Shown here: positions 1-64,000 of the stretch, one piece after another
Numbering within the stretch: the first letter of the stretch is position 1
Layout: each line of letters begins with the position of its first letter
Translations under genes and position numbers: made by a program
Notes under the pieces: model-generated
Database searches by the model: none
What the model saw: only the letters and a program-made list of their open reading frames with translations
Told to the model about the DNA's origin: nothing
Assembly (NCBI RefSeq): GCF_017355785.1
Contig: NZ_JAFEWE010000003.1
Location: forward strand, 1-64,000
Direction of reading: 5' to 3'
DNA from: Desertivirga arenae
Lineage (GTDB): Bacteria; Bacteroidota; Bacteroidia; Sphingobacteriales; Sphingobacteriaceae
Length of the DNA: 64,000 nt

Positions 1-2
1 TT

Positions 3-89
3 TCGCAATGGTTGTTTTATCGCATGAAAAAGCTACGGCAATTATTGCACGATTATAATGGTTTAATTTTCATAGTAGATGATCACTAA
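3..89 (+). CDS. possible C-terminus of a gene cut by the window start
   Basis: The third frame is open from the window edge to TAA at 87-89 and gives 28 residues ending in LIFIVDDH. It is co-oriented with the following genes and stops 24 bases before the first 14-base motif, the same arrangement as the downstream genes. The second frame also stays open until base 58, so the frame choice is uncertain. No family can be named from so little. Confidence 0.3.
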   Translation, partial: SQWLFYRMKKLRQLLHDYNGLIFIVDDH

Positions 90-113
90 TTACTTTAATA
101 CAGTAGACAGTAG

Positions 114-127
114 TCTCAAAAAAGGAT
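114..127 (+). repeat. 14-base intergenic motif, copy 1 (TCTCAAAAAAGGAT)
   Basis: First of seven copies of T-(C/T/A)-TC-A6-(C/G)-GAT found only between genes in the first 4.7 kb, all on the plus strand and all with exactly six A residues. The flanks of the copies do not align well, so the conserved unit is short. No hairpin is formed by the motif alone. Function unknown; a recombination site, processing site or transcription signal are all possible. Confidence 0.75.
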
Positions 128-162
128 AAGATATAAATAACCATAGCCGGACTTGGAACAAG

Positions 163-621
163 ATGAAATCGCAGCTGCTAGTACTAACTGCCCTCCTTTT
201 TATAATAGCTTCCTGCCAGAATGAACATAAGATTACAGCAGGGGGGAGTCAGTCTTTTAAGGAAATCAAGCGCGTTGTTTCTCCCGACAAAAAGGTGGAG
301 GCTGTTGTGGCGGAAACCAACCGAGGAGCTACAGTAGCTACGGGAAATCTTGTGTTTATAGTGCTTCCAGGTAGAAGCATCTCTGATGAAGACAGAAAGT
401 TCGCCATGTTTAACGCGGACTATTGTTCCGGCCTAAATATTAGGTGGAAGCAAGACCGTGTCCTTTCTATCGAGTATGAGAAGGCAAGAATATTCAACTT
501 TACGAATTTTTGGCAATCGGACTCTTTAGAAAATTGGAACTATGTGGTAGAGATTGGGTTGAATTGCACTTCGCAAACAGGCCAGTTGAATTCAACAACC
601 AGAACGCCTATGAGTAACTAG
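163..621 (+). CDS. hypothetical lipoprotein, 152 aa
   Basis: Function not recognised. The first 17 residues form a lipoprotein signal (positive start, hydrophobic core, lipobox IIASC with Cys18), so the product should be exported and lipid-anchored. The mature part is soluble-looking and contains a stretch 'VVSPDKKVEAVVAETNRG' resembling proteins that repeat a 'SPDGK' beta turn, followed by Cys residues near the middle and the C-terminus that could pair in the periplasm. The gene starts 35 bases after motif copy 1 and is followed 27 bases later by copy 2. The start is chosen because it alone gives the signal peptide. Confidence 0.65.
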   Translation: MKSQLLVLTALLFIIASCQNEHKITAGGSQSFKEIKRVVSPDKKVEAVVAETNRGATVATGNLVFIVLPGRSISDEDRKFAMFNADYCSGLNIRWKQDRVLSIEYEKARIFNFTNFWQSDSLENWNYVVEIGLNCTSQTGQLNSTTRTPMSN

Positions 622-646
622 GATATAAACTCTGGAGCGACCCTTA

Positions 647-660
647 TATCAAAAAACGAT
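647..660 (+). repeat. 14-base intergenic motif, copy 2 (TATCAAAAAACGAT)
   Basis: Copy with A at position 2 instead of C. It lies 26 bases after the stop of the preceding lipoprotein gene and 38 bases before the next start. Confidence 0.65.
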
Positions 661-698
661 TATTTATCTTTACAAAACAAACCCACCGAACAATTGAA

Positions 699-1019
699 AT
701 GGGCAATTTCCACGAAGAAAGAGTAAAATATTTCTATGATCATCCTGAATTGCTGGTAGACATAGAGTTTGCGAATCGAACTAACCACAAAAAGAAAGTA
801 TGGGTTGAGCCAAATTGTATTGAGTTTGAAATAGATGCACAAACCGAGTATAAGATATTGACGCATGACAAATTCTTTCGAATCGAATTTGATGAGGATC
901 AATTAACATTCTATCTACAATATAGCTTTGGTTTCAAACTGTATAAAAGACCCGCCTCAAAAGAAATAAAAAATACTTTGGAATGGGAACTTGAATTTGA
1001 TTCTTCTGACGTAAATTAG
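699..1019 (+). CDS. hypothetical cytoplasmic protein, 106 aa
   Basis: Not recognised. There is no signal peptide or membrane segment. The protein is rich in Glu, Asp, Phe and Tyr and looks like a small beta-rich soluble domain (alternating hydrophobic pattern around residues 40-85). It sits between two secreted-type genes of the array and is co-oriented with them. Its size, acidity and orphan status would fit an immunity protein, but nothing in the sequence proves that. Confidence 0.55.
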   Translation: MGNFHEERVKYFYDHPELLVDIEFANRTNHKKKVWVEPNCIEFEIDAQTEYKILTHDKFFRIEFDEDQLTFYLQYSFGFKLYKRPASKEIKNTLEWELEFDSSDVN

Positions 1020-1240
1020 GAAAGTCTACGGGTAATTACCTAAAATGTAGGGCTGTTTGCGAGCATGCTCAAAGTTTTCTGCTTTTTAGCGGAATTGGTA
1101 TTTTCAGCACACTCTTATCCTTACCCGTTAGCGAACATTCTGCTTTTTAATTACATTAGTGCAGCTCCACACACAGAAGTGCCCTTAAGGGGGCACGGCA
1201 TATGATACATTCCACGTTACTGCAAGTAAAATAAAAATTA
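1020..1240 (+). other. intergenic spacer without the 14-base motif; short internal repeat and hairpin
   Basis: This is the only gap in the first part of the array that lacks the 14-base motif. It holds a direct repeat TTCTGCTTTTTA (about 1075-1090 and 1137-1150) and a GTGCCC/GGGCAC hairpin at 1179-1196 around the palindrome CCCTTAAGGG. The hairpin has no T run after it, so it is not a classical terminator. No gene was found. Confidence 0.5.
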
Positions 1241-1600
1241 ATGACCGATCTCATCCAAGAATACATAAGACTAGCATGTGAACATGGTGAATGCATTTTG
1301 AATGGTGATTCAAGAAAAGGGAACAAAATTCACAAAGGTTTGATGAAGTCAATTGACCAGATTAAAAAAGGTAACAGTGAAACCCGCGAAGCATTTTATC
1401 AACTACTTAATCATAACAATGACTCTGTCAAAATTTGGACTTCAGTGGCCTTATTAGGAACGTTAGAACGAGAAGCAGTTTTGACTTTAGAAACTATCGC
1501 TCAAAACAAAAAAGATATTTTTTCACTAACAGCAAGTACAACATTAGATTGTTGGAATAAGGGAATGCTGACAAATGTTCTCGATTGGCGAGAATCTTAA
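1241..1600 (+). CDS. DUF2019 domain protein, 119 aa
   Basis: The layout matches DUF2019: an N-terminal helix (YIRLACEHGECILNGDSRKGN), a middle 'LL.H.NDSVKIWTSVALL' segment resembling a HEAT-like helix pair, and a terminal 'STTLDCWNKGML' helix corresponding to the family's 'a..tL.eW..G.l'. No export signal, so cytoplasmic. Biochemical function of DUF2019 is not known; members often occur singly among small orphan genes and immunity-type genes, which fits this context. Family assignment is from memory of the pattern, not from a search. Confidence 0.65.
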   Translation: MTDLIQEYIRLACEHGECILNGDSRKGNKIHKGLMKSIDQIKKGNSETREAFYQLLNHNNDSVKIWTSVALLGTLEREAVLTLETIAQNKKDIFSLTASTTLDCWNKGMLTNVLDWRES

Positions 1601-1675
1601 ACAGCGGACTAAAGTGCCTGCCCTAGACCCCAAGTTTAAATTATGTACGTGTGATCTGGTTCTCGAAGAATCTGA

Positions 1676-1689
1676 TCTCAAAAAACGAT
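1676..1689 (+). repeat. 14-base intergenic motif, copy 3 (TCTCAAAAAACGAT)
   Basis: Exact consensus copy, 75 bases after the DUF2019 gene and 117 bases before the next start. Confidence 0.75.
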
Positions 1690-1806
1690 GGAAACTGCGA
1701 AGCGATATGTAGATATAAGGAGTAAGCAAAAATTGTATAGTAGATAGGTCCGTAATATGGCTTATATTGTAAATGCCATAAACAAAATCAACTTAGTTAG
1801 GACAAC

Positions 1807-2352
1807 ATGAAGGTAACCTTTTTATTAGCCCTTTTTATTGGTTTGACATCTTCCTTATTTTCTCAAAATAAGAGATTTTCCCTTAGCACAAACCTTCTTA
1901 ACCTGGCTGTTTCTGGCCCATCGGCATCCTTAAGTTATCAGTATACACCTAAACTAGCCTTCCAGGTGTATGGCTCCACCGGCAATTTTAATAAGTACTT
2001 ACCCAGCAGTGACTATCAATTTAAGACGGCTATTCTTGATGTAAAATACTCTCCGTTGGATCGGCTTTATGTCGGCCCCTATCTCCGATATATTGATAAG
2101 CGAGTGCAAAGGGAGGGCTACGTAGACCATACTGGTTTTATTTCTGTAAGTGAACGAGATTTTCATGGAAAGGGTATTTCTTCTGGTTTGTTGCTGGGCT
2201 TTAAAATTCCTGACACCCGCTTTGTAAATGTCGAGATATTCGGAGGAGGTGGGATTGGAACGTTCGTTAGGCAAAGGGACTACAGCGGACAAGAAAAGCA
2301 ATCTGCATTTTTAGACGGTAGGGTGGGGATACTTGCAGGTCTGAAGTTTTAG
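1807..2352 (+). CDS. small outer-membrane beta-barrel-like protein, 181 aa
   Basis: A Sec signal peptide (residues 1 to about 20, ending SLFSQ) precedes a chain of alternating beta strands separated by Gly/Asp/Tyr turns, with aromatic girdles (SLSYQYTPKLAFQVYG, YVGPYLRYI) and a C-terminal phenylalanine, the usual signature of an outer-membrane barrel recognised by the BAM machinery. About 8 strands would fit the length. It resembles the DUF3575/OmpW-like small barrels of Bacteroidota, but the exact family is uncertain. The stop codon abuts motif copy 4 directly. Confidence 0.65.
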   Translation: MKVTFLLALFIGLTSSLFSQNKRFSLSTNLLNLAVSGPSASLSYQYTPKLAFQVYGSTGNFNKYLPSSDYQFKTAILDVKYSPLDRLYVGPYLRYIDKRVQREGYVDHTGFISVSERDFHGKGISSGLLLGFKIPDTRFVNVEIFGGGGIGTFVRQRDYSGQEKQSAFLDGRVGILAGLKF

Positions 2353-2366
2353 TTTCAAAAAAGGAT
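2353..2366 (+). repeat. 14-base intergenic motif, copy 4 (TTTCAAAAAAGGAT)
   Basis: This copy begins at the base right after the TAG stop of the barrel protein gene, the tightest link between motif and gene 3' end in the array. Confidence 0.65.
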
Positions 2367-2445
2367 AACGTGAAGCGAGACATTTTCAATGAAAAGAGGC
2401 ATAAAGATAAAACTAATAGTTTACTATGAATAGCTTATCCAAGTT

Positions 2446-2772
2446 ATGAGAGATAAGGGCATCTGGGTAATATTTTTATCATACTTCTTAGCCTCCTGCA
2501 ATGATAATTCCGTTAGGGTTAATGATCAATTTTCAATTGGATATTTGGAGATGTATAATTCAATATCCCTAAGCAACGATGATCAAGGCTTCGTTAGCAA
2601 TGTGAGTGAAGCATACTGGAATAGTGATTCGCTAGTTTTACCTGGAGACGGTGGATGTTATTTATTAAAACTGAAAACCATAAAATATAATGACGAAATG
2701 ATCAGGATTGAGTGTGGGAATTTATCTCTATTATTAAAAAAAGGTGAGATTAAACGCTTCATTAGACAATAG
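2446..2772 (+). CDS. hypothetical lipoprotein, 108 aa
   Basis: Not recognised. It begins with a lipoprotein signal (hydrophobic residues 6-16, lipobox LASC, Cys18). The remaining 90 residues are polar with no further membrane segment, and the last third (LLKKGEIKRFIRQ) is basic. The start at 2446 is the only one giving a full signal. It is one of several lipoprotein genes in the motif-punctuated array. Confidence 0.6.
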   Translation: MRDKGIWVIFLSYFLASCNDNSVRVNDQFSIGYLEMYNSISLSNDDQGFVSNVSEAYWNSDSLVLPGDGGCYLLKLKTIKYNDEMIRIECGNLSLLLKKGEIKRFIRQ

Positions 2773-2812
2773 CGATCTTTTAAGCTCCACTCAGCAAGGA
2801 AACTTTTTAACG

Positions 2813-2826
2813 TCTCAAAAAACGAT
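2813..2826 (+). repeat. 14-base intergenic motif, copy 5 (TCTCAAAAAACGAT)
   Basis: Exact consensus copy, 40 bases downstream of the lipoprotein gene. It shares ATCCTC shortly after the motif with copy 6. Confidence 0.75.
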
Positions 2827-2956
2827 TACATCCTCGAACAGTAAGCCCTCGGACATCTGCTTCTTGGTTTACCAAAACAAGCTTTGATTTTATACTGACT
2901 TAGAACTTCGTTATATATAATTCGTATACCCAAATCTTATGCTAAATACAGCACTC

Positions 2957-3682
2957 ATGAACCATGTACTATTTCTTATCTTTGCATTATTTGTCGTCTC
3001 ATGCAGAAGTTTTGAAAAAATTAAAGAAGTGCGCGAGGAAAGTGCAAATCCTCCAACTGACACAGTACCTATTTTAAAACCTAGTATGAATGCTACAGAC
3101 TTTATTTCAGCACTTACAGATTTAGGATACTTCGCATACGCCGAACCGGACAGGGTATTGCAGGTTAAGGATTCATTGGCTCATCAATTCAACACCAACG
3201 GTGATTTCATAACCGAATTCAGCAAAAAGCCTCCGTACGTTTCTTACGACCTTAGGTTTTATAGTTGTGGTGACGGAGAAGAATTGTTCGAAGAGGAGGG
3301 TGTGGTTTCCTTATTAAAGGAAATGAAGCCAATTTTTGAAAAACTAAAAGTTTCCATGCATTATAGTGATGACAATTATGCCGGAGGTTTACACTCTTTG
3401 AATATGAATGGCCGATATTACACTTTATTTTCAGGAGGAATCTTAATGCAAGGGGAGACTATTGCGAAGACCGCTGAAATGATTAACGCGGAACTAAGCC
3501 TGCAAAAAGCGAAAGAACGAATTTACCTATTATCTCTCGAGGGTGGTTATTACATGATTTTTCTCACAGAAGAACAGAATAGGTTAGTGTCAACATATTT
3601 TACAGGAACTAGAGGACCTGTAACTGTGGATCAATGGGTAATAAATACTACCGCCGAAATAAAAACTCTTTTTAATAGATAA
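2957..3682 (+). CDS. hypothetical lipoprotein, about 241 aa
   Basis: Not recognised. The ATG at 2957 gives a compact lipoprotein signal with lipobox VVSC (Cys16); an earlier in-frame ATG at 2939 adds six residues and is less likely. The mature protein is an alpha/beta soluble domain of about 220 residues. Conserved-looking features are a 'YFAYAEPDR' segment near the start, 'YDLRFYSCGDGEELFEEEG' in the middle, and 'LLSLEGGYYMIFLTEEQ' near the end. The overall pattern resembles small-molecule or peptidoglycan-binding periplasmic proteins only loosely. Confidence 0.6.
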   Translation: MNHVLFLIFALFVVSCRSFEKIKEVREESANPPTDTVPILKPSMNATDFISALTDLGYFAYAEPDRVLQVKDSLAHQFNTNGDFITEFSKKPPYVSYDLRFYSCGDGEELFEEEGVVSLLKEMKPIFEKLKVSMHYSDDNYAGGLHSLNMNGRYYTLFSGGILMQGETIAKTAEMINAELSLQKAKERIYLLSLEGGYYMIFLTEEQNRLVSTYFTGTRGPVTVDQWVINTTAEIKTLFNR

Positions 3683-3738
3683 ACGGTGCGTAATTGAGTA
3701 GATAGCTCTGCCAGTTATAAATGACACCGCGGGCCTAA

Positions 3739-3752
3739 TCTCAAAAAACGAT
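3739..3752 (+). repeat. 14-base intergenic motif, copy 6 (TCTCAAAAAACGAT)
   Basis: Exact consensus copy, 56 bases downstream of the preceding stop. GCCTAAT just before it and GTTAGAG some 40 bases later look superficially like an integron attC core pair, but the other copies lack these, so this is probably chance. Confidence 0.75.
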
Positions 3753-3879
3753 GATATCCTCAACACTTGAACGTTAGAGAAAACTTAGTATATATGGGAA
3801 ATAAACCCAATTGCGTAAAGCCAAATGTTAGGGCACATTTTAAAAGACCCGACAGATTGTAGTGACTGACTTAACGAGC

Positions 3880-4290
3880 ATGAATAAATTGTCCAAGGAG
3901 AACTTGTTTGTCTGGAATAGGTTATTTCCAGGGTTCATTTGCTTTTGCCATTTATGGGTATTTGTAATAATCACAATAATGTCTGTTCAAAGTGGCTTTT
4001 ATCCTTTAATGTTAATTTACTTGGCATTTTTCACAGCTCATTTTTATTCGGCGAAAGTTCACAAATTCTTTTTAGCCAAAGACATTTACTTAATCCCAGA
4101 ACAAAATCGCATTAGGACCGTGGATGATGACAATAAAGAGGAATTTTTCGAACTTAAGGAGATAATAAAGGCTACGTATAAGTTTGGATTAGTCCAGGTC
4201 AAGCTGTCCGACCAACGAATGCTCTACTTTTTTATTAAGGAAAAAAGCAATTTGACTATTTTGACCGACCATTTACAAAGGACTCGATGA
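3880..4290 (+). CDS. hypothetical inner-membrane protein, about 136 aa
   Basis: Not recognised. Two adjacent transmembrane segments (roughly residues 13-35 and 38-58 from the ATG at 3880) are followed by a cytoplasmic-looking domain with a 'YLIPEQNRIRTVDDDNKEEF' stretch, similar in layout to small bPH-type membrane proteins that follow a membrane hairpin with a beta domain. A GTG six codons upstream (3862) is an alternative start. The stop overlaps the next start (ATGA), so the two genes are probably translated together. Confidence 0.6.
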   Translation: MNKLSKENLFVWNRLFPGFICFCHLWVFVIITIMSVQSGFYPLMLIYLAFFTAHFYSAKVHKFFLAKDIYLIPEQNRIRTVDDDNKEEFFELKEIIKATYKFGLVQVKLSDQRMLYFFIKEKSNLTILTDHLQRTR

Positions 4291-4655
4291 TTGAATTTTA
4301 TTTAGATCCAGCAGCGTGGAATGGAGAAGGAAAAGAACTGCTTTGGGACGGGATAAAAACTATATTAGAAAAATATTATAGAACTATTGGCGCATTAGTT
4401 TCAAAGTCCATTAATATTCTTATACCGTTTCATCAGCAGATCTTTGGCAATGAGTTTCGCGAGAAAAAAGGATATTTTACCTTCGAGAGCATCCAAGTAT
4501 TAAGCCTGAAAGTTGGAATTCAGAAGGAAATCTATCAGTATCAAATTGAACTAGGATTTTCATTAAATTCAGAGATCGGATTTGTAATGGACGAGCTCTT
4601 ATATTATACCACCTTTGATGAAAGAAACACACTTGTAGCTGTGCAGAGGTTTTAA
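4287..4655 (+). CDS. hypothetical protein, 122 aa, translationally coupled to the membrane protein
   Basis: Not recognised. It begins with an ATG overlapping the upstream TGA by four bases. No signal or membrane segment; the protein is helical in the first 60 residues (LLWDGIKTILEKYYRTIGAL) then beta-rich. The coupling suggests that it works with the preceding membrane protein, for example as an effector/immunity-like or sensor/anchor pair. That is inference from gene order only. Confidence 0.6.
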   Translation: MIEFYLDPAAWNGEGKELLWDGIKTILEKYYRTIGALVSKSINILIPFHQQIFGNEFREKKGYFTFESIQVLSLKVGIQKEIYQYQIELGFSLNSEIGFVMDELLYYTTFDERNTLVAVQRF

Positions 4656-4684
4656 TCTCATAAACTTTCATCAGCTATCATCTG

Positions 4685-4698
4685 TCTCAAAAAAGGAT
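4685..4698 (+). repeat. 14-base intergenic motif, copy 7 (TCTCAAAAAAGGAT)
   Basis: Last copy seen. It lies 29 bases after the preceding stop and 34 bases before the small gene at 4733. No copy was seen further right in the window. Confidence 0.75.
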
Positions 4699-4732
4699 GG
4701 AACTGAACTCATTAGTAAAGCAAACTGGAAAA

Positions 4733-4855
4733 ATGAAAAGAAATTTACCCATCTTAATCCGGGGTGTATTACTAATAGCCGCAATTTGGTGGTTATTTAA
4801 ATTGATGATCGGTGAGTACTGGGAAGCATTTGCATCGAAATACTTTGGGAAGTAA
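4733..4855 (+). CDS. small single-pass membrane protein, 40 aa
   Basis: A short frame starting ATG (MKRNLPILIRGV) and ending TAA. It has a basic N-terminus, one transmembrane helix (about residues 6-25, rich in Leu, Ile and Trp) and a short polar tail ending in FGK. It occupies the space right after motif copy 7, where a cassette gene would be expected, and ends 13 bases before the next lipoprotein start, suggesting cotranscription. Function unknown; short length makes it less certain. Confidence 0.5.
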   Translation: MKRNLPILIRGVLLIAAIWWLFKLMIGEYWEAFASKYFGK

Positions 4856-4868
4856 TTTTAATTGCGCA

Positions 4869-5309
4869 ATGAATAGAATATATTCAATTTCAATTATTAT
4901 CCTTATTGGCCTTGCATCTTGCAATGGACTTGGTGCTGTTGACATAAATATTCAAACCAGGAACGTAGAAGTATCGACTAAAGACATCGTGGGAACTTGG
5001 AAAATGGATAAGTTTTCATATAAATATTTATCTAACTTTAAAAAAGATAGTATTAGAATCTGTTTTAAAGACGATTATACTTTCGAAATGAATAACTCAA
5101 ACAAGCTGTTTAACAGAGAAATCGACAATGAACGAACGATGGGAACTTGGCAAATCGTTGGCCAAAATGATACCAAAACTGTTAGATTAAATTTCGGTAA
5201 AACAAACGGTCAAAAGACCTTAGATATCTATAGAAAAAAAAATGATTACCAACTATGGAACTTTTTATCTGACCCTGATACAGGTGAAAGAATTCGATTT
5301 TTAAAGTAA
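4869..5309 (+). CDS. lipocalin-like lipoprotein, 146 aa
   Basis: The ATG at 4869 gives a lipoprotein signal with lipobox LASC (Cys18); a longer frame upstream would hide the signal and overlap the 40-residue gene. The mature part follows the lipocalin-like plan of Bacteroidota lipoproteins: an initial 'DIVGTWKMDKF' strand, 'ICFKDDYTFEM', then 'TMGTWQIVGQND' and final beta strands. Such domains form small beta barrels that may bind lipids or act as periplasmic accessory proteins; the ligand is not known. Confidence 0.65.
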   Translation: MNRIYSISIIILIGLASCNGLGAVDINIQTRNVEVSTKDIVGTWKMDKFSYKYLSNFKKDSIRICFKDDYTFEMNNSNKLFNREIDNERTMGTWQIVGQNDTKTVRLNFGKTNGQKTLDIYRKKNDYQLWNFLSDPDTGERIRFLK

Positions 5310-5347
5310 CTACTACATTAAAACCCTTAAATAGCGCTATCAAAACT

Positions 5348-6049
5348 TTGAGACGGCTTCTCCTAATATTTGCAATATTTAATTTCTCTGGTTGCGGACT
5401 TGTTAGTACGTCAAAGAATGAAACAAAGGCAGTTCAAGCTGTAGCAAACTTCTACGGAGGATTTTGTGAGCCGACTATTGGGGTTTCCGCATCGACAGAG
5501 ACTGGTAATAAAAAGTTTTTTGAGCTGAAAGTAACTGAAAGCAATGCATTAGAGCAGTTCAAAAACTCGCCCGAAATTGCGGCTTCAAATGTTGCCTATC
5601 TTTTTTACACTCACTTGAAAGAGGAGAAAAATCAATATTCAGAGATTAGAAGTCAGTTAGTTTTTAAAGACGCCGATGCGTACATAGCTTCCTATCCGTC
5701 CGCTGACCTAGCTTTGATTGAAAGCAAATTAAAATTAGTAGAGCAGCTTACCTATCTATTAAAATCAAATATGTTTCATGCTATAAGCCTGATGCTTAGT
5801 GATCAGTCCTTCGCTGAGGAGGAAAAAGCAAAGCTAATAAATAGCATTGCTGCTCTTGAACCACAGCTGGGAGTTTTGAAGGATTATACAATTCTTGGTT
5901 TTAAGAAAAGCTCGTACAACGACTTTAACGTTCTGGATGTCTTTGTAGTTGTTGATCGGGCTAAGGAGAAAACCCAATTGAATGTGAAGATAGACTTAAA
6001 GCCAAATGAGGATAAAATACACTTTTTAGACTACAAATTTGAACTTTAG
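5348..6049 (+). CDS. hypothetical lipoprotein with TTG start, 233 aa
   Basis: Not recognised. A TTG start gives a clean lipoprotein signal (RRLLLIFAIF, lipobox FSGC with Cys16); no ATG is available near enough. The mature domain is mixed alpha/beta with a helical middle portion (LIESKLKLVEQLTYLLKSN). The second half, ending 'VKIDLKPNEDKIHFLDYKFEL', looks like a beta-sheet domain of the kind seen in periplasmic stress or cystatin/NTF2-like proteins. The 38-base gap to the previous gene suggests an operon. Confidence 0.55.
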   Translation: MRRLLLIFAIFNFSGCGLVSTSKNETKAVQAVANFYGGFCEPTIGVSASTETGNKKFFELKVTESNALEQFKNSPEIAASNVAYLFYTHLKEEKNQYSEIRSQLVFKDADAYIASYPSADLALIESKLKLVEQLTYLLKSNMFHAISLMLSDQSFAEEEKAKLINSIAALEPQLGVLKDYTILGFKKSSYNDFNVLDVFVVVDRAKEKTQLNVKIDLKPNEDKIHFLDYKFEL

Positions 6050-6091
6050 AAATAACACTGGGATCAGCAATGATCACACTACAACCTATCT

Positions 6092-6778
6092 ATGAAAAAA
6101 GCACTACTTATCACCTTGATATTATTCTCGATTTTAGAGATTAAGGCTCAGCAAAGAATTAATACTGTTTTGAAACAGGAGCTTGACAGTATTTATGTAC
6201 TTGACCAAAAGTATCGGTACCTATTATCCCTGAGCAATGATAGTAAAAGAGCAGACTCTATTGCTAAAATATATAAGATTTCTAAAGAGGACCTGCAATC
6301 CCATCTTTGGAGCAAGCAAGAAAAGATAGACTCCACGAATTTGATCAGAATAGAAGAAATAATAAAGCAATACGGATATCCTGGGAAAACATTGGTGGGA
6401 GCTCCCACCAATGAAGCAGCATTTTTTGTAGTACAGCATTCGCCTAAAATTAGTCAATATATATCCTTTGTTAAACAAGCTGCCAAAGAAGGAGAACTGC
6501 CCTTCACAAAATATGCTACCATGCTGGATAGATTGTTGATGGAGGAGGAGAAAGAGCAACTGTATGGCACGCAAGTATATGGTATGCGCTACACCAATCC
6601 TCAGACAGAAAAAGAGGAGTGGAAGATGTTTGTATGGCCTATTAAAAATCCAGAGGTCGTTAATGACAAACGTAAGCAAGCAGGTTTTGAGCAAACAGTT
6701 GAAGAAAATGCAAGAAAGTTTAACTTAGAATATAAAGTAGTGACACTTGAAGAAGTTAAAAAAATGAGGAATAAATAA
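6092..6778 (+). CDS. secreted DUF6624 family protein, 228 aa
   Basis: A Sec signal peptide (residues 1-19, cleavage near IKAQ) is followed by a DUF6624-type domain. Supporting elements are 'LDQKYRYLL' after the signal, 'EEIIKQYGYPGKTLVG' near residue 95, 'AAFFVVQHS' and 'ATMLDRLLMEEEKEQLYGTQ' in the second half. DUF6624 proteins are common in Bacteroidota as secreted proteins of unknown function. Full length for the family. The assignment rests on motif memory. Confidence 0.65.
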   Translation: MKKALLITLILFSILEIKAQQRINTVLKQELDSIYVLDQKYRYLLSLSNDSKRADSIAKIYKISKEDLQSHLWSKQEKIDSTNLIRIEEIIKQYGYPGKTLVGAPTNEAAFFVVQHSPKISQYISFVKQAAKEGELPFTKYATMLDRLLMEEEKEQLYGTQVYGMRYTNPQTEKEEWKMFVWPIKNPEVVNDKRKQAGFEQTVEENARKFNLEYKVVTLEEVKKMRNK

Positions 6779-6916
6779 TTCAAATGGCCACAAATGTGTC
6801 CGTATCACCAAGAGTTTTTCTGCGCCCATCTCGCATAAAACACTTCTAAATTCGCAAAGATTTCCTTCACGCATGGTACCTTTCAGCATATTTTGACGTC
6901 TTAGACCATAAACGAA

Positions 6917-8203
6917 ATGAGAAAATTTACTTTTTTGACTATTCTTATTTTAACACTTTTCTTTCACCTGTTTGTACAGGCTCAGCAGACATTGAATATT
7001 AATAGACAGTACCAGGACATTAGGCTGATAAAGTCGGATACTCTTATTTACAAGCTGCCTTTAATAAAAGGTAACATCTATCAATTCTCTATACTGCAAC
7101 AAGGCATTGCTGTGTATTACGAACTTGTTTCATCTACGGGTGAGAAGGTGCGTGAAAACATGGATATATATGATATAAATGGTTATGAAAAGTTTGAATA
7201 TACTGCCACAAACACAGGAAACTTCTTACTTTCAATAAATCGTTTTAAACATGACCGAAACCCAGACTCCGGAAAAATAAGCATATCGGTAAAAAGCCTT
7301 TCAAAAAAAGAAATTGAAGTAAGAAAACAAATCAAAAAAGATTTAGAGCCAGAAAACGCAAAAAATGTAACCACCATTGATATTGACCATTTTTGGAATG
7401 CTTTTGATCACCTAAAAACTTGTAAAACTTATGCCGATAGTGTCTATATTTTCCAAAAGGATTATTTGGACAAAGCAACAAATGGAATGCATGACTTTAT
7501 CCAGGCCAGAGATTGGACAGCTGAAAGATTTGTGGATGCTATTCTGAAGAATCCAGACTTGTATCAATCAGTTAGGCAAAACACGCTTGAAGCAAAAAAA
7601 GCAGTGCCGGTCATCGAAGAAGTATTTACAAAGTTTAAAGAAATTTACGCAGATTTTAAACCTTTCAAAGTTTGTTTCGCTATCGGAATAAATAATACGG
7701 GGGGGACAGTATCAGACCGATATGTTTTAATCGGAACTGAAGTTACTGTTTCAGGTTCTGTATCTAGTCAGGATATTATCCAAAAAATTAAGGGAATAGT
7801 GGCTCATGAATGTGTTCATACACAGCAACACTTGAATTCCGACAGTACTACAATACAATGCCCTCTTCTGTGGCAAAGTTTAAGAGAGGGTTCTTGTGAT
7901 TTTATTGCCGAATTAATTACAGGACAGCCGAGAAATAATGAGTACGGCGAAAAAAACGAAAGCAAATTGTGGACTGCTTTTAAAAATGAATTATGCAATG
8001 AAAGTACTGATAATTGGTTATACAATGGGTACGCTGCAAAAGATAAACCGGGTGACCTGGGCTACTTTATTGGTTATCAGATAGTAAAAGAGTATTACAA
8101 GAACACATCGGACAAAAAGAAAGCCATCATCGACATTATCAATATGTCAGACCCCATTCACTTTTTGGAACTGAGCAAATATGATCAAAAACCAAAGAAT
8201 TAA
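6917..8203 (+). CDS. secreted zinc-metallopeptidase-like protein, 428 aa
   Basis: A Sec signal peptide (about residues 1-22) precedes a beta-rich domain (residues 25-130), then a helical peptidase-like domain. The zinc-binding HExxH motif is HECVH at residues 297-301, and a likely third ligand or catalytic Glu lies in 'REGSCDFIAEL' (E324 or E332), the gluzincin arrangement seen in DUF2268-type peptidases. The N-terminal domain resembles pre-peptidase domains that modulate secretion or substrate binding. Likely a periplasmic or secreted protease; substrate unknown. A strong terminator follows directly. Confidence 0.7.
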   Translation: MRKFTFLTILILTLFFHLFVQAQQTLNINRQYQDIRLIKSDTLIYKLPLIKGNIYQFSILQQGIAVYYELVSSTGEKVRENMDIYDINGYEKFEYTATNTGNFLLSINRFKHDRNPDSGKISISVKSLSKKEIEVRKQIKKDLEPENAKNVTTIDIDHFWNAFDHLKTCKTYADSVYIFQKDYLDKATNGMHDFIQARDWTAERFVDAILKNPDLYQSVRQNTLEAKKAVPVIEEVFTKFKEIYADFKPFKVCFAIGINNTGGTVSDRYVLIGTEVTVSGSVSSQDIIQKIKGIVAHECVHTQQHLNSDSTTIQCPLLWQSLREGSCDFIAELITGQPRNNEYGEKNESKLWTAFKNELCNESTDNWLYNGYAAKDKPGDLGYFIGYQIVKEYYKNTSDKKKAIIDIINMSDPIHFLELSKYDQKPKN

Positions 8204-8205
8204 TA

Positions 8206-8248
8206 TAACAAGGCGACAGTGAAGAACTCTCGCCTTGTTACTTTTTAT
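8206..8248 (+). terminator. intrinsic terminator after the metallopeptidase gene
   Basis: A perfect 11-bp stem TAACAAGGCGA/TCGCCTTGTTA with a 13-base loop is followed by CTTTTTATT. It starts three bases after the peptidase stop and also separates this strand from the convergent AraC gene. Confidence 0.8.
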
Positions 8249-8346
8249 TAGTCCTTGTAATTAAGTGTCCTAGCCACTACTTGATCTGACAATAGTTTGA
8301 GGGCTGCATTCCCACAAGTGCTATATTTAATCGCTTGCTGCTGTCG

Positions 8347-9261
8347 TTAATTAAATGAATGCCTGAACTGCAGGGGCGAAACGTTTGTCTTTGTTTTAAA
8401 GAGTTTACTAAACGATTGGGAATGTTCGAAGCCCAATCTATAAGCAATTTCCGAAACAGAAAGATTTGTAGTTGAAAGTTTTTCTTTAGCTTTTTCTATG
8501 ATAGCATTCTGAATGTATTGTTGTGTGTTTAGTCCTGTCAATGAACTTAACATATCACTTAAATAGCGTGGAGAAAGCTTTAATTCTGTACTGATATATT
8601 TTACCGATGGCAAGCCTTTTTCCAGACTTTTGTCTTCCTCGAAGTAGTTATTCAAAAGAGTATCCAGAGAAGTTACGATATCGTGATTGATGGCTTTCCG
8701 CGTAATAAACTGCCTGTTGTAAAAACGATTGCTGTAATTTAATAGCAGTTCTATTTGCGACACCAGAACATGCTGACTAAACTGGTCAATATTGTTATCT
8801 AATTCCTGAGCTATTGTGGCAAATAAGTTGGCTATAATTTCTTTCTCCTTTGCTGATAAAAACAAGGCTTCTGAAACATCATACGAGAAAAAGCCATAGT
8901 GATTTATTGTTTTTCCTAATGGATGATTTCGTATAAAGTCGGGATGAAAATATAGCGCGATACCTTCATAGCTTTCAATATTTTCTGGTGGAAAAACAAT
9001 TTGTTTGGGCTTCAAAAATGCTAATCCGCCTTCTTCAAAATCATAATATCCTTGTCCGTACTTAATTTGTCCTTTAAAGCTAGTCTTGAAGGAGATCTTG
9101 TAAAAATCAAGACTTACTTTTTGCCCTTGGGGAAACATTTCGACCGGAACATTTTTGTAATCCACCAGTGCGATCAAGGGATGCGATGGTGCAGGAAATC
9201 CCAGGATACGCACTAGTTGCGATATACTTTGTATTTGTTTGATGTTAGACTGTTGCGGCAT
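8347..9261 (-). CDS. AraC family transcriptional regulator, 304 aa
   Basis: The C-terminal 100 residues form the two-helix-turn-helix AraC DNA-binding domain: 'LKLSPRYLSDMLSSLTG' as first recognition region and 'SVSEIAYRLGFEHSQSFSKL' followed by 'FKTKTNVSPLQFR' as the family signature. The N-terminal 190 residues are a cupin-like effector domain. It lies 19 bases downstream of the short-chain dehydrogenase on the same strand and likely regulates that gene, as AraC-SDR-AKR groupings in Bacteroidota commonly suggest. Effector unknown. Confidence 0.88.
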   Translation of the reverse strand: MPQQSNIKQIQSISQLVRILGFPAPSHPLIALVDYKNVPVEMFPQGQKVSLDFYKISFKTSFKGQIKYGQGYYDFEEGGLAFLKPKQIVFPPENIESYEGIALYFHPDFIRNHPLGKTINHYGFFSYDVSEALFLSAKEKEIIANLFATIAQELDNNIDQFSQHVLVSQIELLLNYSNRFYNRQFITRKAINHDIVTSLDTLLNNYFEEDKSLEKGLPSVKYISTELKLSPRYLSDMLSSLTGLNTQQYIQNAIIEKAKEKLSTTNLSVSEIAYRLGFEHSQSFSKLFKTKTNVSPLQFRHSFN

Positions 9262-9280
9262 TTTGCGTATACAATTGTAA

Positions 9281-10018
9281 TCAATTTTGTTTTGAAGGGC
9301 GAATTACAATATCGCCAATTTCAACATCCGCCGGCTGGCTTACTGCATAAATTACAGCATTTGCAATGGCCAGGGGATGGATGGCATATTGATCCATTCC
9401 TTGCTGAATGGCGGTTTTCATTTCCTCGTTTTTAATGTTGGTGGCAAAATCTGTTTTTACAACTCCTGGCGAAACCCCTGTTATCCGTACGGATCCGTCT
9501 GACTCCTGACGAAATGCTTCCGCAATAGTGCGAATGGCATTTTTAGTTCCTGCATAAATGCCTTGCATAGGCACAATCTTTATTCCTGAAGTTGAAATGA
9601 TATTGACGATATGTCCGGACCGCTGGCGTTTAAAAACAGGAATTGCAGCTGCCATCCCGTACAAAACACCTTTAAGGTTAATGTCAATCATTTCTTCCCA
9701 ACCGTCAATATCCAGGTCGTCAACCCGGCTTAGCTGACAGACACCTGCGTTGTTTACGATAACGTCTAATTTCCCGTACTGCTCAACTGCTGTATTTACC
9801 AGACCGACCAGATCTGCCTTGTTTTTTACGTCAACTTGAGCAAAGGTGGCTTCACCACCTTCGCTTTTAATTTCTTCAACAATTTGTTGTAATTGTTCTG
9901 TTCGCCGGGCACCCAAAACAACCTTTGCACCGTTCTTTGCTAATTCAATAGCAATGGCTTTACCTATACCACTGCTTGCTCCTGTAATGGCAACTACTTT
10001 TTCCTGAATATTCTGCAT
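9281..10018 (-). CDS. short-chain dehydrogenase/reductase, 245 aa
   Basis: A classical SDR oxidoreductase with Rossmann fold. Visible motifs: TGASSGIG (cofactor glycine motif, residues 13-20), the 'ARRTEQL' region after strand 2 that suggests NADP preference, NNAG near residue 90, catalytic Ser in 'IISTSG' and YAGTK (Tyr-x3-Lys) near residue 155. Closest in style to YdfG/serine-3-dehydrogenase-like enzymes that reduce small carbonyl or hydroxy acids. It begins five bases after the stop of the truncated aldo/keto reductase, so the pair likely shared a promoter. Confidence 0.88.
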   Translation of the reverse strand: MQNIQEKVVAITGASSGIGKAIAIELAKNGAKVVLGARRTEQLQQIVEEIKSEGGEATFAQVDVKNKADLVGLVNTAVEQYGKLDVIVNNAGVCQLSRVDDLDIDGWEEMIDINLKGVLYGMAAAIPVFKRQRSGHIVNIISTSGIKIVPMQGIYAGTKNAIRTIAEAFRQESDGSVRITGVSPGVVKTDFATNIKNEEMKTAIQQGMDQYAIHPLAIANAVIYAVSQPADVEIGDIVIRPSKQN

Positions 10019-10023
10019 GGCTC

Positions 10024-10877
<854 letters not shown>

Positions 10878-11300
10878 ATGAAAAGAAAGAAGTTAAGACA
10901 GAGTCCTGCAATTAGCATCCGGACTAAAAAACGTATTGTCAAAGTTTGCAAAGCCTTAGAAGTCCTGGAAACCAATTCTACAGATCTGGTAGAAGGGCTG
11001 ATGGCCATATTCAAAACCCTTAAAGTACAGAAAGAACAGTCTGAGCAGCTGGAAGGAGACGTACAAAGTGTTATGTTAAATAAGAAGAAGCAACAGGTCT
11101 TTCGGGAGAGCTGGCTGGATAGGCAGGAGGTAATGCAGCTGATGCCTATTAGTGATCGTAGTTTGTACGAGCTCACCAGGAATGGTGATCTGCCCTCGTA
11201 TACCTTCAAGGGCAAGTTATTTTTCAAACTCTCCGATGTCGAGGCGCTGATGAAAAGGAGAGGTGGGGATGATGCGGGGGAAAGTAGAATTGCGGTTTGA
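10878..11300 (+). CDS. helix-turn-helix (excisionase-type) protein, 140 aa
   Basis: The second half has the MerR-like HTH_17 pattern typical of excisionase-type proteins in Bacteroidota mobile elements: 'WLDRQEVMQLMPISDRSLYE' then 'LTRNGDLPSYTFKGKLFFKLSDVEALM'. The first half is a basic leader plus a coiled-coil-like segment (residues 30-70, LEVLETNSTDLVEGLMAIF). It would bind DNA as an excision or transcription factor of the island. It has its own terminator (11325-11360) and stands opposite the minus-strand module. Confidence 0.78.
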   Translation: MKRKKLRQSPAISIRTKKRIVKVCKALEVLETNSTDLVEGLMAIFKTLKVQKEQSEQLEGDVQSVMLNKKKQQVFRESWLDRQEVMQLMPISDRSLYELTRNGDLPSYTFKGKLFFKLSDVEALMKRRGGDDAGESRIAV

Positions 11301-11324
11301 TTTAGAAATTTAAAGAAGCAACAA

Positions 11325-11360
11325 AAGGTCTGGGCGCTATGTCCGGACCTTCTGTTTTTT
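11325..11360 (+). terminator. intrinsic terminator after the HTH gene
   Basis: A 9-bp stem AAGGTCTGG/CCGGACCTT (one G-T pair) followed by CTGTTTTTT. It separates the plus-strand HTH gene from the convergent minus-strand module. Confidence 0.75.
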
Positions 11361-11366
11361 GTGCCC

Positions 11367-11618
11367 TTATCCAGGAGCATCTCCTTTTAGCTCCAGAGCT
11401 TCTTCTTTTTCTACGGCTGTGCTTGATACTGCTGTTGCTACCAGACCTGCCGTTACCAGGTACCCTGCTACAGTTGTAATAGCAGCCGGTAAGGCAATAG
11501 GTGCTGACAGGACTGCAGTGCCGATAGCTCCGAGAAGAATACCAAGGCTACGTACCTTTCGAAAGAAGGGTGGGGTCGGCGCTTTTATTCGGGTTTTGAG
11601 ATTTCTTAAATGCTTCAT
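11367..11618 (-). CDS. small holin-like membrane protein, 83 aa
   Basis: A basic N-terminus (residues 1-24, with a PTPPFFRKVRSLG segment) is followed by two hydrophobic Ala/Val/Gly-rich helices (about 25-46 and 48-66) and a short acidic tail. That layout (short, two membrane helices, charged ends) is holin-like, and similar proteins sit in phage-like clusters of Bacteroidota. It is last in the minus-strand DUF6266/DUF5675 group. The lysis role is inferred from topology and neighbours only. Confidence 0.6.
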   Translation of the reverse strand: MKHLRNLKTRIKAPTPPFFRKVRSLGILLGAIGTAVLSAPIALPAAITTVAGYLVTAGLVATAVSSTAVEKEEALELKGDAPG

Positions 11619-11708
11619 ACTACTGAGGGGTTAAGTGATCTGCAATGAATTAACTGTTTTCTGAACCACAACTCTATTTTTGGAGCGGACTCTCAGTTAA
11701 GTTCCTTC

Positions 11709-12029
11709 TCAACCCGATTCTGCTTCTACGCTCAAACTTGCCTTTTTCTTCCTCTTAATGCCTCCAGTGGACTGTTCTTCAAAATGCTTGAGTAGATAGA
11801 CTTCCAATTGCTCCAGGCGCTTTTCGTGGAAGTTGATCCGTTCGAAGATCCTCACGCTTTCGGCGTTCATGTTGGCCTTGATCACCTCGGTGCTGGTAAT
11901 GATCTCCGAAAGGTTTTGTTCAACCCTGCGAAAATCGCTATGCAGCTGCCGTACGAAGAAGGCGATGACCGAAAATAGCAGCGATAGTATCGCTCCCAAG
12001 ATCAGGTTGCTGTTAAATATGCTTTCCAT
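11709..12029 (-). CDS. small membrane-anchored coiled-coil protein, 106 aa
   Basis: One N-terminal transmembrane segment (about residues 7-27, ending FFVRQL) leads into a long amphipathic helix with heptad-like spacing (SDFRRVEQNLSEIITS, then INFHEKRLEQLEVYLLKHF) and a basic C-terminal KRKKK. This recalls phage hemolysin/holin accessory proteins of the XhlA kind, though there the membrane helix is C-terminal. The gene follows the 64-base tandem repeat, whose length sets the distance to the upstream gene. Confidence 0.6.
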   Translation of the reverse strand: MESIFNSNLILGAILSLLFSVIAFFVRQLHSDFRRVEQNLSEIITSTEVIKANMNAESVRIFERINFHEKRLEQLEVYLLKHFEEQSTGGIKRKKKASLSVEAESG

Positions 12030-12036
12030 TTTTTTA

Positions 12037-12100
12037 GAATGAGTGAATGATAGAATGAGTGAATGATAGAATGAGTGAATGAGTGAATGAGTGAATGATC
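12037..12100. repeat. eight tandem copies of an 8-base unit (GAATGAGT/GAATGATA)
   Basis: Read on the plus strand the units are GAATGAGT, GAATGATA, GAATGAGT, GAATGATA, then GAATGAGT three times and GAATGATC, 64 bases without interruption. The tract fills almost the entire gap between the DUF5675 gene stop (12101) and the start of the next minus-strand gene (12029). Such tracts can change length by slippage and would alter spacing of translation signals for the downstream membrane protein. Confidence 0.9.
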
Positions 12101-12547
12101 TTATACTCTGTTTTCTACCAATACTTCGTTTCTTCCTGCTTTGACCTCTTTTGCCAGTACCTCATACACCTGTTGATACGCGAAGCTGGACTGCATCACC
12201 TGATAATCTCCTTTCACCTGGTTCCAGTAATGCCCTGTTAACGGACAACCGGAGGTGTCTGAAGTATAATTACCGATATGAAGGAACACCAGCGAGAAAT
12301 TGGGTATTCCCTGGATCTCCAGCATCCCTTTATGCATTGCGGGGTAGGAGAGTTTGTATCGGGAGTTCATTCCTGCTTTCTGGTTTAAACCGAGCTTATA
12401 CTTACCTTCAGGGATACAGGTACTGCCGGCGATCTTCACTTCGCGGATGCTGTCTTCCAGCAAATAACAAAGAAAGAGGTCGTTTAAATAGAGGTGACTC
12501 AAGGTACTGTTCTTCCCCTTAGCCACGCGGATGATCTTAATTGCCAT
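12101..12547 (-). CDS. DUF5675 family protein, 148 aa
   Basis: The protein follows the DUF5675 pattern: an N-terminal strand, 'LYLNDLFLCYLLED' then 'CIPEGKYKLGLNQ', the central 'MLEIQGIPNFSLVFLHIGNY' and 'DTSGCPLTGHYW'. The conserved 'F..I(H)xGN....T.GC' element looks like a small catalytic or binding site resembling that of L,D-transpeptidase-like folds (His and Cys close together), but the activity of DUF5675 is not established. Seen in phage-like and conjugative regions of Bacteroidota. No signal peptide. Full length. Confidence 0.72.
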   Translation of the reverse strand: MAIKIIRVAKGKNSTLSHLYLNDLFLCYLLEDSIREVKIAGSTCIPEGKYKLGLNQKAGMNSRYKLSYPAMHKGMLEIQGIPNFSLVFLHIGNYTSDTSGCPLTGHYWNQVKGDYQVMQSSFAYQQVYEVLAKEVKAGRNEVLVENRV

Positions 12548-12608
12548 CAGCTATATTCATTAAACGAGATAAAGGAATGGGCTGCCTGCTTCCAGACAGC
12601 CCGGTTCC

Positions 12609-13256
12609 TTAGGCAATTATGGTTACTCTACCTCCGTAATAAGTACGGGTCACTTCTTTTCCGGTTACTGAAACCAGAAACAGATAGGTCTCCACGTCCT
12701 TGCCTTCCCACTCGGCAGGAAGCACCATACTCAGGGCACCAGCCTCACGACTAGCATCACCAAGAGTATATTCCGCCTCGTCTAACTCCGGACAGAAAGC
12801 CAGGGTAAACACCTTATCGGTCTTCAACGATTTTCCCTTGCCTGAGTTGTCGGTCCAGCTGAAATCTACTTTCAACCCAGCTGCTGCAGCCACTGCCAGA
12901 TTAGTGGGCAGGGGCAATACGCCACTGCTCAAGATCACCTCCGGGAAGTCGACTACAAATTCAGGGTAAGCGCCGGCGATGGCGTTCTTGATGTTTTCAG
13001 ACAACGCCACATTGTAAGCAGTTGCCCTGATGGCCTGGTTCTTATAACCCGCACTAAGTAGCGGGCGAAGAAGGTTCATAAACGCAGTCATCAAGGAGAA
13101 GCGTTGTTGCTGCTCTATCTGTAACTGACTCGGTATCCTGTTCTTGTTGATCTTTGGCAAGCTCTTCAGGTAATCAATACCGCGCCAGCTGCTTCCTACT
13201 ACATTACCGATCTTTCCGTAAAAGTTTCCAAAAATTCCATTGCTAAATTTTCCCAT
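12609..13256 (-). CDS. DUF6266 family protein, 215 aa
   Basis: The N-terminus carries the DUF6266 signature: 'GIFGNFYGKIGNVVGSSWRG' then 'YLKSLPK', and 'QQRFSLMTAFMNLLRPLL' helix. The C-terminal part (about 120-215) is beta-rich with a fibronectin-like pattern (FSWTDNSGKGKSLKTDKV, ending VTRTYYGGRVTIIA). DUF6266 is a Bacteroidota family of unknown function, often next to DUF5675 and tiny membrane proteins. The highly ordered N-terminus and beta domain would suit a structural or secreted assembly protein; this is inference. Confidence 0.72.
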   Translation of the reverse strand: MGKFSNGIFGNFYGKIGNVVGSSWRGIDYLKSLPKINKNRIPSQLQIEQQQRFSLMTAFMNLLRPLLSAGYKNQAIRATAYNVALSENIKNAIAGAYPEFVVDFPEVILSSGVLPLPTNLAVAAAAGLKVDFSWTDNSGKGKSLKTDKVFTLAFCPELDEAEYTLGDASREAGALSMVLPAEWEGKDVETYLFLVSVTGKEVTRTYYGGRVTIIA

Positions 13257-13328
13257 GATGTTAAAAAATTAAAAGTTAAACAATCTGTTAATTGGCCTCA
13301 ATTACCGGTAATCTTCGAAAGCCTGAGA

Positions 13329-13336
13329 CAAAAGTA
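13329..13336 (-). promoter_or_regulatory. candidate -7 box (TACTTTTG) for the DUF6266 module
   Basis: On the minus strand TACTTTTG fits the Bacteroidota TAnnTTTG element and lies about 73 bases ahead of the DUF6266 start. No good TTTG was seen 19-21 bases further upstream, so support is partial. Confidence 0.4.
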
Positions 13337-13370
13337 AGGCGGTTTTTTGGGCTTTTTAGCATGTTCAACG

Positions 13371-13420
13371 GCCATTGCGGCGTTTTGCGGCTATTTGCGG
13401 GCTTTTGCGGAGAATTGCGG
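13371..13420 (+). repeat. five units with exact 10-base period, each ending TTGCGG
   Basis: Five consecutive decamers all end in TTGCGG (ends at 13380, 13390, 13400, 13410, 13420). Ten bases is about one helical turn, so identical hexamers would face the same side of the DNA, as in protein-binding arrays. The tract lies between the divergent arms of the island. Several short frames are open here because the composition is biased, not because they encode proteins. Confidence 0.8.
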
Positions 13421-13425
13421 AAGGA

Positions 13426-13497
13426 GGGGTACTTTCTTCGGAGATTGTTCGAGAAAAGGGGGTACCTTCTTCGGAAATTCTCGAAGCCTTCTCGAAC
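13426..13497 (+). repeat. direct repeat spaced 33 bases plus TTCTCGAA boxes (iteron-like)
   Basis: GGGGTAC(C/T)TTCTTCGGA(A/G)ATT occurs at 13426 and 13459, 33 bases apart (about three helical turns). TTCGAGAA is at about 13448 and TTCTCGAA occurs twice near 13478 and 13489. Together with the adjoining decamer array this is dense, ordered DNA like an iteron origin or an operator cluster controlling both island arms. Confidence 0.7.
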
Positions 13498-13751
13498 CTG
13501 TCACGGCCCTGTCTCAGTCTTGGGTATACTTTGGTAGGTTCGGAACGGTCAGAAATAAATTCATTTTCTTAGGCATTTCAGCAGTGGGAAAATGAAGAAA
13601 TTTATGGGTAAACCTTGATAACACCGCTCGATGCGCGGTTTCAAAACTAACAAATAATGATCAACTGCACCATGATCTTCCACAGCCGCAAATCGGTACT
13701 AGAGCAACAAGGTCCGTAACGAGGATCATTCTTCCATTTATCTTCAGAAGA

Positions 13752-13759
13752 TATATTTG
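13752..13759 (+). promoter_or_regulatory. candidate -7 box (TATATTTG) for the replication-type operon
   Basis: TATATTTG matches TAnnTTTG and lies about 40 bases before the ATG at 13801. A matching TTTG at the right distance upstream is not evident. Confidence 0.45.
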
Positions 13760-13800
13760 CCTTTGAATTAATAGTATTTATTAACTTAAACTAAATTACA

Positions 13801-14994
13801 ATGCATCTTCTTTTTGCATCTTTAGAGACTAAGGTGAAGTCTTTTTGCGAACACTTCCCAAACTATCATGAAACCACAAATGCTGCATCTACACTCCTAA
13901 ACGAGATTGATTATCAGAGAAACGAGCTTGAAAATGTACTGCATGGTGCTCTGTCGGAGGAAGACTTAAAAGAATTCACCAGAATTTATCATCTGGGCAT
14001 ACTAGAACTGATTGCCGAGCTACTAAAAAGAACTGGTAAGGAACCTTCCCGCAATAGGCGCCGGTTTGATCTTAAAAGTGCGCTAAAAACTGAAAACACA
14101 GGGAAGGTTTTAGATGGACTCCATCAACTTTTCACATTTATTCACTGTCACTTTGAAGGCTTTATTCCAAAGGAAAAGCCAATTCCTTCATCCTGCCATA
14201 GTCCTCTGATAATGGAGATCAAAGAGGGGCAAAGGTACATTGCCAGGCGGTTAAAAAACGTTGAAGCAGAACTCTCTGAAATGGTTATAAAGCCTTTTAT
14301 CCAATTTGTGAAATTCCCCAAAAAACAAACCTGGCACAACTTCTATTATTGCAGCACTTTCGCCAATGAGTTCAGAATACTGGCAGCACATAGTAAGGAG
14401 ATCACCGACACCGACCTTATTAAATTCTTGTTCTTTATCAATTTCAATTCAATGGATTTCTACACCTATTATCTTGAACAGCTTACGGAGAAGGGGCTCG
14501 TTCTGGCTGAACTGTATTTCTTAAAGAAGGAGCTTGCGCTGATGCCAGTGAAACCAAAGGTGGCCTTAAATCCCGAAATAAATGGAGTTGTAGATCAATT
14601 AAAAACATATGTTCAAGAAGAGATCTATTACCTCGAACACACTGGAAAAAGTGTGATGGACGATCCTGCAAAGAATAGGAATAATGCAGATGACGTACCT
14701 ACTAGATTTGTATATAATATTTCCGTAGAAAGATTAGGTCTTAGGTATAGGGTAGATGTAGAGCTTAATGTGATAGATAGGGGGCAGCCAGAAAAGTTCT
14801 ACATATTGATCGCTAACACCTCCAGCACCCCCGGCTCGACCTACCCATCAGTTAAAAATATTAAGAACGACTATTTCAAACCCACCGTTCCAACCATCCA
14901 AGCCGAGCTTAATTATCACCAAAAAGCTATAGAATTTTTAAAAAAAGAAAAAATAAAAGCCTGTAGATCAACGGGTGGCGGAGGTGGCAGCTAG
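13801..14994 (+). CDS. unrecognised mobile-element-type protein, 397 aa
   Basis: First gene of the plus-strand island operon. It is helical throughout the first 260 residues (TLLNEIDYQRNELENVL, then 'LIKFLFFINFNSMDFYTYYLEQL'), then a charged linker and a beta-containing end (about 290-340), and finishes in a Gly-rich STGGGGGS tail. The helical style and position recall RteC-like regulators of Bacteroidota conjugative elements, but I do not see their diagnostic residues, so no family is claimed. It may be a control or replication accessory protein of the element. Confidence 0.6.
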   Translation: MHLLFASLETKVKSFCEHFPNYHETTNAASTLLNEIDYQRNELENVLHGALSEEDLKEFTRIYHLGILELIAELLKRTGKEPSRNRRRFDLKSALKTENTGKVLDGLHQLFTFIHCHFEGFIPKEKPIPSSCHSPLIMEIKEGQRYIARRLKNVEAELSEMVIKPFIQFVKFPKKQTWHNFYYCSTFANEFRILAAHSKEITDTDLIKFLFFINFNSMDFYTYYLEQLTEKGLVLAELYFLKKELALMPVKPKVALNPEINGVVDQLKTYVQEEIYYLEHTGKSVMDDPAKNRNNADDVPTRFVYNISVERLGLRYRVDVELNVIDRGQPEKFYILIANTSSTPGSTYPSVKNIKNDYFKPTVPTIQAELNYHQKAIEFLKKEKIKACRSTGGGGGS

Positions 14995-15055
14995 TCTGCC
15001 ATCTTTACAGGAATCAGAATTTTTCTTGTATTTGGGAATTCTAATCAACAGCATT

Positions 15056-15199
15056 ATGAAAAAATACAAAACAGATCGTTTGATGAGAGTTTTCCCAGAA
15101 CTGCAGCGTAAACCTCACAACCAAGGAAAGAAACAATTATCACTTAAACGGAACCTGTTCCTTATGGCACAAAGACTTAAAACCCTACGGCATTTATGA
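15056..15199 (+). CDS. small basic protein, 47 aa
   Basis: Starts at the ATG giving MKKYKTDRLMRVFPELQRK and ends in TGA overlapping the ATG of the next gene (ATGA). Very basic, helical, no membrane segment; it could bind DNA or RNA. A longer frame from 14975 overlaps the previous gene and is less plausible. The four-base overlap is the main reason to call it real: it would couple its translation to the downstream winged-helix protein. Confidence 0.45.
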   Translation: MKKYKTDRLMRVFPELQRKPHNQGKKQLSLKRNLFLMAQRLKTLRHL

Positions 15200-15879
15200 A
15201 TTACATCTTACACCTGAACGGCTTTTACAGAAAAGCTAATGATGATGAAAATATGGGCCCCTGTCATCTCAGTTTATACTGGGCCATTTTTCAGATCTGG
15301 AATGCTTTCTACTTCCAGAACCCCTTCCCGGTGATTAGAAGCGAGTTGATGCGAAAGGCAAAGATCGGTTCTAAAAACACCTATTATCGTTGCTTGCATG
15401 AGCTTCATGAATGGGGGTACATCGACTACGCACCGTCCCATAACCGGGCTGTTCCTTGTCACATCACTTGTGTGCTTTTTGATAGTTCTGGTACCGGAAA
15501 TGGTACTGGTTCTAGGCGCACTTATGATACCACAACTGGTCCCACTTTTTGCACTCCGCTCGTACCAGAATTGAACCCATTTATAAAACTTAATAAAACT
15601 TTTATAAACACACTCTCCCTAAAAAATATCAAAAAGTTTTTCGAGGAGAATTCTTCCAATGCCAAAGAAGCCACTAACTTCTACAATCACTACCAGGCCA
15701 ACGGTTGGATGATGGGCCAGGTTCAAATGGTAGATTGGGAGGCAGCAGCACGCAAATGGATTGCCGGAGCAGGGCGTTTTGCAAAAAACAACACTCACAA
15801 AACTAACCGTTCCGCAAAGATCATTTCCATCCACAATTCAACCCCTAAAACCCTGAAAAGATATGACGAACCTTTGTAA
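15196..15879 (+). CDS. winged-helix replication-type protein, 227 aa
   Basis: The N-terminal 100 residues read as a winged-helix domain of the kind in phage/plasmid replication initiators: 'LSLYWAIFQIWNAFYFQNPF', then 'VIRSELMRKAKIGSKNTYYRCLHELHEWGYIDYAPS' (recognition helix and wing). A Gly/Thr-rich linker (residues 105-120) leads to a C-terminal DnaD-like helical region with 'NFYNHYQANGWMMGQVQMVDWEAAARKW', close to the 'F...y...gW...g...v.dW..a...W' motif of DnaD/DnaB_2 domains. Overlaps the AAA+ gene by 17 bases, as helicase loader genes often do. Confidence 0.72.
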   Translation: MNYILHLNGFYRKANDDENMGPCHLSLYWAIFQIWNAFYFQNPFPVIRSELMRKAKIGSKNTYYRCLHELHEWGYIDYAPSHNRAVPCHITCVLFDSSGTGNGTGSRRTYDTTTGPTFCTPLVPELNPFIKLNKTFINTLSLKNIKKFFEENSSNAKEATNFYNHYQANGWMMGQVQMVDWEAAARKWIAGAGRFAKNNTHKTNRSAKIISIHNSTPKTLKRYDEPL

Positions 15880-16498
15880 ATCAAACACCCCGGCAACTTA
15901 CCTTGATTTTGATCAATTGATCGAATGGCTCAATAAGAAAGGTTCTGAGCTTTTTGGGAAAACTTATAAGATCGATGCAAAAGACTACGATACGGTCTAC
16001 CAGATACTTGTATACGTTTACCGGGATAAGGAGCATGCTGCCAAACATGGAATTGATCTAGGCAAGGGTTTAATTGTAGCTGGACCAGTAGGATGTGGAA
16101 AAACCTCACTGATGCAATTATTGCTGCATCTGGATTTAGCGATCAAGCCCTATCAAATGGTTTCTGTTCGCAGCATCAGTTTACAATTTGCTGATCGGGG
16201 CATCCCATTAATAAAAGAATATGGGGGGCTTGGCCAAAAGCAACCATCCATTTTTTGCTTTGATGAACTAGGTGGCGAGCCAACCACCAGATTTTATGGC
16301 ATAAAGGCAAATGTGATGCGTGAAATCTTGCTGTTAAGGTATGAGCTTTTTATGCAGAAGAGAGTTCCTACTTATGTTACAACAAACCTTTCGCCTGCTG
16401 AGATCGAATCAACGTATGGAACTCCTCTCAGATCACGGTTAAGAGAAATGTTCAACCTGGTAGCCTTTCCTGAAGATTCTTATGATAAAAGAAGGTAA
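15863..16498 (+). CDS. DnaC/IstB-like AAA+ ATPase, 211 aa
   Basis: A P-loop ATPase likely serving as helicase loader or element replication ATPase. Walker A GPVGCGKTS (residues 74-82), Walker B 'IFCFDELGGE' (Asp134-Glu135), sensor 'VTTNLS' (Asn) and an arginine-finger-like 'LRSRLREMF' near the C-terminus are all in order. Length is right for DnaC-like proteins. Its start lies inside the winged-helix/DnaD-like gene, a linkage typical of phage replication modules (initiator plus loader). No transposase or integrase accompanies it in this window. Confidence 0.82.
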   Translation: MTNLCKSNTPATYLDFDQLIEWLNKKGSELFGKTYKIDAKDYDTVYQILVYVYRDKEHAAKHGIDLGKGLIVAGPVGCGKTSLMQLLLHLDLAIKPYQMVSVRSISLQFADRGIPLIKEYGGLGQKQPSIFCFDELGGEPTTRFYGIKANVMREILLLRYELFMQKRVPTYVTTNLSPAEIESTYGTPLRSRLREMFNLVAFPEDSYDKRR

Positions 16499-16566
16499 AG
16501 GGCTGACAGGCCGAAGGCAGAGAGAGTACAAGATCATATTAACAACACATTTCCCAAATTAACACG

Positions 16567-17160
16567 ATGACTACTACAATATCAAATTACCGTAAACAGC
16601 TGATAAAAATATACTTCTGTTTGGATTGCGCCATCTGCAATCTATTTTCCATGGGTTTTAGTATAGGCCTGAACGAAGAATGGCAGGATTTTAAACCAGC
16701 CTTTGACGCAGGAGTAGACGTTGAAATGGATTTCGCTTACCTCGAAGCTATTAAACATCCTGCAGTTCCTGATGTGATTAAGATCATCCACATCTTGCTG
16801 GAGGTGAGTGAAACCCTGGTTAATATGAATAAATTAACCGACGAGGAACTAGTCTTTCCGAAAGAATTAATTTCTGAAGAAGGGGATGATGATGATGAGG
16901 AGGACGATAATGAGGATGTTGACTACCTGGATAGGTGGTTGCAAGGCATTTTTACTGATCTGCTTAGTGTATACGAAGCAATTTGGATCCTGGCTCACGG
17001 AAATAATCCCCCTATGTCGGAATATGATGAATTTGGGGCCAAGTATTACGATGGAGGATTAAAAATTGATAGCGAGGACGAAAATGTTAAGGTACTTATG
17101 CAAGCGCTAAATAAGGTTCTGGCATTGAACGGAGCAATCAATTATTTCCCCTCAGAGTAA
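16567..17160 (+). CDS. hypothetical acidic protein, 197 aa
   Basis: Not recognised. Mostly helical; a run of acidic residues around 107-120 (GDDDDEEDDNEDVD) separates two helical parts. No signal or membrane segment. It follows the AAA+ gene after 68 bases on the same strand and likely belongs to the island operon; its acidity would allow DNA mimicry or protein binding, but nothing shows this. The last plus-strand gene of the island. Confidence 0.5.
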   Translation: MTTTISNYRKQLIKIYFCLDCAICNLFSMGFSIGLNEEWQDFKPAFDAGVDVEMDFAYLEAIKHPAVPDVIKIIHILLEVSETLVNMNKLTDEELVFPKELISEEGDDDDEEDDNEDVDYLDRWLQGIFTDLLSVYEAIWILAHGNNPPMSEYDEFGAKYYDGGLKIDSEDENVKVLMQALNKVLALNGAINYFPSE

Positions 17161-17314
17161 GGCGACTGCTTATAAATTATCCGCGTCCAAATAGACGCTC
17201 TCGTTAATGCTTGGGCTCCAAATTTCTGTTGAAGCCAGGAAGAAGGGGCCCTGCATTATATCAAACTTGTTTCTTTTCGTTAAACTCAAGCTTTAAAACA
17301 GTCTGCTAACAAAC

Positions 17315-17536
17315 CTATTTTGACGCCTTTAAAATTTCGATCTTCTCTCTTTCACTTTGCAGTAGACGTTCATAGAGTTTTTTATTCTCTTCCACCAGTT
17401 CAAAAAGCTTATCAATTGTATTAAAGGTTGGTTGATAATTTAAAGAGCTTGCTATTAACGTTGATTGATCACTGCTAGTGTTATTGAAAGTGTTGGATAT
17501 AATATTAAATACGCCGGACGAGTAAAAAAATGTTAC
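17315..17536 (-). pseudogene. C-terminal fragment of a phage-repressor-type XRE regulator
   Basis: A 73-codon frame open to a stop on both sides, with no usable start. Its end, 'LVEENKKLYERLLQSEREKI' followed by ILKASK, is the standard tail of Bacteroidota XRE/phage-repressor-like regulators, preceded by an Asn/Ser-rich linker (NTFNNTSSDQS). The DNA-binding domain is missing. It lies on the right margin of the island and appears to be the remains of its former regulator. Confidence 0.6.
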
Positions 17537-17541
17537 TTAAA

Positions 17542-17554
17542 GGCTCTGTTGCGA
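17542..17554 (+). repeat. possible insertion-sequence end (GGCTCTGTTGCGA)
   Basis: Resembles the outer end of IS6-type elements and lies precisely between two gene fragments (17536 and 17571). No transposase and no matching opposite end were seen, so it could be chance. Confidence 0.2.
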
Positions 17555-17570
17555 CTGTTGGTTTATTTGA

Positions 17571-17678
17571 TTAGAAGTATTTTGCCGCTTCGATTACATA
17601 GTCAGGCTTCAAGCGATGTGTAATTAATGCCCCAACAACCTTAACGTCAGTCAATAGTGTCTTAAAATGGGATAACAT
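17571..17678 (-). CDS. possible 35-residue gene or gene fragment
   Basis: A short minus-strand frame (MLSHFKTLLTDVKVV, ending IEAAKYF) with amphipathic helix pattern. It may be a fragment of a larger broken gene, since it sits between other remnants. No family recognised. Confidence 0.25.
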   Translation of the reverse strand: MLSHFKTLLTDVKVVGALITHRLKPDYVIEAAKYF

Positions 17679-17774
17679 TCTAGATCAGTTTGTTGGTGTT
17701 CTTTTGCGGAGATAATGGTTTTGGCTGCCAATACCTGGAATGAGCGTTAGTTACAGACCGGGAAATTATTAAAT

Positions 17775-18062
17775 TTAGAGGTGGAGATCAGGGTACTGTT
17801 CCTGTCCGTAATATTTATCAATCTCTCGACCTATGATCTCTGCTTCTATAGGACTCAGGTTTCCCTCTGCCCAAAACCAGGCTCTTGGTAGTATTTGCAT
17901 TTGAAGCCTGCCCATGAATTTATCTCCGATCGCGACCATGAAATCAGATTCCATCTTCTGGTGATCGTATGATGGCAGAATAGTTACCTTCCACTGCTCA
18001 CCATGGATTTCTACCGTTACCTCAAATGGGTCTTCGAAAGCTATATTTTCGATGGAGCACAT
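17775..18062 (-). CDS. hypothetical protein, 95 aa
   Basis: Not recognised. A small soluble beta-rich domain with 'PFEVTVEIHGEQWKVTIL', a tryptophan pair in 'PRAWFWAEGNLSPIEAEIIG' and a final helix. No export signal. It stands alone on the minus strand, with a 58-base gap to the membrane gene upstream of it. Its pattern resembles small proteins that accompany immunity genes, without proof. Confidence 0.55.
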   Translation of the reverse strand: MCSIENIAFEDPFEVTVEIHGEQWKVTILPSYDHQKMESDFMVAIGDKFMGRLQMQILPRAWFWAEGNLSPIEAEIIGREIDKYYGQEQYPDLHL

Positions 18063-18120
18063 GTGGCAAAGATATGATGCTGAACTTGAACCTTGATTAC
18101 AAATAAGACGGCCACTCTTA

Positions 18121-18510
18121 CTAATTTTTAACTTGCTTCAAACGTAATTGAATGATACGCAGAAGGGAATAGGCAAAAATTGCCAGTAGCGAGATATATG
18201 CAATCAATTGAATAGTGTGGTTAAGGGTATTTAAAAATACAAAGGATAGAATCGCAAAAATTGAGATTAATAATAGCTCCGTTTTCTGCGCACCAAGATT
18301 TGTCTTTAAGAGAATTATTAAGACCTGAATGATTAAAATAGGATAAAATACTACAATAGGATAAAGTAGGTGCCATTTATCTGGCCGGTCCTGGTAGTTT
18401 GGCATAAATTTTATCTCGGAAGAGTAGATAATCAGAACTAATAGCATTACACCCAAGCTGAATAGTCTTGTCTGAAATGTTTGGGTTGGCCGATGCGTAT
18501 GAAGAGTCAT
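18121..18510 (-). CDS. hypothetical membrane protein, 129 aa
   Basis: Not recognised. Four transmembrane segments predicted by hydrophobicity (about residues 13-30, 47-66, 74-90 and 95-115), with a short basic C-terminus (LRLKQVKN). Its start overlaps the stop of the upstream lipoprotein gene by four bases, so the two are probably cotranslated and may act together at the cell envelope. Confidence 0.6.
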   Translation of the reverse strand: MTLHTHRPTQTFQTRLFSLGVMLLVLIIYSSEIKFMPNYQDRPDKWHLLYPIVVFYPILIIQVLIILLKTNLGAQKTELLLISIFAILSFVFLNTLNHTIQLIAYISLLAIFAYSLLRIIQLRLKQVKN

Positions 18511-19076
18511 AAAACTTTGTAATTCTTATTATTCACGGGTTCCACAATAATCTCCCCACCACCAAACTGTTTATCTAAATACTTATGGGAGTATACATTA
18601 TAAAGTCTTATCACTTTGTCTTTTTCCTTAAATCCTATTAACAAGCCCTTTGCACGTGAAAAAATTGTTAAGTCGTTCCTGTGTTTGTTGTATTTTACTG
18701 GTAACGCAAAATAGAAAGTATCGAACGTTTTTTGGTGAGGGTCTCCTTTAGATTTTTCAATTCGGTAAATCTGTTGATCTTCGCCTTCATGATCAATTGA
18801 CTGATCTGCAATCAGATCTATTCTCACTAAATATGATGTCTTTTCTTCAATAACCCTCAATTTTTCTGATGACAATACAGTATTTTTCCTGGGGCCGCTT
18901 AGCTGCATATCCTCCTCTAAAGTTTTATCACTGCAAGCACAAGAGTCAACAACCTGTTTAGCTGGCTTTATTGAAGTTTTCTTGCCAGGAGCATCGGAGC
19001 ACGATTGGAGGAGAAAGGTGACAAGAATAATGGAAATTACGGGGAATAGAGAGCATGATTCATTCTTTTTGGACAT
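18507..19076 (-). CDS. hypothetical lipoprotein, about 189 aa
   Basis: Not recognised. The ATG at 19076 gives a lipoprotein signal with hydrophobic residues 10-23 and lipobox LLQSC (Cys26); an earlier in-frame start would add nine residues. The mature protein starts with a Lys-rich linker and two Cys (SCACSD), then a beta-rich region with 'TFDTFYFALPVKYNKHRND' and 'LLIGFKEKDKVIRLYNVYS'. Coupled to the following four-helix membrane protein. Confidence 0.6.
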   Translation of the reverse strand: MSKKNESCSLFPVISIILVTFLLQSCSDAPGKKTSIKPAKQVVDSCACSDKTLEEDMQLSGPRKNTVLSSEKLRVIEEKTSYLVRIDLIADQSIDHEGEDQQIYRIEKSKGDPHQKTFDTFYFALPVKYNKHRNDLTIFSRAKGLLIGFKEKDKVIRLYNVYSHKYLDKQFGGGEIIVEPVNNKNYKVL

Positions 19077-19199
19077 AACGTCCTTAAAATTGTAATTCAT
19101 CATACTGGAATATAATAGGAGTAAGATTTTTCAGTTCACCGTTTAAAGTAGGTTAAATTTAATCAATCACAAAAAAATATTAAATAGATGGAGTGATGA

Positions 19200-20090
19200 T
19201 TAATAATCATTGAACCATTCATAATCCTCAATCCTATGATATTCAATTGGAACATCTGCTATTATCGTTTTTGTGATCTCATCAGAAGAATGGCGGTATT
19301 TTTTAGTTTTAAAATAACGCCGACTAATCGTATCAGTACGATCCGGATAGATAAATTCGATCGTATCCACTTTTAGGCCCCTCCATTTACACTTGTACAA
19401 TTCCACTTCCCCCGGATGACCATAGCCTACACCCCGAATGATCCCTTCCTTTGGGAAAAATGTAGGGTTGATGAACTCATAATCCTTAGTGAAGGTTCTA
19501 TTGTCTGGACGAAGAAGATAGACATTGTAAACATTTCGTCGGCAACATCCGGAGGAGGGGTACCAATGCACCAGAAAATCTTTTAGTCCATCTCCGTTTA
19601 CATCTCTGATAGTATCCCTTAGGTAGGACATGGATTCCTGTTCGCGGGAAAGCACAGATTCAAACTTGTCTGCCTTCAGAATGTATAGGTCCATGTAAGT
19701 CGATGAGGTGCTGCGTCTTCTTATCAATAAATGCTTTTTGTTCTTTGAGAATAAGCTTCCGAAACGAATCGTTATCTCGAAGTTTTGAGAGCTATCATCC
19801 GGGGTGACTTCATACTTCTTTATGAATTCATTTAAATGGATGTATCCTCCGGCAAGCGTTAAGGCACTGTCGAGCAGCTCCCTAAGCCTGATACTGTCAG
19901 CATAATTCTGTTGATCAAAATGACTTGGCTTTTGCGTAGTGTCCTGAATGCTTGCTGATCCAATAGAAAGTTTGCCTTGTGAACTTCTTAGAGGTTCCTT
20001 TTCGGTAACCTGACATGATGAAGAAAGGGCAAACAAAAGTATAAGGGGTAACCCAAGCAATGCTTTTTGTCTAATGATAGGATACTCCAT
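19200..20090 (-). CDS. lipoprotein with FG-GAP/VCBS-like element, 296 aa
   Basis: The lipoprotein signal ends in SSSC (Cys26). The middle contains 'RDVNGDGLKDFLVHWY', the D-x-N-x-D-G calcium-loop pattern of FG-GAP/VCBS repeats, followed by a Cys pair (SSGCCRRN). Members of this group are surface or periplasmic proteins whose loops bind Ca2+. The rest is unrecognised. It follows the 495-residue membrane protein after only four bases and is presumably cotranscribed with it. Confidence 0.6.
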   Translation of the reverse strand: MEYPIIRQKALLGLPLILLFALSSSCQVTEKEPLRSSQGKLSIGSASIQDTTQKPSHFDQQNYADSIRLRELLDSALTLAGGYIHLNEFIKKYEVTPDDSSQNFEITIRFGSLFSKNKKHLLIRRRSTSSTYMDLYILKADKFESVLSREQESMSYLRDTIRDVNGDGLKDFLVHWYPSSGCCRRNVYNVYLLRPDNRTFTKDYEFINPTFFPKEGIIRGVGYGHPGEVELYKCKWRGLKVDTIEFIYPDRTDTISRRYFKTKKYRHSSDEITKTIIADVPIEYHRIEDYEWFNDY

Positions 20091-20094
20091 ATTT

Positions 20095-21582
20095 CTATCT
20101 TTCTGCCATGATTTTTTCTATCTCCCTCTCCACATGATCCAGCACCGTATATACTCCCACGCCTACACTTTCATACATCACCGTGTCCCTGGCTTTTCCT
20201 ATCCGAGTTTCGATTAATCCCTGAGAGTTTTCTGTGAGGTAATAGTAATCCCCAGGGCTGCTCCGTTTTTTGAACAGGTAAGCCTTGAATTTAAAAGTTC
20301 CTTTTACTGGGATAACTTCCGCAACCTTGCCAGTCTCTATATCTGTTATTCGCTCTGCTGTATCGACGGGAACTAAAACTTCAACCAGATTAATTTCTCT
20401 AAGGTCCCCATCAATTTTCCTTACCCATCTCTTCCGCGTAGTATTTCCATGCTTTAGAATAGAAAACTTGAACGGTTTGAGGTCTAGGTTCTTGAATTGT
20501 TCAAACTGCTTCAATTGTTTTGCATTATGATGATTATGTTCTATACTCAGTTCCTTCTTGTCCTTCTCAAAAACTTGATTAAAGTTGTAGGATATCCCTC
20601 GGATCTTTTGAAGCTCCCTTTCTGTAGCTTGCAGGTGATCGTTCTCGCTGCGCTTTTTAATTACTTCCAGAATAGTTTCATTAAAGTCATTCAAAATAAA
20701 GTCGGCCCACCATTTGCTATAAATTCCCAGGTTTGTAGTTACCCTATATTTGCAACTAAGGGTAACTAAACATTTGTTTTCAGACAGATTCTTTAAGGCA
20801 TAACCTCCTTCGACAACATCAAAATATCTTCCGCCTATCATCACATGATCGTCAAGTGTTTTTGGGGGAATTGAATTAGGATCGACGTTGATATCGTAAG
20901 TGAAGGAATTACCATTGCTCCAGCTTTTTATTACCTCCTGGAACTTTATTCCTTTTTCCCAGGTGATACTTCTAATCCCACCAAGGCCTTCTTTATTTAG
21001 TTCTCCATTCAATGGCTTGGGAATTCCAATCAGATGCACAAAATGCGTTGAGAGCTCCGCAGATTTAATGTTCCTTACATTCTTGATATTATTCCATACC
21101 TCGCTAGTGGAAGCATTCACTTCAATAATTGTTACTACCTTATAATACTGGTCCTTTGCTGGGAAATAAGATTCAACTGTAAGGATTAGGAGGGGCAATA
21201 GTAACGAAGAATATAAGGGTGTTTGCTTAGCATTACTCTTTAGCTTTATAATTCTAAAGATGAACGCCCCTAAGCTGCCCAGAACCAGGAAAGGCCCGAT
21301 AATTATAACAAGGCATATTATACCTTCAAAACCACTAGCAAAAGATAGGAGAAATAGGGTCAACGTGACACCCCAGGGTAGAAGGAGATAAATCCTATAC
21401 GTATCAAGCTGTTCCTTTGTGGATAATAGTACGGGAATAGCTCCCAGTGTGAGTGGCATTGCAAAAATAAATGTGATTGAAACGTTCTTATGCAACTCGG
21501 TAACGAGCGCCATTATTAGGAACGCATAGGCAAGTCCGGCCAACAATCCGAGAAGCAGGGTTTTAAATCTGGAGGGTTTCAA
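20095..21582 (-). CDS. membrane protein with SRPBCC-like domain, 495 aa
   Basis: Five transmembrane helices in the first 150 residues are followed by an extramembrane SRPBCC/polyketide-cyclase-like domain: 'EVNASTSEVWNNIKNVRNI' opens it and 'GGRYFDVVEGGYALKNLSENKCLVTLSCKYRV' then 'WWADFILNDFNETILEVIKKR' closes it, as in START-like proteins that hold hydrophobic ligands. The last 170 residues ('LDLKPFKFSILKHGNTTRKR', 'VLVPVDTAERI') form a separate soluble domain I do not recognise. The combination may bind a lipid-like ligand at the membrane; function unknown. Confidence 0.6.
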   Translation of the reverse strand: MKPSRFKTLLLGLLAGLAYAFLIMALVTELHKNVSITFIFAMPLTLGAIPVLLSTKEQLDTYRIYLLLPWGVTLTLFLLSFASGFEGIICLVIIIGPFLVLGSLGAFIFRIIKLKSNAKQTPLYSSLLLPLLILTVESYFPAKDQYYKVVTIIEVNASTSEVWNNIKNVRNIKSAELSTHFVHLIGIPKPLNGELNKEGLGGIRSITWEKGIKFQEVIKSWSNGNSFTYDINVDPNSIPPKTLDDHVMIGGRYFDVVEGGYALKNLSENKCLVTLSCKYRVTTNLGIYSKWWADFILNDFNETILEVIKKRSENDHLQATERELQKIRGISYNFNQVFEKDKKELSIEHNHHNAKQLKQFEQFKNLDLKPFKFSILKHGNTTRKRWVRKIDGDLREINLVEVLVPVDTAERITDIETGKVAEVIPVKGTFKFKAYLFKKRSSPGDYYYLTENSQGLIETRIGKARDTVMYESVGVGVYTVLDHVEREIEKIMAER

Positions 21583-22003
21583 TTGTTCAGGTCTTTTTTT
21601 AGATTGGCTTTTGAAAGTTCTAATTTAATCTAAAACTGTGAAATGCTATAGTCTATTTGTTGTTATCTTGTTTCTATACTTTAACTATCATCAACCATTG
21701 CCTGGCTAGTTCTTCAACATAATCCTGGAAAGCACCTGAACTTTTAAAAGTATCAAAAGTATAAGCGGGTTGATCTTTCATAACTTCGACGTTATAATAG
21801 CAATGCTTTGAAGGTTATTGTGCTAATAAGAAAATCAGGAAGAGCAACACTGTCGCTTTCAAAGGACTGAATTGTAGGTTTTTAGATATCGAAAATGCCG
21901 CATTTAGCAGAAATAATTAGCTCTATTATATTAAAAGGTAGAATTGTACCTTTTAAATAATCAGGTGAACAACTTATATTAGTGCAGTGAATATAACCTT
22001 ATC
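21583..22003. other. 421-base intergenic region with a 26-base inverted repeat
   Basis: No gene recognised. It separates the divergent membrane-protein operon (minus) from the RDD gene (plus), so promoters for both should lie here. The strongest structure is TTAAAAGGTA-gaattg-TACCTTTTAA at 21931-21956, with perfect 10-base arms. The half-site TTAAAAGGTA appears again at 22614-22623 and its complement at 23276-23286, each flanking a gene. Confidence 0.55.
21931..21956. repeat. perfect inverted repeat TTAAAAGGTA/TACCTTTTAA
   Basis: Ten-base perfect arms around a six-base spacer, 48 bases before the RDD gene start. It could be an operator or a hairpin. The half-site recurs in the next two intergenic gaps. 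Confidence 0.7.
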
Positions 22004-22555
22004 ATGGAAGAAGAATACGAATACAAGCCACAATCTAGCATAACAGATTTCCCTTCAAATAAATATCACATTGGAAGACGTAGAGTCTTAGCTACCCTAC
22101 TAGATTCCATGATGCTTCTCGCCCCTTTAGTCGCTATTACAGCAAATGCGGCCCACTTTGAAAACTTCACTGTTTTTACAATTGTTGCGTTAATCTATCC
22201 TTGGTTTCAAATCTCATATTTTGTATTCTCACACTATAGATCTGGTCAAACATTTGCGAAGGCTACCTTGAATATTAGACTAGTAGACATTTCAGAATCA
22301 GGAGGAATCACACTTAAACAAGCGTTATTACGAGAATGTGTTTGGATTGCCATCGAAGTCTTTGCATTAATGGCTTATTTAATAAGGACAATAAACTCGG
22401 CTAGTGAATTGCCGTGGCTTGATATGATTGAAAGTGTAGGTTCTTCATTTGCAACTATTTGGTTTATACTCGAAGTAGTTACGGTTTTGACAAATAAGAA
22501 CCGAAGATCAATCGGTGATTACATAGCAGGAACGATTGTGATTAGAACAGAATGA
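22004..22555 (+). CDS. RDD family membrane protein, 183 aa
   Basis: An RDD-domain protein: 'GRRRVLATLLDSMMLLAP' contains the Arg-x-x-A-x-x-x-D(S) element of the first helix, and 'GQTFAKATLNIRLVD' with 'NRRSIGDYIAGTIVI' are the family's second and third signatures. Three or four membrane helices. RDD proteins are multi-pass inner-membrane proteins of varied or unknown roles (transport, stress, antiporter activity in some). Nothing in the neighbourhood specifies the job here. Confidence 0.8.
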   Translation: MEEEYEYKPQSSITDFPSNKYHIGRRRVLATLLDSMMLLAPLVAITANAAHFENFTVFTIVALIYPWFQISYFVFSHYRSGQTFAKATLNIRLVDISESGGITLKQALLRECVWIAIEVFALMAYLIRTINSASELPWLDMIESVGSSFATIWFILEVVTVLTNKNRRSIGDYIAGTIVIRTE

Positions 22556-22613
22556 TTCAAATTGCGACAATTGCAAGGAGGGGGTAGTAGATCGTTTACT
22601 ACCTGTCGATATA

Positions 22614-22623
22614 TTAAAAGGTA
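22614..22623 (+). repeat. half-site TTAAAAGGTA
   Basis: Same decamer as the left arm of the inverted repeat at 21931, here 58 bases after the RDD gene stop. Confidence 0.5.
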
Positions 22624-22689
22624 AAGTCTTAAGTAATCTTATATTTTCATCAATCACTCATTGTGGATATATATATTCTTCTGGGAATC

Positions 22690-22700
22690 TTTTTTTTTTT
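22690..22700 (+). repeat. run of 11 T in the 5' part of a coding frame
   Basis: A GTG at 22663 starts a frame (DIYILLGIFF) running into this tract; the following frame (GLALLSIAAIFIIW, then the membrane protein) is offset by one base. One extra T, or two fewer, joins them into a full signal-anchor. A one-base slip is the simplest explanation, either biological phase variation or a base-calling error. Confidence 0.6.
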
Positions 22701-22799
22701 GGATTAGCCCTCCTCTCTATAGCCGCAATATTTATAATATGGACAATTGAAACTGTTAGAAAGAGAAAATTCCCTTTACTTGCTTTTCAGGTTTCAATA

Positions 22800-23207
22800 G
22801 TGGTAGCAATTGCAGGCACTTTCGTTTATGGCTCGTATTCCACCGAGCGAGAGATTACAATCTTGGAAAGCTCATTAGGGCTAAAGCTTCCAAGTACTTA
22901 TGAAGTAATTAAGTCTAGAAATGAGGGTTTTGGACCTGATTTCATGATTGAACTTGAAATAAAACTAGAGGACTCTGGTAAAGAGGATGTAATTCACCAA
23001 ATTAAAGGATGGAAGAACCTCCTCAGTAGCTCAGAAATAAATCAATACATGAAAAGTCCGATCCTAAGAGGTGATAGGGATACCATGGGTTACTGGATTT
23101 ATGAAAAAGGAAAGTATATTTATAAGGAGCCGTTTCTCAATTCTGAACCAGTACAGTGTGAAATAAATGCAGATGGCCTTATCTCCTTTAGGTTTGTTCA
23201 CTTATAA
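22800..23207 (+). CDS. membrane-anchored hypothetical protein, 5' part split by a frameshift
   Basis: Not recognised. As annotated from a GTG the product has 135 residues, but the reading frame is open further upstream and encodes a second hydrophobic segment that lacks a start in this frame. The natural protein probably begins at the GTG at 22663, in another frame, and crosses the T11 tract. The soluble part ('LPSTYEVIKSRNEGFGPD', 'GYWIYEKGKYIYKEPFL') is a small beta-rich domain resembling others in this neighbourhood. The 5' end needs checking before the gene is called intact. Confidence 0.45.
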   Translation: MVAIAGTFVYGSYSTEREITILESSLGLKLPSTYEVIKSRNEGFGPDFMIELEIKLEDSGKEDVIHQIKGWKNLLSSSEINQYMKSPILRGDRDTMGYWIYEKGKYIYKEPFLNSEPVQCEINADGLISFRFVHL

Positions 23208-23266
23208 GCACAGATAAAAGGCTTGTTATTACTAGCCATCAAATGCTGCTGTAATTTTAGAAAAGC

Positions 23267-23286
23267 GGTAAATGTTTACCTTTTAA
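23267..23286 (+). repeat. inverted repeat GGTAAA/TTTACC joined to TACCTTTTAA
   Basis: GGTAAA-tg-TTTACC (23267-23280) runs into TTTTAAT, recreating the right half-site TACCTTTTAA seen at 21947. It lies 60 bases after the preceding gene. Confidence 0.4.
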
Positions 23287-23377
23287 TGAACCTGTAAAAT
23301 TCGTTTTGTTATAACCTAAAGTAATCCAATATTAGTTTTGTAACATCAAAGAACAGTTGCATTTATTTTATTGGCAA

Positions 23378-23761
23378 ATGAATTACTCCATAATTGAAGA
23401 CTGGAAAAGGGAAGGAATAGTATTAAATGGGCCGGTAAACATCGATGAAATGGCGGATTGCGAACGGTTCCTTGACTTCAACTTTCCAAGGGACTTCAAG
23501 CAGTTTTACCTTCTTTGTAGTGGATTTGCTGAAGCAGTGATGGATTCGAAAATGCTGACCCTCTGGCCAATTATAAAAATCCAATGGGAGAACTGGGACC
23601 AGGCTTTTATTTCAGTAGCTGATTATAATGTAGGAAGTACGAATATAGGCTATATAAAAGGCAAGGAGGGTATTTATAGGGATTATGATGAAAAGAAGAT
23701 TTGTGACAGTTTTGATGAGTTTTTAGAGCACTGGCAAAAAGAAACGTTCGTGTATATTTAA
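23378..23761 (+). CDS. SMI1/KNR4 (SUKH) family protein, 127 aa
   Basis: A small soluble protein with the SUKH-fold pattern: 'DEMADCERFLDFNFPRDFKQFYLLCSG', then 'LTLWPIIKI' and the closing helix 'FDEFLEHWQ'. In bacteria most SUKH proteins are immunity proteins that neutralise polymorphic or contact-dependent toxins, and they often occur without the toxin nearby, as here. The ATG at 23378 is favoured over the upstream TTG at 23357. A 150-base piece of the same gene's 3' end is found 3.2 kb downstream. Confidence 0.78.
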   Translation: MNYSIIEDWKREGIVLNGPVNIDEMADCERFLDFNFPRDFKQFYLLCSGFAEAVMDSKMLTLWPIIKIQWENWDQAFISVADYNVGSTNIGYIKGKEGIYRDYDEKKICDSFDEFLEHWQKETFVYI

Positions 23762-23908
23762 AATACCCGTACTGTTTGCAGGATGCGGTCAATCAAAGAA
23801 CGTACGCCGTTTGTCGCGGAATTTTCTGCCGGTATCCTGCCTGTCCTGAATAAGAGAAAAGTTCCCTTGAAATCTCGCCTTTTATTCATTACAATTGTGT
23901 CATCACAC

Positions 23909-24472
23909 ATGAGGCCTGTCACAATAAGATACTGCACAACTATAAAAGATCCTTCTATAAGTAGAAGGCAGATCCTGGTAGGTATACAAGAGCTATTAGC
24001 AAGTAAAAAGCTTAAAATTGTTCATACAAGTGAAAGTGAGATAATCTACAAAGGAACCTCGCGCAGGTTTGTATCGAACCTTGACATATCGAGAAGCGTT
24101 GACAAAGGCGTATTTTATCTGGATGAAGCAGATTCAGGAGTGACTCTGGAATATCGAATATATATAAACAGCCTCATTTACTTCGGTATTATATCAGCGG
24201 TTTGGGCTGGGCTAGCAGCCTGGGCAGCAGGTCCTGCGCTACTGTTTCTCATCTTGGGTTTCGGACTAAATTTGGCAATAACTTATTCACTACATGAAGA
24301 CTTATTTCAAGAGATACTCGAGAAATTCAAACTACCTAAAGACGAAATAAGCAACGTTAAGGAATTCGAAGCTGGTTCGAAAAGGGTTAAGCAGGAAGCG
24401 GCGAAAATAACGTTAGCAGCACTTTTTTTCCTCTTAGTTATAATAGGGGTAATCGTTCTACTGCCTTTTTAG
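23909..24472 (+). CDS. hypothetical membrane protein, about 187 aa
   Basis: Not recognised. From the ATG at 23909 there is a soluble N-terminal domain of about 85 residues (RPVTIRYCTTIKD, YKGTSRRFVSNLDI), two close transmembrane helices (about 90-135), an intervening amphipathic region and a third hydrophobic segment at the very end (ITLAALFFLLVIIGVIVLLPF is beyond quote length; the last 18 residues are almost all hydrophobic). An in-frame ATG at 23783 is further upstream but would add an unrelated-looking basic segment. Confidence 0.55.
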   Translation: MRPVTIRYCTTIKDPSISRRQILVGIQELLASKKLKIVHTSESEIIYKGTSRRFVSNLDISRSVDKGVFYLDEADSGVTLEYRIYINSLIYFGIISAVWAGLAAWAAGPALLFLILGFGLNLAITYSLHEDLFQEILEKFKLPKDEISNVKEFEAGSKRVKQEAAKITLAALFFLLVIIGVIVLLPF

Positions 24473-24856
24473 TTACCCATTACCCTAGAATTAAACTCTA
24501 TCTGCGAAATTAATTCCAAGTGATGCTTTTCTGGACCTTTACTTAATCATTGTTGCATCAAACCTTCGGTTGTTTTTTAGACACAATGCTTGCCTAAGAG
24601 GTAGAAGTCAAGAAAAAATATAAGCTCATATATTTTTTCTTGTTGCATTTATCCTTTCTCTCCTCTAAATTTGATCATGCCTTTTCGCAATACCTTACCT
24701 TCCCAGGCTCGCCCTAAAGCCTTCGAACAGTAAATCCAGATTAGGTTAGAGTTTAGATTTTTACAGAAACAGCTTTGGATTATGAAAGCAAGGTTATCCT
24801 ATTTCTATAATCCACGAATTTGATTCTGTCATTAGTGGAAGACAATCGTAAATAAT
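24473..24856. other. 384-base intergenic region with a 13-base-arm inverted repeat
   Basis: No gene recognised. The main structure is a perfect inverted repeat, AAGAAAAAATATA/TATATTTTTTCTT (24610-24641), with a six-base loop. Its T-rich right arm would act as a plus-strand terminator for the membrane protein gene. Because the A/T-rich arms are symmetric it could terminate on both strands. Nothing else is evident. Confidence 0.55.
24610..24641. terminator. bidirectional terminator-like inverted repeat
   Basis: Arms AAGAAAAAATATA and TATATTTTTTCTT pair perfectly over 13 bases around AGCTCA. The stem itself includes the T tract, and it is followed by TGTTGC on the plus strand. Confidence 0.5.
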
Positions 24857-25786
24857 ATGCAAGAGAATTCGGAGAGCGTAATTTTAGAAGAACAGCTACA
24901 GGAACAACATGAAGGTAAGCGAAGAAAGCCCTGGATTGCATTTCTGCTATCGCTGATTACGCCTGGATTGGGCCAGGTTTATAATGGGCAAATAAAGAAA
25001 GGTGCGCTATTTTTAGGATTACTGTTTATACCCCTTTTGCTTGCCTCAATGATTAACCTCGTCCATACTTTCAATGGTTTCGTTGTATTGGCTGTTATCG
25101 AACTGTCCTTGCGACTCTATATCATTGTTGACAGTATCAAAGTTGCAAAGCAGCAGGACGACTTTGTTCCTCGAAGTTATAACAGATGGTATTACCATCT
25201 TGTATTCGCTATAGCTGTTTTAACCATTTTGCAGCTATTTCCCGCACACTCCATCCTTCGAGTTCACAGTTTTAAAATATCCACGGACTCTAATATACCG
25301 GTTTTGGAAACAAATGATATGGCCGTGGCTGATATGACAGCCTACCGGAACCGAAAGCCAGAGTATGGTGAGCTTGTTGCTTTTAATTCGCCTCAGGGCG
25401 GAGTATGTACATTCCGGGTTGTTGGACTTCCGGGTGATAAGATATACTATGATGGCAGCTTCTTAAGTATCAATAATAAAAAATGTCGAGTTGAGGATCT
25501 GGGTGAAAGACTAGTTGAGGGATGGCCTCTGAAGCAATATATTGAAGAGCTACCTAACGGATTTAAGCATCAGATTTTCCTATATAATGGCGATGACAGA
25601 GGTAAAAGGGAAACGAGGAGTTTAACTGTTCCTCCACATTCATATTACTTAATGGGAGATAGCAGGGACAATGCTCTGGACAGCCGGTTCATTGGGCCAA
25701 TTGCGGCTCCAGATATTTTAGGTCGGTTTTTATACACCTACTGGGGTAGAAGCTTTGACCGGATAAATGTTGATCTTACTAAGTGA
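24857..25786 (+). CDS. signal peptidase I-like protein with N-terminal TM2-like region, 309 aa
   Basis: The C-terminal half follows the S26 signal peptidase I fold: 'KISTDSNIPVL' aligns with the usual SGSMxPTL box (nucleophile Ser145 kept), 'VVGLPGDKI' with box D, and 'MGDSRDNALDSRFIGPI' with box E. The general base lysine, which normally precedes the Arg-Val-Val-Gly segment, is replaced by Phe186 (TFRVVG). The N-terminal 120 residues are a TM2-like hairpin (TPGLGQVYNGQIKKG) with further helices. So it has a SPase I fold with a missing dyad lysine; it may be inactive, or use another base. Position among immunity-like genes is unusual for a housekeeping signal peptidase. Confidence 0.72.
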   Translation: MQENSESVILEEQLQEQHEGKRRKPWIAFLLSLITPGLGQVYNGQIKKGALFLGLLFIPLLLASMINLVHTFNGFVVLAVIELSLRLYIIVDSIKVAKQQDDFVPRSYNRWYYHLVFAIAVLTILQLFPAHSILRVHSFKISTDSNIPVLETNDMAVADMTAYRNRKPEYGELVAFNSPQGGVCTFRVVGLPGDKIYYDGSFLSINNKKCRVEDLGERLVEGWPLKQYIEELPNGFKHQIFLYNGDDRGKRETRSLTVPPHSYYLMGDSRDNALDSRFIGPIAAPDILGRFLYTYWGRSFDRINVDLTK

Positions 25787-25911
25787 TCTTTTGTATTGAG
25801 TTTTTAAGACCATGGTTAGCCTTGCTCCATTTTAAATACAACTTGAAGGTGTAATAGAAGCATTACCGAGAGTGCAAGGAATTATTTTACAAACAATTAC
25901 ATAACAATACA

Positions 25912-26802
25912 TTGAGTTACGACCTATACTTTTATAAGAAAAAAGGCGCAAGCCTCACTGAGTCTGATATTTCTGAATATCTAAACGAAAATCTCGTTTC
26001 TACAAGCGAAAGCGATACACAATGGTTTGTAGAAGATGAAGACACGGAAGTATATTTTTCTTTTGATCTAAATGAACCCTTCGCAGAAACTGAAGATATT
26101 GCATTCTTTGATAGCTTTCCAGAATTTAGCAATACGAACTTCACATTTAAGCTCAACTATCTTAGGCCAGATTTCTTCGGTAAACCTTCGTTTGAATTCG
26201 TCGAAAGGTTCGTGAAAGACCTTGACCTTTTTGTTTTAAATCCTCAATCTACTGAAGATGATGAACATCCGGCAAAGCCACGGGAAAACGAGTTATATGA
26301 AAATTGGTCAGCAATTAACGCAAGGAATTCGCTAGATTATTTCCAAGAATATGATTTGGAATATTATCCTTTGGAGAAGTCAAATGATTTTTACGATTAC
26401 AATTATAATCGGTTTCGACTTCAGGAACAGTTGGGGGAGGCTTATTACGTTCCAAAGTTGTATCTTTTAAAGATGAAAACTGATGGCAAGATAATTACCG
26501 TTAGCTTTTGGTCAGAACATTTACCAGTTGTATTTCCACCCTCAGACTATTTTCTGATTACTAAAAAATACAGGCGATTATTTCGCGAGGTAGAAGAAAG
26601 CGGACTGATCAGTTCAGCGACATTTTACCAAAGGTTCGGAAGCTTTATCAGCGACTTTAATTTTAAGGGCTGCAAAATCCTACATCCGGATCAGGCGGAG
26701 AAAGCCAGCGACGTTTTTAATTCAACAAAAATTGAAATTCCAGCGGATGCTGTAGAAAGAGTTCAAATTGACAGATTAGTAAATATAAAGCCAGGTTTAT
26801 AA
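25912..26802 (+). CDS. hypothetical immunity-like protein, TTG start, 296 aa
   Basis: Not assigned to a family. The opening 'SYDLYFYKKKG' is typical of a group of Bacteroidota/Firmicutes immunity-type soluble proteins, followed by acidic and aromatic-rich segments (SESDTQWFVEDEDTEVYF, LNYLRPDFFG). No signal or membrane segment. TTG at 25912 is the only available early start; the gene sits between the SUKH gene and its duplicated tail. The immunity label is from composition and neighbours only. Confidence 0.5.
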   Translation: MSYDLYFYKKKGASLTESDISEYLNENLVSTSESDTQWFVEDEDTEVYFSFDLNEPFAETEDIAFFDSFPEFSNTNFTFKLNYLRPDFFGKPSFEFVERFVKDLDLFVLNPQSTEDDEHPAKPRENELYENWSAINARNSLDYFQEYDLEYYPLEKSNDFYDYNYNRFRLQEQLGEAYYVPKLYLLKMKTDGKIITVSFWSEHLPVVFPPSDYFLITKKYRRLFREVEESGLISSATFYQRFGSFISDFNFKGCKILHPDQAEKASDVFNSTKIEIPADAVERVQIDRLVNIKPGL

Positions 26803-26832
26803 AATGAGCTGAGATATCGTCAGAATCTTACT

Positions 26833-26982
26833 TCGGTAGCGGATCATAATATAAGAAGTACCAATATAGGGTATATAAAAGGCAAAGAGGGTATTTACAG
26901 GGACTATGATGAAAAGAAGATTTATGACAGCTTTGATAAGTTTTTAGAGCACTGGCAAAAGGAAACCCTCGTATATATCTAA
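26833..26982 (+). pseudogene. duplicated 3' end of the SMI1/KNR4 gene
   Basis: 150 bases encode 49 residues (SVADHNIRSTNIGYIKGKEG, continuing to LVYI and a stop) that repeat the last 49 residues of the SUKH gene ending at 23761: 43 of 49 residues agree, and by my count 132 of 150 bases. No start codon and no 5' half are present. The piece ends with the same TAA position, so it is a 3'-end copy, not a random insertion. Confidence 0.85.
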
Positions 26983-27035
26983 CTAAACGTTCGCTATTTA
27001 AATAGGGAATAGACACAGAAAGCAATAATCAATAA

Positions 27036-27695
27036 ATGAGATTCTGGAATATGATCAAACGTAAGCAGCAGGAGGATCAATCACACCAATATTCAGTAAC
27101 GAAAAAAGAGAGCGATTCTCCGTATAGTAACTCGTATGTAGACAATGGGATACCGGCACTGGAGGATGATATTATAGATCTTATTTATCAAAAGGACCTG
27201 AATAAAGATGTTGTTAATCAGTTCCTGCATTTCGGGGACGATTCAGATTGTGGTGGTTCTGGATGGTTTTTAAAGGAGGACTTAAATTTTCCTGGACCCT
27301 TTTATACAGCGGATTCGGATACTTGTGGTACAGGAATAATAGAAGCTCCGAACAACGTGATCTTTGACGAGCACTACAGGGAGTTTGTCATGATTCAACC
27401 AAGAAATAGACTTGAATTACTCCAGGTTTGGAATGCTGCTGCTGTTGAGGTTTTCGGCTCCTATTACTGTGACGGTAATAATTATTGGACGGTCGAATCT
27501 GTAAGAGAGTGGTGGTCAAATCGAGAAGATCTACTGGAGTTTTTAAAATATGATGATTTGATCAAGGCCAATTGCAACCAGGAAAAAAGGTATAAGTATT
27601 ACCTGGAGCACTTCGCTGAAATTGATTTGAGGAAATACTGCTTCTTTTTAGAAAATGGATTCTATCCGAAGGATCAAAAACTTCCTCATTTATAG
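27036..27695 (+). CDS. hypothetical cytoplasmic protein, 219 aa
   Basis: Not recognised. A soluble protein: a polar N-terminus, 'FLHFGDDSDCGGSGWFLKED' and 'DSDTCGTGIIEA' (two Cys-Gly pairs that might bind metal or form a pocket), 'VMIQPRNRLELLQVWNAAAV', and a C-terminal helical region. Length and orphan state fit an immunity-type or antitoxin-type protein, but no family could be named. The next gene starts within 30 bases and may be cotranscribed. Confidence 0.5.
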   Translation: MRFWNMIKRKQQEDQSHQYSVTKKESDSPYSNSYVDNGIPALEDDIIDLIYQKDLNKDVVNQFLHFGDDSDCGGSGWFLKEDLNFPGPFYTADSDTCGTGIIEAPNNVIFDEHYREFVMIQPRNRLELLQVWNAAAVEVFGSYYCDGNNYWTVESVREWWSNREDLLEFLKYDDLIKANCNQEKRYKYYLEHFAEIDLRKYCFFLENGFYPKDQKLPHL

Positions 27696-27722
27696 AGAAT
27701 GATAATTTACAATATAAAGAAG

Positions 27723-28205
27723 ATGAAGCGGACTGGGAATATTCTTGTGGTTGCCTTATCCGTTCTTTTCTCTGGCTGTAACCGGGTTAAGGTCACCAAA
27801 GAAATAATTCTGATACCACAAAATTTCCAGGGACATATCCTTGTTATCTACCACCAAAAAAATGGTGTGGAGGACAGCATAGTGAACAGGTCAATCATTT
27901 ATAAAATCCCTGCCGACGGGGTATTGCTGGTAAAGGGGGAAATGTATTCCACCAATTTGATGTTGAATGAATATTATTATTACGACCTCAAAACGATGAA
28001 GAAAGAGCAACTGTGTAGTAATTTCAATACAAAAACGAAAAATTGTATTGCAAAAGTTTATAACCACGTAGCCGGACAATACCAGGAGAAGTTGGACTCC
28101 GAGCTTTTCGATTATTCTAACATAGTAGTTGGAACGGAAGTCGTAAAACAAGAGTTTGATCCGGAACGAATTCCTCTTCTTGTCAAAAGGAAGACATTGA
28201 AGTGA
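27723..28205 (+). CDS. DUF6843-type lipoprotein, about 160 aa
   Basis: The ATG at 27723 gives a lipoprotein signal with lipobox FSGC (Cys19). The mature N-terminus 'EIILIPQNFQGHILVIYHQK' fits the DUF6843 opening (a beta strand with 'iP..y.G.v.iiy'), and 'SIIYKIPADGVLLVKGEMYS' the second element. Bacteroidota lipoproteins of this kind are of unknown function. Assignment by resemblance. Confidence 0.6.
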   Translation: MKRTGNILVVALSVLFSGCNRVKVTKEIILIPQNFQGHILVIYHQKNGVEDSIVNRSIIYKIPADGVLLVKGEMYSTNLMLNEYYYYDLKTMKKEQLCSNFNTKTKNCIAKVYNHVAGQYQEKLDSELFDYSNIVVGTEVVKQEFDPERIPLLVKRKTLK

Positions 28206-28417
28206 AGCAAGGAACAACTAACAGAAACTAACCTAAAGCACGAAGCAATATAGTCGGTACATTTTAAGGAATTCTCTCTATTCTGCGCCAATCCCAGAAA
28301 GGTGAGAAGTGAAAGGAGAAAGGTTAATTGAACGCATTTAGTGAACCCCTATAAGGTTTTACAGCGTTAAGGCAGTAATTTTTACAGTACTCATTTATCT
28401 TACTAATGCTCATATTT

Positions 28418-28430
28418 TTAGTATTACTAA
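28418..28430. promoter_or_regulatory. palindromic operator candidate TTAGTA-T-TACTAA
   Basis: Perfect six-base arms around one base. It lies about 40 bases upstream of the second palindrome. Confidence 0.5.
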
Positions 28431-28470
28431 TACCTGAACTCTAAAAATCTTCGCAATTCATTTTAAAATA

Positions 28471-28493
28471 CTAAAAATTTTAGCATACATTTG
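28471..28493 (+). promoter_or_regulatory. operator CTAAAAATTTTAG next to the -7 box TACATTTG
   Basis: The six-base arms CTAAAA and TTTTAG are perfect around a central A. The -7 box TACATTTG starts three bases later, so the operator lies in the promoter spacer. The upstream TTTG-type box is weak (TTTTAAA). Confidence 0.55.
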
Positions 28494-28543
28494 CTTTATC
28501 ATTTAAGGGGCAGTCGCCGCCGGTATTGTATAAAGCAAAGAGT

Positions 28544-29719
28544 ATGGAAAAAGTAAATAGATCAATAGTGCATTTCGACCTTGACACTTTTTTCGTTTCC
28601 GTTGAGGTTCTGAAAGATTCTGGGTTGAAAGGAAAACCTGTTGCCGTGGGTGGCGAGGGGGATCGGGGGGTGGTGGCTTCCTGTTCGTATGAAGCCAGGA
28701 AGTTTGGAGTGCGAAGTGGAATGTCTATGAAGCTGGCTCGTGCGCTTTGTCCTCAAATGATTACTCGTCGCGGAGATTTTGATTCTTATTCCCGCAAATC
28801 AGAGGAGATAACTGCCATCATCCGTGAGAAGGTTCCGGTGGTGGAAAAGGCTTCGATCGACGAGCATTACCTGGACCTCACGGGTTTCGACAAGTTCTTT
28901 GGCTGTTATAAATACACCATGGAGCTGCGGGACAGGATTCTCAAGGAGTCGGGACTGCCAATTTCCTTTGGTTTGTCGATCAATAAATTAGTAAGTAAAG
29001 TTGCCACCGGCGTGGGAAAACCCCTTGGAAAGATCCAGGTGGAAACCGGCATGGAGCGCAGTTTCTTCTCCCCCTTGCCTGTAAAAAAGATACCGGGAGT
29101 AGGACAGGAGACTTCCAAACAACTGGCTGTAATGGGTATCAGTCGCATCAAAGACGTATACCAGCTAAACCCTGAGCTTCTGCAAGCAACGTTTGGAAAG
29201 AACGGTCTGGTGCTCTGGAATAGGGCAAACGCAGTAGATGACAGTCCCGTTGTAGAATACAGCGAACAGAAATCGATGAGTCACGAGGAAACCTTTGGCG
29301 TTGATACCACCAGCATGGAAGACCTTCGAACCTCTATTCTTAATATGGTTACCAAGCTTGCATTTGATCTTCGCGATCAGGGGAAACTGACCACCTGTGT
29401 TACCGTTAAGATCCGATATTCGGATTTTGAGACCTTTACCAAGCAGGGAAGGATTAAGGCTACCGCAATAGATGATGAACTGGCGGAAAAAGCCTGGGAG
29501 CTTTTTACCGGTCTTTACGAGCGTAGGATGCTGGTTCGTCTTATTGGAGTTAAATTTAGTTACCTGGTTTCGGCAGGGTATCAGATCGATCTTTTTTCTG
29601 ACAGCACTACCCAGATCGATCTTTATAATGCGATGGATACTATCCGTAAAAGATTTGGATCTGACTCGATTTTAAAGGCCCGAGCGTTACAGGCTCCGGT
29701 GCGTATTTTTGCTCGTTGA
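28544..29719 (+). CDS. dinB: DNA polymerase IV (Y-family), 391 aa
   Basis: A Y-family translesion polymerase. Active-site elements are 'HFDLDTFFVSVEVL' (catalytic Asp), 'SIDEHYLDLTG' (S-x-D-E), and thumb elements 'SKVATGVGKPLGKIQ' and 'KKIPGVGQETSKQL' (helix-hairpin-helix). Length is complete, with the little-finger domain in the last third. The ATG at 28544 is favoured over a TTG six codons earlier. Next to a DnaE-like gene and SRAP, it forms the typical SOS mutagenesis operon of Bacteroidota. Confidence 0.92.
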   Translation: MEKVNRSIVHFDLDTFFVSVEVLKDSGLKGKPVAVGGEGDRGVVASCSYEARKFGVRSGMSMKLARALCPQMITRRGDFDSYSRKSEEITAIIREKVPVVEKASIDEHYLDLTGFDKFFGCYKYTMELRDRILKESGLPISFGLSINKLVSKVATGVGKPLGKIQVETGMERSFFSPLPVKKIPGVGQETSKQLAVMGISRIKDVYQLNPELLQATFGKNGLVLWNRANAVDDSPVVEYSEQKSMSHEETFGVDTTSMEDLRTSILNMVTKLAFDLRDQGKLTTCVTVKIRYSDFETFTKQGRIKATAIDDELAEKAWELFTGLYERRMLVRLIGVKFSYLVSAGYQIDLFSDSTTQIDLYNAMDTIRKRFGSDSILKARALQAPVRIFAR

Positions 29720-29739
29720 ACAGGTAGGAGGGTCCGGGT

Positions 29740-32690
29740 ATGCTGCTTAATGTTCATAGTAATTACAGTCTTCAATATGGCACTATTGGAATTGCTGAGC
29801 TGGTGAATCATCTTATTTTAAATGGGTATGAAAGTGCTGTTCTAACAGACATCAATAATACCAGCGCTGCGCTTGATTTTATTCGTGAGTGTCAGGCGAA
29901 GAACTTCCACGGCTTGGCCGGGGCGGAGTTCAGGAACGAGGATGAACTCCTCTTCATTGCCATCGCTAAGAACAATGCCGGTTTCCGGGAGATCAATGAA
30001 TACCTTACCAAATACAACGTAGCAAAGGAAGCCTTTCCTGCGGTAGCGCCTGCCTGGGAGCATGTGTTTGTCGTATATCCTTTCAGAGTGGATGCCACGA
30101 ACTTGCGGGAGAATGAATACATCGGGATAAGGCCCCGCGAGTTGAATAAACTTTACGCCAGAAGCCGGGCCTTTATCGACAGGCTGGTTATCCTTAGTCC
30201 CGTTACCTTTCTGAAGTCCGAGGATTTTGAGTTGCATTGCCAGTTGAGTGCTATCAGACATAATGCTTTACTTTCTCAGTTGAAGGATACTCAGAAGGCC
30301 AGACCTGAAGAATTACTTGAGCCCATTGATTCTATCATCACTCAATATAAGGCGTATCCAAAAATAATCATTAATACCTTTGGCTTACTGGAACGCTGCC
30401 GCTTCGACTTCGACTTCGAGAGCTGTAAGAACAAGAGGACCTTTACTCAGAGTCGTTATACGGATCGTTTACTGCTGGAGAAGTATGCTGTGGAAGGTTG
30501 TTACCAGCGCTATGGCAAGGGGAATAGGCAGGCGATAGACCGGGTAAGGAAGGAACTGGAGGTGATTGATAAACTTGGTTTCTCTGCCTACTTTCTGATC
30601 ACCCATGATGTGGTGAGTTATTCGTTGCGCAGGGGCTTTTACCATGTGGGACGAGGCTCGGGTGCGAATAGTATTGTTGCCTATTGTTTGCGCATTACGG
30701 ATGTTTGTCCCCTGGAACTCGACTTATACTTTGAGCGGTTCCTGAATCCGAAAAGAAAAGCTCCGCCCGACTTTGATCTCGACTTCTCCTGGAAGGAACG
30801 GGATGAGATCTTCGACTATATCTTCAAACGTTACGATCCCGCCCATACGGCTTTGATTGGTGCCATGACCACCTTTCAGGATCGCAGTATCATCCGCGAA
30901 CTGGGTAAGGTATATGGATTGCCGAAACGGGAGATCGACCTGATGATTGAAGCACCTGCAACCATCTCCAACGATAATAGGATCGCTAGAAAGATCTTGA
31001 GCTCCTTTGAGCGTATCAGTGATTTCCCGCACAACCGTACGATACATGCGGGGGAATTCTCATATCTGAACTTCCTTTATCGGAATATACGGCGATGGAT
31101 ATGCCTCCGAAGGGATTGCTCACTACTCAGTTTGATATGTATACCGCAGAGGCTATCGGCTTTGAAAAGTTGGATGTGCTGTCGCAAAGGGGAATTGGTC
31201 ATATCGGCGAAGCGGTAGAGATCATCAAACAGAATACAGGTCGTGTATTAGACATTCATAACATTCCGGCTATTAAGCAGGATTTGAAGGTGGCGCAGCA
31301 GCTAAAGAGTGGTGATAGCATTGGCTGCTTTTATATTGAGTCGCCGGCCATGCGCGGCATTCTCAAGAAACTGCAATGCAGCGACTACATTACGCTGGTT
31401 GCCGCCTCCAGTATTATTCGTCCTGGTGTAGGATCCAGCGGCATGATGGACGAGTATATCCGGCGCTTCCATAAGCCTGAGGACGTGCACTATGCGCATC
31501 CGGTGCTGAAGGAACAGTTGAGCGAGACCTTTGGCGTGATGATCTACCAGGAGGATGTGTTGAAGGTGGCTCACCATTATGCCGGTCTTGACCTTGCAGA
31601 GGCGGATGTGTTAAGGCGTTTAATGTCTGGGAAGAACCGTGGAGCGCATCACTTGAAAGACATTGAGAATAAGTTTTTCTCGAAGAGTAAGGAGCTTGGG
31701 CGACCGGAAGAGGTGACTAATGAATTATGGCGGCAGATTTCCAGCTTCGCCGGTTATTCTTTCTCTAAGGCCCATTCCGCAAGTTATGCGGTAGAGAGCT
31801 ATCAGAGCCTTTACCTGAAAGCCTGCTATCCGAATGAATTTATGGTGGCGGTGCTAAATAATGAAGGAGGCTTCTACTCGCGCTGGCTCTATGTCGCTGA
31901 GGCCCGGAAATCGGGAGCAAGGGTGCATTTGCCTTGTGTGAATAACAGTCAGCTACTTACCTGCATAAAGGGTATGGATATTTACCTGGGCTTGAACATG
32001 ATTCAGAAGCTGGAGAGTAAGGTGATCGATTTGCTCCTGACGAACCGCCAGGAGCAGGGACAATATGAAAGTCTGGACGACCTGGTTGAGCGTACGGGGC
32101 TGAGCCTGGAGCAGGTAGTTATACTTATCCGTTCTGGAGCCATGAAGTTTACTGGAAAGAATAAAAAGACCTTAATGTGGCTGGCGAATGTCCTTTTCGA
32201 AAAGCGGAACAGGCTTAAAAATAAGGTACAGCACGACCGGCCTCTGCTACGGCAGGCAAGCAAAGAGATTAGCATTCCAGCCTTTCCGGTCTTCGACGAA
32301 GAGGATTTCTTTGACGAAATGGAATTCCTGCATTTCTCTGTTTCTTTGTCGCCTTTCCATATGCTTAAAACATCCTACCGAGGAGATGTAGAAGCACGTG
32401 AGCTAATGAGGTATATTGGCCAAACAGTCAAGCTGGTAGGCCTGTATGTAACTATGAAACCTACAAGAACAAAAAAGGGCGAAACGATGGCCTTTGGAAC
32501 TTTCCTGGATGCTCAGGGATCATTTTTTGACACCGTTCACTTTCCCAATTGTTTAAAGCAGTATCCCTTTGAGAAGTCGGGCTTGTACCTGATCCTGGGG
32601 AAGGTAACGGAGAGTTTCGGCTTTCCAACGATCACCGTAGAAAAGATGGCGAAGTTGCCGATACGGCCTGATCCTCGTTTTACGGATTAG
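29740..32690 (+). pseudogene. dnaE2: error-prone DnaE-type polymerase III alpha subunit, split by a one-base frameshift
   Basis: Two frames together encode a whole C-family polymerase of about 983 residues. The first gives a PHP-type N-terminus (VHSNYSL, LTDINN) and the palm ('HVGRGSGANSIVAYCLRITD', 'PDFDLDFSWKERDEIFDYI'); the second continues with 'PPKGLLTTQFDMYTAEAIG' up to the OB domain. Between them, 'DFPHNRTIHAG' is followed by a frame change: five G (31050-31054) where six would read GGILIS and on to 'YTAMDMPPKG'. A single missing G explains all. Either the gene is broken or the base is missed by sequencing. AGGAGG precedes the start. Confidence 0.85.
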
Positions 32691-32732
32691 GCTTGTAGGA
32701 ACACAATAATTTTGATTAATTAGAAAGCTGAA

Positions 32733-33224
32733 ATGAGCCTCTTATTCTATAATCCTTTTATGCCCGTTACTGAGGGATTATTGCAGCACATGTTGCGTGG
32801 AGGGAAGCATTACTGGGTAGTGCAACGTTTTTCCTGGCCTGGGCTTAAACCCGGAACCGCGTTTATGGCCAGTGAATATGCGGATAAGATGGAGGCTGAA
32901 AACCATGCGATACAATTGGATCGGGGCGAAGGCAAGTTAATGGATTTAAGTAACGAGGAAGCTCTTACAAAGCTTCTAGATCTCATCAAACCTGGATCTG
33001 GTTACAAGGTGTTTTATAACAGCACGATCGATAAGAAGAACGAGAAGAAGCTGCATAAGACTTACGTGAAAAAGGTAGGTCAATATATCCAGTCCATTGG
33101 CATGAAAAAGGATGAAGGTACAGGCTACGACGTATTTATACGCGTTGTTAATGGTAGGGTAATGGGAATCATTACCTCGGGCGAAAGGACTAATGAAGCA
33201 CTGTTTTATAAAATGATTAGTTAG
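32733..33224 (+). CDS. conserved-looking unknown protein in the SOS operon, 163 aa
   Basis: Not recognised. Soluble, no signal. Distinctive parts: 'RGGKHYWVVQRFSWPGLKPG' near the N-terminus, then a helical domain, and a C-terminal segment rich in Lys/Thr that ends 'VNGRVMGIITSGERTNEALF'. It sits between the DnaE-type gene (42 bases) and the SRAP gene (6 bases), so it is very likely cotranscribed with the damage-response genes and a candidate for an accessory role in DNA damage. The link is by position only. Confidence 0.6.
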   Translation: MSLLFYNPFMPVTEGLLQHMLRGGKHYWVVQRFSWPGLKPGTAFMASEYADKMEAENHAIQLDRGEGKLMDLSNEEALTKLLDLIKPGSGYKVFYNSTIDKKNEKKLHKTYVKKVGQYIQSIGMKKDEGTGYDVFIRVVNGRVMGIITSGERTNEALFYKMIS

Positions 33225-33230
33225 AATGTT

Positions 33231-34052
33231 ATGTGTCGAGATATTTCCTTCCATTCAGAGATCCAGGTGATTACCGAGACCTTCCCTGAGATTAAGCTAT
33301 CCGGGATCAGTCAGGCTTCGAAAGATGCGTGGGCTCATGTAAGCTGCGAGGCATTACCCGAGTATCCGATAGTGGCTCCGAAGAATGACGAGCTCTTTCT
33401 CACTCCTATGAGCTGGGGTGTAATTCCTGCTTATGAGAAAGATCCAAAGATGCGGGAGATCAGGAGGAGGAATATGGTGAACGCACAGAGCGAGCGGATT
33501 CTGGAGGATAAGAAATCGTACTGGTACCGCTTACGAAAGAACCGGTGTCTGATTCCGGCAACCGGTGTTTACGAGCACCGAAAAGCTGCAGGATTTAAAA
33601 ATAAGATACCTTATCTGGTGAAACCGGAAGGCCGAAATGGGTTCTACCTTCCTGCGCTATATCAAGTAAGCGAAGAAGTTAATCAGAGCACGGGAGAAGT
33701 GTTTAATGTGGCTTCCTTTACCATGATCACCCGCAAAGCCAATGAGCTAATGGAGTGGATACACAACGACGGCGACAACAAGCACCGTATGCCTTTATTC
33801 CTAGCACCGGAACTAGAGAAAGCCTGGCTGGATCCTGCATTATCAGATGATGACATTCGTGCTATTTTCCAGTATCGTATCGCCTCTGATGAATTGTACC
33901 ATCATCCTGTTTTTACTATCCGTGGACCTAAAGCCTTCCGGGAGGATAACAAGACTAAGGATGAGTTTTATGACTGGGGTGAGAAGCTGCCGATGTTTGG
34001 GAAAGAAAATGGCGGAGATGCCGGTGCCGGGCAGCAGGGGAGTTTGTTTTAG
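33231..34052 (+). CDS. SOS response-associated peptidase (SRAP/YedK), 273 aa
   Basis: The HMCES/YedK family protects abasic sites by forming a DNA-protein crosslink through the N-terminal cysteine. Here Met1 is followed by Cys2, the key residue. Other landmarks: 'MSWGVIPAY' (usual WGL.P.w), 'NMVNAQSERI' (N-A-x-S-E), the Glu in 'GVYEH' and the catalytic His in 'NKHRMPLFL'. Full length. Operon with dinB and the DnaE-type polymerase supports a DNA-damage role. Confidence 0.88.
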   Translation: MCRDISFHSEIQVITETFPEIKLSGISQASKDAWAHVSCEALPEYPIVAPKNDELFLTPMSWGVIPAYEKDPKMREIRRRNMVNAQSERILEDKKSYWYRLRKNRCLIPATGVYEHRKAAGFKNKIPYLVKPEGRNGFYLPALYQVSEEVNQSTGEVFNVASFTMITRKANELMEWIHNDGDNKHRMPLFLAPELEKAWLDPALSDDDIRAIFQYRIASDELYHHPVFTIRGPKAFREDNKTKDEFYDWGEKLPMFGKENGGDAGAGQQGSLF

Positions 34053-34114
34053 AAACTGAAGTAGTGTTTTTTACTATACATCTTCTTAAGGAATTTTTTT
34101 AATATGCAGCATAG

Positions 34115-34318
34115 ATGATTGTCCGCGGATTGTTATTCGTTTATTCTTTCTTTAGTTTTATTGTAGCAATTGCTTACTTAGGGCAACTAGTAGCAAAGGT
34201 TTGGAATCCTCATATGAAGAACCTTAACGGAAAAGAATTTTTGACTGTCGGGTTCTTAGTCGCAATTTTCGTCGGTTTAAATGTTTTCCTACTTAAGAAG
34301 TTTTGGAATAGGGAATAG
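34115..34318 (+). CDS. small membrane protein, 67 aa
   Basis: Two hydrophobic segments (about residues 4-27 and 43-61) joined by a polar stretch containing 'NPHMKNLNGKE', ending in basic KKFWNRE. Not recognised. Lies 62 bases after SRAP on the same strand; whether it is part of the SOS operon is uncertain. Confidence 0.5.
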   Translation: MIVRGLLFVYSFFSFIVAIAYLGQLVAKVWNPHMKNLNGKEFLTVGFLVAIFVGLNVFLLKKFWNRE

Positions 34319-34356
34319 ATACTCTCAGGTTGATGAAGTATTTTAAGACTAACGTC

Positions 34357-34550
34357 TTAGTTTGTAATCTTACTAAAAATATTTTCAAAATCGCCGGCTT
34401 CCAAAAGCTGATCCACACGATAGATATCAGGAAGTGTTGATTTAGAAGTTTCTTCATTTATCCGAATATAAGCAAGTTAAACTTTTCATCTGTACTTCTA
34501 ACAAACTCATCTGGGTAGCACTCAATTCTTGTAGATTCTGCTAATTTTAC
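34357..34550 (-). pseudogene. frameshifted C-terminal fragment of an unknown gene, copy 1
   Basis: Minus-strand remnants: one frame reads 'RIECYPDEFVRSTDEKFNLL' then a stop, and the other continues 'RINEETSKSTLPDIYRVDQL' and ends 'LLEAGDFENIFSKITN'. A one-base shift near 34461-34485 joins them. No start codon. The ending matches that of the fragment at 37852 (LLHSGDFQSIFSRITN), so both derive from a common family. Function unknown. Confidence 0.6.
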
Positions 34551-34583
34551 TTATCTGTCCATTAAATTAATGATCGCACTTAG

Positions 34584-35429
34584 ATGGAATTTGGAGTAGT
34601 ACCAAACGAGCAACTGGAACAAATTGAATATAAGTACCCGGGAGGTTCTCTTGAATTTCTTTCGGGAGAGGAGAACTCCGCTTTCAAATTCTATCTTGGC
34701 ACATCCCGCTGGGGTGCCAAAGACTGGTGCGGTATCCTTTATCCGGAGAAAACGAAGACAGCGGGCTTTCTTGATGAATATGTTAAACAATTTAGTTTCG
34801 TTGAGTTTAATTCCTCTTTTTATGGTACTCCTAAAATTGATCTAGTGAAGAACTGGGCTTCTAAAGCCGAAGGCAGGGATTTCAAGTTCAATCCGAAGTT
34901 CAGCAGGATCATCACGCATGTCAAACGCCTTCAGAACGCAGAAAATGAAACGGATTCTTTTATAAATGCTGTTTCTTATTTCGGCGAAAACCTTGGAACG
35001 TCCTTTATGCAGCTTCCAGAAAATTATAGTCCAACGCATAAGGATGCGCTAATCGAGTATCTGAAGAACTCTATTCCTAGGGATCTCAAAGTAGCCGTCG
35101 AGCTGAGACAAGCAGAGTGGTTTGCTGATCCGCTTCTTTGGAAGGATACTTTGCAAGCCTTTGCCGATCTTGGTGTTGGTGCTGTGATTTCGGATACTTC
35201 CGGTAGGAGAGATGCTTGTCACATGTCTCTTTCAACAAATGAAGCTCTTGTGCGTTTTAACTGCAATGCTGCTCATCCGACGGATCGATTAAGGATGGAG
35301 GCTTGGAGAGAAAGAATTATTAATTGGAAGGGACGAGGTATTAAAAAGGTGTACTTTGCTTTGCATCAGGATGAGAATTTTCCTGCAGTCTTAAAAATTG
35401 CCAAAGATGTATTTGCACAATTTTTATAA
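34584..35429 (+). CDS. DUF72 domain protein, 281 aa
   Basis: A DUF72 (YecE-like) TIM-barrel protein: 'FYLGTSRWGAKDWCGILYPE' opens it, with 'FVEFNSSFYGTPK', 'SFMQLPENYSPTHKDAL', and 'VAVELRQAEWF' as later conserved elements. The function of DUF72 is not established. Compared with the family it carries about 38 extra residues at the N-terminus. Its 3' end (about 60 bases) is duplicated at 38021-38081. Confidence 0.85.
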   Translation: MEFGVVPNEQLEQIEYKYPGGSLEFLSGEENSAFKFYLGTSRWGAKDWCGILYPEKTKTAGFLDEYVKQFSFVEFNSSFYGTPKIDLVKNWASKAEGRDFKFNPKFSRIITHVKRLQNAENETDSFINAVSYFGENLGTSFMQLPENYSPTHKDALIEYLKNSIPRDLKVAVELRQAEWFADPLLWKDTLQAFADLGVGAVISDTSGRRDACHMSLSTNEALVRFNCNAAHPTDRLRMEAWRERIINWKGRGIKKVYFALHQDENFPAVLKIAKDVFAQFL

Positions 35430-35456
35430 CCGTTTGCTACAGGTGCTATCCATGCA

Positions 35457-35996
35457 ATGTCAATTCAGGTGACGATGTTAGAAAATATAAAGGGAAAATC
35501 TGGTAGGCTAAAGTTTAAGAAAACAACATTCCTTATATCCTTCTTTACATTCTCTTTATCTGCCTCGGCATTGCAACAAATGGCAGATATAGAAATGAGA
35601 GCCAGTGTTTTGAAAAAAGGAATACGGGACAGTGTATTTATTTTCGACCGATCAACACGCGATTATCATGATGAGATTCAAATCAAGTATCTGGGTACTC
35701 TTCACTCAAGAGATGGCCGAATATTTAAAATAATGTCTTATTGCTGGATATGGGGGCTATCACAGAGGGCAACCAATAGACTATTGATTTATAATAGTAG
35801 AAACAAATATTTAGGAAACTATAAGCTGGGTATGAAAAATGAGCTGCCAACAAGAATTGAAAAGAATGTGCTTCTTTTTGATGTAAGCGAAAAGCCAGAG
35901 TCTCAACCTTTACGAACGCGAATAAGTTTTATGAACGGGCTTCCTGAAAAAATAATGATTAAAAACGGAGATTTATATCGATTTGAAGGAGAATAA
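35457..35996 (+). CDS. hypothetical protein with N-terminal hydrophobic segment, 179 aa
   Basis: Not recognised. Residues 23-40 (FLISFFTFSLSASAL) form a signal-like helix preceded by a basic stretch, so export or anchoring is likely; the signal is internal, and a shorter start at 35472 (MLENIKGKSG) or later could be the true one. The mature part is beta-rich (DYHDEIQIKYLGTLHSRDGR, LGNYKLGMKNELPTRI). It begins the unknown block between the DUF72 gene and the duplicated DUF72 tail. Confidence 0.5.
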   Translation: MSIQVTMLENIKGKSGRLKFKKTTFLISFFTFSLSASALQQMADIEMRASVLKKGIRDSVFIFDRSTRDYHDEIQIKYLGTLHSRDGRIFKIMSYCWIWGLSQRATNRLLIYNSRNKYLGNYKLGMKNELPTRIEKNVLLFDVSEKPESQPLRTRISFMNGLPEKIMIKNGDLYRFEGE

Positions 35997-36371
35997 AGGA
36001 ATAGGAGTGAAGGATAAAAATCGGGAGGAGTTGCTGTGGTAAGATGATAATAGTAACAATGCAGAATGTACTGTTAAACATGGTGGAGTAACAGTCAGAT
36101 TTTGACACAATGGTTAAGAGTTGGCTTGATTCTATTTTAAAATTACAGCAGGACGCGTGCATAACCTTTTGATCTGCTTCGGTCCGTAGTGTAAAAAATT
36201 AGGTTTAGAAGCAGAAACCTTTGACTAGCCTTATACCTATTGGCCAAGCTCAATATTGATCAGAAAAAAAGAGTGTTTAAACGGGTATGGGACGAATAAG
36301 TGTTCATAGAAATAGATATATTAGGACCTTCGTCTATAATAAATTGTACTAAGCTTAAACCATAACTAGAT
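35997..36371. other. 375-base intergenic stretch
   Basis: No convincing gene. A 20-residue plus frame (MVKSWLDSILKLQQ, near 36110) and a short inverted pair AGGTTT/AAACCT near 36200-36225 are the only structures seen. It is AT-rich and could be decayed coding sequence. Confidence 0.4.
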
Positions 36372-37040
36372 TTGAAATATATCATATTAACCATTTTACC
36401 GGTAGTTCTGCTTTTTACTTCCTGTTCAAGACCACCCGAACATGCGGTGACATCTAATTCAAAATTTGAAACCCTCCGTATGCCTTCAGATAGTACAACT
36501 TTATATTTCAGAACCAAATCGGAAACTGACGAAAAGACAAGTGATGCTTTAGATACGTTCAGGAATCAATGGTATTCAGAAATGCTTTTCTCCTTGAAAG
36601 AACCGGTGTTATATAACTATAAAGGCGACAAAGAAATATACCGTTTTACGTGGCTCCGCACCTTCCATCATCCAGTAGCTGTTAGATTAGAGAAGGAGGG
36701 AGAGGAGATCAAACTGTTTTTAAAAGTTTGCGATGGCGCTGGTGGCTATAAGCCTGGAACATTGTTAAATGATAAATGCTTGGCGATCACTGTTGATAGT
36801 TTTTCTAAATTAAAGAAAAAGATAGATAAAGCTGACTTTTGGAAACAACCGACACTAAGTGAAGAAAGGTTGGGTACTGACGGGTCGGAATGGATAATAG
36901 AAGGAATTAAAGACAATAATTACCACTTGGTAAGGCGATGGACCCCTGTTAAAGAGGAGGTAAGTGGCTTCAGAGCTATCGGAGAATATTTAATCGAACT
37001 TTCAGAGTTAGGTGAAAAAGAAACAGAAAAATTCTATTGA
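36372..37040 (+). CDS. hypothetical lipoprotein, TTG start, 222 aa
   Basis: Not recognised. A TTG start gives the lipoprotein signal (hydrophobic residues 4-15, lipobox FTSC, Cys18). The mature domain has an initial polar region, 'YRFTWLRTFHHPVAVRLEKE' and 'EGIKDNNYHLVRRWTP' near the end: a pattern of beta strands ending in helices, similar to periplasmic accessory proteins of unknown role. The lack of an ATG near the signal makes TTG likely. Confidence 0.6.
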   Translation: MKYIILTILPVVLLFTSCSRPPEHAVTSNSKFETLRMPSDSTTLYFRTKSETDEKTSDALDTFRNQWYSEMLFSLKEPVLYNYKGDKEIYRFTWLRTFHHPVAVRLEKEGEEIKLFLKVCDGAGGYKPGTLLNDKCLAITVDSFSKLKKKIDKADFWKQPTLSEERLGTDGSEWIIEGIKDNNYHLVRRWTPVKEEVSGFRAIGEYLIELSELGEKETEKFY

Positions 37041-37123
37041 GATCTCATCAGTCTTAATACTATTATTGATGGCACTTCATTGGAACATCCAGAATCGACC
37101 CCATCGATCAACATTACAGAAAA

Positions 37124-37309
37124 ATGGTAATTCCAAAAGATCATCGAAAGGGAACCACCGGAATTTATATGAGAGATTTACATCGCTCAGGAGAATCTGG
37201 AAATGGGTCTTTAGCCTTATCGATGGTCACAAGTAACTTATCAAAGCAACAACAGGAATTGGCCGTTGAAATATTTGAAACGAGCAGAATCAAAAACGTA
37301 AAAAAGTAA
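37124..37309 (+). CDS. short open frame, possibly a gene fragment, 61 aa
   Basis: The frame begins MVIPKDHRKGTTGIY and ends SRIKNVKK. It is open upstream back to about 37071, so a longer original gene may have lost its 5' end. No family recognised; overlapping frames in this short stretch make the choice uncertain. Confidence 0.3.
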   Translation: MVIPKDHRKGTTGIYMRDLHRSGESGNGSLALSMVTSNLSKQQQELAVEIFETSRIKNVKK

Positions 37310-37356
37310 TGGGCAAGTAGAACTCCCTATTAAAGTATTGTAAATTACAGTAAACA

Positions 37357-37797
37357 ATGAGATGGAATTCCGTCCTAGTAATATTTGCCATTTTATTCCT
37401 TAACATCTGCGGCATTAACGCTTGTTCTGCCCAAGTGGGGCTTTTTGTTGATAAAGATTATCGAATAGCGGATTTCCAGGATAGTATTTTTAGATATCTT
37501 ATCCTTCAGAAGCAATTTTCCGATAAAACGAAGGATATGACTTTGATGAATTATAAGGATAGATTCTTCATTCGAAAACGAATTGAAATTTACTTGGATG
37601 GAGCTCAGGGAAGCCTTTTGCTAATTAGGTTCGGTGCTAATGCTGATCACTCGGATCATTTTTGGGGACTGTTAGGGAAGGAGTGTAATTACTTCTTCTA
37701 TAATTTCAGTGATCCTGGTTGGTTATTGTTTAGAAAAACATATCCCTCTACTATAATCGATCCGATTGAGTTTTACTGTAAAAATCAGGACCATTAG
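37357..37797 (+). CDS. hypothetical secreted protein, 146 aa
   Basis: Not recognised. A Sec signal peptide covers about residues 1-25 (hydrophobic LVIFAILFLNICGI, cleavage near ACSAQ). The mature part contains 'GAQGSLLLIRFGANADHSDH' and 'NYFFYNFSDPGWLLFR', suggestive of a small beta-rich periplasmic domain. Last gene of the unknown block before the gene remnants. Confidence 0.55.
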   Translation: MRWNSVLVIFAILFLNICGINACSAQVGLFVDKDYRIADFQDSIFRYLILQKQFSDKTKDMTLMNYKDRFFIRKRIEIYLDGAQGSLLLIRFGANADHSDHFWGLLGKECNYFFYNFSDPGWLLFRKTYPSTIIDPIEFYCKNQDH

Positions 37798-37851
37798 CTT
37801 TTGAAAAAAGTTTCAATGTATGATAGGTGAGAGCTTGTTATTTTAAGGCTT

Positions 37852-38020
37852 TTAGTTTGTAATCCTACTAAAAATGCTTTGAAAGTCTCCAGAGTGCAAA
37901 AGGTTATTTATAACCTTTTCAACGCTTTCCCGATCAAGGCTTTCAATTAAAATCATGTCACCTGCCCCAAAATATTTGCCACTCAAACACCCTCCACTCT
38001 CCTTGTTTTTTCTGATAAGT
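37852..38020 (-). pseudogene. C-terminal fragment of an unknown gene, copy 2
   Basis: Minus-strand frame 'KYFGAGDMILIESLDRES' then 'VEKVINNLLHSGDFQSIF' and SRITN, stop. It has no start and its 5' end runs straight into the DUF72 remnant, so it is a truncated piece. Its last 16 residues parallel those of the fragment at 34357. Together with the adjoining DUF72 tail it repeats the gene order of 34.35-35.43 kb. Confidence 0.6.
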
Positions 38021-38081
38021 GGATGAGAATTTTCCCGCAGTCTTAAAAATTGCCAAAGAGGTATTCGCAGAGCTACTCTAA
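38021..38081 (+). pseudogene. duplicated 3' end of the DUF72 gene
   Basis: Encodes DENFPAVLKIAKEVFAELL and a stop, nearly identical to the end of the DUF72 gene (DENFPAVLKIAKDVFAQFL). Only the last 61 bases are present. The break is directly next to the other fragment, so a deletion has fused them. Confidence 0.8.
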
Positions 38082-38203
38082 CGCCCTTTTCCTATTTTTA
38101 GGGTGTGGAGGGGACTGAGCGATGAAAGGTGCGAAACGAATTATGAAAATAAAAGTGCAGGTAATCCTTGCAATTAACCCTGCACTAATTTGAGGTTCTG
38201 CGA

Positions 38204-39163
38204 TCAGGAATTCAACAAGTTCAGTTCCATTTGGATATTTGCCCTGGCGTAAGGTGTTTCCCTTCCTACGACTTTTTTGAACCCTAATTTATGATAGAGG
38301 TTGATGGCTGGCTTTAGTATGGTGTTGCTCTCCAGGTACAATTTGGTTGCGCCTAATTCTTTAGCGGCATTGATCACTGCCTGACCTAATAACCAGCCTA
38401 TTTTTTTGCCTTGAGCTGCAGGAGACACAGCCATTTTGGCGAGCTCGTAATCATAATCCGGGTCATTCATTTTCATCAAACTGCATACACCTACTGCCTG
38501 TCCATTGTAGAGCGCCACGAAGATCTTCCCACCATTATCCAAAATATACGATCTTGGGTTTTCTAAAGCTTTCCGGTCAGGCTCTTCGATCACGAAATAC
38601 TTCTTTATCCATTCCTCATTTAATTCTTTAAATGCCACCTGATATTTATCCTCATAATCAACGATTTGAACCTCTTTACTTTCTCTCAGTTTTCGTTGTT
38701 CCTGAACCCGCTGAAACAGGTTCTTTTGGTCGAGCAGGTATTCCCATTCTGCAAGTGCTTCCCATAGATTGTGCCTCGCTTCTGATATGATATCCTCTAC
38801 TGCGGCTTCTACATCTATCAATTGCTGATTCAGCTTTTTTGATATGGATTTCCCTTTAAAACTCAGGGAAACAACGGTCCGGCGCTTATCATCCGCATTC
38901 ATGTTTTCCTTTACTAGCCCTGCCGCAATCATTTCTTTAATGATCTTACTCACAGATGGTTGAGAGTGTCCAATTTCATTAGCTATTTCACTGATGGGTT
39001 TCTCATTTCCTTCTGACAGCAGGAAGAATACAGGGAACCATTTCGGGGTAAAATCAATCTGATACGACTGATAAACTTTTGCGGCATCGTCTGTAATTCT
39101 TGCTGTGAACATTCTTAATCGGCTTCCTAATGCAACCTTTCCCGTTCTCTCAAATATCTCCAT
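38204..39163 (-). CDS. MarR family regulator fused to a GNAT acetyltransferase, 319 aa
   Basis: Residues 1-145 are a MarR winged-helix domain ('PISEIANEIGHSQPSVSKII' as recognition helix, 'DDKRRTVVSLSFKG' as wing), and residues 150-315 a GNAT domain with 'MAVSPAAQGKKIGWLLGQAV' (acetyl-CoA P-loop Q-x-x-G-x-G/A variant) and 'GATKLYLESNTILKPAINLY'. This two-domain arrangement is well known in Bacteroidota. Probably couples a transcription response to acetylation of a small molecule or protein. Confidence 0.88.
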   Translation of the reverse strand: MEIFERTGKVALGSRLRMFTARITDDAAKVYQSYQIDFTPKWFPVFFLLSEGNEKPISEIANEIGHSQPSVSKIIKEMIAAGLVKENMNADDKRRTVVSLSFKGKSISKKLNQQLIDVEAAVEDIISEARHNLWEALAEWEYLLDQKNLFQRVQEQRKLRESKEVQIVDYEDKYQVAFKELNEEWIKKYFVIEEPDRKALENPRSYILDNGGKIFVALYNGQAVGVCSLMKMNDPDYDYELAKMAVSPAAQGKKIGWLLGQAVINAAKELGATKLYLESNTILKPAINLYHKLGFKKVVGRETPYARANIQMELNLLNS

Positions 39164-39354
39164 ATCTATTCTTAATTATATAACCAGTTATGCAAATTTA
39201 ATAAAGCATTTTTTAAATTGCAAGGAGAAACAAAACTAGCGGAATCACCTTTCTAAACTTCAACCTTGTAATGGTAGGAATTGCCTGCAAATTGTCGCAA
39301 GCTGCACCTAAGAAAATAAAAATGAGCTGGTACATTTGAAGAAAAACAGAACTA

Positions 39355-39741
39355 ATGAAACCTAAAAAAATATGGGCAAACCTAACGGTTAAAGACCTTG
39401 ACAGAACTACCGGCTTTTATACCAAACTGGGGTTTAAATCGAACGGAGCATCCAAGAAGTTAACAAGTTTCTTTTTCGGAGAGGATGCTTTTATAATTCA
39501 TTTCTTTTTGGAGGAGATCTTGAAATCTAATGTGAAAGGAGAGGTAGCTGATCTAAAATACGGCAATGAGATCATCTTTACGCTATCGGCTGATAGTAAG
39601 GAGGAAGTGGATGAATGGGAAAGGGAAGTAAAAGATGCCGGAGGAACGATAATTTCAGAACCTGAAGAATTTGGACCTGGCTATTACGGTTTTGTTTTCA
39701 CTGATCCGGATGGGCACAAGTTCAATGTATTCTATATGTAA
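39355..39741 (+). CDS. VOC (glyoxalase/bleomycin-resistance) family protein, 128 aa
   Basis: A single vicinal-oxygen-chelate fold: 'IWANLTVKDLDRTTGFYTKLGF' at the N-terminus, 'FIIHFFLEEIL' in the middle and 'GYYGFVFTDPDGHKFNVFYM' closing, with the expected second-half beta-alpha-beta. Metal ligands are not certain from the sequence. TACATTTG at 39331-39338 fits a -7 box 17 bases before the start. Divergent from the MarR-GNAT gene, which might control it. Confidence 0.82.
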   Translation: MKPKKIWANLTVKDLDRTTGFYTKLGFKSNGASKKLTSFFFGEDAFIIHFFLEEILKSNVKGEVADLKYGNEIIFTLSADSKEEVDEWEREVKDAGGTIISEPEEFGPGYYGFVFTDPDGHKFNVFYM

Positions 39742-39747
39742 TAGTGA

Positions 39748-39781
39748 ACACCGGAGATTGCGCCAGCAAATTCTCCGGTGT
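39748..39781. terminator. bidirectional terminator between converging genes
   Basis: A perfect 10-bp stem ACACCGGAGA/TCTCCGGTGT with a 14-base loop lies between the VOC gene (plus) and the phytase-like gene (minus). The T-rich tail is weak. Confidence 0.65.
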
Positions 39782-39806
39782 ATTAACTTTGGTGGGAAAA
39801 GAACTG

Positions 39807-41099
39807 TTATAAGCTAAGTTTAACAAAGTAGAGGCGGTTACGGTCTACTGCATTTGTTAAGGGTAGCATCTTTTGTGCGAATCCGCTAGCTCCATTATCT
39901 ACCACGCCGAAATCGTCGTCGTTCGAGATCACCAGGATGTTACCAGGTAAAATTGCAAGTCCTTCTGCTTTATCGTGAGGATATACAGAAGGAAGATCTT
40001 TCAACAGGTCTAAGACTAAGGTTTTAGTTACCGGGGTAATTCCTGCTGCTGTTAGCCCTGCTGCATTATTTAATTCTTCGACCGTTTTTCCGCCATAAAG
40101 CTTTCCGTTTGTTCCATTGGCTGGGTCGGAAATATCAGTAGCTGATGAGATATCAATTTTGAAGACCTTTTTGAAGGAAGCGGGATTGGTAGCTGCTCCT
40201 CCAAAGGCTCCGTCTCTTTCTAAGGTTAAAAATGTAGTACTGTTTACAGCTACTATTTCACTAACACCTGTCAGGCTGGTGTTCTCCATTAGATAAGCAT
40301 ATTGTTTAGTAGCTCCTGTAGCAATATCATAAGTCAGGATGCGGAGTACTACCGAGTTTGAAACAGCTGTTCTTGAAGGGTTGTACATCGGCGACTGCAT
40401 TATTCCAACCAAGGTTTTGCCATCTGGAGTGATGGTCAAGCCTTCCATTCCTCGGTTTGCCCGTCGCGTAGCAAAAACGGCCGGAATGCGACGGCCGCCT
40501 TGTCCGGTACCAAATGGATTGATACGTTCCAAAGCTTTACCTGTAGCATCAAAATGGGCCAGGTGAGGACCATATTCATCGCTTACCCAAAAAGTGCCAT
40601 CAGACATCCTTACCAGCCCTTCTGAATCTATTCCGTCTGCACTCGGGGTAAGTACGGTGCCATTCAGGTCGTAAGCTGTTTCTCCGGAGGCGCCCATTCC
40701 TGCAGGGTTTGGAAGTCCGTTCAACTTGCCTCCATTTGCGTTCTTTAATTCGATCACTTGTTCAAGCACCAACTTTCCATCCTTTAATCTGAACTTCCCA
40801 ATCTGTGGTGCAAATTCGGGCTTCCCAATGATAATTGAATTAGCAGCCTGGCCAGCTACATTGGAACCTCTGTCGGTTAACATATAGAACACATCTGGAG
40901 TTGAGGGATCTACCGCTACAGCTGATCCATATCCTCCATTATATACTTTTACACCATTACTTGCCGTAAATAAAATTGCAGGGTCTGCTGCCTCTGCCAT
41001 GGCAGGATACTCAATGGTCCTGGTTTCGTTATTGTCTTTTTTACAGGATGTAAAGGCTATGGTTAAAGCCGCAGTAAAACTTAGTACTTGTTTATTCAT
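39807..41099 (-). CDS. esterase-like activity of phytase family protein, 430 aa
   Basis: A lipoprotein with signal ending FTSC (Cys19). The body is the phytase-like esterase fold (PF13449): 'GGYGSAVAVDPSTPDVFYML', 'GLVRMSDGTFWVSDEYGPHLAHFDATG', 'RRANRGMEGLTITPDGKTLV' and 'VYPHDKAEGLAILPGNILVISNDDDFGV', each a blade with conserved Asp/Glu that bind calcium. Periplasmic or outer-membrane anchored; substrate (phosphate ester or similar) unknown. Full length for the family. Confidence 0.85.
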   Translation of the reverse strand: MNKQVLSFTAALTIAFTSCKKDNNETRTIEYPAMAEAADPAILFTASNGVKVYNGGYGSAVAVDPSTPDVFYMLTDRGSNVAGQAANSIIIGKPEFAPQIGKFRLKDGKLVLEQVIELKNANGGKLNGLPNPAGMGASGETAYDLNGTVLTPSADGIDSEGLVRMSDGTFWVSDEYGPHLAHFDATGKALERINPFGTGQGGRRIPAVFATRRANRGMEGLTITPDGKTLVGIMQSPMYNPSRTAVSNSVVLRILTYDIATGATKQYAYLMENTSLTGVSEIVAVNSTTFLTLERDGAFGGAATNPASFKKVFKIDISSATDISDPANGTNGKLYGGKTVEELNNAAGLTAAGITPVTKTLVLDLLKDLPSVYPHDKAEGLAILPGNILVISNDDDFGVVDNGASGFAQKMLPLTNAVDRNRLYFVKLSL

Positions 41100-41210
41100 T
41101 TAGAACGATAAATTAAATCAGGGCAAAGCAAGTCAGCAGATTTGAAATTATCGTTAAATTAAAATGAAGCAATAGGTGGAATCGGGACAGCAACAAAAAA
41201 ATTAATAACA

Positions 41211-41241
41211 TTTGATATGATCGCTAAAAGCTCTATATTTG
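41211..41241 (+). promoter_or_regulatory. consensus Bacteroidota promoter TTTG-N19-TATATTTG
   Basis: TTTG at 41211-41214 and TATATTTG at 41234-41241 are exactly 19 bases apart, the best match to the Bacteroidota sigma factor pattern in this window. Transcription would start near 41247. No plus-strand gene follows; the next gene (rnr) is on the other strand. Confidence 0.75.
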
Positions 41242-41246
41242 CTGAA

Positions 41247-41307
41247 CAAATAATTGTGATAAGGTTTAGGTTAGTCTGCTGTCTCATACAGCAGGCTTTT
41301 TTATTTT
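41247..41307 (+). ncRNA. candidate small RNA of about 60 nt
   Basis: The promoter at 41211 is followed, 26 bases after the expected start, by a 10-bp stem AGTCTGCTGT/ACAGCAGGCT (41273-41297, one G-T pair) and TTTTTTATTTT. A transcript of roughly 60 bases would begin and end between the phytase-like gene and rnr. It has no ATG. The transcript is not known to exist; the call rests on the promoter-terminator pair. Confidence 0.5.
41273..41307 (+). terminator. intrinsic terminator of the candidate small RNA
   Basis: Hairpin with 10-bp stem and CTCAT loop, then TTTTTTATTTT on the plus strand. The opposite strand has no T tract, so it does not serve rnr. Confidence 0.75.
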
Positions 41308-41434
41308 AAGGGCTTCTGGGTATTTCAGCAGGCATAAATGCAGAAGGTCCCGCTTTTATTACCTGACCTTTGGAGCCGGGTAATTAGCAAGACCTTCTTT
41401 AATTTATTTAAAAGTTTTTAAACGCGTTCAGGCT

Positions 41435-43591
41435 TTAAAAATCCCATTCGTTTTTAGCTTTATCCTGGATCAGCGTGAAATCGATCTGCCGTTTAGCCAG
41501 ATCTACTTTCCTGACCATGATCTTAACTTCGTCGCCCAGCTGATACTTCTTCTTTTTGCGCTGACCGATGATGCAGTAATTTTTCTCGTCTAATACATAG
41601 AAATCGTCACTGATATCCCTTAACCGGATCATTCCTTCACACTTATTCTCAATGATCTCGACATACATACCCCATTCGGTAACACCTGAAATAATACCAT
41701 CGTATTCTCTTCCAATGTTCTCTTCGAGGTATTCTGCCTGTTTGTATTTCACCGATGCTCTTTCTGCATCGGCTGCTTTCTTCTCCATCTGAGAGGCATG
41801 CAGACATAGCTTCTCATAATGTTCGGCATTTACATTCTGACCACCGTCAAGATAGTGCTGCAAAAGACGATGAGCCATCACATCGGGATACCGTCTGATC
41901 GGAGAGGTGAAGTGCGTATAAAAATCAAAAGCCAAACCGTAGTGGCTTGTTTTTTTTGTCGTATAGATCGCTTTTGCCATGGAACGGATGGCAAGGGATG
42001 TTAGCACGTTCTGTTCTTTTTTCCCTTCAACATCTTCCATCAAGTGGTTTAACGAGCGTGCAATCTCCTTATCCGATTTGGTATTGATCTTATAACCGAA
42101 TTTAGAGGCAAATGCAGCGAAACTAAGCAATGTTTGTTCGTTAGGCGCATCGTGGGTACGGTAAACATAGGTAAGCTTGTTTTTGCCTTTTCCTTTTTTG
42201 GCAATAAACTCTGCTACTTTTCTGTTAGCGAGGAGCATGAAATCCTCAATTAACTTATGAGCGTCTTTCCGCTCTTTAACGTACACCCCTAAAGGCTTGC
42301 CGTTTTCGTCGAGTTTGAACTTTACCTCTGAGGTTTCAAAGCTGATTGCACCATGCTTGAACTTGCGGTCCCTCATCTTGTAAGCCAGATCATTAAGGAT
42401 CAGGATCTCTTCAGCATACTCTTTTGAGTTTCCTTCGATCACTTCCTGGGCTTCCTCGTAACTGAAACGCCTGTCTGAATGAATGATCGTTCTTCCGAAC
42501 CATTCGGTTATGATATTAGCTTCCTTATCTAACTCAAATACAGCAGAGAAACATAGTTTATCTTCTTTAGGGCGTAAGGAACAAACACCGTTGGAAAGTC
42601 TCTCAGGTAGCATCGGGATCACCCGGTCTACCAGGTAAACCGAAGTGCCACGGTCAAACGCCTCTTTATCCAGAGGGGAGTCTGGCAGAACATAGTGCGA
42701 AACATCCGCGATATGCACCCCAACCTCGTAATTACCATTATCCAGATATTGAAAGGAGATGGCATCATCAAAATCCTTGGCATCTACAGGGTCAATAGTA
42801 AATGTTAAGACCTGACGAAAATCCTTTCTCTTAGCGATCTCTTCTTCTGTGATCTCATCTGGAATTTGATTTGCTTCATCCTCTACTTCATCAGGAAATT
42901 GCAGTGGGAATCCATACTCGGCCAGAATAGCGTTCATCTCGGTGTTATTCTCGCCTTGTACACCTAATACCCTGGTGATAGTACCTATAGGATTTTTCGC
43001 TTCTTCTGGCCAGTCGGTTATTTTTGCAATGGCTTTTTCGCCATGTTTAGCACCGTTTAATTGTTCTAAAGGAATAAAGATATCCCTTAGCATTTTCTTA
43101 TCATCCGGAATGAAGAAGGCGAAATTTTCAGAAACCTTTACCAGTCCCGTAAATTCCATCTTTGCTCTTTCCAGAATTTCAACCACTTCGCCCTCTTTAC
43201 GCTTTCCTTTATTCTTGGCAAATACGTAGATCTTAACCCTGTCGCCATTCAAGGCTGTTTTAACTTTGCGTGGAGCAATATAGATGTCCTTTTCGAATTC
43301 ATCCTCAGGAATGATGAAGGCTGACCCGTCACTGGTCATTGATACGACTCCGGTAAGGAAGGTCTTCAATTCCTTCAGCTGGAATTTACCCATCTCTACT
43401 TCCTTGAACAAGCCATTCTTGGTTTCATCTTTTAAAACCTCCTTAATGATATCCCGTGATTCGGCATCCTGAAGGCTTAACTTTGCTGCTACCTGTTTGT
43501 AGTTTAAAGCTTTATTTCCGTTCTTCTCAAAGATATCACTGATAAGCTGAGAAAAAACCTGTATGATATGTGCTGTTTTCTTTTTAACCAT
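41435..43591 (-). CDS. rnr: ribonuclease R, 718 aa
   Basis: A 3'-5' exoribonuclease of the RNB family that degrades structured RNA. Domains in order: N-terminal helix-turn-helix-like segment and cold-shock domains (1-230), RNB catalytic domain with 'FTIDPVDAKDFDDAISF' (metal-binding Asp cluster) and 'HYGLAFDFYTHFTSPIRRYPD', and a C-terminal S1 domain ('GREYDGIISGVTEWGMYVEI'). Length is typical. Cytoplasmic. Confidence 0.95.
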   Translation of the reverse strand: MVKKKTAHIIQVFSQLISDIFEKNGNKALNYKQVAAKLSLQDAESRDIIKEVLKDETKNGLFKEVEMGKFQLKELKTFLTGVVSMTSDGSAFIIPEDEFEKDIYIAPRKVKTALNGDRVKIYVFAKNKGKRKEGEVVEILERAKMEFTGLVKVSENFAFFIPDDKKMLRDIFIPLEQLNGAKHGEKAIAKITDWPEEAKNPIGTITRVLGVQGENNTEMNAILAEYGFPLQFPDEVEDEANQIPDEITEEEIAKRKDFRQVLTFTIDPVDAKDFDDAISFQYLDNGNYEVGVHIADVSHYVLPDSPLDKEAFDRGTSVYLVDRVIPMLPERLSNGVCSLRPKEDKLCFSAVFELDKEANIITEWFGRTIIHSDRRFSYEEAQEVIEGNSKEYAEEILILNDLAYKMRDRKFKHGAISFETSEVKFKLDENGKPLGVYVKERKDAHKLIEDFMLLANRKVAEFIAKKGKGKNKLTYVYRTHDAPNEQTLLSFAAFASKFGYKINTKSDKEIARSLNHLMEDVEGKKEQNVLTSLAIRSMAKAIYTTKKTSHYGLAFDFYTHFTSPIRRYPDVMAHRLLQHYLDGGQNVNAEHYEKLCLHASQMEKKAADAERASVKYKQAEYLEENIGREYDGIISGVTEWGMYVEIIENKCEGMIRLRDISDDFYVLDEKNYCIIGQRKKKKYQLGDEVKIMVRKVDLAKRQIDFTLIQDKAKNEWDF

Positions 43592-43724
43592 TGTTTTTAA
43601 TAGAGGCTTGCGCCCACTTTAATAATACTGATGATGTGAACCGAATTCACATTTGTGGAATAACAAGAATCTTTTAAAATCGTTCTCTTTTCCATTTTGA
43701 TAAATCTGTTTTGGATCATCAGCT

Positions 43725-44435
43725 TTACACTATTACAATATTCTCGTCTGCCATCAGGGGCAGACTTTTAAACTTTAATAATAGCTGAGCTGTAGTGATC
43801 ACGTCTTTTTGACAATATGTTTTGATACGCTCTACGTCTTTTTCTTTCCAGTAAACCCAGTGCACATCGCTGCCGTTGATATCATCCTTAGGGGTAGGGA
43901 TATTAAAAACTGCGGCTAGCAGATTTAAGGAGGTGTAATTTTTATAATCTCCAAACTTCCATAGGTCCATGGTGTCCAGATGATTGATCTCCCATGGCTT
44001 TTTACCGCTGATCCTAAGCTGAGACGGAATACAAAGTTCGTTGATCAGTGTGCGCCGGCACAAATACGGAAAATCAAACTCTTTACCGTTATGGGCACAA
44101 AGGGTAAAATTAGGAGGCTGCTTATCTAACAGGGAGATAAATTCAGAAAGCAGATGGCACTCGTTGTCACCAGCAAATGATTTAACGCGTAAACCTACCT
44201 GTTCATTGTGTTTGGTAAAGATTCCTACTGATATGCAAACTATCTTACCAAATTCGGCCATGATACCCGCGCGGGGATAATACTCATCTGGTGTTTCACC
44301 CTCTTTCCGGGCCGAACGGGTTTTTAACTCCCATAGTTGTTTGAAAACGTCGGGCACCTCCTCGAACGAGCTATATTGAGGTACCGTTTCGATATCCAAA
44401 ACCATTACTTGCTGAAGATCTAAGTTTTCGAGCAT
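43725..44435 (-). CDS. DEDD 3'-5' exonuclease (PF10108 type), 236 aa
   Basis: An exonuclease of the polymerase-B-like DEDD group. Exo I 'VLDIETVP' (Asp, Glu), Exo II 'CAHNGKEFDFPYL' (Asp) and Exo III 'YCQKDVITTAQ' (Tyr, Asp) are in order. Only the exonuclease domain is present, no polymerase part. It probably trims DNA or RNA 3' ends; exact substrate unknown. It lies 20 bases downstream of the pbpC gene on the same strand. Confidence 0.85.
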   Translation of the reverse strand: MLENLDLQQVMVLDIETVPQYSSFEEVPDVFKQLWELKTRSARKEGETPDEYYPRAGIMAEFGKIVCISVGIFTKHNEQVGLRVKSFAGDNECHLLSEFISLLDKQPPNFTLCAHNGKEFDFPYLCRRTLINELCIPSQLRISGKKPWEINHLDTMDLWKFGDYKNYTSLNLLAAVFNIPTPKDDINGSDVHWVYWKEKDVERIKTYCQKDVITTAQLLLKFKSLPLMADENIVIV

Positions 44436-44455
44436 TGGGCAATATAGTAATTGTT

Positions 44456-46861
44456 TTAAAGTTCTTCCTTAGCCAGTACAGTAAATGTTTGTTGTACCCG
44501 CAGGCCTTCCTGGTCTACCAGTGTGATGACATGTTTTCCAGGAGGAGGTAGCAGCGCCATTTGATGCAGTTCTCGTGTAAGGCCAAGAAAGGTATTATCC
44601 AGATGCCAGTACACTTTCTCGCCAACCTTGCGATGGGCGGCATAAAATATCACCTGCTGTTGCTTCCCATCAATTCCTTTGGGAATATAGATCCTTGCAT
44701 TATTTTTCGGATAGATCAATTCCATACTTGCTCCTTCGACTCCCTGGCAGCCCTCTCTGAACGGGGGAGGTGTGCGGTAGGAATAGTTCTTCGTTTTGTA
44801 ATAATATTCCATAGCCGGAGGCAGAACGAACCAGGAACGATGGATCATGTTGGACGGCGACTCGCAATCGGAAGTTACCTGATATCGCCCGGTCCGGTCC
44901 AGATGCACCATTTGATGAAAGTTACATACCGGAGCATGTGCAGAAGCAGCAGGTAGTGGTATTGTTGTTGTGTTTGTGCACATGGTCGATGCCTTGAATC
45001 CACTCTCCTGGCAAACCTTTACTGGCTTCATCTCTCGAACAGGAGGACTGAACCAATTATTTCCAGACGATGGCGGCAGGAGTCTGAATATATCGAACAG
45101 TACCGGTCCGGCGGCATCAATTCCAGTCAGCCCAGGTCGTCCTTCACCATCGGTGTTGCCCGCCCAAACACATACTACATAACGCGGCGTTACACCCAAG
45201 GCCCAGGCATCCCTGAACCCAAAGCTGGTGCCTGTTTTCCACGCTATTTGCTGAGAACCGGTGAACTGTTTCCATAATAGCTCTTCGCCCGGGCGCATCA
45301 CTTCATTCATTGCCTGGAAGGTATAATAGATGGATGCCGCACTTAACAGATCACTTTTGTCGCTCTGCTGGTTTGCTTTTATTTCATGATATGATGGAGA
45401 ATGCCAATCGATCTTATTATAATTCCCATCGCGGTTATAATGATTAAGTGAGCGGGCCATACTGGCATATATTCCGCTTAGTTGCCACATCGTAACCTCA
45501 CAACCACCCAGAATAAGTGAAAGCCCGTAAAAATCAGGAGGCTGATGAAGCGAGCTAACTCCAATCTTTTTTAAGAATTCATGAAAACGTTCATAGCGGT
45601 ATTGCTGCAACATTCGTACAGCTGGAACATTTAAGGAACGGGCGAGGGCTTTCGAGGCCGGAACAGCACCATCATAACCGAGGTCATAATTATTAGGTTG
45701 GTAACCCGCAATCTGGGTAGGTATATCAGGTACGAGACTATGAGGTAGCGTCATCCCTTCATTCAGCATGGCCGCATACAGCAATGGCTTGAGTGTACTT
45801 CCCGGACTCCTGGGAGCCTGAATTACATCGACGTGGCTTTCGATCTCCTTATTTTCAGGTTGATAAATATTCCCGGCGTAGGCTAATACAGCCCCGCTTT
45901 CTACATCAAGTACAAGGGCTGCACAATTACTTACCTGGTTGGCCATCAAGCGCTGATGGTGAACATTTAGGATGTTTGTTACCTGCTTCTGCAAGGTACT
46001 TTTCACCGTGGTCCTGATTCTGGTACTGCTTAGCTTCCCTTGCTTGTAATCGTTCCTGACGAGGTTTAGCAAATGAGGACTTAGCTCGGGTAGCGCAAAA
46101 GGCTTACCGGGTAGAGGTTCGGACTTAGCGAGCTTAGCTTCAACTTCAGTAAGGACCTGTTCTGCTTGAAGAATATCAATTAAACGGTTCCTTTTACGAA
46201 GAAGCCGGGTTCTGTTCTTGCCCGGGTGTACCAGCGAAGGAGCATTGGGAAGTACCGCCAGAGTAGCCGTTTCTCCCCAGGACAACTTGGATGGTTCTCT
46301 TCCGAAATACCGCCATGAGGCTGCTTCCAAACCTACTACATTTGAACCAAAGGGCGCATTAGCAGCATAAAGACTTAGGATTTCGTCCTTGGTATACCGG
46401 ATATTTAATCGCACTGCCTTTATACCTTCAAGAAGCTTATTGAAATAACTCCGCTTATTTCTGGCTGAAAGCCTTATGAGTTGCATATCCAGCGTACTGG
46501 CTCCGCTAATTATCCTCCTTTTACCAAAATTTTGTTTTAAAGCACGTGCTATAGACAAAGGATTAACGCCAATATGATGGTAGAAGCTTCTATCTTCAAA
46601 AGCAAGGATGCATCTTCTAAATTTTTCGGGAACTGCATTAGAAGCTGGAAATCTCCATTGACCATCTTCTGCTATTGCCGAAGTAAGTAATTCACCCTCC
46701 GCACTTTCAACTACAAAAGAGGTTGGTGTATTAAAAAGAGGTTCTGGAACTGAAAACCAGAAAAGCAGGAATGCAGCAAACAGAAGCATGGTGAGTAAGA
46801 ACTTCCCGGAGAATGATTTTCTTAAAGTGAGATATCGATTGCGGAGAATGCTGCCAGACAT
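44456..46861 (-). CDS. pbpC: penicillin-binding protein 1C, 801 aa
   Basis: A bifunctional peptidoglycan synthase with one N-terminal membrane anchor (about 19-40). Glycosyltransferase domain: 'ILAFEDRSFYHHIGVNPLS' with catalytic Glu. Transpeptidase: 'SPGSTLKPLLYAAML' (Ser-x-x-Lys), 'ARSLNVPAV' (Ser-x-Asn) and 'AWKTGTSFGFRDAW' (Lys-Thr-Gly). The C-terminal 90 residues are the PBP1C-specific BiPBP_C domain. Pairs with an alpha-2-macroglobulin gene in many Gram-negative bacteria, as here (separated by a plus-strand gene). Confidence 0.93.
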   Translation of the reverse strand: MSGSILRNRYLTLRKSFSGKFLLTMLLFAAFLLFWFSVPEPLFNTPTSFVVESAEGELLTSAIAEDGQWRFPASNAVPEKFRRCILAFEDRSFYHHIGVNPLSIARALKQNFGKRRIISGASTLDMQLIRLSARNKRSYFNKLLEGIKAVRLNIRYTKDEILSLYAANAPFGSNVVGLEAASWRYFGREPSKLSWGETATLAVLPNAPSLVHPGKNRTRLLRKRNRLIDILQAEQVLTEVEAKLAKSEPLPGKPFALPELSPHLLNLVRNDYKQGKLSSTRIRTTVKSTLQKQVTNILNVHHQRLMANQVSNCAALVLDVESGAVLAYAGNIYQPENKEIESHVDVIQAPRSPGSTLKPLLYAAMLNEGMTLPHSLVPDIPTQIAGYQPNNYDLGYDGAVPASKALARSLNVPAVRMLQQYRYERFHEFLKKIGVSSLHQPPDFYGLSLILGGCEVTMWQLSGIYASMARSLNHYNRDGNYNKIDWHSPSYHEIKANQQSDKSDLLSAASIYYTFQAMNEVMRPGEELLWKQFTGSQQIAWKTGTSFGFRDAWALGVTPRYVVCVWAGNTDGEGRPGLTGIDAAGPVLFDIFRLLPPSSGNNWFSPPVREMKPVKVCQESGFKASTMCTNTTTIPLPAASAHAPVCNFHQMVHLDRTGRYQVTSDCESPSNMIHRSWFVLPPAMEYYYKTKNYSYRTPPPFREGCQGVEGASMELIYPKNNARIYIPKGIDGKQQQVIFYAAHRKVGEKVYWHLDNTFLGLTRELHQMALLPPPGKHVITLVDQEGLRVQQTFTVLAKEEL

Positions 46862-47067
46862 GTTCAGGTAACGAAATGCAAGGGATAAATATACTATTCT
46901 TCTGAAATTGAAGATACTGATTTAATCAGTTATAAAGGTCATAGTTTTTTAAGCAAAACGGGGGGTTGGTCAAGGTTAGTAGTGATAATAGTCCATTTTG
47001 TACTGATATGGGTCATGTTTAAAAAACTGATGGCCATCTAATTTAGCCGGCAAATAAAACTGGCTGA

Positions 47068-47649
47068 ATGAATATAAAACGTTTACTTAAATCTAAAAGG
47101 TTAATGGCAAGCTGCATGATCCTGACGGCCCTGGCAGCAAAAGGCCAATCTGAATTTAAAGTACACGAGTCAGGAGAAAAGGGAGCACATCGCTTTACGT
47201 TTTCTCTGGCCCAGGTATACTTCCAGGAAGGTAAAAGCGATGAAATACGCAATACCTTTGTTCCTGCCTATACTTTCAATTACGATTACATGATCACGTC
47301 GCGCTGGTCTTTAGGGATGCATAATGATATTCCGATGCAGGATATAGAAAAAGAGGAGGAGTTGCACGATTTTAGATTGTCATCGTCAGAAAGGCCGGTA
47401 GCAACGAAGATCATAGGGGCCTACCATACCCATAAGAATATTGGTTTATTATTTGGGATCGGTGACGAGATCTCTCATCATGAGAACTTTTTTATTACTT
47501 CTGCAGGAGCCGAGTATGAATTTCATTTGAAATCCTCCTGGCAGCTAGGAGCAGAGCTGGTTTATGATTACAAGGTACATACAGCAGATACCTGGATGAT
47601 GGGCATCGGGATATCTAAAGTATTGACAAGACATCGGCATAAAGGATAA
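47068..47649 (+). CDS. small outer-membrane-like protein, 193 aa
   Basis: Not assigned to a named family. A basic N-terminal signal-like helix (about 1-24) precedes beta-strand-rich sequence with aromatic turns ('FVPAYTFNYDYMITSRWSLG', 'LLFGIGDEISHHENFF', 'YEFHLKSSWQLGAELVYDY'). This layout suggests an eight-stranded outer-membrane barrel. It is inserted in the opposite orientation between pbpC and the A2M gene. Confidence 0.6.
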   Translation: MNIKRLLKSKRLMASCMILTALAAKGQSEFKVHESGEKGAHRFTFSLAQVYFQEGKSDEIRNTFVPAYTFNYDYMITSRWSLGMHNDIPMQDIEKEEELHDFRLSSSERPVATKIIGAYHTHKNIGLLFGIGDEISHHENFFITSAGAEYEFHLKSSWQLGAELVYDYKVHTADTWMMGIGISKVLTRHRHKG

Positions 47650-47684
47650 AAGGCGGGCTAAACTGAACCAGTCTCTAGAAGAAA

Positions 47685-47740
47685 GAAAGCCCTTTGAAGC
47701 AAGGGCTTTCGGAAGGAATAGGTGGAACCTATTCCTTTTT
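47685..47740 (+). terminator. double hairpin terminator between convergent genes
   Basis: Two perfect hairpins in a row: GAAAGCCCTT/AAGGGCTTTC (47685-47710) and GGAATAGGT/ACCTATTCC (47715-47735), the second followed by TTTTTTATT on the plus strand. On the minus strand the first is followed by CTTTCTTC, so it can serve both strands. Confidence 0.8.
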
Positions 47741-47745
47741 TATTA

Positions 47746-50700
47746 TTACTGATTATTGGTCACCTGAACCCATTGACCAGGGTGTGCTGCCGAAATGGAT
47801 GAATTATACATGGCTTCGCAATAGGTGGCGGGTAAATAGAACTTGCCGATATAAGAAGCGTTAAGCAGTACAAAGAAGGTGGCTTCTTTACGCTCTTGCA
47901 AACTGAAGTAAGTATTTACACGATCATCGCGAACATCCTTGTAATCGTAATTTGTTGCTTGAATACTTTCTTCACTATTCAGCAGACGGGTATTTATGAT
48001 CTCCCAACCAGAGGGGAACAATTGCGTTAAAGCCAGATTATCATACCGCCCCAGTTTACCCGGATTAGTAATGTTTACCTGGGCCATAAAATCTGTTCCC
48101 TGAGGGAGGGTAGCGGGGTCTAATAATTGACCTCCCATAGTGAAATAATTTACCCGCATCGACAAAACATCATCGTTGTTCTCGGCAAAGTGCTCCTGGC
48201 CAACGGCTGGCTTACCCTGCTGGATGATTCGAATAAATAGCCGGCTTTTTCCTTTATTGGTAAATAATGCCTTATTTGCTGCATTCACTGCTGAAGGCTG
48301 AGACCAGACATAGGAGCTTTCGTTCACACTGCCTTTTGTTCCATTCAGGGAATAAGCGAATTGTAATTTACTTCCTGCAGCGGTTGCTCCACAATAACGG
48401 GCAAGTGCAATCAGGGCATAAGCCGTTGATTGCGTACTGTACCATTCTTGCTGTGATAAGCGGAATGCAAGGCCCTTCGCCAGAGAATATGCCTCCTTAT
48501 TACGTCCTAAAAGCACCAGTGTTTCTAATATCATGGCCTGATCCCTGATGTCGGAGCCGAAGGTGCCAATGGATTGCCTGTAAGGTTTTACAGACATCGG
48601 TAATCCGCGCGTAAGTTGAACAGCGACCTCGGTCTGTCCGGCCAGGCGGTAGGCGGCGGCCAATTGCCATTTTGCCGGAATTGACAGGTATTTAAACTCT
48701 TTCAGCCTGTTCATTGCTCCAAGCTCCGCAGATTTTGAAAGGGCAAGAAGGTAGAGACGATAAGCCTGTAAAAGATCGCCACCATAGAAGTTGAGGGTGG
48801 AAGGTGTCCAGGATACCGCTTTGTTTTTTTGGAACTTTTTCCACTGCGCCATAAACCCTGAAGGCAGGGTATAGCCATTGGCCTCTGCCTCAAGGAGAAA
48901 ATGTCCTGCATAATTGGTACACCACTCATCCGGATCCTGCAAGCCTGGCCAGTAGGCAATACCTCCATCGGAAGTTTGATATCCATTTAATCTTCCTATT
49001 GCTGCTTTTATATTGTACTCGGTCTGGGCTTTCTTTTTATCCGACAACTTTAACAACTTCGATAAATGTAACTGAGGAAAGGCTGCTGAAGTAACCTGCT
49101 CTGCACAGCCGTGTGGATACTGTATCAGATAACTTAATCGCTTGTCTAAATTCATCGGGGCGATAGAGGAAACCTCTATTGTGGCCTTATTAGTACCTGC
49201 AGTACCATAGGGAGCAAATGGAATACTTAAAGAACTTCCTGGTTCCAGTGTTTTTTCTATTACCCTTGTAATGACAGGGTTTGGATTTCGCACATCCAGT
49301 TCTACATCATAGGATGCCGTTTCTTTTCCACTGCGTGCCAGCACCTTGATCTTTGCTATTCCCGCTACATTCTTTGTTGCCAGGTCGAGATAAAGTAATT
49401 GGTCCCCTTGCTTTTGAAAATCAACTGTCCTTTTGTTTCCCGTGATGAAATTAAAGGCATTTGATTGCACCTCTATGGACACCTGTTTAATGGAATTGCT
49501 CATGGAGAATACAGTAACGGGAAGTTTAAATTGCTCGCCTGGAGACAGTACCCGTGGAAGGGTGGCAAGCACCATTAATGGCTTCTTCACCTTCACCGCC
49601 TTTTCGGCAAAGCCATACGCTCCATTTTGTCCCGCAATGACCATCACCCTTACCGATCCTACATATTGTGGTAATTTAAAGGAGTGGGTTTTAGAACTGC
49701 CATCAGATTTGAAAGGCCCGAGAAACTTAACAACAGGTTTAAATCGATTAGCCGTAGGATTTTTACCTCCCTTGCCCGATTGCCGGTCGCCACCGATACT
49801 AAGGATACGCTGAAGTTCGCCGCCATAGGCACCAATGACGTAATCGAAGAGGTCCCATGTTTTAACCCCTAAACCTTCCCTGGCGTAAAAACTTGCATGA
49901 GGGTCGGGGGTAGGAAAGTTAGTGATATCTAAGAGACCTTCATCCACTATGGCTATGGTGTACGTCATTGCTTTGCCGGAAGCTTCTGAAACAGTGAGGG
50001 ATGCATTAGACTCGGGTCGTATCTCCTCAGGCATTTTAATTAGAGGCTTCAGAATAGTTTCCGGATCTTCAACTTCAATAGGTATTACTCCATACATCCT
50101 TATAGGAAGGTCGTTGATCGTTTGTGAATGAGGTTGAAGCAGGGTAATGTTTACAAAAACATTGGGTGTCATGCTCGCATCGGCCCTAAACCGGACTTGG
50201 GTTTGTCCTTTTTTAGCCTCAAACCAGAAACGTCTGATCACTCTGCTTCCGTTTTCAATGCTTACCAATCCTCTTCCTGCGTTCCCAGAAGGAATGGTAA
50301 GTGTAACTTGTTCTCCTGCCCGGTATTTCGATTTGTCGGACGTGAAAGATAACATGGAAGCTTCTGTTGGATTTTCACTCTGCATCCTTTCGGCCCAATT
50401 TGGCCAGTCGATGTAAACAATCTTGCCGGAAGTATGCCCTGTCCGAGGATCTCTCACCCTTACCAGGAACCTTCCCCAGTCTGGCTGATTGATTCTAAGG
50501 TTCCAGCTTCCCTTACCATTATTCAGCGTTACTGTACTGGTTGAAATCAATTTATTGTACTCATCCTGGGTGAAGTTACTGACGGAGCTTTCGTCCTCGT
50601 CCCACCACCAGGCCCATTTCATCTTATAAAGTTCTACTTCAACTTCCTGAGAACCCGACAGCGGTCGTCCTTCGGTATTAACATTAACGATCTCAACGAG

Positions 50701-53355
50701 GTGATCTTTGTCGGTGCTGAGCATACCATTGAAGCCAGAACCTTCAGGCATTTTAAGTCCTACATACCCGCTGTAAACATTGTAGGGCATGGTTAGCTGA
50801 TTGATGCTGAAATTACCACCCGGTTCAAATACTTTTACCAGGAAATTAGCATTAAGCCTTCCAGGAGCTTGCTCTTCTATATTTATATCTGCCTTTACTT
50901 GTGCCAGGCCGTTTTCATCCAATTTGCCTTCAAAGACCGGTTGAATCTGAGAACTGAACGTTCTGACCGGATCATCGAATACAAATCCATCGAAGCCGTT
51001 AAACAGGGTTGGAGCTGCTGAAACAAAAGCATCGATCTTCGCATTGAGATTGCGACCTGCTCCTCCAAATAGCCATTCTGCCTTTAAGTTTCCTTGAACG
51101 TCTTGCCCTTTAGTTAAGGAAGTTTTCTGACCAAAGGAAAGGTTGATCTTGAGACGATTAGGCATAATGGTTTCTATCCTCAGGCGTTTTTCGAACAAGG
51201 CCCCGCCAGCTTTCACTTTAGCTGTCCAGTTTCCGGTAGGAGAGGAAGGTTCTGTAGAAGTTTTGAAGCTGTAGAATCCGTTAAGCGACTTATTCTGGCT
51301 TTGCTTTTTATACAATTGTCCTTGTGGGGTGTAAAGCTCCAGCTCAACCGGATAGCTGGGAGGTAGCTTGTTCTCTTTGTCATCGAGAATGAACGTAAGA
51401 TAGAGTGAATCTCCAGGCCGCCAAACGCCACGCTCGCCGTACAGGAATCCTTTCAAGCCTTTCTGCACCTGCTCGCCACCGATATTGAAGCGACTCAAGG
51501 GTAGGGAACTGCCATCATCTAGTTTCAGATAGGCACGCTCTTCTCCCTTTTTCGCTACCAGCAGATAGGGTTTTCTTTTTAATTGTATATCTACCAGACC
51601 ATCATCGCCTGAAGTAGCCTTGCCGATAACCTGGTGCTGGTAGTCCATCAACTCAAGTTCTACATTAGCCATTGGCTCTGCTGAAAGGATGTCTGTTACT
51701 GCAATGGATATTCTATTATTGGTTCCCTGTTTGGCTATCAGACCGATATTGGAAGCAAGCACGTTCCTCGAAGCCCAACGCTCTTTATTATAATACGATT
51801 TGTTACATGGATTATTCCTTTCATCCCAATTGTACCCATAAGGATAATAATTATCATACCTGCTCCAGAACTCATCATCCTCATCAATCCCCTGACCATT
51901 TGCGGAATACTCTTCATCTTCGCCATATTCTTCGTCATCTGATTCTTCCCCGCTCGATTGATCGCTACCCGCTTTACAGGAGTAAATGCTGTATTCAGGA
52001 CGGTAACCGATCATAATACGGTAAATGGCGCCGGGTTCTGTCCTTACTAACTTATCGATGTCAAGCATGAACCTGGTTTTCTTATGAAGGTTAATGCTTT
52101 TATCCTCGTCTAAATGAATAGTAGTTTGTTTGACAGGCTTGGCTACCTGGCGTAACAGACTCTCACCATTGAAATCATTATTCTGCAAATACTGCGGAAT
52201 GTTATTGCCATAGATCTTTATAATGGTTACGTCTACAGCCTTGAGATTAACCGCTTCAAATGGCATCATTAATTTCCCGGAATGTGGAAGGATAACTCCT
52301 TTTCCTGGTATTGTTACCGAAGGCTCAAGGTTTTCAACCACTATATTTCCGGTAAATGCACGTGGAAGCTTTTTTCCCTGAAAGTTTTCGATCCCCTCAT
52401 TAACAAAAACAGTGTAATTGCCGTCGAGCTTATCGGCGGGATAAAGCTTTACTTCATTGCCGTTAATGGTGTAGGCAGGCATAGCCATATCACTTAGTCC
52501 AAGTAAGCCGGTAAGCTCCTGCCCAATGCGAATAGGATCTGAAAAAAGAACGGAGATGTATTGTTCTTTATCCTGGATAGTCTTAACACTAAGAACCTTA
52601 AAATCGTTATAAGCGGGCACAGCAACCTCTTCTGAGCCTTTACCCTCAACCTGGATTGCTTCTCCATTATAATTGATACTTAGAAGTTTCTCTGATCTAT
52701 AGCGTTTAAGGTTGTTAATCGTAAAGGTATGGAGCTTGCTTTCCTGGTTATGCTCCCACGCGATACTGATATCTTTATCGTAGCTTACCTGCACCATTTT
52801 TTCTACCAGAGCGCTTTCTTCCACATCAGCCGTAGTAATAGTTCCCTTTAGTTTCATCTTTTCAGAAGAACTAGCAGAGGCGGAGCGCAAACCCTCCACT
52901 TCTATGGCAAAGTCGGGCTTGATGGTCTGGAAATCAAAATTGAACTTTCCAACTTTATCAGGCACTTCCATAATAGTTGAAAGTTTAAAAGAGGCAGAAT
53001 ACTCCCGGTCGGGTTCCAGAGCTTGTTCTGGTCTGAATTCCACAGTTCTGGCATCTTTCCAATAAGCCTTGCCTTTAATCTCGGGTGAGAAGTGGAAGAG
53101 CTCTTCGTTAATCTGCTCATTTCGTGCATGGAAGGTCTGCACATCTGAAGCGAGGTGGATGGTAATCGGACTCTGTCTGGAGATAATGCCGGTGGTATAA
53201 CTGTCTACATATCCTGTGAACAGTTCATAATTACTTTCATTAACCCTTTTGGAGTGTCTCTGATGCCTAAGAATAGCCAATGCTGCCAGGACGAACAGTA
53301 AAAGGATAACGTAGTTCTTCCTGTTTCTGAAAAATGAGGTATTTCCGGGAACCAT
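47746..53355 (-). CDS. alpha-2-macroglobulin family protein, 1869 aa
   Basis: A bacterial A2M: periplasmic protease trap, anchored by one N-terminal membrane segment (about 12-30). The MG domains run through residues 60-1100, with the bait-like region 'TSGKIVYIDWPNWAERM' and 'LSFTSDKSKYRAGEQVTLTI' in the middle. The thioester motif is CAEQ at Cys1417 in 'YPHGCAEQVTSAAFPQLHL', then the thioester domain helices and a receptor-like C-terminal domain. An acidic loop (residues 470-500) is present. It is expected to work with PbpC in repair of a breached cell wall. Confidence 0.92.
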   Translation of the reverse strand: MVPGNTSFFRNRKNYVILLLFVLAALAILRHQRHSKRVNESNYELFTGYVDSYTTGIISRQSPITIHLASDVQTFHARNEQINEELFHFSPEIKGKAYWKDARTVEFRPEQALEPDREYSASFKLSTIMEVPDKVGKFNFDFQTIKPDFAIEVEGLRSASASSSEKMKLKGTITTADVEESALVEKMVQVSYDKDISIAWEHNQESKLHTFTINNLKRYRSEKLLSINYNGEAIQVEGKGSEEVAVPAYNDFKVLSVKTIQDKEQYISVLFSDPIRIGQELTGLLGLSDMAMPAYTINGNEVKLYPADKLDGNYTVFVNEGIENFQGKKLPRAFTGNIVVENLEPSVTIPGKGVILPHSGKLMMPFEAVNLKAVDVTIIKIYGNNIPQYLQNNDFNGESLLRQVAKPVKQTTIHLDEDKSINLHKKTRFMLDIDKLVRTEPGAIYRIMIGYRPEYSIYSCKAGSDQSSGEESDDEEYGEDEEYSANGQGIDEDDEFWSRYDNYYPYGYNWDERNNPCNKSYYNKERWASRNVLASNIGLIAKQGTNNRISIAVTDILSAEPMANVELELMDYQHQVIGKATSGDDGLVDIQLKRKPYLLVAKKGEERAYLKLDDGSSLPLSRFNIGGEQVQKGLKGFLYGERGVWRPGDSLYLTFILDDKENKLPPSYPVELELYTPQGQLYKKQSQNKSLNGFYSFKTSTEPSSPTGNWTAKVKAGGALFEKRLRIETIMPNRLKINLSFGQKTSLTKGQDVQGNLKAEWLFGGAGRNLNAKIDAFVSAAPTLFNGFDGFVFDDPVRTFSSQIQPVFEGKLDENGLAQVKADINIEEQAPGRLNANFLVKVFEPGGNFSINQLTMPYNVYSGYVGLKMPEGSGFNGMLSTDKDHLVEIVNVNTEGRPLSGSQEVEVELYKMKWAWWWDEDESSVSNFTQDEYNKLISTSTVTLNNGKGSWNLRINQPDWGRFLVRVRDPRTGHTSGKIVYIDWPNWAERMQSENPTEASMLSFTSDKSKYRAGEQVTLTIPSGNAGRGLVSIENGSRVIRRFWFEAKKGQTQVRFRADASMTPNVFVNITLLQPHSQTINDLPIRMYGVIPIEVEDPETILKPLIKMPEEIRPESNASLTVSEASGKAMTYTIAIVDEGLLDITNFPTPDPHASFYAREGLGVKTWDLFDYVIGAYGGELQRILSIGGDRQSGKGGKNPTANRFKPVVKFLGPFKSDGSSKTHSFKLPQYVGSVRVMVIAGQNGAYGFAEKAVKVKKPLMVLATLPRVLSPGEQFKLPVTVFSMSNSIKQVSIEVQSNAFNFITGNKRTVDFQKQGDQLLYLDLATKNVAGIAKIKVLARSGKETASYDVELDVRNPNPVITRVIEKTLEPGSSLSIPFAPYGTAGTNKATIEVSSIAPMNLDKRLSYLIQYPHGCAEQVTSAAFPQLHLSKLLKLSDKKKAQTEYNIKAAIGRLNGYQTSDGGIAYWPGLQDPDEWCTNYAGHFLLEAEANGYTLPSGFMAQWKKFQKNKAVSWTPSTLNFYGGDLLQAYRLYLLALSKSAELGAMNRLKEFKYLSIPAKWQLAAAYRLAGQTEVAVQLTRGLPMSVKPYRQSIGTFGSDIRDQAMILETLVLLGRNKEAYSLAKGLAFRLSQQEWYSTQSTAYALIALARYCGATAAGSKLQFAYSLNGTKGSVNESSYVWSQPSAVNAANKALFTNKGKSRLFIRIIQQGKPAVGQEHFAENNDDVLSMRVNYFTMGGQLLDPATLPQGTDFMAQVNITNPGKLGRYDNLALTQLFPSGWEIINTRLLNSEESIQATNYDYKDVRDDRVNTYFSLQERKEATFFVLLNASYIGKFYLPATYCEAMYNSSISAAHPGQWVQVTNNQ

Positions 53356-53435
53356 TTGTTAAGGTTTATCTGCGGAAAGTAGTAATTATTTAAGGAACAA
53401 TACTACACCAGAGCTAAATATTTTTTCTCTGTTTC

Positions 53436-53840
53436 TTAGCCGATCATGACCCCTGGTTTGTTCACCACAGGAATGCGTATAAGATTTGACTCGACTATAC
53501 TTTCGGGAAGGAAGATGAACTTCTTGTCGTAGATATGGCCATTTATGTAGAAACTTAGCCAGTACTCGTTCGTTAAGCCAAAAACCTGCTCATCGATGGC
53601 CTCGATCTTCGCGAAGTCCTGCCCGGCCACGGTACCGATGGAGTGACGTAAAATAGAGGTTTTAACTTCCTCGCCATCTTTGAGACCATACCCCTTAGAG
53701 CTTACCAGAACCGTTTCGATCGGCTCGTTCTTAAGATTAACCAGGTAGACATTCCATACCTTTGCCTCAGGAGTTTCTCTTTCAAGTACTACCGCTATCG
53801 CTACATCTTCTACAATCTTAACAGGAATGTCTTTCTTCAT
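53436..53840 (-). CDS. conserved hypothetical protein, 134 aa
   Basis: Not recognised, though the sequence looks like a small conserved Bacteroidota protein. The ATG at 53840 (MKKDIPVKIVED) is favoured over the upstream ATG at 53879. No signal. A beta-rich domain with 'VWNVYLVNLKNEPIETVLVS', 'HSIGTVAGQDFAKIEAI' and 'YWLSFYINGHIYDKKFIFL'. Located next to topA on the same strand. Confidence 0.7.
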   Translation of the reverse strand: MKKDIPVKIVEDVAIAVVLERETPEAKVWNVYLVNLKNEPIETVLVSSKGYGLKDGEEVKTSILRHSIGTVAGQDFAKIEAIDEQVFGLTNEYWLSFYINGHIYDKKFIFLPESIVESNLIRIPVVNKPGVMIG

Positions 53841-53898
53841 TGCAATTTTATTTAAGCCGGAAAGATGAGGCAAATCCATCTTCCCGGCTCTGTTCTGT

Positions 53899-56250
53899 CT
53901 ATTTTTTCTTTGCAGGGAACTTTTTCCCGCCTTTTTTAGGCTCTTTCTCTGCAGCTTCTGCCAGAGCCTTCACCTCAGCAAAGGTAAGGTCTTTCGGTTC
54001 TTTACCTTTCGGGATCTTTACGTTCTGTTTGCCAAACTCGATGTAAGGCCCCCATCTTCCATTTAATATTTTCACTTCCGGATCCTCGTCAAAAACCTTA
54101 ATTAGTTTCTCTGAGTCCTTTTTGCGTTTTTCTTCGATGATTTGGATAGCCTGTTCTTCGGTAACATCATGAGGATCCAGCCCTTTAGGTAACGAATAGA
54201 AAGCACTATTATGACGGATGTAAGGACCGAATCTGCCAATTGCCACCGTCATATCCTTTTCTTCATAAGCCCCAACTTTTTTAGGAAGTTTAAATAATTC
54301 AAGGGCTTCTTCGATGCTGATGGTCTCAATCATTTGGCCAGACCTAAGACTGGCAAACCTTGGTTTCTCGTCGCCCTCATTCTCAGGCGTTTCTCCAATT
54401 TGAACAAAAGGACCGAAGCGGCCAATACGCACTGAGACTCTTTTGCCTGTTTCGGGATCAATCCCAAGTTCGCGTTCACCGCGTGCTTTTTCTGCTGTCT
54501 GGATAGTTGTTTCAACTTCCTGATGGAAGGGACTGTAAAAAGACTTGAGCATCTCCGTCCACTCTTTCATTCCCTGTGCGATTTCATCAAACTGCTTCTC
54601 AACAGAGGCTGTGAAATGAAAATCTACAATACCTTTAAAATATTGAACAAGGAAATCATTCACAACAGCACCTATATCAGTGGGAAAGAGCTTATTTTTC
54701 TCGGCTCCAGTGTTCTCCGTCTTTACTTCTTTCTTTACTTCTCCGTTCTGCAAAGTAAGCTGATTAAACTGCCTTTGCTTTCCTTCGCGCTCCTCTTTAA
54801 CAACATACCCGCGGTTTTGAACGGTGGAAATAGTTGGAGCATAAGTTGACGGACGACCAATGCCTAATTCCTCTAACTTCTTTACCAGACTTGCTTCAGT
54901 GTACCTGGCGGGTGGACGAGAAAAGCGTTCAGTTGCTTTAATCTCCTGTGCTATTAAAGTTTGTCCCTGCTGCAGGGGAGGAAGGATAGCATTTGCATTA
55001 TCCTCGTCAAGATTTGTTTCCGTTTCCTCGTCTGTTGACTCCATATATACTTTCAGGAATCCGTCAAACTTCATCACTTCTCCATTAGCAACGAAGTTTT
55101 CGCTGCGGCCAGAAATAGTAATTTTTGCGGTTGTTTTCTCAAACTGGGCTTCGCTCATTTGAGAAGCAATAGCACGTTTCCAAATCAGGTCGTATAAACG
55201 CTTTTCAGATGCATCACCTTCGATGCTATGCTGTTCGAAATATGTGGGACGAATAGCTTCGTGAGCTTCCTGTGCTCCGGCTGCCTTTGTCTTAAACTTT
55301 CTTTGTTGGTGATATTGGCTGCCGTAAGCTGAATTAATCTCAGCAGCGGCACCATTTAGCGCTGTATCAGATAAATTAACAGAGTCTGTACGCATATAGG
55401 TAATATACCCATGTTCGTACAGCTTCTGAGCAATAGACATTGTCCTGGATACTGAATACCCAAGCTTTCTGCTGGCTTCCTGTTGCAATGTTGAAGTTGT
55501 AAATGGAGGGGCCGGGCTTCGCTTTGTTGGTCTGGTATCCAAACTCGCAATCTGGTAAACAGCTTTCTTGCAGTCCTCAAGGAATTTGGTGGCTGTGGCT
55601 TCTTCCTCAAAACGCTCAGGAAGTTCAGCTCTGAATAGCTCCTTTTGTTTCCCGGTAGAGAAAATAGCCGTAACCTTATAAGCTGCAGTAGCTTTAAACT
55701 TATTGATCTCGCGTTCTCTTTCAACAATAAGTCTTACTGCAACAGACTGGACTCTTCCTGCTGACAATGAAGGCTTTACCTTTTTCCACAGTACGGGAGA
55801 AAGTTCGAAACCAACTAACCTGTCTAACACACGACGAGCCTGCTGAGCATTAACCAGGTTATAATTTATCTGACGAGGGTTCTCTATAGCCTTTAGAATG
55901 GCTGGCTTAGTGATCTCATGGAAAACAATACGCTTGGTCTTGTCTTCCTTAAGGCCAAGGGTCTCGAATAAATGCCAGGAAATAGCTTCTCCTTCGCGGT
56001 CCTCATCGGACGCGAGCCACACAATTTCTGCTTCCTTTGCCAGTTTCTTAAGTTCGTTAACCACTGCCTTTTTATCCGCAGGCACCTCGTACTTCTGAAT
56101 GAAGTTGTTGTTAACGTCTATGGCATCATCCGTTTTGACCAGATCTCGTATGTGGCCATAACTTGACTTTACAAGGAAATCACTTCCAAGATATCCCTCT
56201 ATTGTCTTTGCCTTAGCGGGAGACTCAACTATTAGTAGATTTTTAGCCAT
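53899..56250 (-). CDS. topA: DNA topoisomerase I, 783 aa
   Basis: A type IA topoisomerase that relaxes negative supercoils. TOPRIM domain: 'LLIVESPAKAKTIEGYLG' (Glu) and 'SDEDREGEAISWHL' (Asp-x-Asp). Active-site Tyr in 'HGYITYMRTDSVNLS'. The C-terminus has repeated 'GRFGPF' and 'WGPYIEFG' modules (TopA C-terminal repeats) instead of zinc fingers, as is usual in Bacteroidota. The ATG at 56250 is preferred over the ATG at 56274. Confidence 0.95.
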   Translation of the reverse strand: MAKNLLIVESPAKAKTIEGYLGSDFLVKSSYGHIRDLVKTDDAIDVNNNFIQKYEVPADKKAVVNELKKLAKEAEIVWLASDEDREGEAISWHLFETLGLKEDKTKRIVFHEITKPAILKAIENPRQINYNLVNAQQARRVLDRLVGFELSPVLWKKVKPSLSAGRVQSVAVRLIVEREREINKFKATAAYKVTAIFSTGKQKELFRAELPERFEEEATATKFLEDCKKAVYQIASLDTRPTKRSPAPPFTTSTLQQEASRKLGYSVSRTMSIAQKLYEHGYITYMRTDSVNLSDTALNGAAAEINSAYGSQYHQQRKFKTKAAGAQEAHEAIRPTYFEQHSIEGDASEKRLYDLIWKRAIASQMSEAQFEKTTAKITISGRSENFVANGEVMKFDGFLKVYMESTDEETETNLDEDNANAILPPLQQGQTLIAQEIKATERFSRPPARYTEASLVKKLEELGIGRPSTYAPTISTVQNRGYVVKEEREGKQRQFNQLTLQNGEVKKEVKTENTGAEKNKLFPTDIGAVVNDFLVQYFKGIVDFHFTASVEKQFDEIAQGMKEWTEMLKSFYSPFHQEVETTIQTAEKARGERELGIDPETGKRVSVRIGRFGPFVQIGETPENEGDEKPRFASLRSGQMIETISIEEALELFKLPKKVGAYEEKDMTVAIGRFGPYIRHNSAFYSLPKGLDPHDVTEEQAIQIIEEKRKKDSEKLIKVFDEDPEVKILNGRWGPYIEFGKQNVKIPKGKEPKDLTFAEVKALAEAAEKEPKKGGKKFPAKKK

Positions 56251-56358
56251 TAAGAACCCTTCATTTTTCTGCAAATAAAGTCATTAATAGAACTAATGCA
56301 AAATTGAATTGCTTTAAAAAAGTTCAGAATACAGGAAATGCAGCAGTAAAGGGCTTGA

Positions 56359-57045
56359 TTAGTTGAAAGATAAGATTTGCATGGTATAGATATAGCCGTG
56401 AGTGGTTTTCTGCGTATAGAAGTCCTTTTCTATGTTTTTCACATACTTTTTAATCATTCCCCGGTTCCTGGAATAATGTTCTTCCGCGTATTGTTCGTTC
56501 AGTAAATTTTTCTCGTCGGCCTGGATCACAACAGCAACTGAATCGAAAGTCAGGGCATTAAGGGTGTCCTTTTGATCGAGGGTTTTATAGAAATAATCCT
56601 GCTTTTCAAGGTTATTATAGGTGTTTCCGTTCCACACAACATTTTTGACTGGGGGAAACACCATTTTTACAAACCTTTGGTTATCGATAAATTCCTCTGC
56701 TCTTAAGTCGGTTATGTTTCTGGAGATAACCTTTTGGAATGCCCACTTTCCTCCGGCATTTTCTCTTTTATATCTTTCAATATAAACCGTCTGCGTCCTT
56801 TCTCCTGATTCAATACGGGTTAATACAGTATCCTTAATTTGGAAGGAGAATTTAATTTCAGAGTTATCAAACTTATTATAGGCAATGGAATCCACCTGAT
56901 AGGTAATGCTGTGTCCGGGAACAAGGGGATAGTAGTCTTTTTTGAGATCAGGGAAATCGGCATTCTCAGTTTTAGAACAGGCGATCAGGAACAAGAAAAA
57001 ACCGGCCAAACAAGCCTTAAAAAACGAATTCCGGATGCTGTTCAT
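56359..57045 (-). CDS. hypothetical lipoprotein, about 228 aa
   Basis: Not recognised. The start at 57045 gives a lipoprotein signal (SFFKACLAGFFLFLIACSK; lipobox LIAC, Cys23). The mature domain is beta-rich: 'YYPLVPGHSITYQVDSIAYN', 'FSFQIKDTVLTRIESG', 'RDQKDTL'-like turns, 'HYSRNRGMIKKYVKN', and a final 'GYIYTMQILSFN'. The pattern resembles a lipocalin-like or DUF-type periplasmic barrel. It begins 25 bases after mnmA stop. Confidence 0.65.
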   Translation of the reverse strand: MNSIRNSFFKACLAGFFLFLIACSKTENADFPDLKKDYYPLVPGHSITYQVDSIAYNKFDNSEIKFSFQIKDTVLTRIESGERTQTVYIERYKRENAGGKWAFQKVISRNITDLRAEEFIDNQRFVKMVFPPVKNVVWNGNTYNNLEKQDYFYKTLDQKDTLNALTFDSVAVVIQADEKNLLNEQYAEEHYSRNRGMIKKYVKNIEKDFYTQKTTHGYIYTMQILSFN

Positions 57046-57069
57046 ATTAGTTTGTTTTAAAACTACCAA

Positions 57070-58158
57070 TTATAGTAGAAAGCCGCCGCCCAGAAGATCA
57101 TTCCCTTCGTAGAAAACAGCTGATTGGCCAGGGGCTATCCCTGCAACTTCGTGATGGAAATCCACCTTCATCACATCACCTTCTTGCACAATAGAACTTA
57201 GGGTACCTGAGTCTTTATAACGAATCTTTGTTACAGCTTCCAGAGGCTCTGTAATACTCTCATATTTAATGAGATTAACATCTCTTACTAAAGCTGTTGT
57301 TTGCTTCAGTTCATCCTGTGTTCCAAGCATCACTGTATTACTTTCCGGCATTATACGCGTAACGAACATAGGCTGTCCTAGTGCTATCCCCAGGCCTTTC
57401 CGTTGCCCGATAGTATAGTAAGGATATCCCTGATGCTCACCAACAACAGAACCATCTGCCAATATGAAGTTCCCTTTCCCTATTTTCATATCGAGATCGG
57501 GCACCTGATGACGAAGGAAGGAACGATAATCGTTATCAGGAACAAAGCAGATCTCGTAGCTTTCACCTTTCTTGGCTAACTCTTCCTGGCCCATGTCTAA
57601 AGCCATCTGCCGGATTTCTGCTTTCGTAAAACTACCCAGAGGAAATTTGGTACGCGCCAGGTTTTTCTGGGAAACACCCCAGAGTACATAAGATTGATCT
57701 TTATTTTCGTCTTTACCTTTCGAGATCACATAGCGTCCGCTATCTTGAAGACGGATATTTGCGTAGTGGCCCGTAGCAATAAATTCACAATCCAGTTTAT
57801 CAGCACGCTTTAGCAGCGCTTCCCATTTAATATAGGTATTGCAAAGGACACATGGATTGGGAGTCCTCCCGGCGAGGTATTCGTCAACAAAGTTATCTAT
57901 TACGAAGTCGCCAAACTCATTGCGGATATCAAGGATATAATGAGGAAATCCATAGGATACAGCGAGGGCGCGGGCATCATTAATAGAATCAAGACTACAA
58001 CAACCGGTTTCTTTAGAGGAACTTCCTGAAGAGGCATAATCCCAGGTTTTCATGGTTAAACCAATTACCTCATAACCTTGTTCATGTAACATAACCGAGG
58101 CAACTGAGCTATCCACTCCGCCACTCATCGCAACTAAAATTCGTCCGTGCTTACTCAT
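57070..58158 (-). CDS. mnmA: tRNA-specific 2-thiouridylase, 362 aa
   Basis: MnmA installs 2-thiouridine at tRNA wobble U34. The ATP pyrophosphatase motif SGGVDSS is near the N-terminus ('VAMSGGVDSSVASVML'). Catalytic cysteines: 'NPCVLCNTYIKW' and 'SYEICFVPDNDYR'. The C-terminal beta-barrel domain ('GLGIALGQPMFVTRI', 'VAGIAPGQSAVFYEG') is complete. The start at 58158 (MSKHGR) is preferred over an ATG five codons earlier. Confidence 0.95.
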   Translation of the reverse strand: MSKHGRILVAMSGGVDSSVASVMLHEQGYEVIGLTMKTWDYASSGSSSKETGCCSLDSINDARALAVSYGFPHYILDIRNEFGDFVIDNFVDEYLAGRTPNPCVLCNTYIKWEALLKRADKLDCEFIATGHYANIRLQDSGRYVISKGKDENKDQSYVLWGVSQKNLARTKFPLGSFTKAEIRQMALDMGQEELAKKGESYEICFVPDNDYRSFLRHQVPDLDMKIGKGNFILADGSVVGEHQGYPYYTIGQRKGLGIALGQPMFVTRIMPESNTVMLGTQDELKQTTALVRDVNLIKYESITEPLEAVTKIRYKDSGTLSSIVQEGDVMKVDFHHEVAGIAPGQSAVFYEGNDLLGGGFLL

Positions 58159-58266
58159 AATATAAGTTAGCAAAGATAGGTGTTTTAAAGAGGTTGCGTG
58201 AAAGAGGGAAGTCAGGAAGTTGTAAAATAGAAAGGGAAGGTTGATTTGAAGTTAAGATCGGTAAGA

Positions 58267-58308
58267 ATCCTGAGTTTAGCTGCTGAATGCTTGCGCTAAA
58301 CTCAGGAT
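58267..58308 (-). terminator. terminator after the dipeptidyl peptidase III gene
   Basis: Fourteen-base perfect arms ATCCTGAGTTTAGC/GCTAAACTCAGGAT around a 14-base loop begin six bases past the stop codon. The downstream sequence on the minus strand has only a short T-containing tail. Confidence 0.7.
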
Positions 58309-58314
58309 CAACGA

Positions 58315-60363
58315 TTAATTCTCTACAGGTAAAAAGGAATATTTCTTAGCATATTCCATCATCTGCTGATAGAAGGATGTTGGATAAACGACTTTAACAT
58401 CTGTAATGACATTATTTTTCATGACAGGAACCAGTTTAGCTTGCACAAATCCTTTGTATGGTTTAGCATTTAGCTTAGCATACCGGGCTAAAACTTCTTT
58501 CAGAAGCTCCTGATCAACTTTTACGCCGTAGTTCTCAATTAGATTTTTACCTCCCTCGTAATCACCCTCTGATTTAACACGCTGGATCTCTCTAAGCAAC
58601 TGGCCAAATAATGATCGTAGCTTGTTGTAGTCATTGATCTTTGTGTACGTTTTTCCGTTCTCCTTTACAAACTCGATGACGTTGTCTTTCTTGCCCATTT
58701 GATACACCCAATTAGCATTTAGCTGCCTGTTACGCATATGTGCTTCCTGAAGGTCGTCTCCGGGTTTCAAACGGGTAAGCTGGGTGATCAAACCATTCAT
58801 GATGTAGCTATCGTATTCTGCTTTACCGACTTCCAGGGAGGGCATCACACCGATTTCAACTAGTTTAGGATCCATTACATAGTATAAAGCAACAAGATCT
58901 GCCCGTGCTTCTTCGAGTGCCGAGGAGTAATTGCGAAGGGTCTTGTCTGGAGTTTCAACACCTGGGTTGATCTGCCCGGATGCATGACCTATACATTCGT
59001 GCATATCGGTATGTAGATCAGATGAAAGGGCTCCGTATTTCTTAATCCGTTCTTTAACCTCTGCGCCATAGGCAAACTCATCCAGTGTACCTCCACCTTT
59101 ACTGGAAGCAACATTATAGGAATGGATTATATTGCTTAGAGATACAGATTTAGAACCGTGTTCCTTTCTTAGCCAATCCGCATTGGGAAGGTTTATTCCG
59201 ATAGGAGTAGAGGGAGCAGCGTCTCCACTTTCTACGATCACTGTAATTGCCTTGGCGGTAATTCCGGTCACTTTCTTCTTTTTATGCTCGGGCATTAAAG
59301 GAGAATTGTCTTCAAACCATTGCGCCTGATTGGCAATAGCTTTGATTCGCTTTGTTGCTTCAAGATCTTTTAAAGATACAACGCTTTCGAAGCTTCCTTT
59401 TTTACCAATGGCATCATTGTACACTTCAATGTAACCATTTACAACATCTATCCTTGAAGCCGTATCTTTTACCCAGGCAATGTTATATTCATCAAAATCT
59501 TTTAGATCACCCGTCCTATAATACTTGATCAACTTTTGAAGAGCATCTTTCTGCTCAGCATTTTCAGCAAAAGGTACAGCCTTCTCTAACCAGAAAACTA
59601 TTTTCTCTATTGCTGCACTATACATGCCTCCAACTTTCCAAACCTTTTCTGTAACCTTGCCATTAACTTTCAAGGTTTTTGAATTTAGTCCCCAAGAGGG
59701 AGCATTTCCTTTAGTGTTAAACTTCGAGTAGAAATCTTCGACCTCTTTCTGAGTTACGCCTTCGTAGAAATTATTTGATGACGCAACCACATTATCGATG
59801 TTTGGAGAGAGATCAACCATTTTAGGCTGGAAATTCGGATCAAAAATGAGAGGCTTTATACGGGTTAAGAAGGCCTCTAAACTTTCGCCTTTTTTCAAAG
59901 GAAAGTTCTTAGTATCTGAATTCTTCACCAGTTTTGTGAAATAGGAGAAATCGTGTTCAGGAACAAATTTTTCATTTCCGTAATGATGATATATACCATT
60001 ACTGAACCAAACACGCCCGGCGTAGGTTTTGAATTTTTCCCAGTCGGCAGTCTTCCTGTCTCCTTTATAGGTACCGTAAATATTTTCAATCGTCTTCCTT
60101 ACAAGAAGGTTATACTTCCCTTTTTGATCGTAAATTATATCCCTGCCCGAAAGCCCTGCCTCATACAAGTAATAAGCTAGTTTTTTCTGCTGGAGTGATA
60201 ATGTTTCAAATCCGGGAACCTGATAACGGAGAATCTGGAGATCGGCAAAAGCTTCTGCATTAACATCGAATGATGATTTCGTGGAGTTCTGCCCATGAAC
60301 AGAAGAGCTATAACCTAAGCCGCCCAACAGCATGGTTGATAGTACTAAAGAATTTAACTTCAT
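58315..60363 (-). CDS. dipeptidyl peptidase III (M49), 682 aa
   Basis: A zinc dipeptidyl-peptidase. Zinc motif HECIGH starts at His455 (bacterial DPP III use HEXXGH), and the second motif is 'SALEEARADLVALYYVM' with the third zinc ligand. The signal-like N-terminus (1-25, ending VHGQN) implies export. Length and two-domain structure match bacterial DPP III; it removes dipeptides from the N-terminus of oligopeptides. Confidence 0.9.
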   Translation of the reverse strand: MKLNSLVLSTMLLGGLGYSSSVHGQNSTKSSFDVNAEAFADLQILRYQVPGFETLSLQQKKLAYYLYEAGLSGRDIIYDQKGKYNLLVRKTIENIYGTYKGDRKTADWEKFKTYAGRVWFSNGIYHHYGNEKFVPEHDFSYFTKLVKNSDTKNFPLKKGESLEAFLTRIKPLIFDPNFQPKMVDLSPNIDNVVASSNNFYEGVTQKEVEDFYSKFNTKGNAPSWGLNSKTLKVNGKVTEKVWKVGGMYSAAIEKIVFWLEKAVPFAENAEQKDALQKLIKYYRTGDLKDFDEYNIAWVKDTASRIDVVNGYIEVYNDAIGKKGSFESVVSLKDLEATKRIKAIANQAQWFEDNSPLMPEHKKKKVTGITAKAITVIVESGDAAPSTPIGINLPNADWLRKEHGSKSVSLSNIIHSYNVASSKGGGTLDEFAYGAEVKERIKKYGALSSDLHTDMHECIGHASGQINPGVETPDKTLRNYSSALEEARADLVALYYVMDPKLVEIGVMPSLEVGKAEYDSYIMNGLITQLTRLKPGDDLQEAHMRNRQLNANWVYQMGKKDNVIEFVKENGKTYTKINDYNKLRSLFGQLLREIQRVKSEGDYEGGKNLIENYGVKVDQELLKEVLARYAKLNAKPYKGFVQAKLVPVMKNNVITDVKVVYPTSFYQQMMEYAKKYSFLPVEN

Positions 60364-60423
60364 ATTAATGATCGTGTATTAGAAAAAAGCAAAGTAAACA
60401 ATTATTTGCTTTTACTCAACAAT

Positions 60424-61056
60424 CTATAAGTTCATGAAGTGATCTGTAAACGTTTTAAAATCGTCAAACCTAAGATCGTATTTTTCTACCTTACCAAAAC
60501 CGAAACTAAAAAATACAAAAGGTACACCAGCCAACTCGCTTTCTTGTTGATCTCCTTCTGTATCTCCTATATATACGGGTGTTTTAAGATCATACTTATC
60601 GATCAAAAGCTGAATATTATGATGCTTGGGCATGTTATTTACGCCATAAGCCATCTCATCTGTGATATATTCACTAATTTTTGCCCATTGCATAAAGAGA
60701 ATGATCATCCCTTCGGGACAATTGCTTACTATAAAGAGCTTGTATTTTTGTGAGAGCTGCTTTATTCCATCGACCACTCCTTCGTACATGGATCCTCCTT
60801 TTGTGCTGACTAAGTCAGCACGATGTTTATTGATGGTTCCGTAGATCCTGTATTGCTCCTCAGAGGAGTATTCAGGTAAAATTGCGTTCAGAACAATGCT
60901 TGAGTCCTTACCCATTAGCGAACTTAATAATTCAGGAGAAACTGATCTTTCAACTCCCTCAGCACGCAAACCGCTATTCCAGGATTCAACATATAAGTCG
61001 AGGGCATCCCAAAGGGTGCCATCCATATCAAAGATTAAACTATCAGGTTTTAACAT
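60424..61056 (-). CDS. HAD family hydrolase (phosphoglycolate phosphatase-like), 210 aa
   Basis: A HAD superfamily phosphatase: motif I 'FDMDGTLWDALDLYV' (two Asp), cap domain of helices, motif II 'LFIVSNCPEG' (Ser), Lys near 'NMPKHHNIQLL', and motif IV 'YIGDTEGDQQESELAGV' (Asp-Asp). Members of this branch hydrolyse small phosphate esters such as phosphoglycolate. Cytoplasmic; substrate not determined. Confidence 0.85.
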   Translation of the reverse strand: MLKPDSLIFDMDGTLWDALDLYVESWNSGLRAEGVERSVSPELLSSLMGKDSSIVLNAILPEYSSEEQYRIYGTINKHRADLVSTKGGSMYEGVVDGIKQLSQKYKLFIVSNCPEGMIILFMQWAKISEYITDEMAYGVNNMPKHHNIQLLIDKYDLKTPVYIGDTEGDQQESELAGVPFVFFSFGFGKVEKYDLRFDDFKTFTDHFMNL

Positions 61057-61086
61057 GAAGCAAGTATAAACAAAATGCCTTTTAAG

Positions 61087-62019
61087 TTAGCGCGGGAGAG
61101 GTAATTGTTGCTTCTTCTCCTCACTGATTTTTGAGGGACTGCCAAAAAGAAAATGAAGCTTATTCTTTAAGCCCTGTGCATGAGATACATCTTTCAAAAT
61201 ATCGGCATATTCATGAAAGTTGAGATAGAAGGGGTCTGCCTTGCTTTTTATTGGAGAAGTTAATCCGTAAACAGGCTTTTCGTTTTCTTCCTGAAAGGTA
61301 TTGAACAGCCTGTCCCAAATAATAAAAGTAGCGGCAAAGTTCTTGTCAATGTACTTTGGGTTGGAACCATGGTGAACCCTGTGGTTGGATGGAGTTGCAA
61401 AGATATATTCTATTACTGGATGAAGTTTAGGGATATACTCGGTATGCACCCAAAATTGATAAAGTACGGCCAGCTGATTAGTTATAAAAAAAATAACAGG
61501 ATGGAAACCAACGAAAGCCAGGGGCAGGAAAAACAGAAGTTTGAAATGCTGCACCCAGCTCTGTCTGAAAGAAACTGTTAGGTTATAATGCTCGCCTGAA
61601 TGGTGCACTACATGCGACGCCCAGAAGAAGCGATTAAAATGGGAGATCCTATGGGACCAGTAACTACAGAAATCGAATAAAACATAACAAGGCAAAAGGG
61701 TGATCCAGTGAAAAGACATCCTCCATGGTACCAGGTTATAAATATATACAGCACCGTACAGCAAAACTACCTTTAGGAAAAGGTTAACTACAAAATTGCC
61801 CAGGCCTACCAGTATTGAGCCTATCGTTTCTTTGGTTTCAAATAGCTGCCGGTGCTGAATAACAGAAATAATAAACTCAAGGATAGTAAAGAAAGCAACA
61901 GCTGGCAATGCATATAATATGATATTTGGAGAACTTTGTTCAAGCAGAGAAAGATCTTCGTATCGTATTCTGGGCGCACCGATTATTAAATTAACAATAT
62001 GGATAGTGCTACTCCCCAT
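61087..62019 (-). CDS. sterol desaturase/fatty acid hydroxylase family protein, 310 aa
   Basis: A membrane di-iron oxygenase. Histidine boxes are present: 'YWSHRISHFNRFFWASHVVHHSG' (H-x3-H and H-x2-HH), and 'PSNHRVHHGSN' (H-x2-HH). Four or more membrane helices. Typical role is hydroxylation or desaturation of lipids in the membrane. It overlaps the UspA gene by 11 bases and is probably cotranscribed with it. Confidence 0.88.
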   Translation of the reverse strand: MGSSTIHIVNLIIGAPRIRYEDLSLLEQSSPNIILYALPAVAFFTILEFIISVIQHRQLFETKETIGSILVGLGNFVVNLFLKVVLLYGAVYIYNLVPWRMSFHWITLLPCYVLFDFCSYWSHRISHFNRFFWASHVVHHSGEHYNLTVSFRQSWVQHFKLLFFLPLAFVGFHPVIFFITNQLAVLYQFWVHTEYIPKLHPVIEYIFATPSNHRVHHGSNPKYIDKNFAATFIIWDRLFNTFQEENEKPVYGLTSPIKSKADPFYLNFHEYADILKDVSHAQGLKNKLHFLFGSPSKISEEKKQQLPLPR

Positions 62020-62485
62020 AATCCTTATTCGGAATTACCAAAACGGGACATTTAGCCTTTCTGACTACCTTTTCGGCTACACTTCCTGAAATAAAATGAT
62101 CAAAACCAGTTCTGCCATGCGTACCTAAAATGATCATATCTGCATTCCACTCTTCGGCCGCACTCAGGATCTCATCCCTTGTATTACCAATTCTGGGAAA
62201 GGTATAAATAGGAGCTTTCCCCATCTTTTCGTTGGCAATCCTATCAAGCAATTTTTTACTTGTTTCTTCCTGAACTTTAATGAGTTCTGGCATCATAACA
62301 GGTTGCTCTGTTACCAACGGGTCAGCAACATAAGGAGTTGCAACAGGAAGCTCATCCACATGTACTAAGCCCACTTCTGCACCTAACTTCTGAGCAAGGT
62401 CAAAGCCATATTCAACCGCTCTGGTAGAATAAAGGCTATCTTCAACAGCTATTAATATTTTATGTACTTCACTTAATGTTTTCAT
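62009..62485 (-). CDS. universal stress protein (UspA family), 158 aa
   Basis: A single Usp domain with the ATP-binding signature G-x2-G-x9-G-S in 'GTHGRTGFDHFISGS', after an N-terminal 'ILIAVEDSLYSTRAVEYGFDLA' strand-helix. Cytoplasmic, presumably dimeric and ATP-binding, with stress-linked functions in many bacteria. Its stop overlaps the start of the downstream hydroxylase gene. Confidence 0.9.
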   Translation of the reverse strand: MKTLSEVHKILIAVEDSLYSTRAVEYGFDLAQKLGAEVGLVHVDELPVATPYVADPLVTEQPVMMPELIKVQEETSKKLLDRIANEKMGKAPIYTFPRIGNTRDEILSAAEEWNADMIILGTHGRTGFDHFISGSVAEKVVRKAKCPVLVIPNKDYGE

Positions 62486-62562
62486 ATATATAAAAACACT
62501 AATTGATTTGGTTAAGTTTTTAAAGTTTATATTCTTGGTAATTTTTGTGTTGATTTGTATAT

Positions 62563-63351
62563 ATGACAGAATCCGGAATTTGTAATCTTTCCATAGTACC
62601 TATTCGCGCCGAAGCCTCCGATAAAAGTGAGATGTTATCGCAGTTGCTATTCGGCGACTGTTTTGAAGTTTTAGAGAAGACGGAAAAGTGGGTGCGTATC
62701 CGTACTTATTATGAGAAATATGAGGGATGGATAGATCACAAACAATACGCGATGGTGGAGGAGACTGACTTGTATCAATACCAGAAGGCACTTACATTAA
62801 ATCTGGCTGTTAGTCATCCTGTAACAAAAGTGTCAAGCGGAGAGGTCATCCATCTGGTTGCAGGAAGCTCTATACCTTCAACTTTCAGGGACAAAACATT
62901 TTCTATCAACCAGGAAACTTATGCTTTTACTGACGAGCCTGTATTCTGTACCAACACCGACTTTAGCAGTATGGTCGAAAGTTTGGCCAGATTCTACCTG
63001 CAGGCTCCGTACTTATGGGGAGGCCGCACACTGTTTGGCATTGACTGTTCTGGCTTCAGCCAGATTGTATATAAGATGTTGGGGCTACAGTTGGACCGGG
63101 ACGCCTGGCAGCAGGCAGAACAAGGTTCTGTGGTAAATTTCTTACAGGAGGTAAAGCCTGGTGATCTTGCATTTTTTGATAATGAGGCAGGAAGGATTGT
63201 TCACGTGGGAATAATGTTAAATGAAAATAACATCATTCATGCATCGGGTAGAGTAAAAATAGATCCGATTGACGATCAGGGAATATACAGTCTTGACCTA
63301 AAAAAGCATACTCATAAGTTACGTATTATAAAGCGATATACTGGTAATTAA
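62563..63351 (+). CDS. NlpC/P60 peptidase with SH3 domains, 262 aa
   Basis: A cell-wall endopeptidase. Two N-terminal SH3-like segments (1-60 and 75-115: 'LLFGDCFEVLEKTEKWVRIR', 'SGEVIHLVAG') precede the NlpC/P60 catalytic domain: Cys162 in 'GIDCSGFSQIVYKML' and His214 in 'RIVHVGIMLNENNIIHASG', with the expected spacing. It is probably cytoplasmic or exported without a typical signal; I see no signal peptide. It cleaves gamma-D-Glu-diaminopimelate links in peptidoglycan in the family. Confidence 0.88.
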   Translation: MTESGICNLSIVPIRAEASDKSEMLSQLLFGDCFEVLEKTEKWVRIRTYYEKYEGWIDHKQYAMVEETDLYQYQKALTLNLAVSHPVTKVSSGEVIHLVAGSSIPSTFRDKTFSINQETYAFTDEPVFCTNTDFSSMVESLARFYLQAPYLWGGRTLFGIDCSGFSQIVYKMLGLQLDRDAWQQAEQGSVVNFLQEVKPGDLAFFDNEAGRIVHVGIMLNENNIIHASGRVKIDPIDDQGIYSLDLKKHTHKLRIIKRYTGN

Positions 63352-63403
63352 TTGTTTATAGGGTAATTTTATAAGAACTTTGTCCTATACTTTTGTAGAT
63401 CTT

Positions 63404-63769
63404 ATGAAACAGGTAGTACTACTTTCTATTTTTCTTTTTTTTGTTACTGGTGCGTTTGCCCAATATGGTAAGCTTGAACCATTGGATGCAAGCAAGGAGA
63501 CAATTTTTGTTCTTCGTACACCTGAATCGACCTTGAAAAGATTACAAGACACTACTGACAAAGTAAGCAGAAGGAAAGCCGAGTTTATCGAAAATACCGA
63601 GCATCAGCTTGAAATTGCCCGCCAGGGCTTCCTTGCGATGAAGCTACCCACTATTAACGTGCAGTCTTTCCTTAATGCAATAAAATACTTGGAGAACCAT
63701 GGAGTAGACGTGAACTACTACGTTCAGGAATATTTTTACTATTACCCCAACAGACGTAATAGCAGATAA
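63404..63769 (+). CDS. small secreted hypothetical protein, 121 aa
   Basis: Not recognised. The ATG at 63404 (MKQVVLLSIFLFF) gives a Sec signal ending about AFAQ at residue 20; an upstream TTG start is not needed. The mature part is alpha-helical with charged, heptad-like spacing ('LKRLQDTTDKVSRRKAEFI', 'LEIARQGFLAMKL') and a Tyr-rich end (YYVQEYFYYYP). Probably periplasmic. Confidence 0.65.
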   Translation: MKQVVLLSIFLFFVTGAFAQYGKLEPLDASKETIFVLRTPESTLKRLQDTTDKVSRRKAEFIENTEHQLEIARQGFLAMKLPTINVQSFLNAIKYLENHGVDVNYYVQEYFYYYPNRRNSR

Positions 63770-64000
63770 TCAGAAGGTCAGTTCCCAGATAATTACATTC
63801 TTATCATCTCCTGTGGAGATCAGATGAAAGGTTTCTCGTTCCCAAAATATCTTGTTTATAGAATGAGAATGACTTTCGAAGCCTTTTTCGCGGCTGATGA
63901 TCTTACGGAGTTTATAGCTTTCTGCATCCCAGATCTTTATACTTTTATCCTGACTTGCAGTAGCAAAATAGGGAAGGGTGGGATGATATTTTATGTCGTA
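63770..64000 (-). CDS. C-terminal part of a WD40-repeat protein, cut by the window end
   Basis: The minus strand is open from the window end to a TGA at 63770-63772, giving 76 residues. They contain WD40 blades: 'YFATASQDKSIKIWDAESYK' and 'FHLISTGDDKNVIIWELTF', each ending with the 'iWd/iWe' signature. The rest of the gene lies outside. WD40 proteins are interaction scaffolds; in Bacteroidota, such proteins often hold enzyme complexes. Confidence 0.85.
   Translation of the reverse strand, partial: YDIKYHPTLPYFATASQDKSIKIWDAESYKLRKIISREKGFESHSHSINKIFWERETFHLISTGDDKNVIIWELTF

Follow-up and report, generated by a model that had tools for sequence, protein, structure and literature searches.

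Desertivirga arenae carries a multicopy family of predicted small RNAs with an invariant unpaired core that recurs in bacterial relatives and viral contigs

A short promoter-terminator unit in Desertivirga arenae very probably belongs to a genuine family of small-RNA (sRNA) genes, a judgment that we base on the comparison of sequences. That comparison establishes the family itself, the invariance of its core, the covariation of its predicted hairpins, and the differing types of its putative promoters; transcription (there are no expression data) and the pairing of the core with mRNA leaders are inferred. We consider it reasonably probable that this is a multicopy family of trans-acting, FopS-like sRNAs in which the core is an antisense seed. 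With about the same degree of confidence, we read the D. arenae unit as a gene for an sRNA of ~55 nt whose real target set has not been identified, above all in D. arenae.

The window (i.e., the whole stretch of 64,000 nt that was analyzed) contains the unit on its plus strand. Direct reading and pattern matching place a −33-type box, TTTG (41,211 to 41,214), exactly 19 nt 5′ of a −7-type box, TATATTTG (41,234 to 41,241), of the Bacteroidota sigma-A type, TAnnTTTG. The predicted RNA of ~55 nt (41,247 to 41,303), both ends of which are inferred from the promoter and terminator positions and are unmapped, would include the invariant core ATTGTGATAAGGTTTAGGTT (41,253 to 41,272), which is defined by exact copies in the genome and the family, is predicted to be unpaired, and is our proposed antisense seed. 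The core is followed by a 10-pair intrinsic-terminator hairpin, AGTCTGCTGT-CTCAT-ACAGCAGGCT (41,273 to 41,297; terminator scan and paralogue alignment A1), and by the T-rich tract TTTTTATTTT (41,298 to 41,307; terminator scan). The hairpin begins ~26 nt past the expected RNA start (~41,247), and its stem is the longest among nine terminator-like sites between 38,000 and 45,000; the RNA is predicted to fold into 26 unpaired nucleotides and one hairpin at −14.4 kcal/mol (z = −2.5). No listed open reading frame (ORF) of ≥50 amino acids (aa) overlaps the unit. The neighboring ORFs, both outside the unit and both on the minus strand, encode a phytase-like esterase (39,807 to 41,099; Pfam match to PF13449) and a 718-aa protein (41,435 to 43,591; ORF list) that by eye we take to be RNase R-like. 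The unit fits the general kind of a trans-acting sRNA in having a putative promoter of its own, an intrinsic terminator, and an intergenic position. At 41,342 to 41,398, a 13-nt inverted repeat (AGAAGGTCCCGCT / AGCAAGACCTTCT; 85% complementary, 31 nt apart), which by eye encloses ATTACC/GGGTAAT, sits in the 3′ region of the minus-strand gene at 41,435 to 43,591 and may be its end structure.

An earlier sequence-only reading of the window had described the two boxes and their spacing, a strong terminator ~26 nt after the start, and a location between two genes of the opposite strand, and it was correct on all of these. It had also singled out the promoter as the clearest in the window; both boxes are indeed present and the pattern TTTG-N18-20-TAnnTTTG occurs only once there, but on its own this is at chance level, given that 1.42 occurrences are expected in shuffled sequence and that the pattern arises once or more in 73 of 100 shuffles. 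The nine terminator-like sites in the 7-kb stretch are likewise near chance (6.6 expected; SD, 2.5). Taken alone, the promoter-terminator pair would not convince; what raises the unit beyond chance is its family of copies in its own genome.

When the unit is used as a DNA query against the 6.19-Mb D. arenae genome, it returns 20 further matches at E < 1e-3. The sequence TTGTGATAAGGTTTAGGTT is exact in 19 of the 20 fetched copies as well as in the window copy; the copy L016 retains just the 3′ part and, without the exact core, is left out of alignment A1. The full 20-nt core has 20 exact copies in this genome (window copy included). It has no copies with one or two mismatches and four with three, a number that the reversed-pattern control also gives. 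A covariance model finds 24 matches at E < 1e-3, four of them weak. In the terminator stems of A1, 84.7% of the cells are paired (70.7% when shuffled), and there are 29 double changes versus 12.7 in shuffles; the number of pairs showing a double change is weaker evidence (8 versus 5.8, a value reached by 39 of 500 shuffles). Most paralogues have the loop type yCyCATA in their terminator hairpins. None of the 23 copies examined lies inside an ORF as called by a simple ORF caller, two abut an ORF within 5 nt, and no recurrent neighbor gene could be seen by eye at these 23 places.

The core extends to many relatives. Of 251 genomes from the bacterial family, 87, spread over 15 of 25 genera, contain an exact 18-nt core, at 1 to 20 matches per positive genome (D. 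arenae, with 20, has the highest number) and with no match in a reversed-pattern control; a few of the matches counted are not sRNA genes. All 51 genomes of one genus (g14) have the core, with 1 to 12 matches each, and we judge this genus to be Mucilaginibacter from loci identical to named ones (L252 = L170; L263 = L142), while the large genera g4, g5, g13, and g16 have no match to the 18-nt core. The covariance model matches 13 of 41 genomes, that of D. arenae included, and has no match in 16 genomes from other families of the same class. Genomes of named species contain the core in at least 116 stretches, chiefly in Mucilaginibacter; among those listed, the other named holders are Pedobacter, Hufsiella, Daejeonella, Paradesertivirga, and Olivibacter, together with two oddly labeled metagenome-assembled genomes (Methylococcaceae and Chitinophagaceae). 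Of these 116 listed stretches, we took 109 as sRNA genes and set aside by eye 7 that have the core without hairpins; L148 and L176 were dropped from the folding survey, and four loci with short upstream sequence were dropped from the promoter counts. A scan of the phylum with a second model found matches in at least 8 of 395 genomes, seven of them in the same family (D. arenae included) and one, a weak match, elsewhere; this figure is a lower bound because the filters were strict and no more than 11 candidates were scored per genome. Locus L332 (~1501 to 1582), in a genome from another family of the class (G497), has a weak model match (E = 7.6e-4), a core variant (AGTTAAGGTTTAGGTT), and a terminator-like stretch. 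It could be a distant family member, a point that we leave undecided.

In most relatives, the predicted RNA takes a fuller form, in which the bare core is preceded by a 5′ hairpin and followed by a terminator hairpin whose inner loop is small (e.g., GCGAG or GCAAG). The 30 nt upstream of the core fold at −4 kcal/mol or better in 120 of 131 loci, versus 25% of shuffles. The downstream fold reaches −8 in 130 of the 131 loci, a lax limit that 49% of shuffles also pass, and its mean is −19.8 versus −8.0 in shuffles. Compensatory change is seen in all 12 predicted pairs of a 43-row alignment (A3), in which 90.8% of cells are paired and 108 are double changed (30.8 when shuffled). In D. arenae, L028 (C38:36449) is the only copy in which a strong hairpin directly adjoins the core, and two other copies fold upstream at −4 or better; given this scarcity of the upstream hairpin, we assign the window copy to a reduced, amplified branch. 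Across the family, the constant part is the core, which is predicted to be unpaired, while the hairpins beside it change.

Putative promoters are found at consistent places upstream of the core. An exact TAnnTTTG lies 8 to 24 nt upstream in 6 of 20 D. arenae copies (shuffled mean, 0.27; maximum, 3), and 11 of 20 qualify if one mismatch is allowed (4.1 in shuffles). The same box is present 30 to 70 nt upstream both in 27 of 105 listed loci of relatives (versus 4.2) and in 7 of 24 viral copies (versus 0.8); with one mismatch, the viral count of 10 versus 5.5 is within the shuffles. A second motif, TTGG[CT]A[CT]-N5-TTG, which we take to be of the sigma-54 type, occurs in 25 of the 105 listed loci (0.1 in shuffles), always 50 to 53 nt upstream of the core, a distance at which transcription would begin at or near the first base of the 5′ hairpin. 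This motif is absent from all 20 D. arenae copies, the 11 copies in relatives of its own genus, and the 24 viral copies. All but one of the 25 loci belong to a set of 30 syntenic loci that follow an anti-sigma-like gene (a label given by eye; Pfam gave none). In 28 of the 30, its sigma factor (Sigma70_r2, Sigma70_r4_2) is present as well; these 30 loci are orthologues and not independent events. At L153, L169, L192, and 27 similar loci, the leaders of the sigma/anti-sigma-like gene pair itself have TGTAACCT...GTCA, unlike the sigma-54-type promoter of the sRNA. The predicted promoters therefore differ in type between copies of the family.

The sequence-only reading had named conservation of the boxes and stem in related genomes as a check on its small RNA, and this check is passed: the covariance model matches 13 of 41 genomes, the core is in 87 of 251 against none for its control, the stems covary, and TAnnTTTG precedes 6 of 20 copies where 0.27 would be expected. 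The small-RNA interpretation is supported, and the unit stands as that reading drew it; what it missed were the ~20 paralogues and the fact that the unpaired linker, not the stem, is the most conserved part.

The core is also present in 24 IMG/VR viral contigs. PHROGs matched 8 of 10 neighboring proteins tested from nine viral contigs, including tape measure, head maturation protease, portal, major head protein, and DNA polymerase. In four viral contigs, a tRNA gene is called on the sRNA strand, at most 90 nt 5′ of the sRNA. The L237 copy comes after a five-tRNA cluster and L238 is also tRNA adjacent (both by ARAGORN); the tRNA preceding the sRNA at L227 and L246 is called by Rfam only, and L241 and L248 have tRNA-like ends by eye that are called by neither program. 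The Rfam match at L246 (7019 to 7149) spans 131 nt without an ARAGORN call and is perhaps an interrupted or odd tRNA. When a phage copy and a 30-nt consensus were blasted against named phages, only chance-level matches were obtained.

How does this family compare with known systems? FopS of Bacteroides thetaiotaomicron is described as 14 paralogous sRNAs of ~65 to 70 nt, one phage copy being reported, with a conserved single-stranded 5′ part, an intrinsic terminator, and sigma-A-type promoters; the RNAs are bound by the RRM protein RbpB, and the seed pairs at the start codons of SusC homologues (PMC11697453). Like FopS so described (Rfam RF04319, BTncRNA_FopS), our family is multicopy and has a shared single-stranded sequence followed by a terminator hairpin, and the 7-mer UAAGGUU is common to the Rfam consensus UUUAAGGUU and the D. 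arenae core AUAAGGUUUAGGUU. Unlike FopS, it has a fuller form with a 5′ hairpin before the core and sigma-54-type promoters in some relatives, and SusC leaders are not enriched as partners in D. arenae. At gathering score, Rfam gives no match in the whole window and only tRNA matches at 16 related loci; the FopS model (gathering score, 56 bits) accordingly matches neither. For the window copy, this model gives no match up to an E value of 5 to 10, and the D. arenae copy L048, with a 5′ hairpin, scores 15.3 bits (E = 3.5). Given a FopS-like outline and a model score below gathering, we propose that the family works like FopS, without its having been shown to be FopS. GibS of Bacteroides is a 145-nt RNA from a single gene (gibS); it has a 5′ single-stranded seed and a terminator, and it acts at start codons (PMC7366714); the seed and terminator are shared, whereas the D. 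arenae family is ~55 to 80 nt and multicopy. The sibling sets Qrr, LhrC, and OmrA/B, which are named in the FopS paper, similarly have several copies with a common seed and separate promoters, but up to 7 copies (PMC11697453) compared with up to 20 here. In the D. arenae family, moreover, the constant part is unpaired and, where the fuller form is present, has a changing hairpin on either side. A literature search found no paper describing this sRNA family and returned the core string only in the text of one unrelated paper.

We posit that each family member would have its own promoter, the constant unpaired core, and an intrinsic terminator, to which the fuller form would add the 5′ hairpin. 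The core would pair as an antisense seed with mRNA leaders beside the start codon and block translation; copies under different sigma factors would feed different signals into one post-transcriptional response, in which an RRM-type RNA-binding protein possibly takes part. Is there evidence of such pairing sites? Read on the complement, the core of the hairpin-less stretches lies 14 nt (L142) and 3 nt (L170) before an ATG; the others are unclear. The antisense 14-mer ACCTAAACCTTATC at most 28 nt before ATGAA has 26 matches in the 251 genomes. Fifteen of these are the sRNA genes, which leaves 11 other sites: Mucilaginibacter accounts for ten, and the last is in G042, a genome where the core is matched as well. 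A dinucleotide-preserving shuffle of the search gives one match; the sense orientation gives five (one sRNA gene, one degenerate own copy, and three others), and reversed patterns of the antisense, shuffle, and sense searches give 1, 1, and 4, respectively. There are thus 11 antisense sites versus 1 to 4 in controls over the 251 relatives, and the D. arenae genome is negative. Next to these sites are genes for a LacI-type regulator, a TonB-dependent outer-membrane protein, and an M56 peptidase, among others, some of which lack a Pfam match; six of the ORFs that start there exceed 100 aa, two have 35 and 52 aa, and three have 31 aa or fewer. The sites stand before unrelated genes at ~0.2 per Mucilaginibacter genome, with no recurrent target among the 11.

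A scan of gene starts in D. arenae covered 1,147 starts in 1.66 Mb (27% of the genome). A complementary 10-mer is present at 3 of these 1,147 starts (2.2 expected) and an 11-mer at none, and the best core duplex, at −19.9, is reached by 23 of 300 shuffles. One of the three starts is at window position 22,003 (plus strand), where AACCTTATCA, complementary to 10 core nucleotides, ends at the ATG of an ORF whose product begins MEEEYEYKPQ. The D. arenae genome (G000) encodes at least 56 SusC-type proteins above the family cutoff. The leaders of 30 of these average −9.01 kcal/mol, versus −9.22 for dinucleotide shuffles, and on this absence of enrichment in 30 leaders we rejected SusC leaders as a FopS-like target set. 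AACCTTA, the complement of the 7-mer shared with FopS, is in 16 leaders (6.5 expected), but it ranks 115th of 10,345 7-mers and was chosen after the fact; signal-peptide-like starts are not significantly enriched among the genes concerned (10 of 16; P = 0.05 to 0.09), and these leaders are a lead only. The near-matches with three mismatches at L105 and L106 have no clear target layout. Since there is no target enrichment in the D. arenae genome, the targets and the mechanism are not identified.

Could a protein, rather than mRNA partners, hold the core constant? The main rival to an antisense seed is a core that serves as a protein-binding site, such that the RNAs would collect or titrate an RNA-binding protein (e.g., an RbpA/B-like RRM_1 protein), with copy number and promoters setting the amount of sponge. 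We think this unlikely, if still to be taken seriously. A single-stranded, invariant stretch of 18 to 20 nt between two freely changing hairpins would suit such a site, an invariant core without a conserved target is also expected of one, and the lack of target enrichment in D. arenae is in keeping with it, as is the reported binding of FopS RNAs by an RRM protein (PMC11697453). D. arenae has three RRM_1 proteins and no match to Hfq. Moreover, at 9 of 109 listed loci, the sRNA has an RRM_1 gene no more than two genes away, when ~0.3 would be expected by our own estimate (from about three RRM genes per genome). These RRM_1 findings and the lack of an Hfq match also count in favor of the antisense reading, with its possible RRM-type partner. 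These nine loci represent about four contexts, i.e., six in one syntenic context, L161 with the gene directly 3′ of the sRNA, L174, and L196; with six of nine in a single context, there are few independent events, which weakens the case. By their coordinates, the three RRM_1 genes of D. arenae are not adjacent to its sRNA copies, and the excess of antisense sites before ATGAA in relatives favors the antisense seed.

We regard as very improbable a third reading, in which the unit is a dispersed repeat or terminator cassette that owes its spread to a mobile element or to recombination and does not function as an RNA. Many copies with unrelated flanks and the copies in viral contigs would fit such an element, as would the five tandem copies, 157 to 160 bp apart, in the relative G002 (Pedobacter sp. 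SYSU D00535 by sequence). However, compensatory changes have accompanied the divergence of the terminator stems, whereas the core has stayed the same; the promoter boxes stand at set places upstream; and the gene order around the fuller form is conserved. The G002 array is at L084, 1501 to 2187 (C16), and its spacers are alike. A chance meeting of promoter-like and terminator-like sequences would agree with the chance-level pattern counts in the window but is refuted by the exact copies and opposed by all of the comparative evidence, leaving it virtually no probability.

The occurrence of related copies in viruses and throughout the bacterial family suggests a common signal for gene control. 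We speculate, as a tentative idea that we would not yet favor, that the core is an RNA address of 18 to 20 nt that does not vary within a bacterial family, that phages have copied, and that is displayed on a two-hairpin scaffold free to change. Copies in the host, whose promoters are of the sigma-A type, the sigma-54 type, and other types, and those in phages, some of which lie in tRNA clusters, would all address one partner, either a single RRM protein or a group of mRNA leaders, and phages would thus enter the post-transcriptional network of the host with the host's own signal. Outside Bacteroides, the sRNAs of Bacteroidota have hardly been explored, and the genome concerned here has no match to Hfq. 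Is an RNA sequence kept constant by numerous mRNA partners or by a single protein? The family offers a test of this question, as well as a marker with which to follow the use that phages make of the RNA networks of their hosts.
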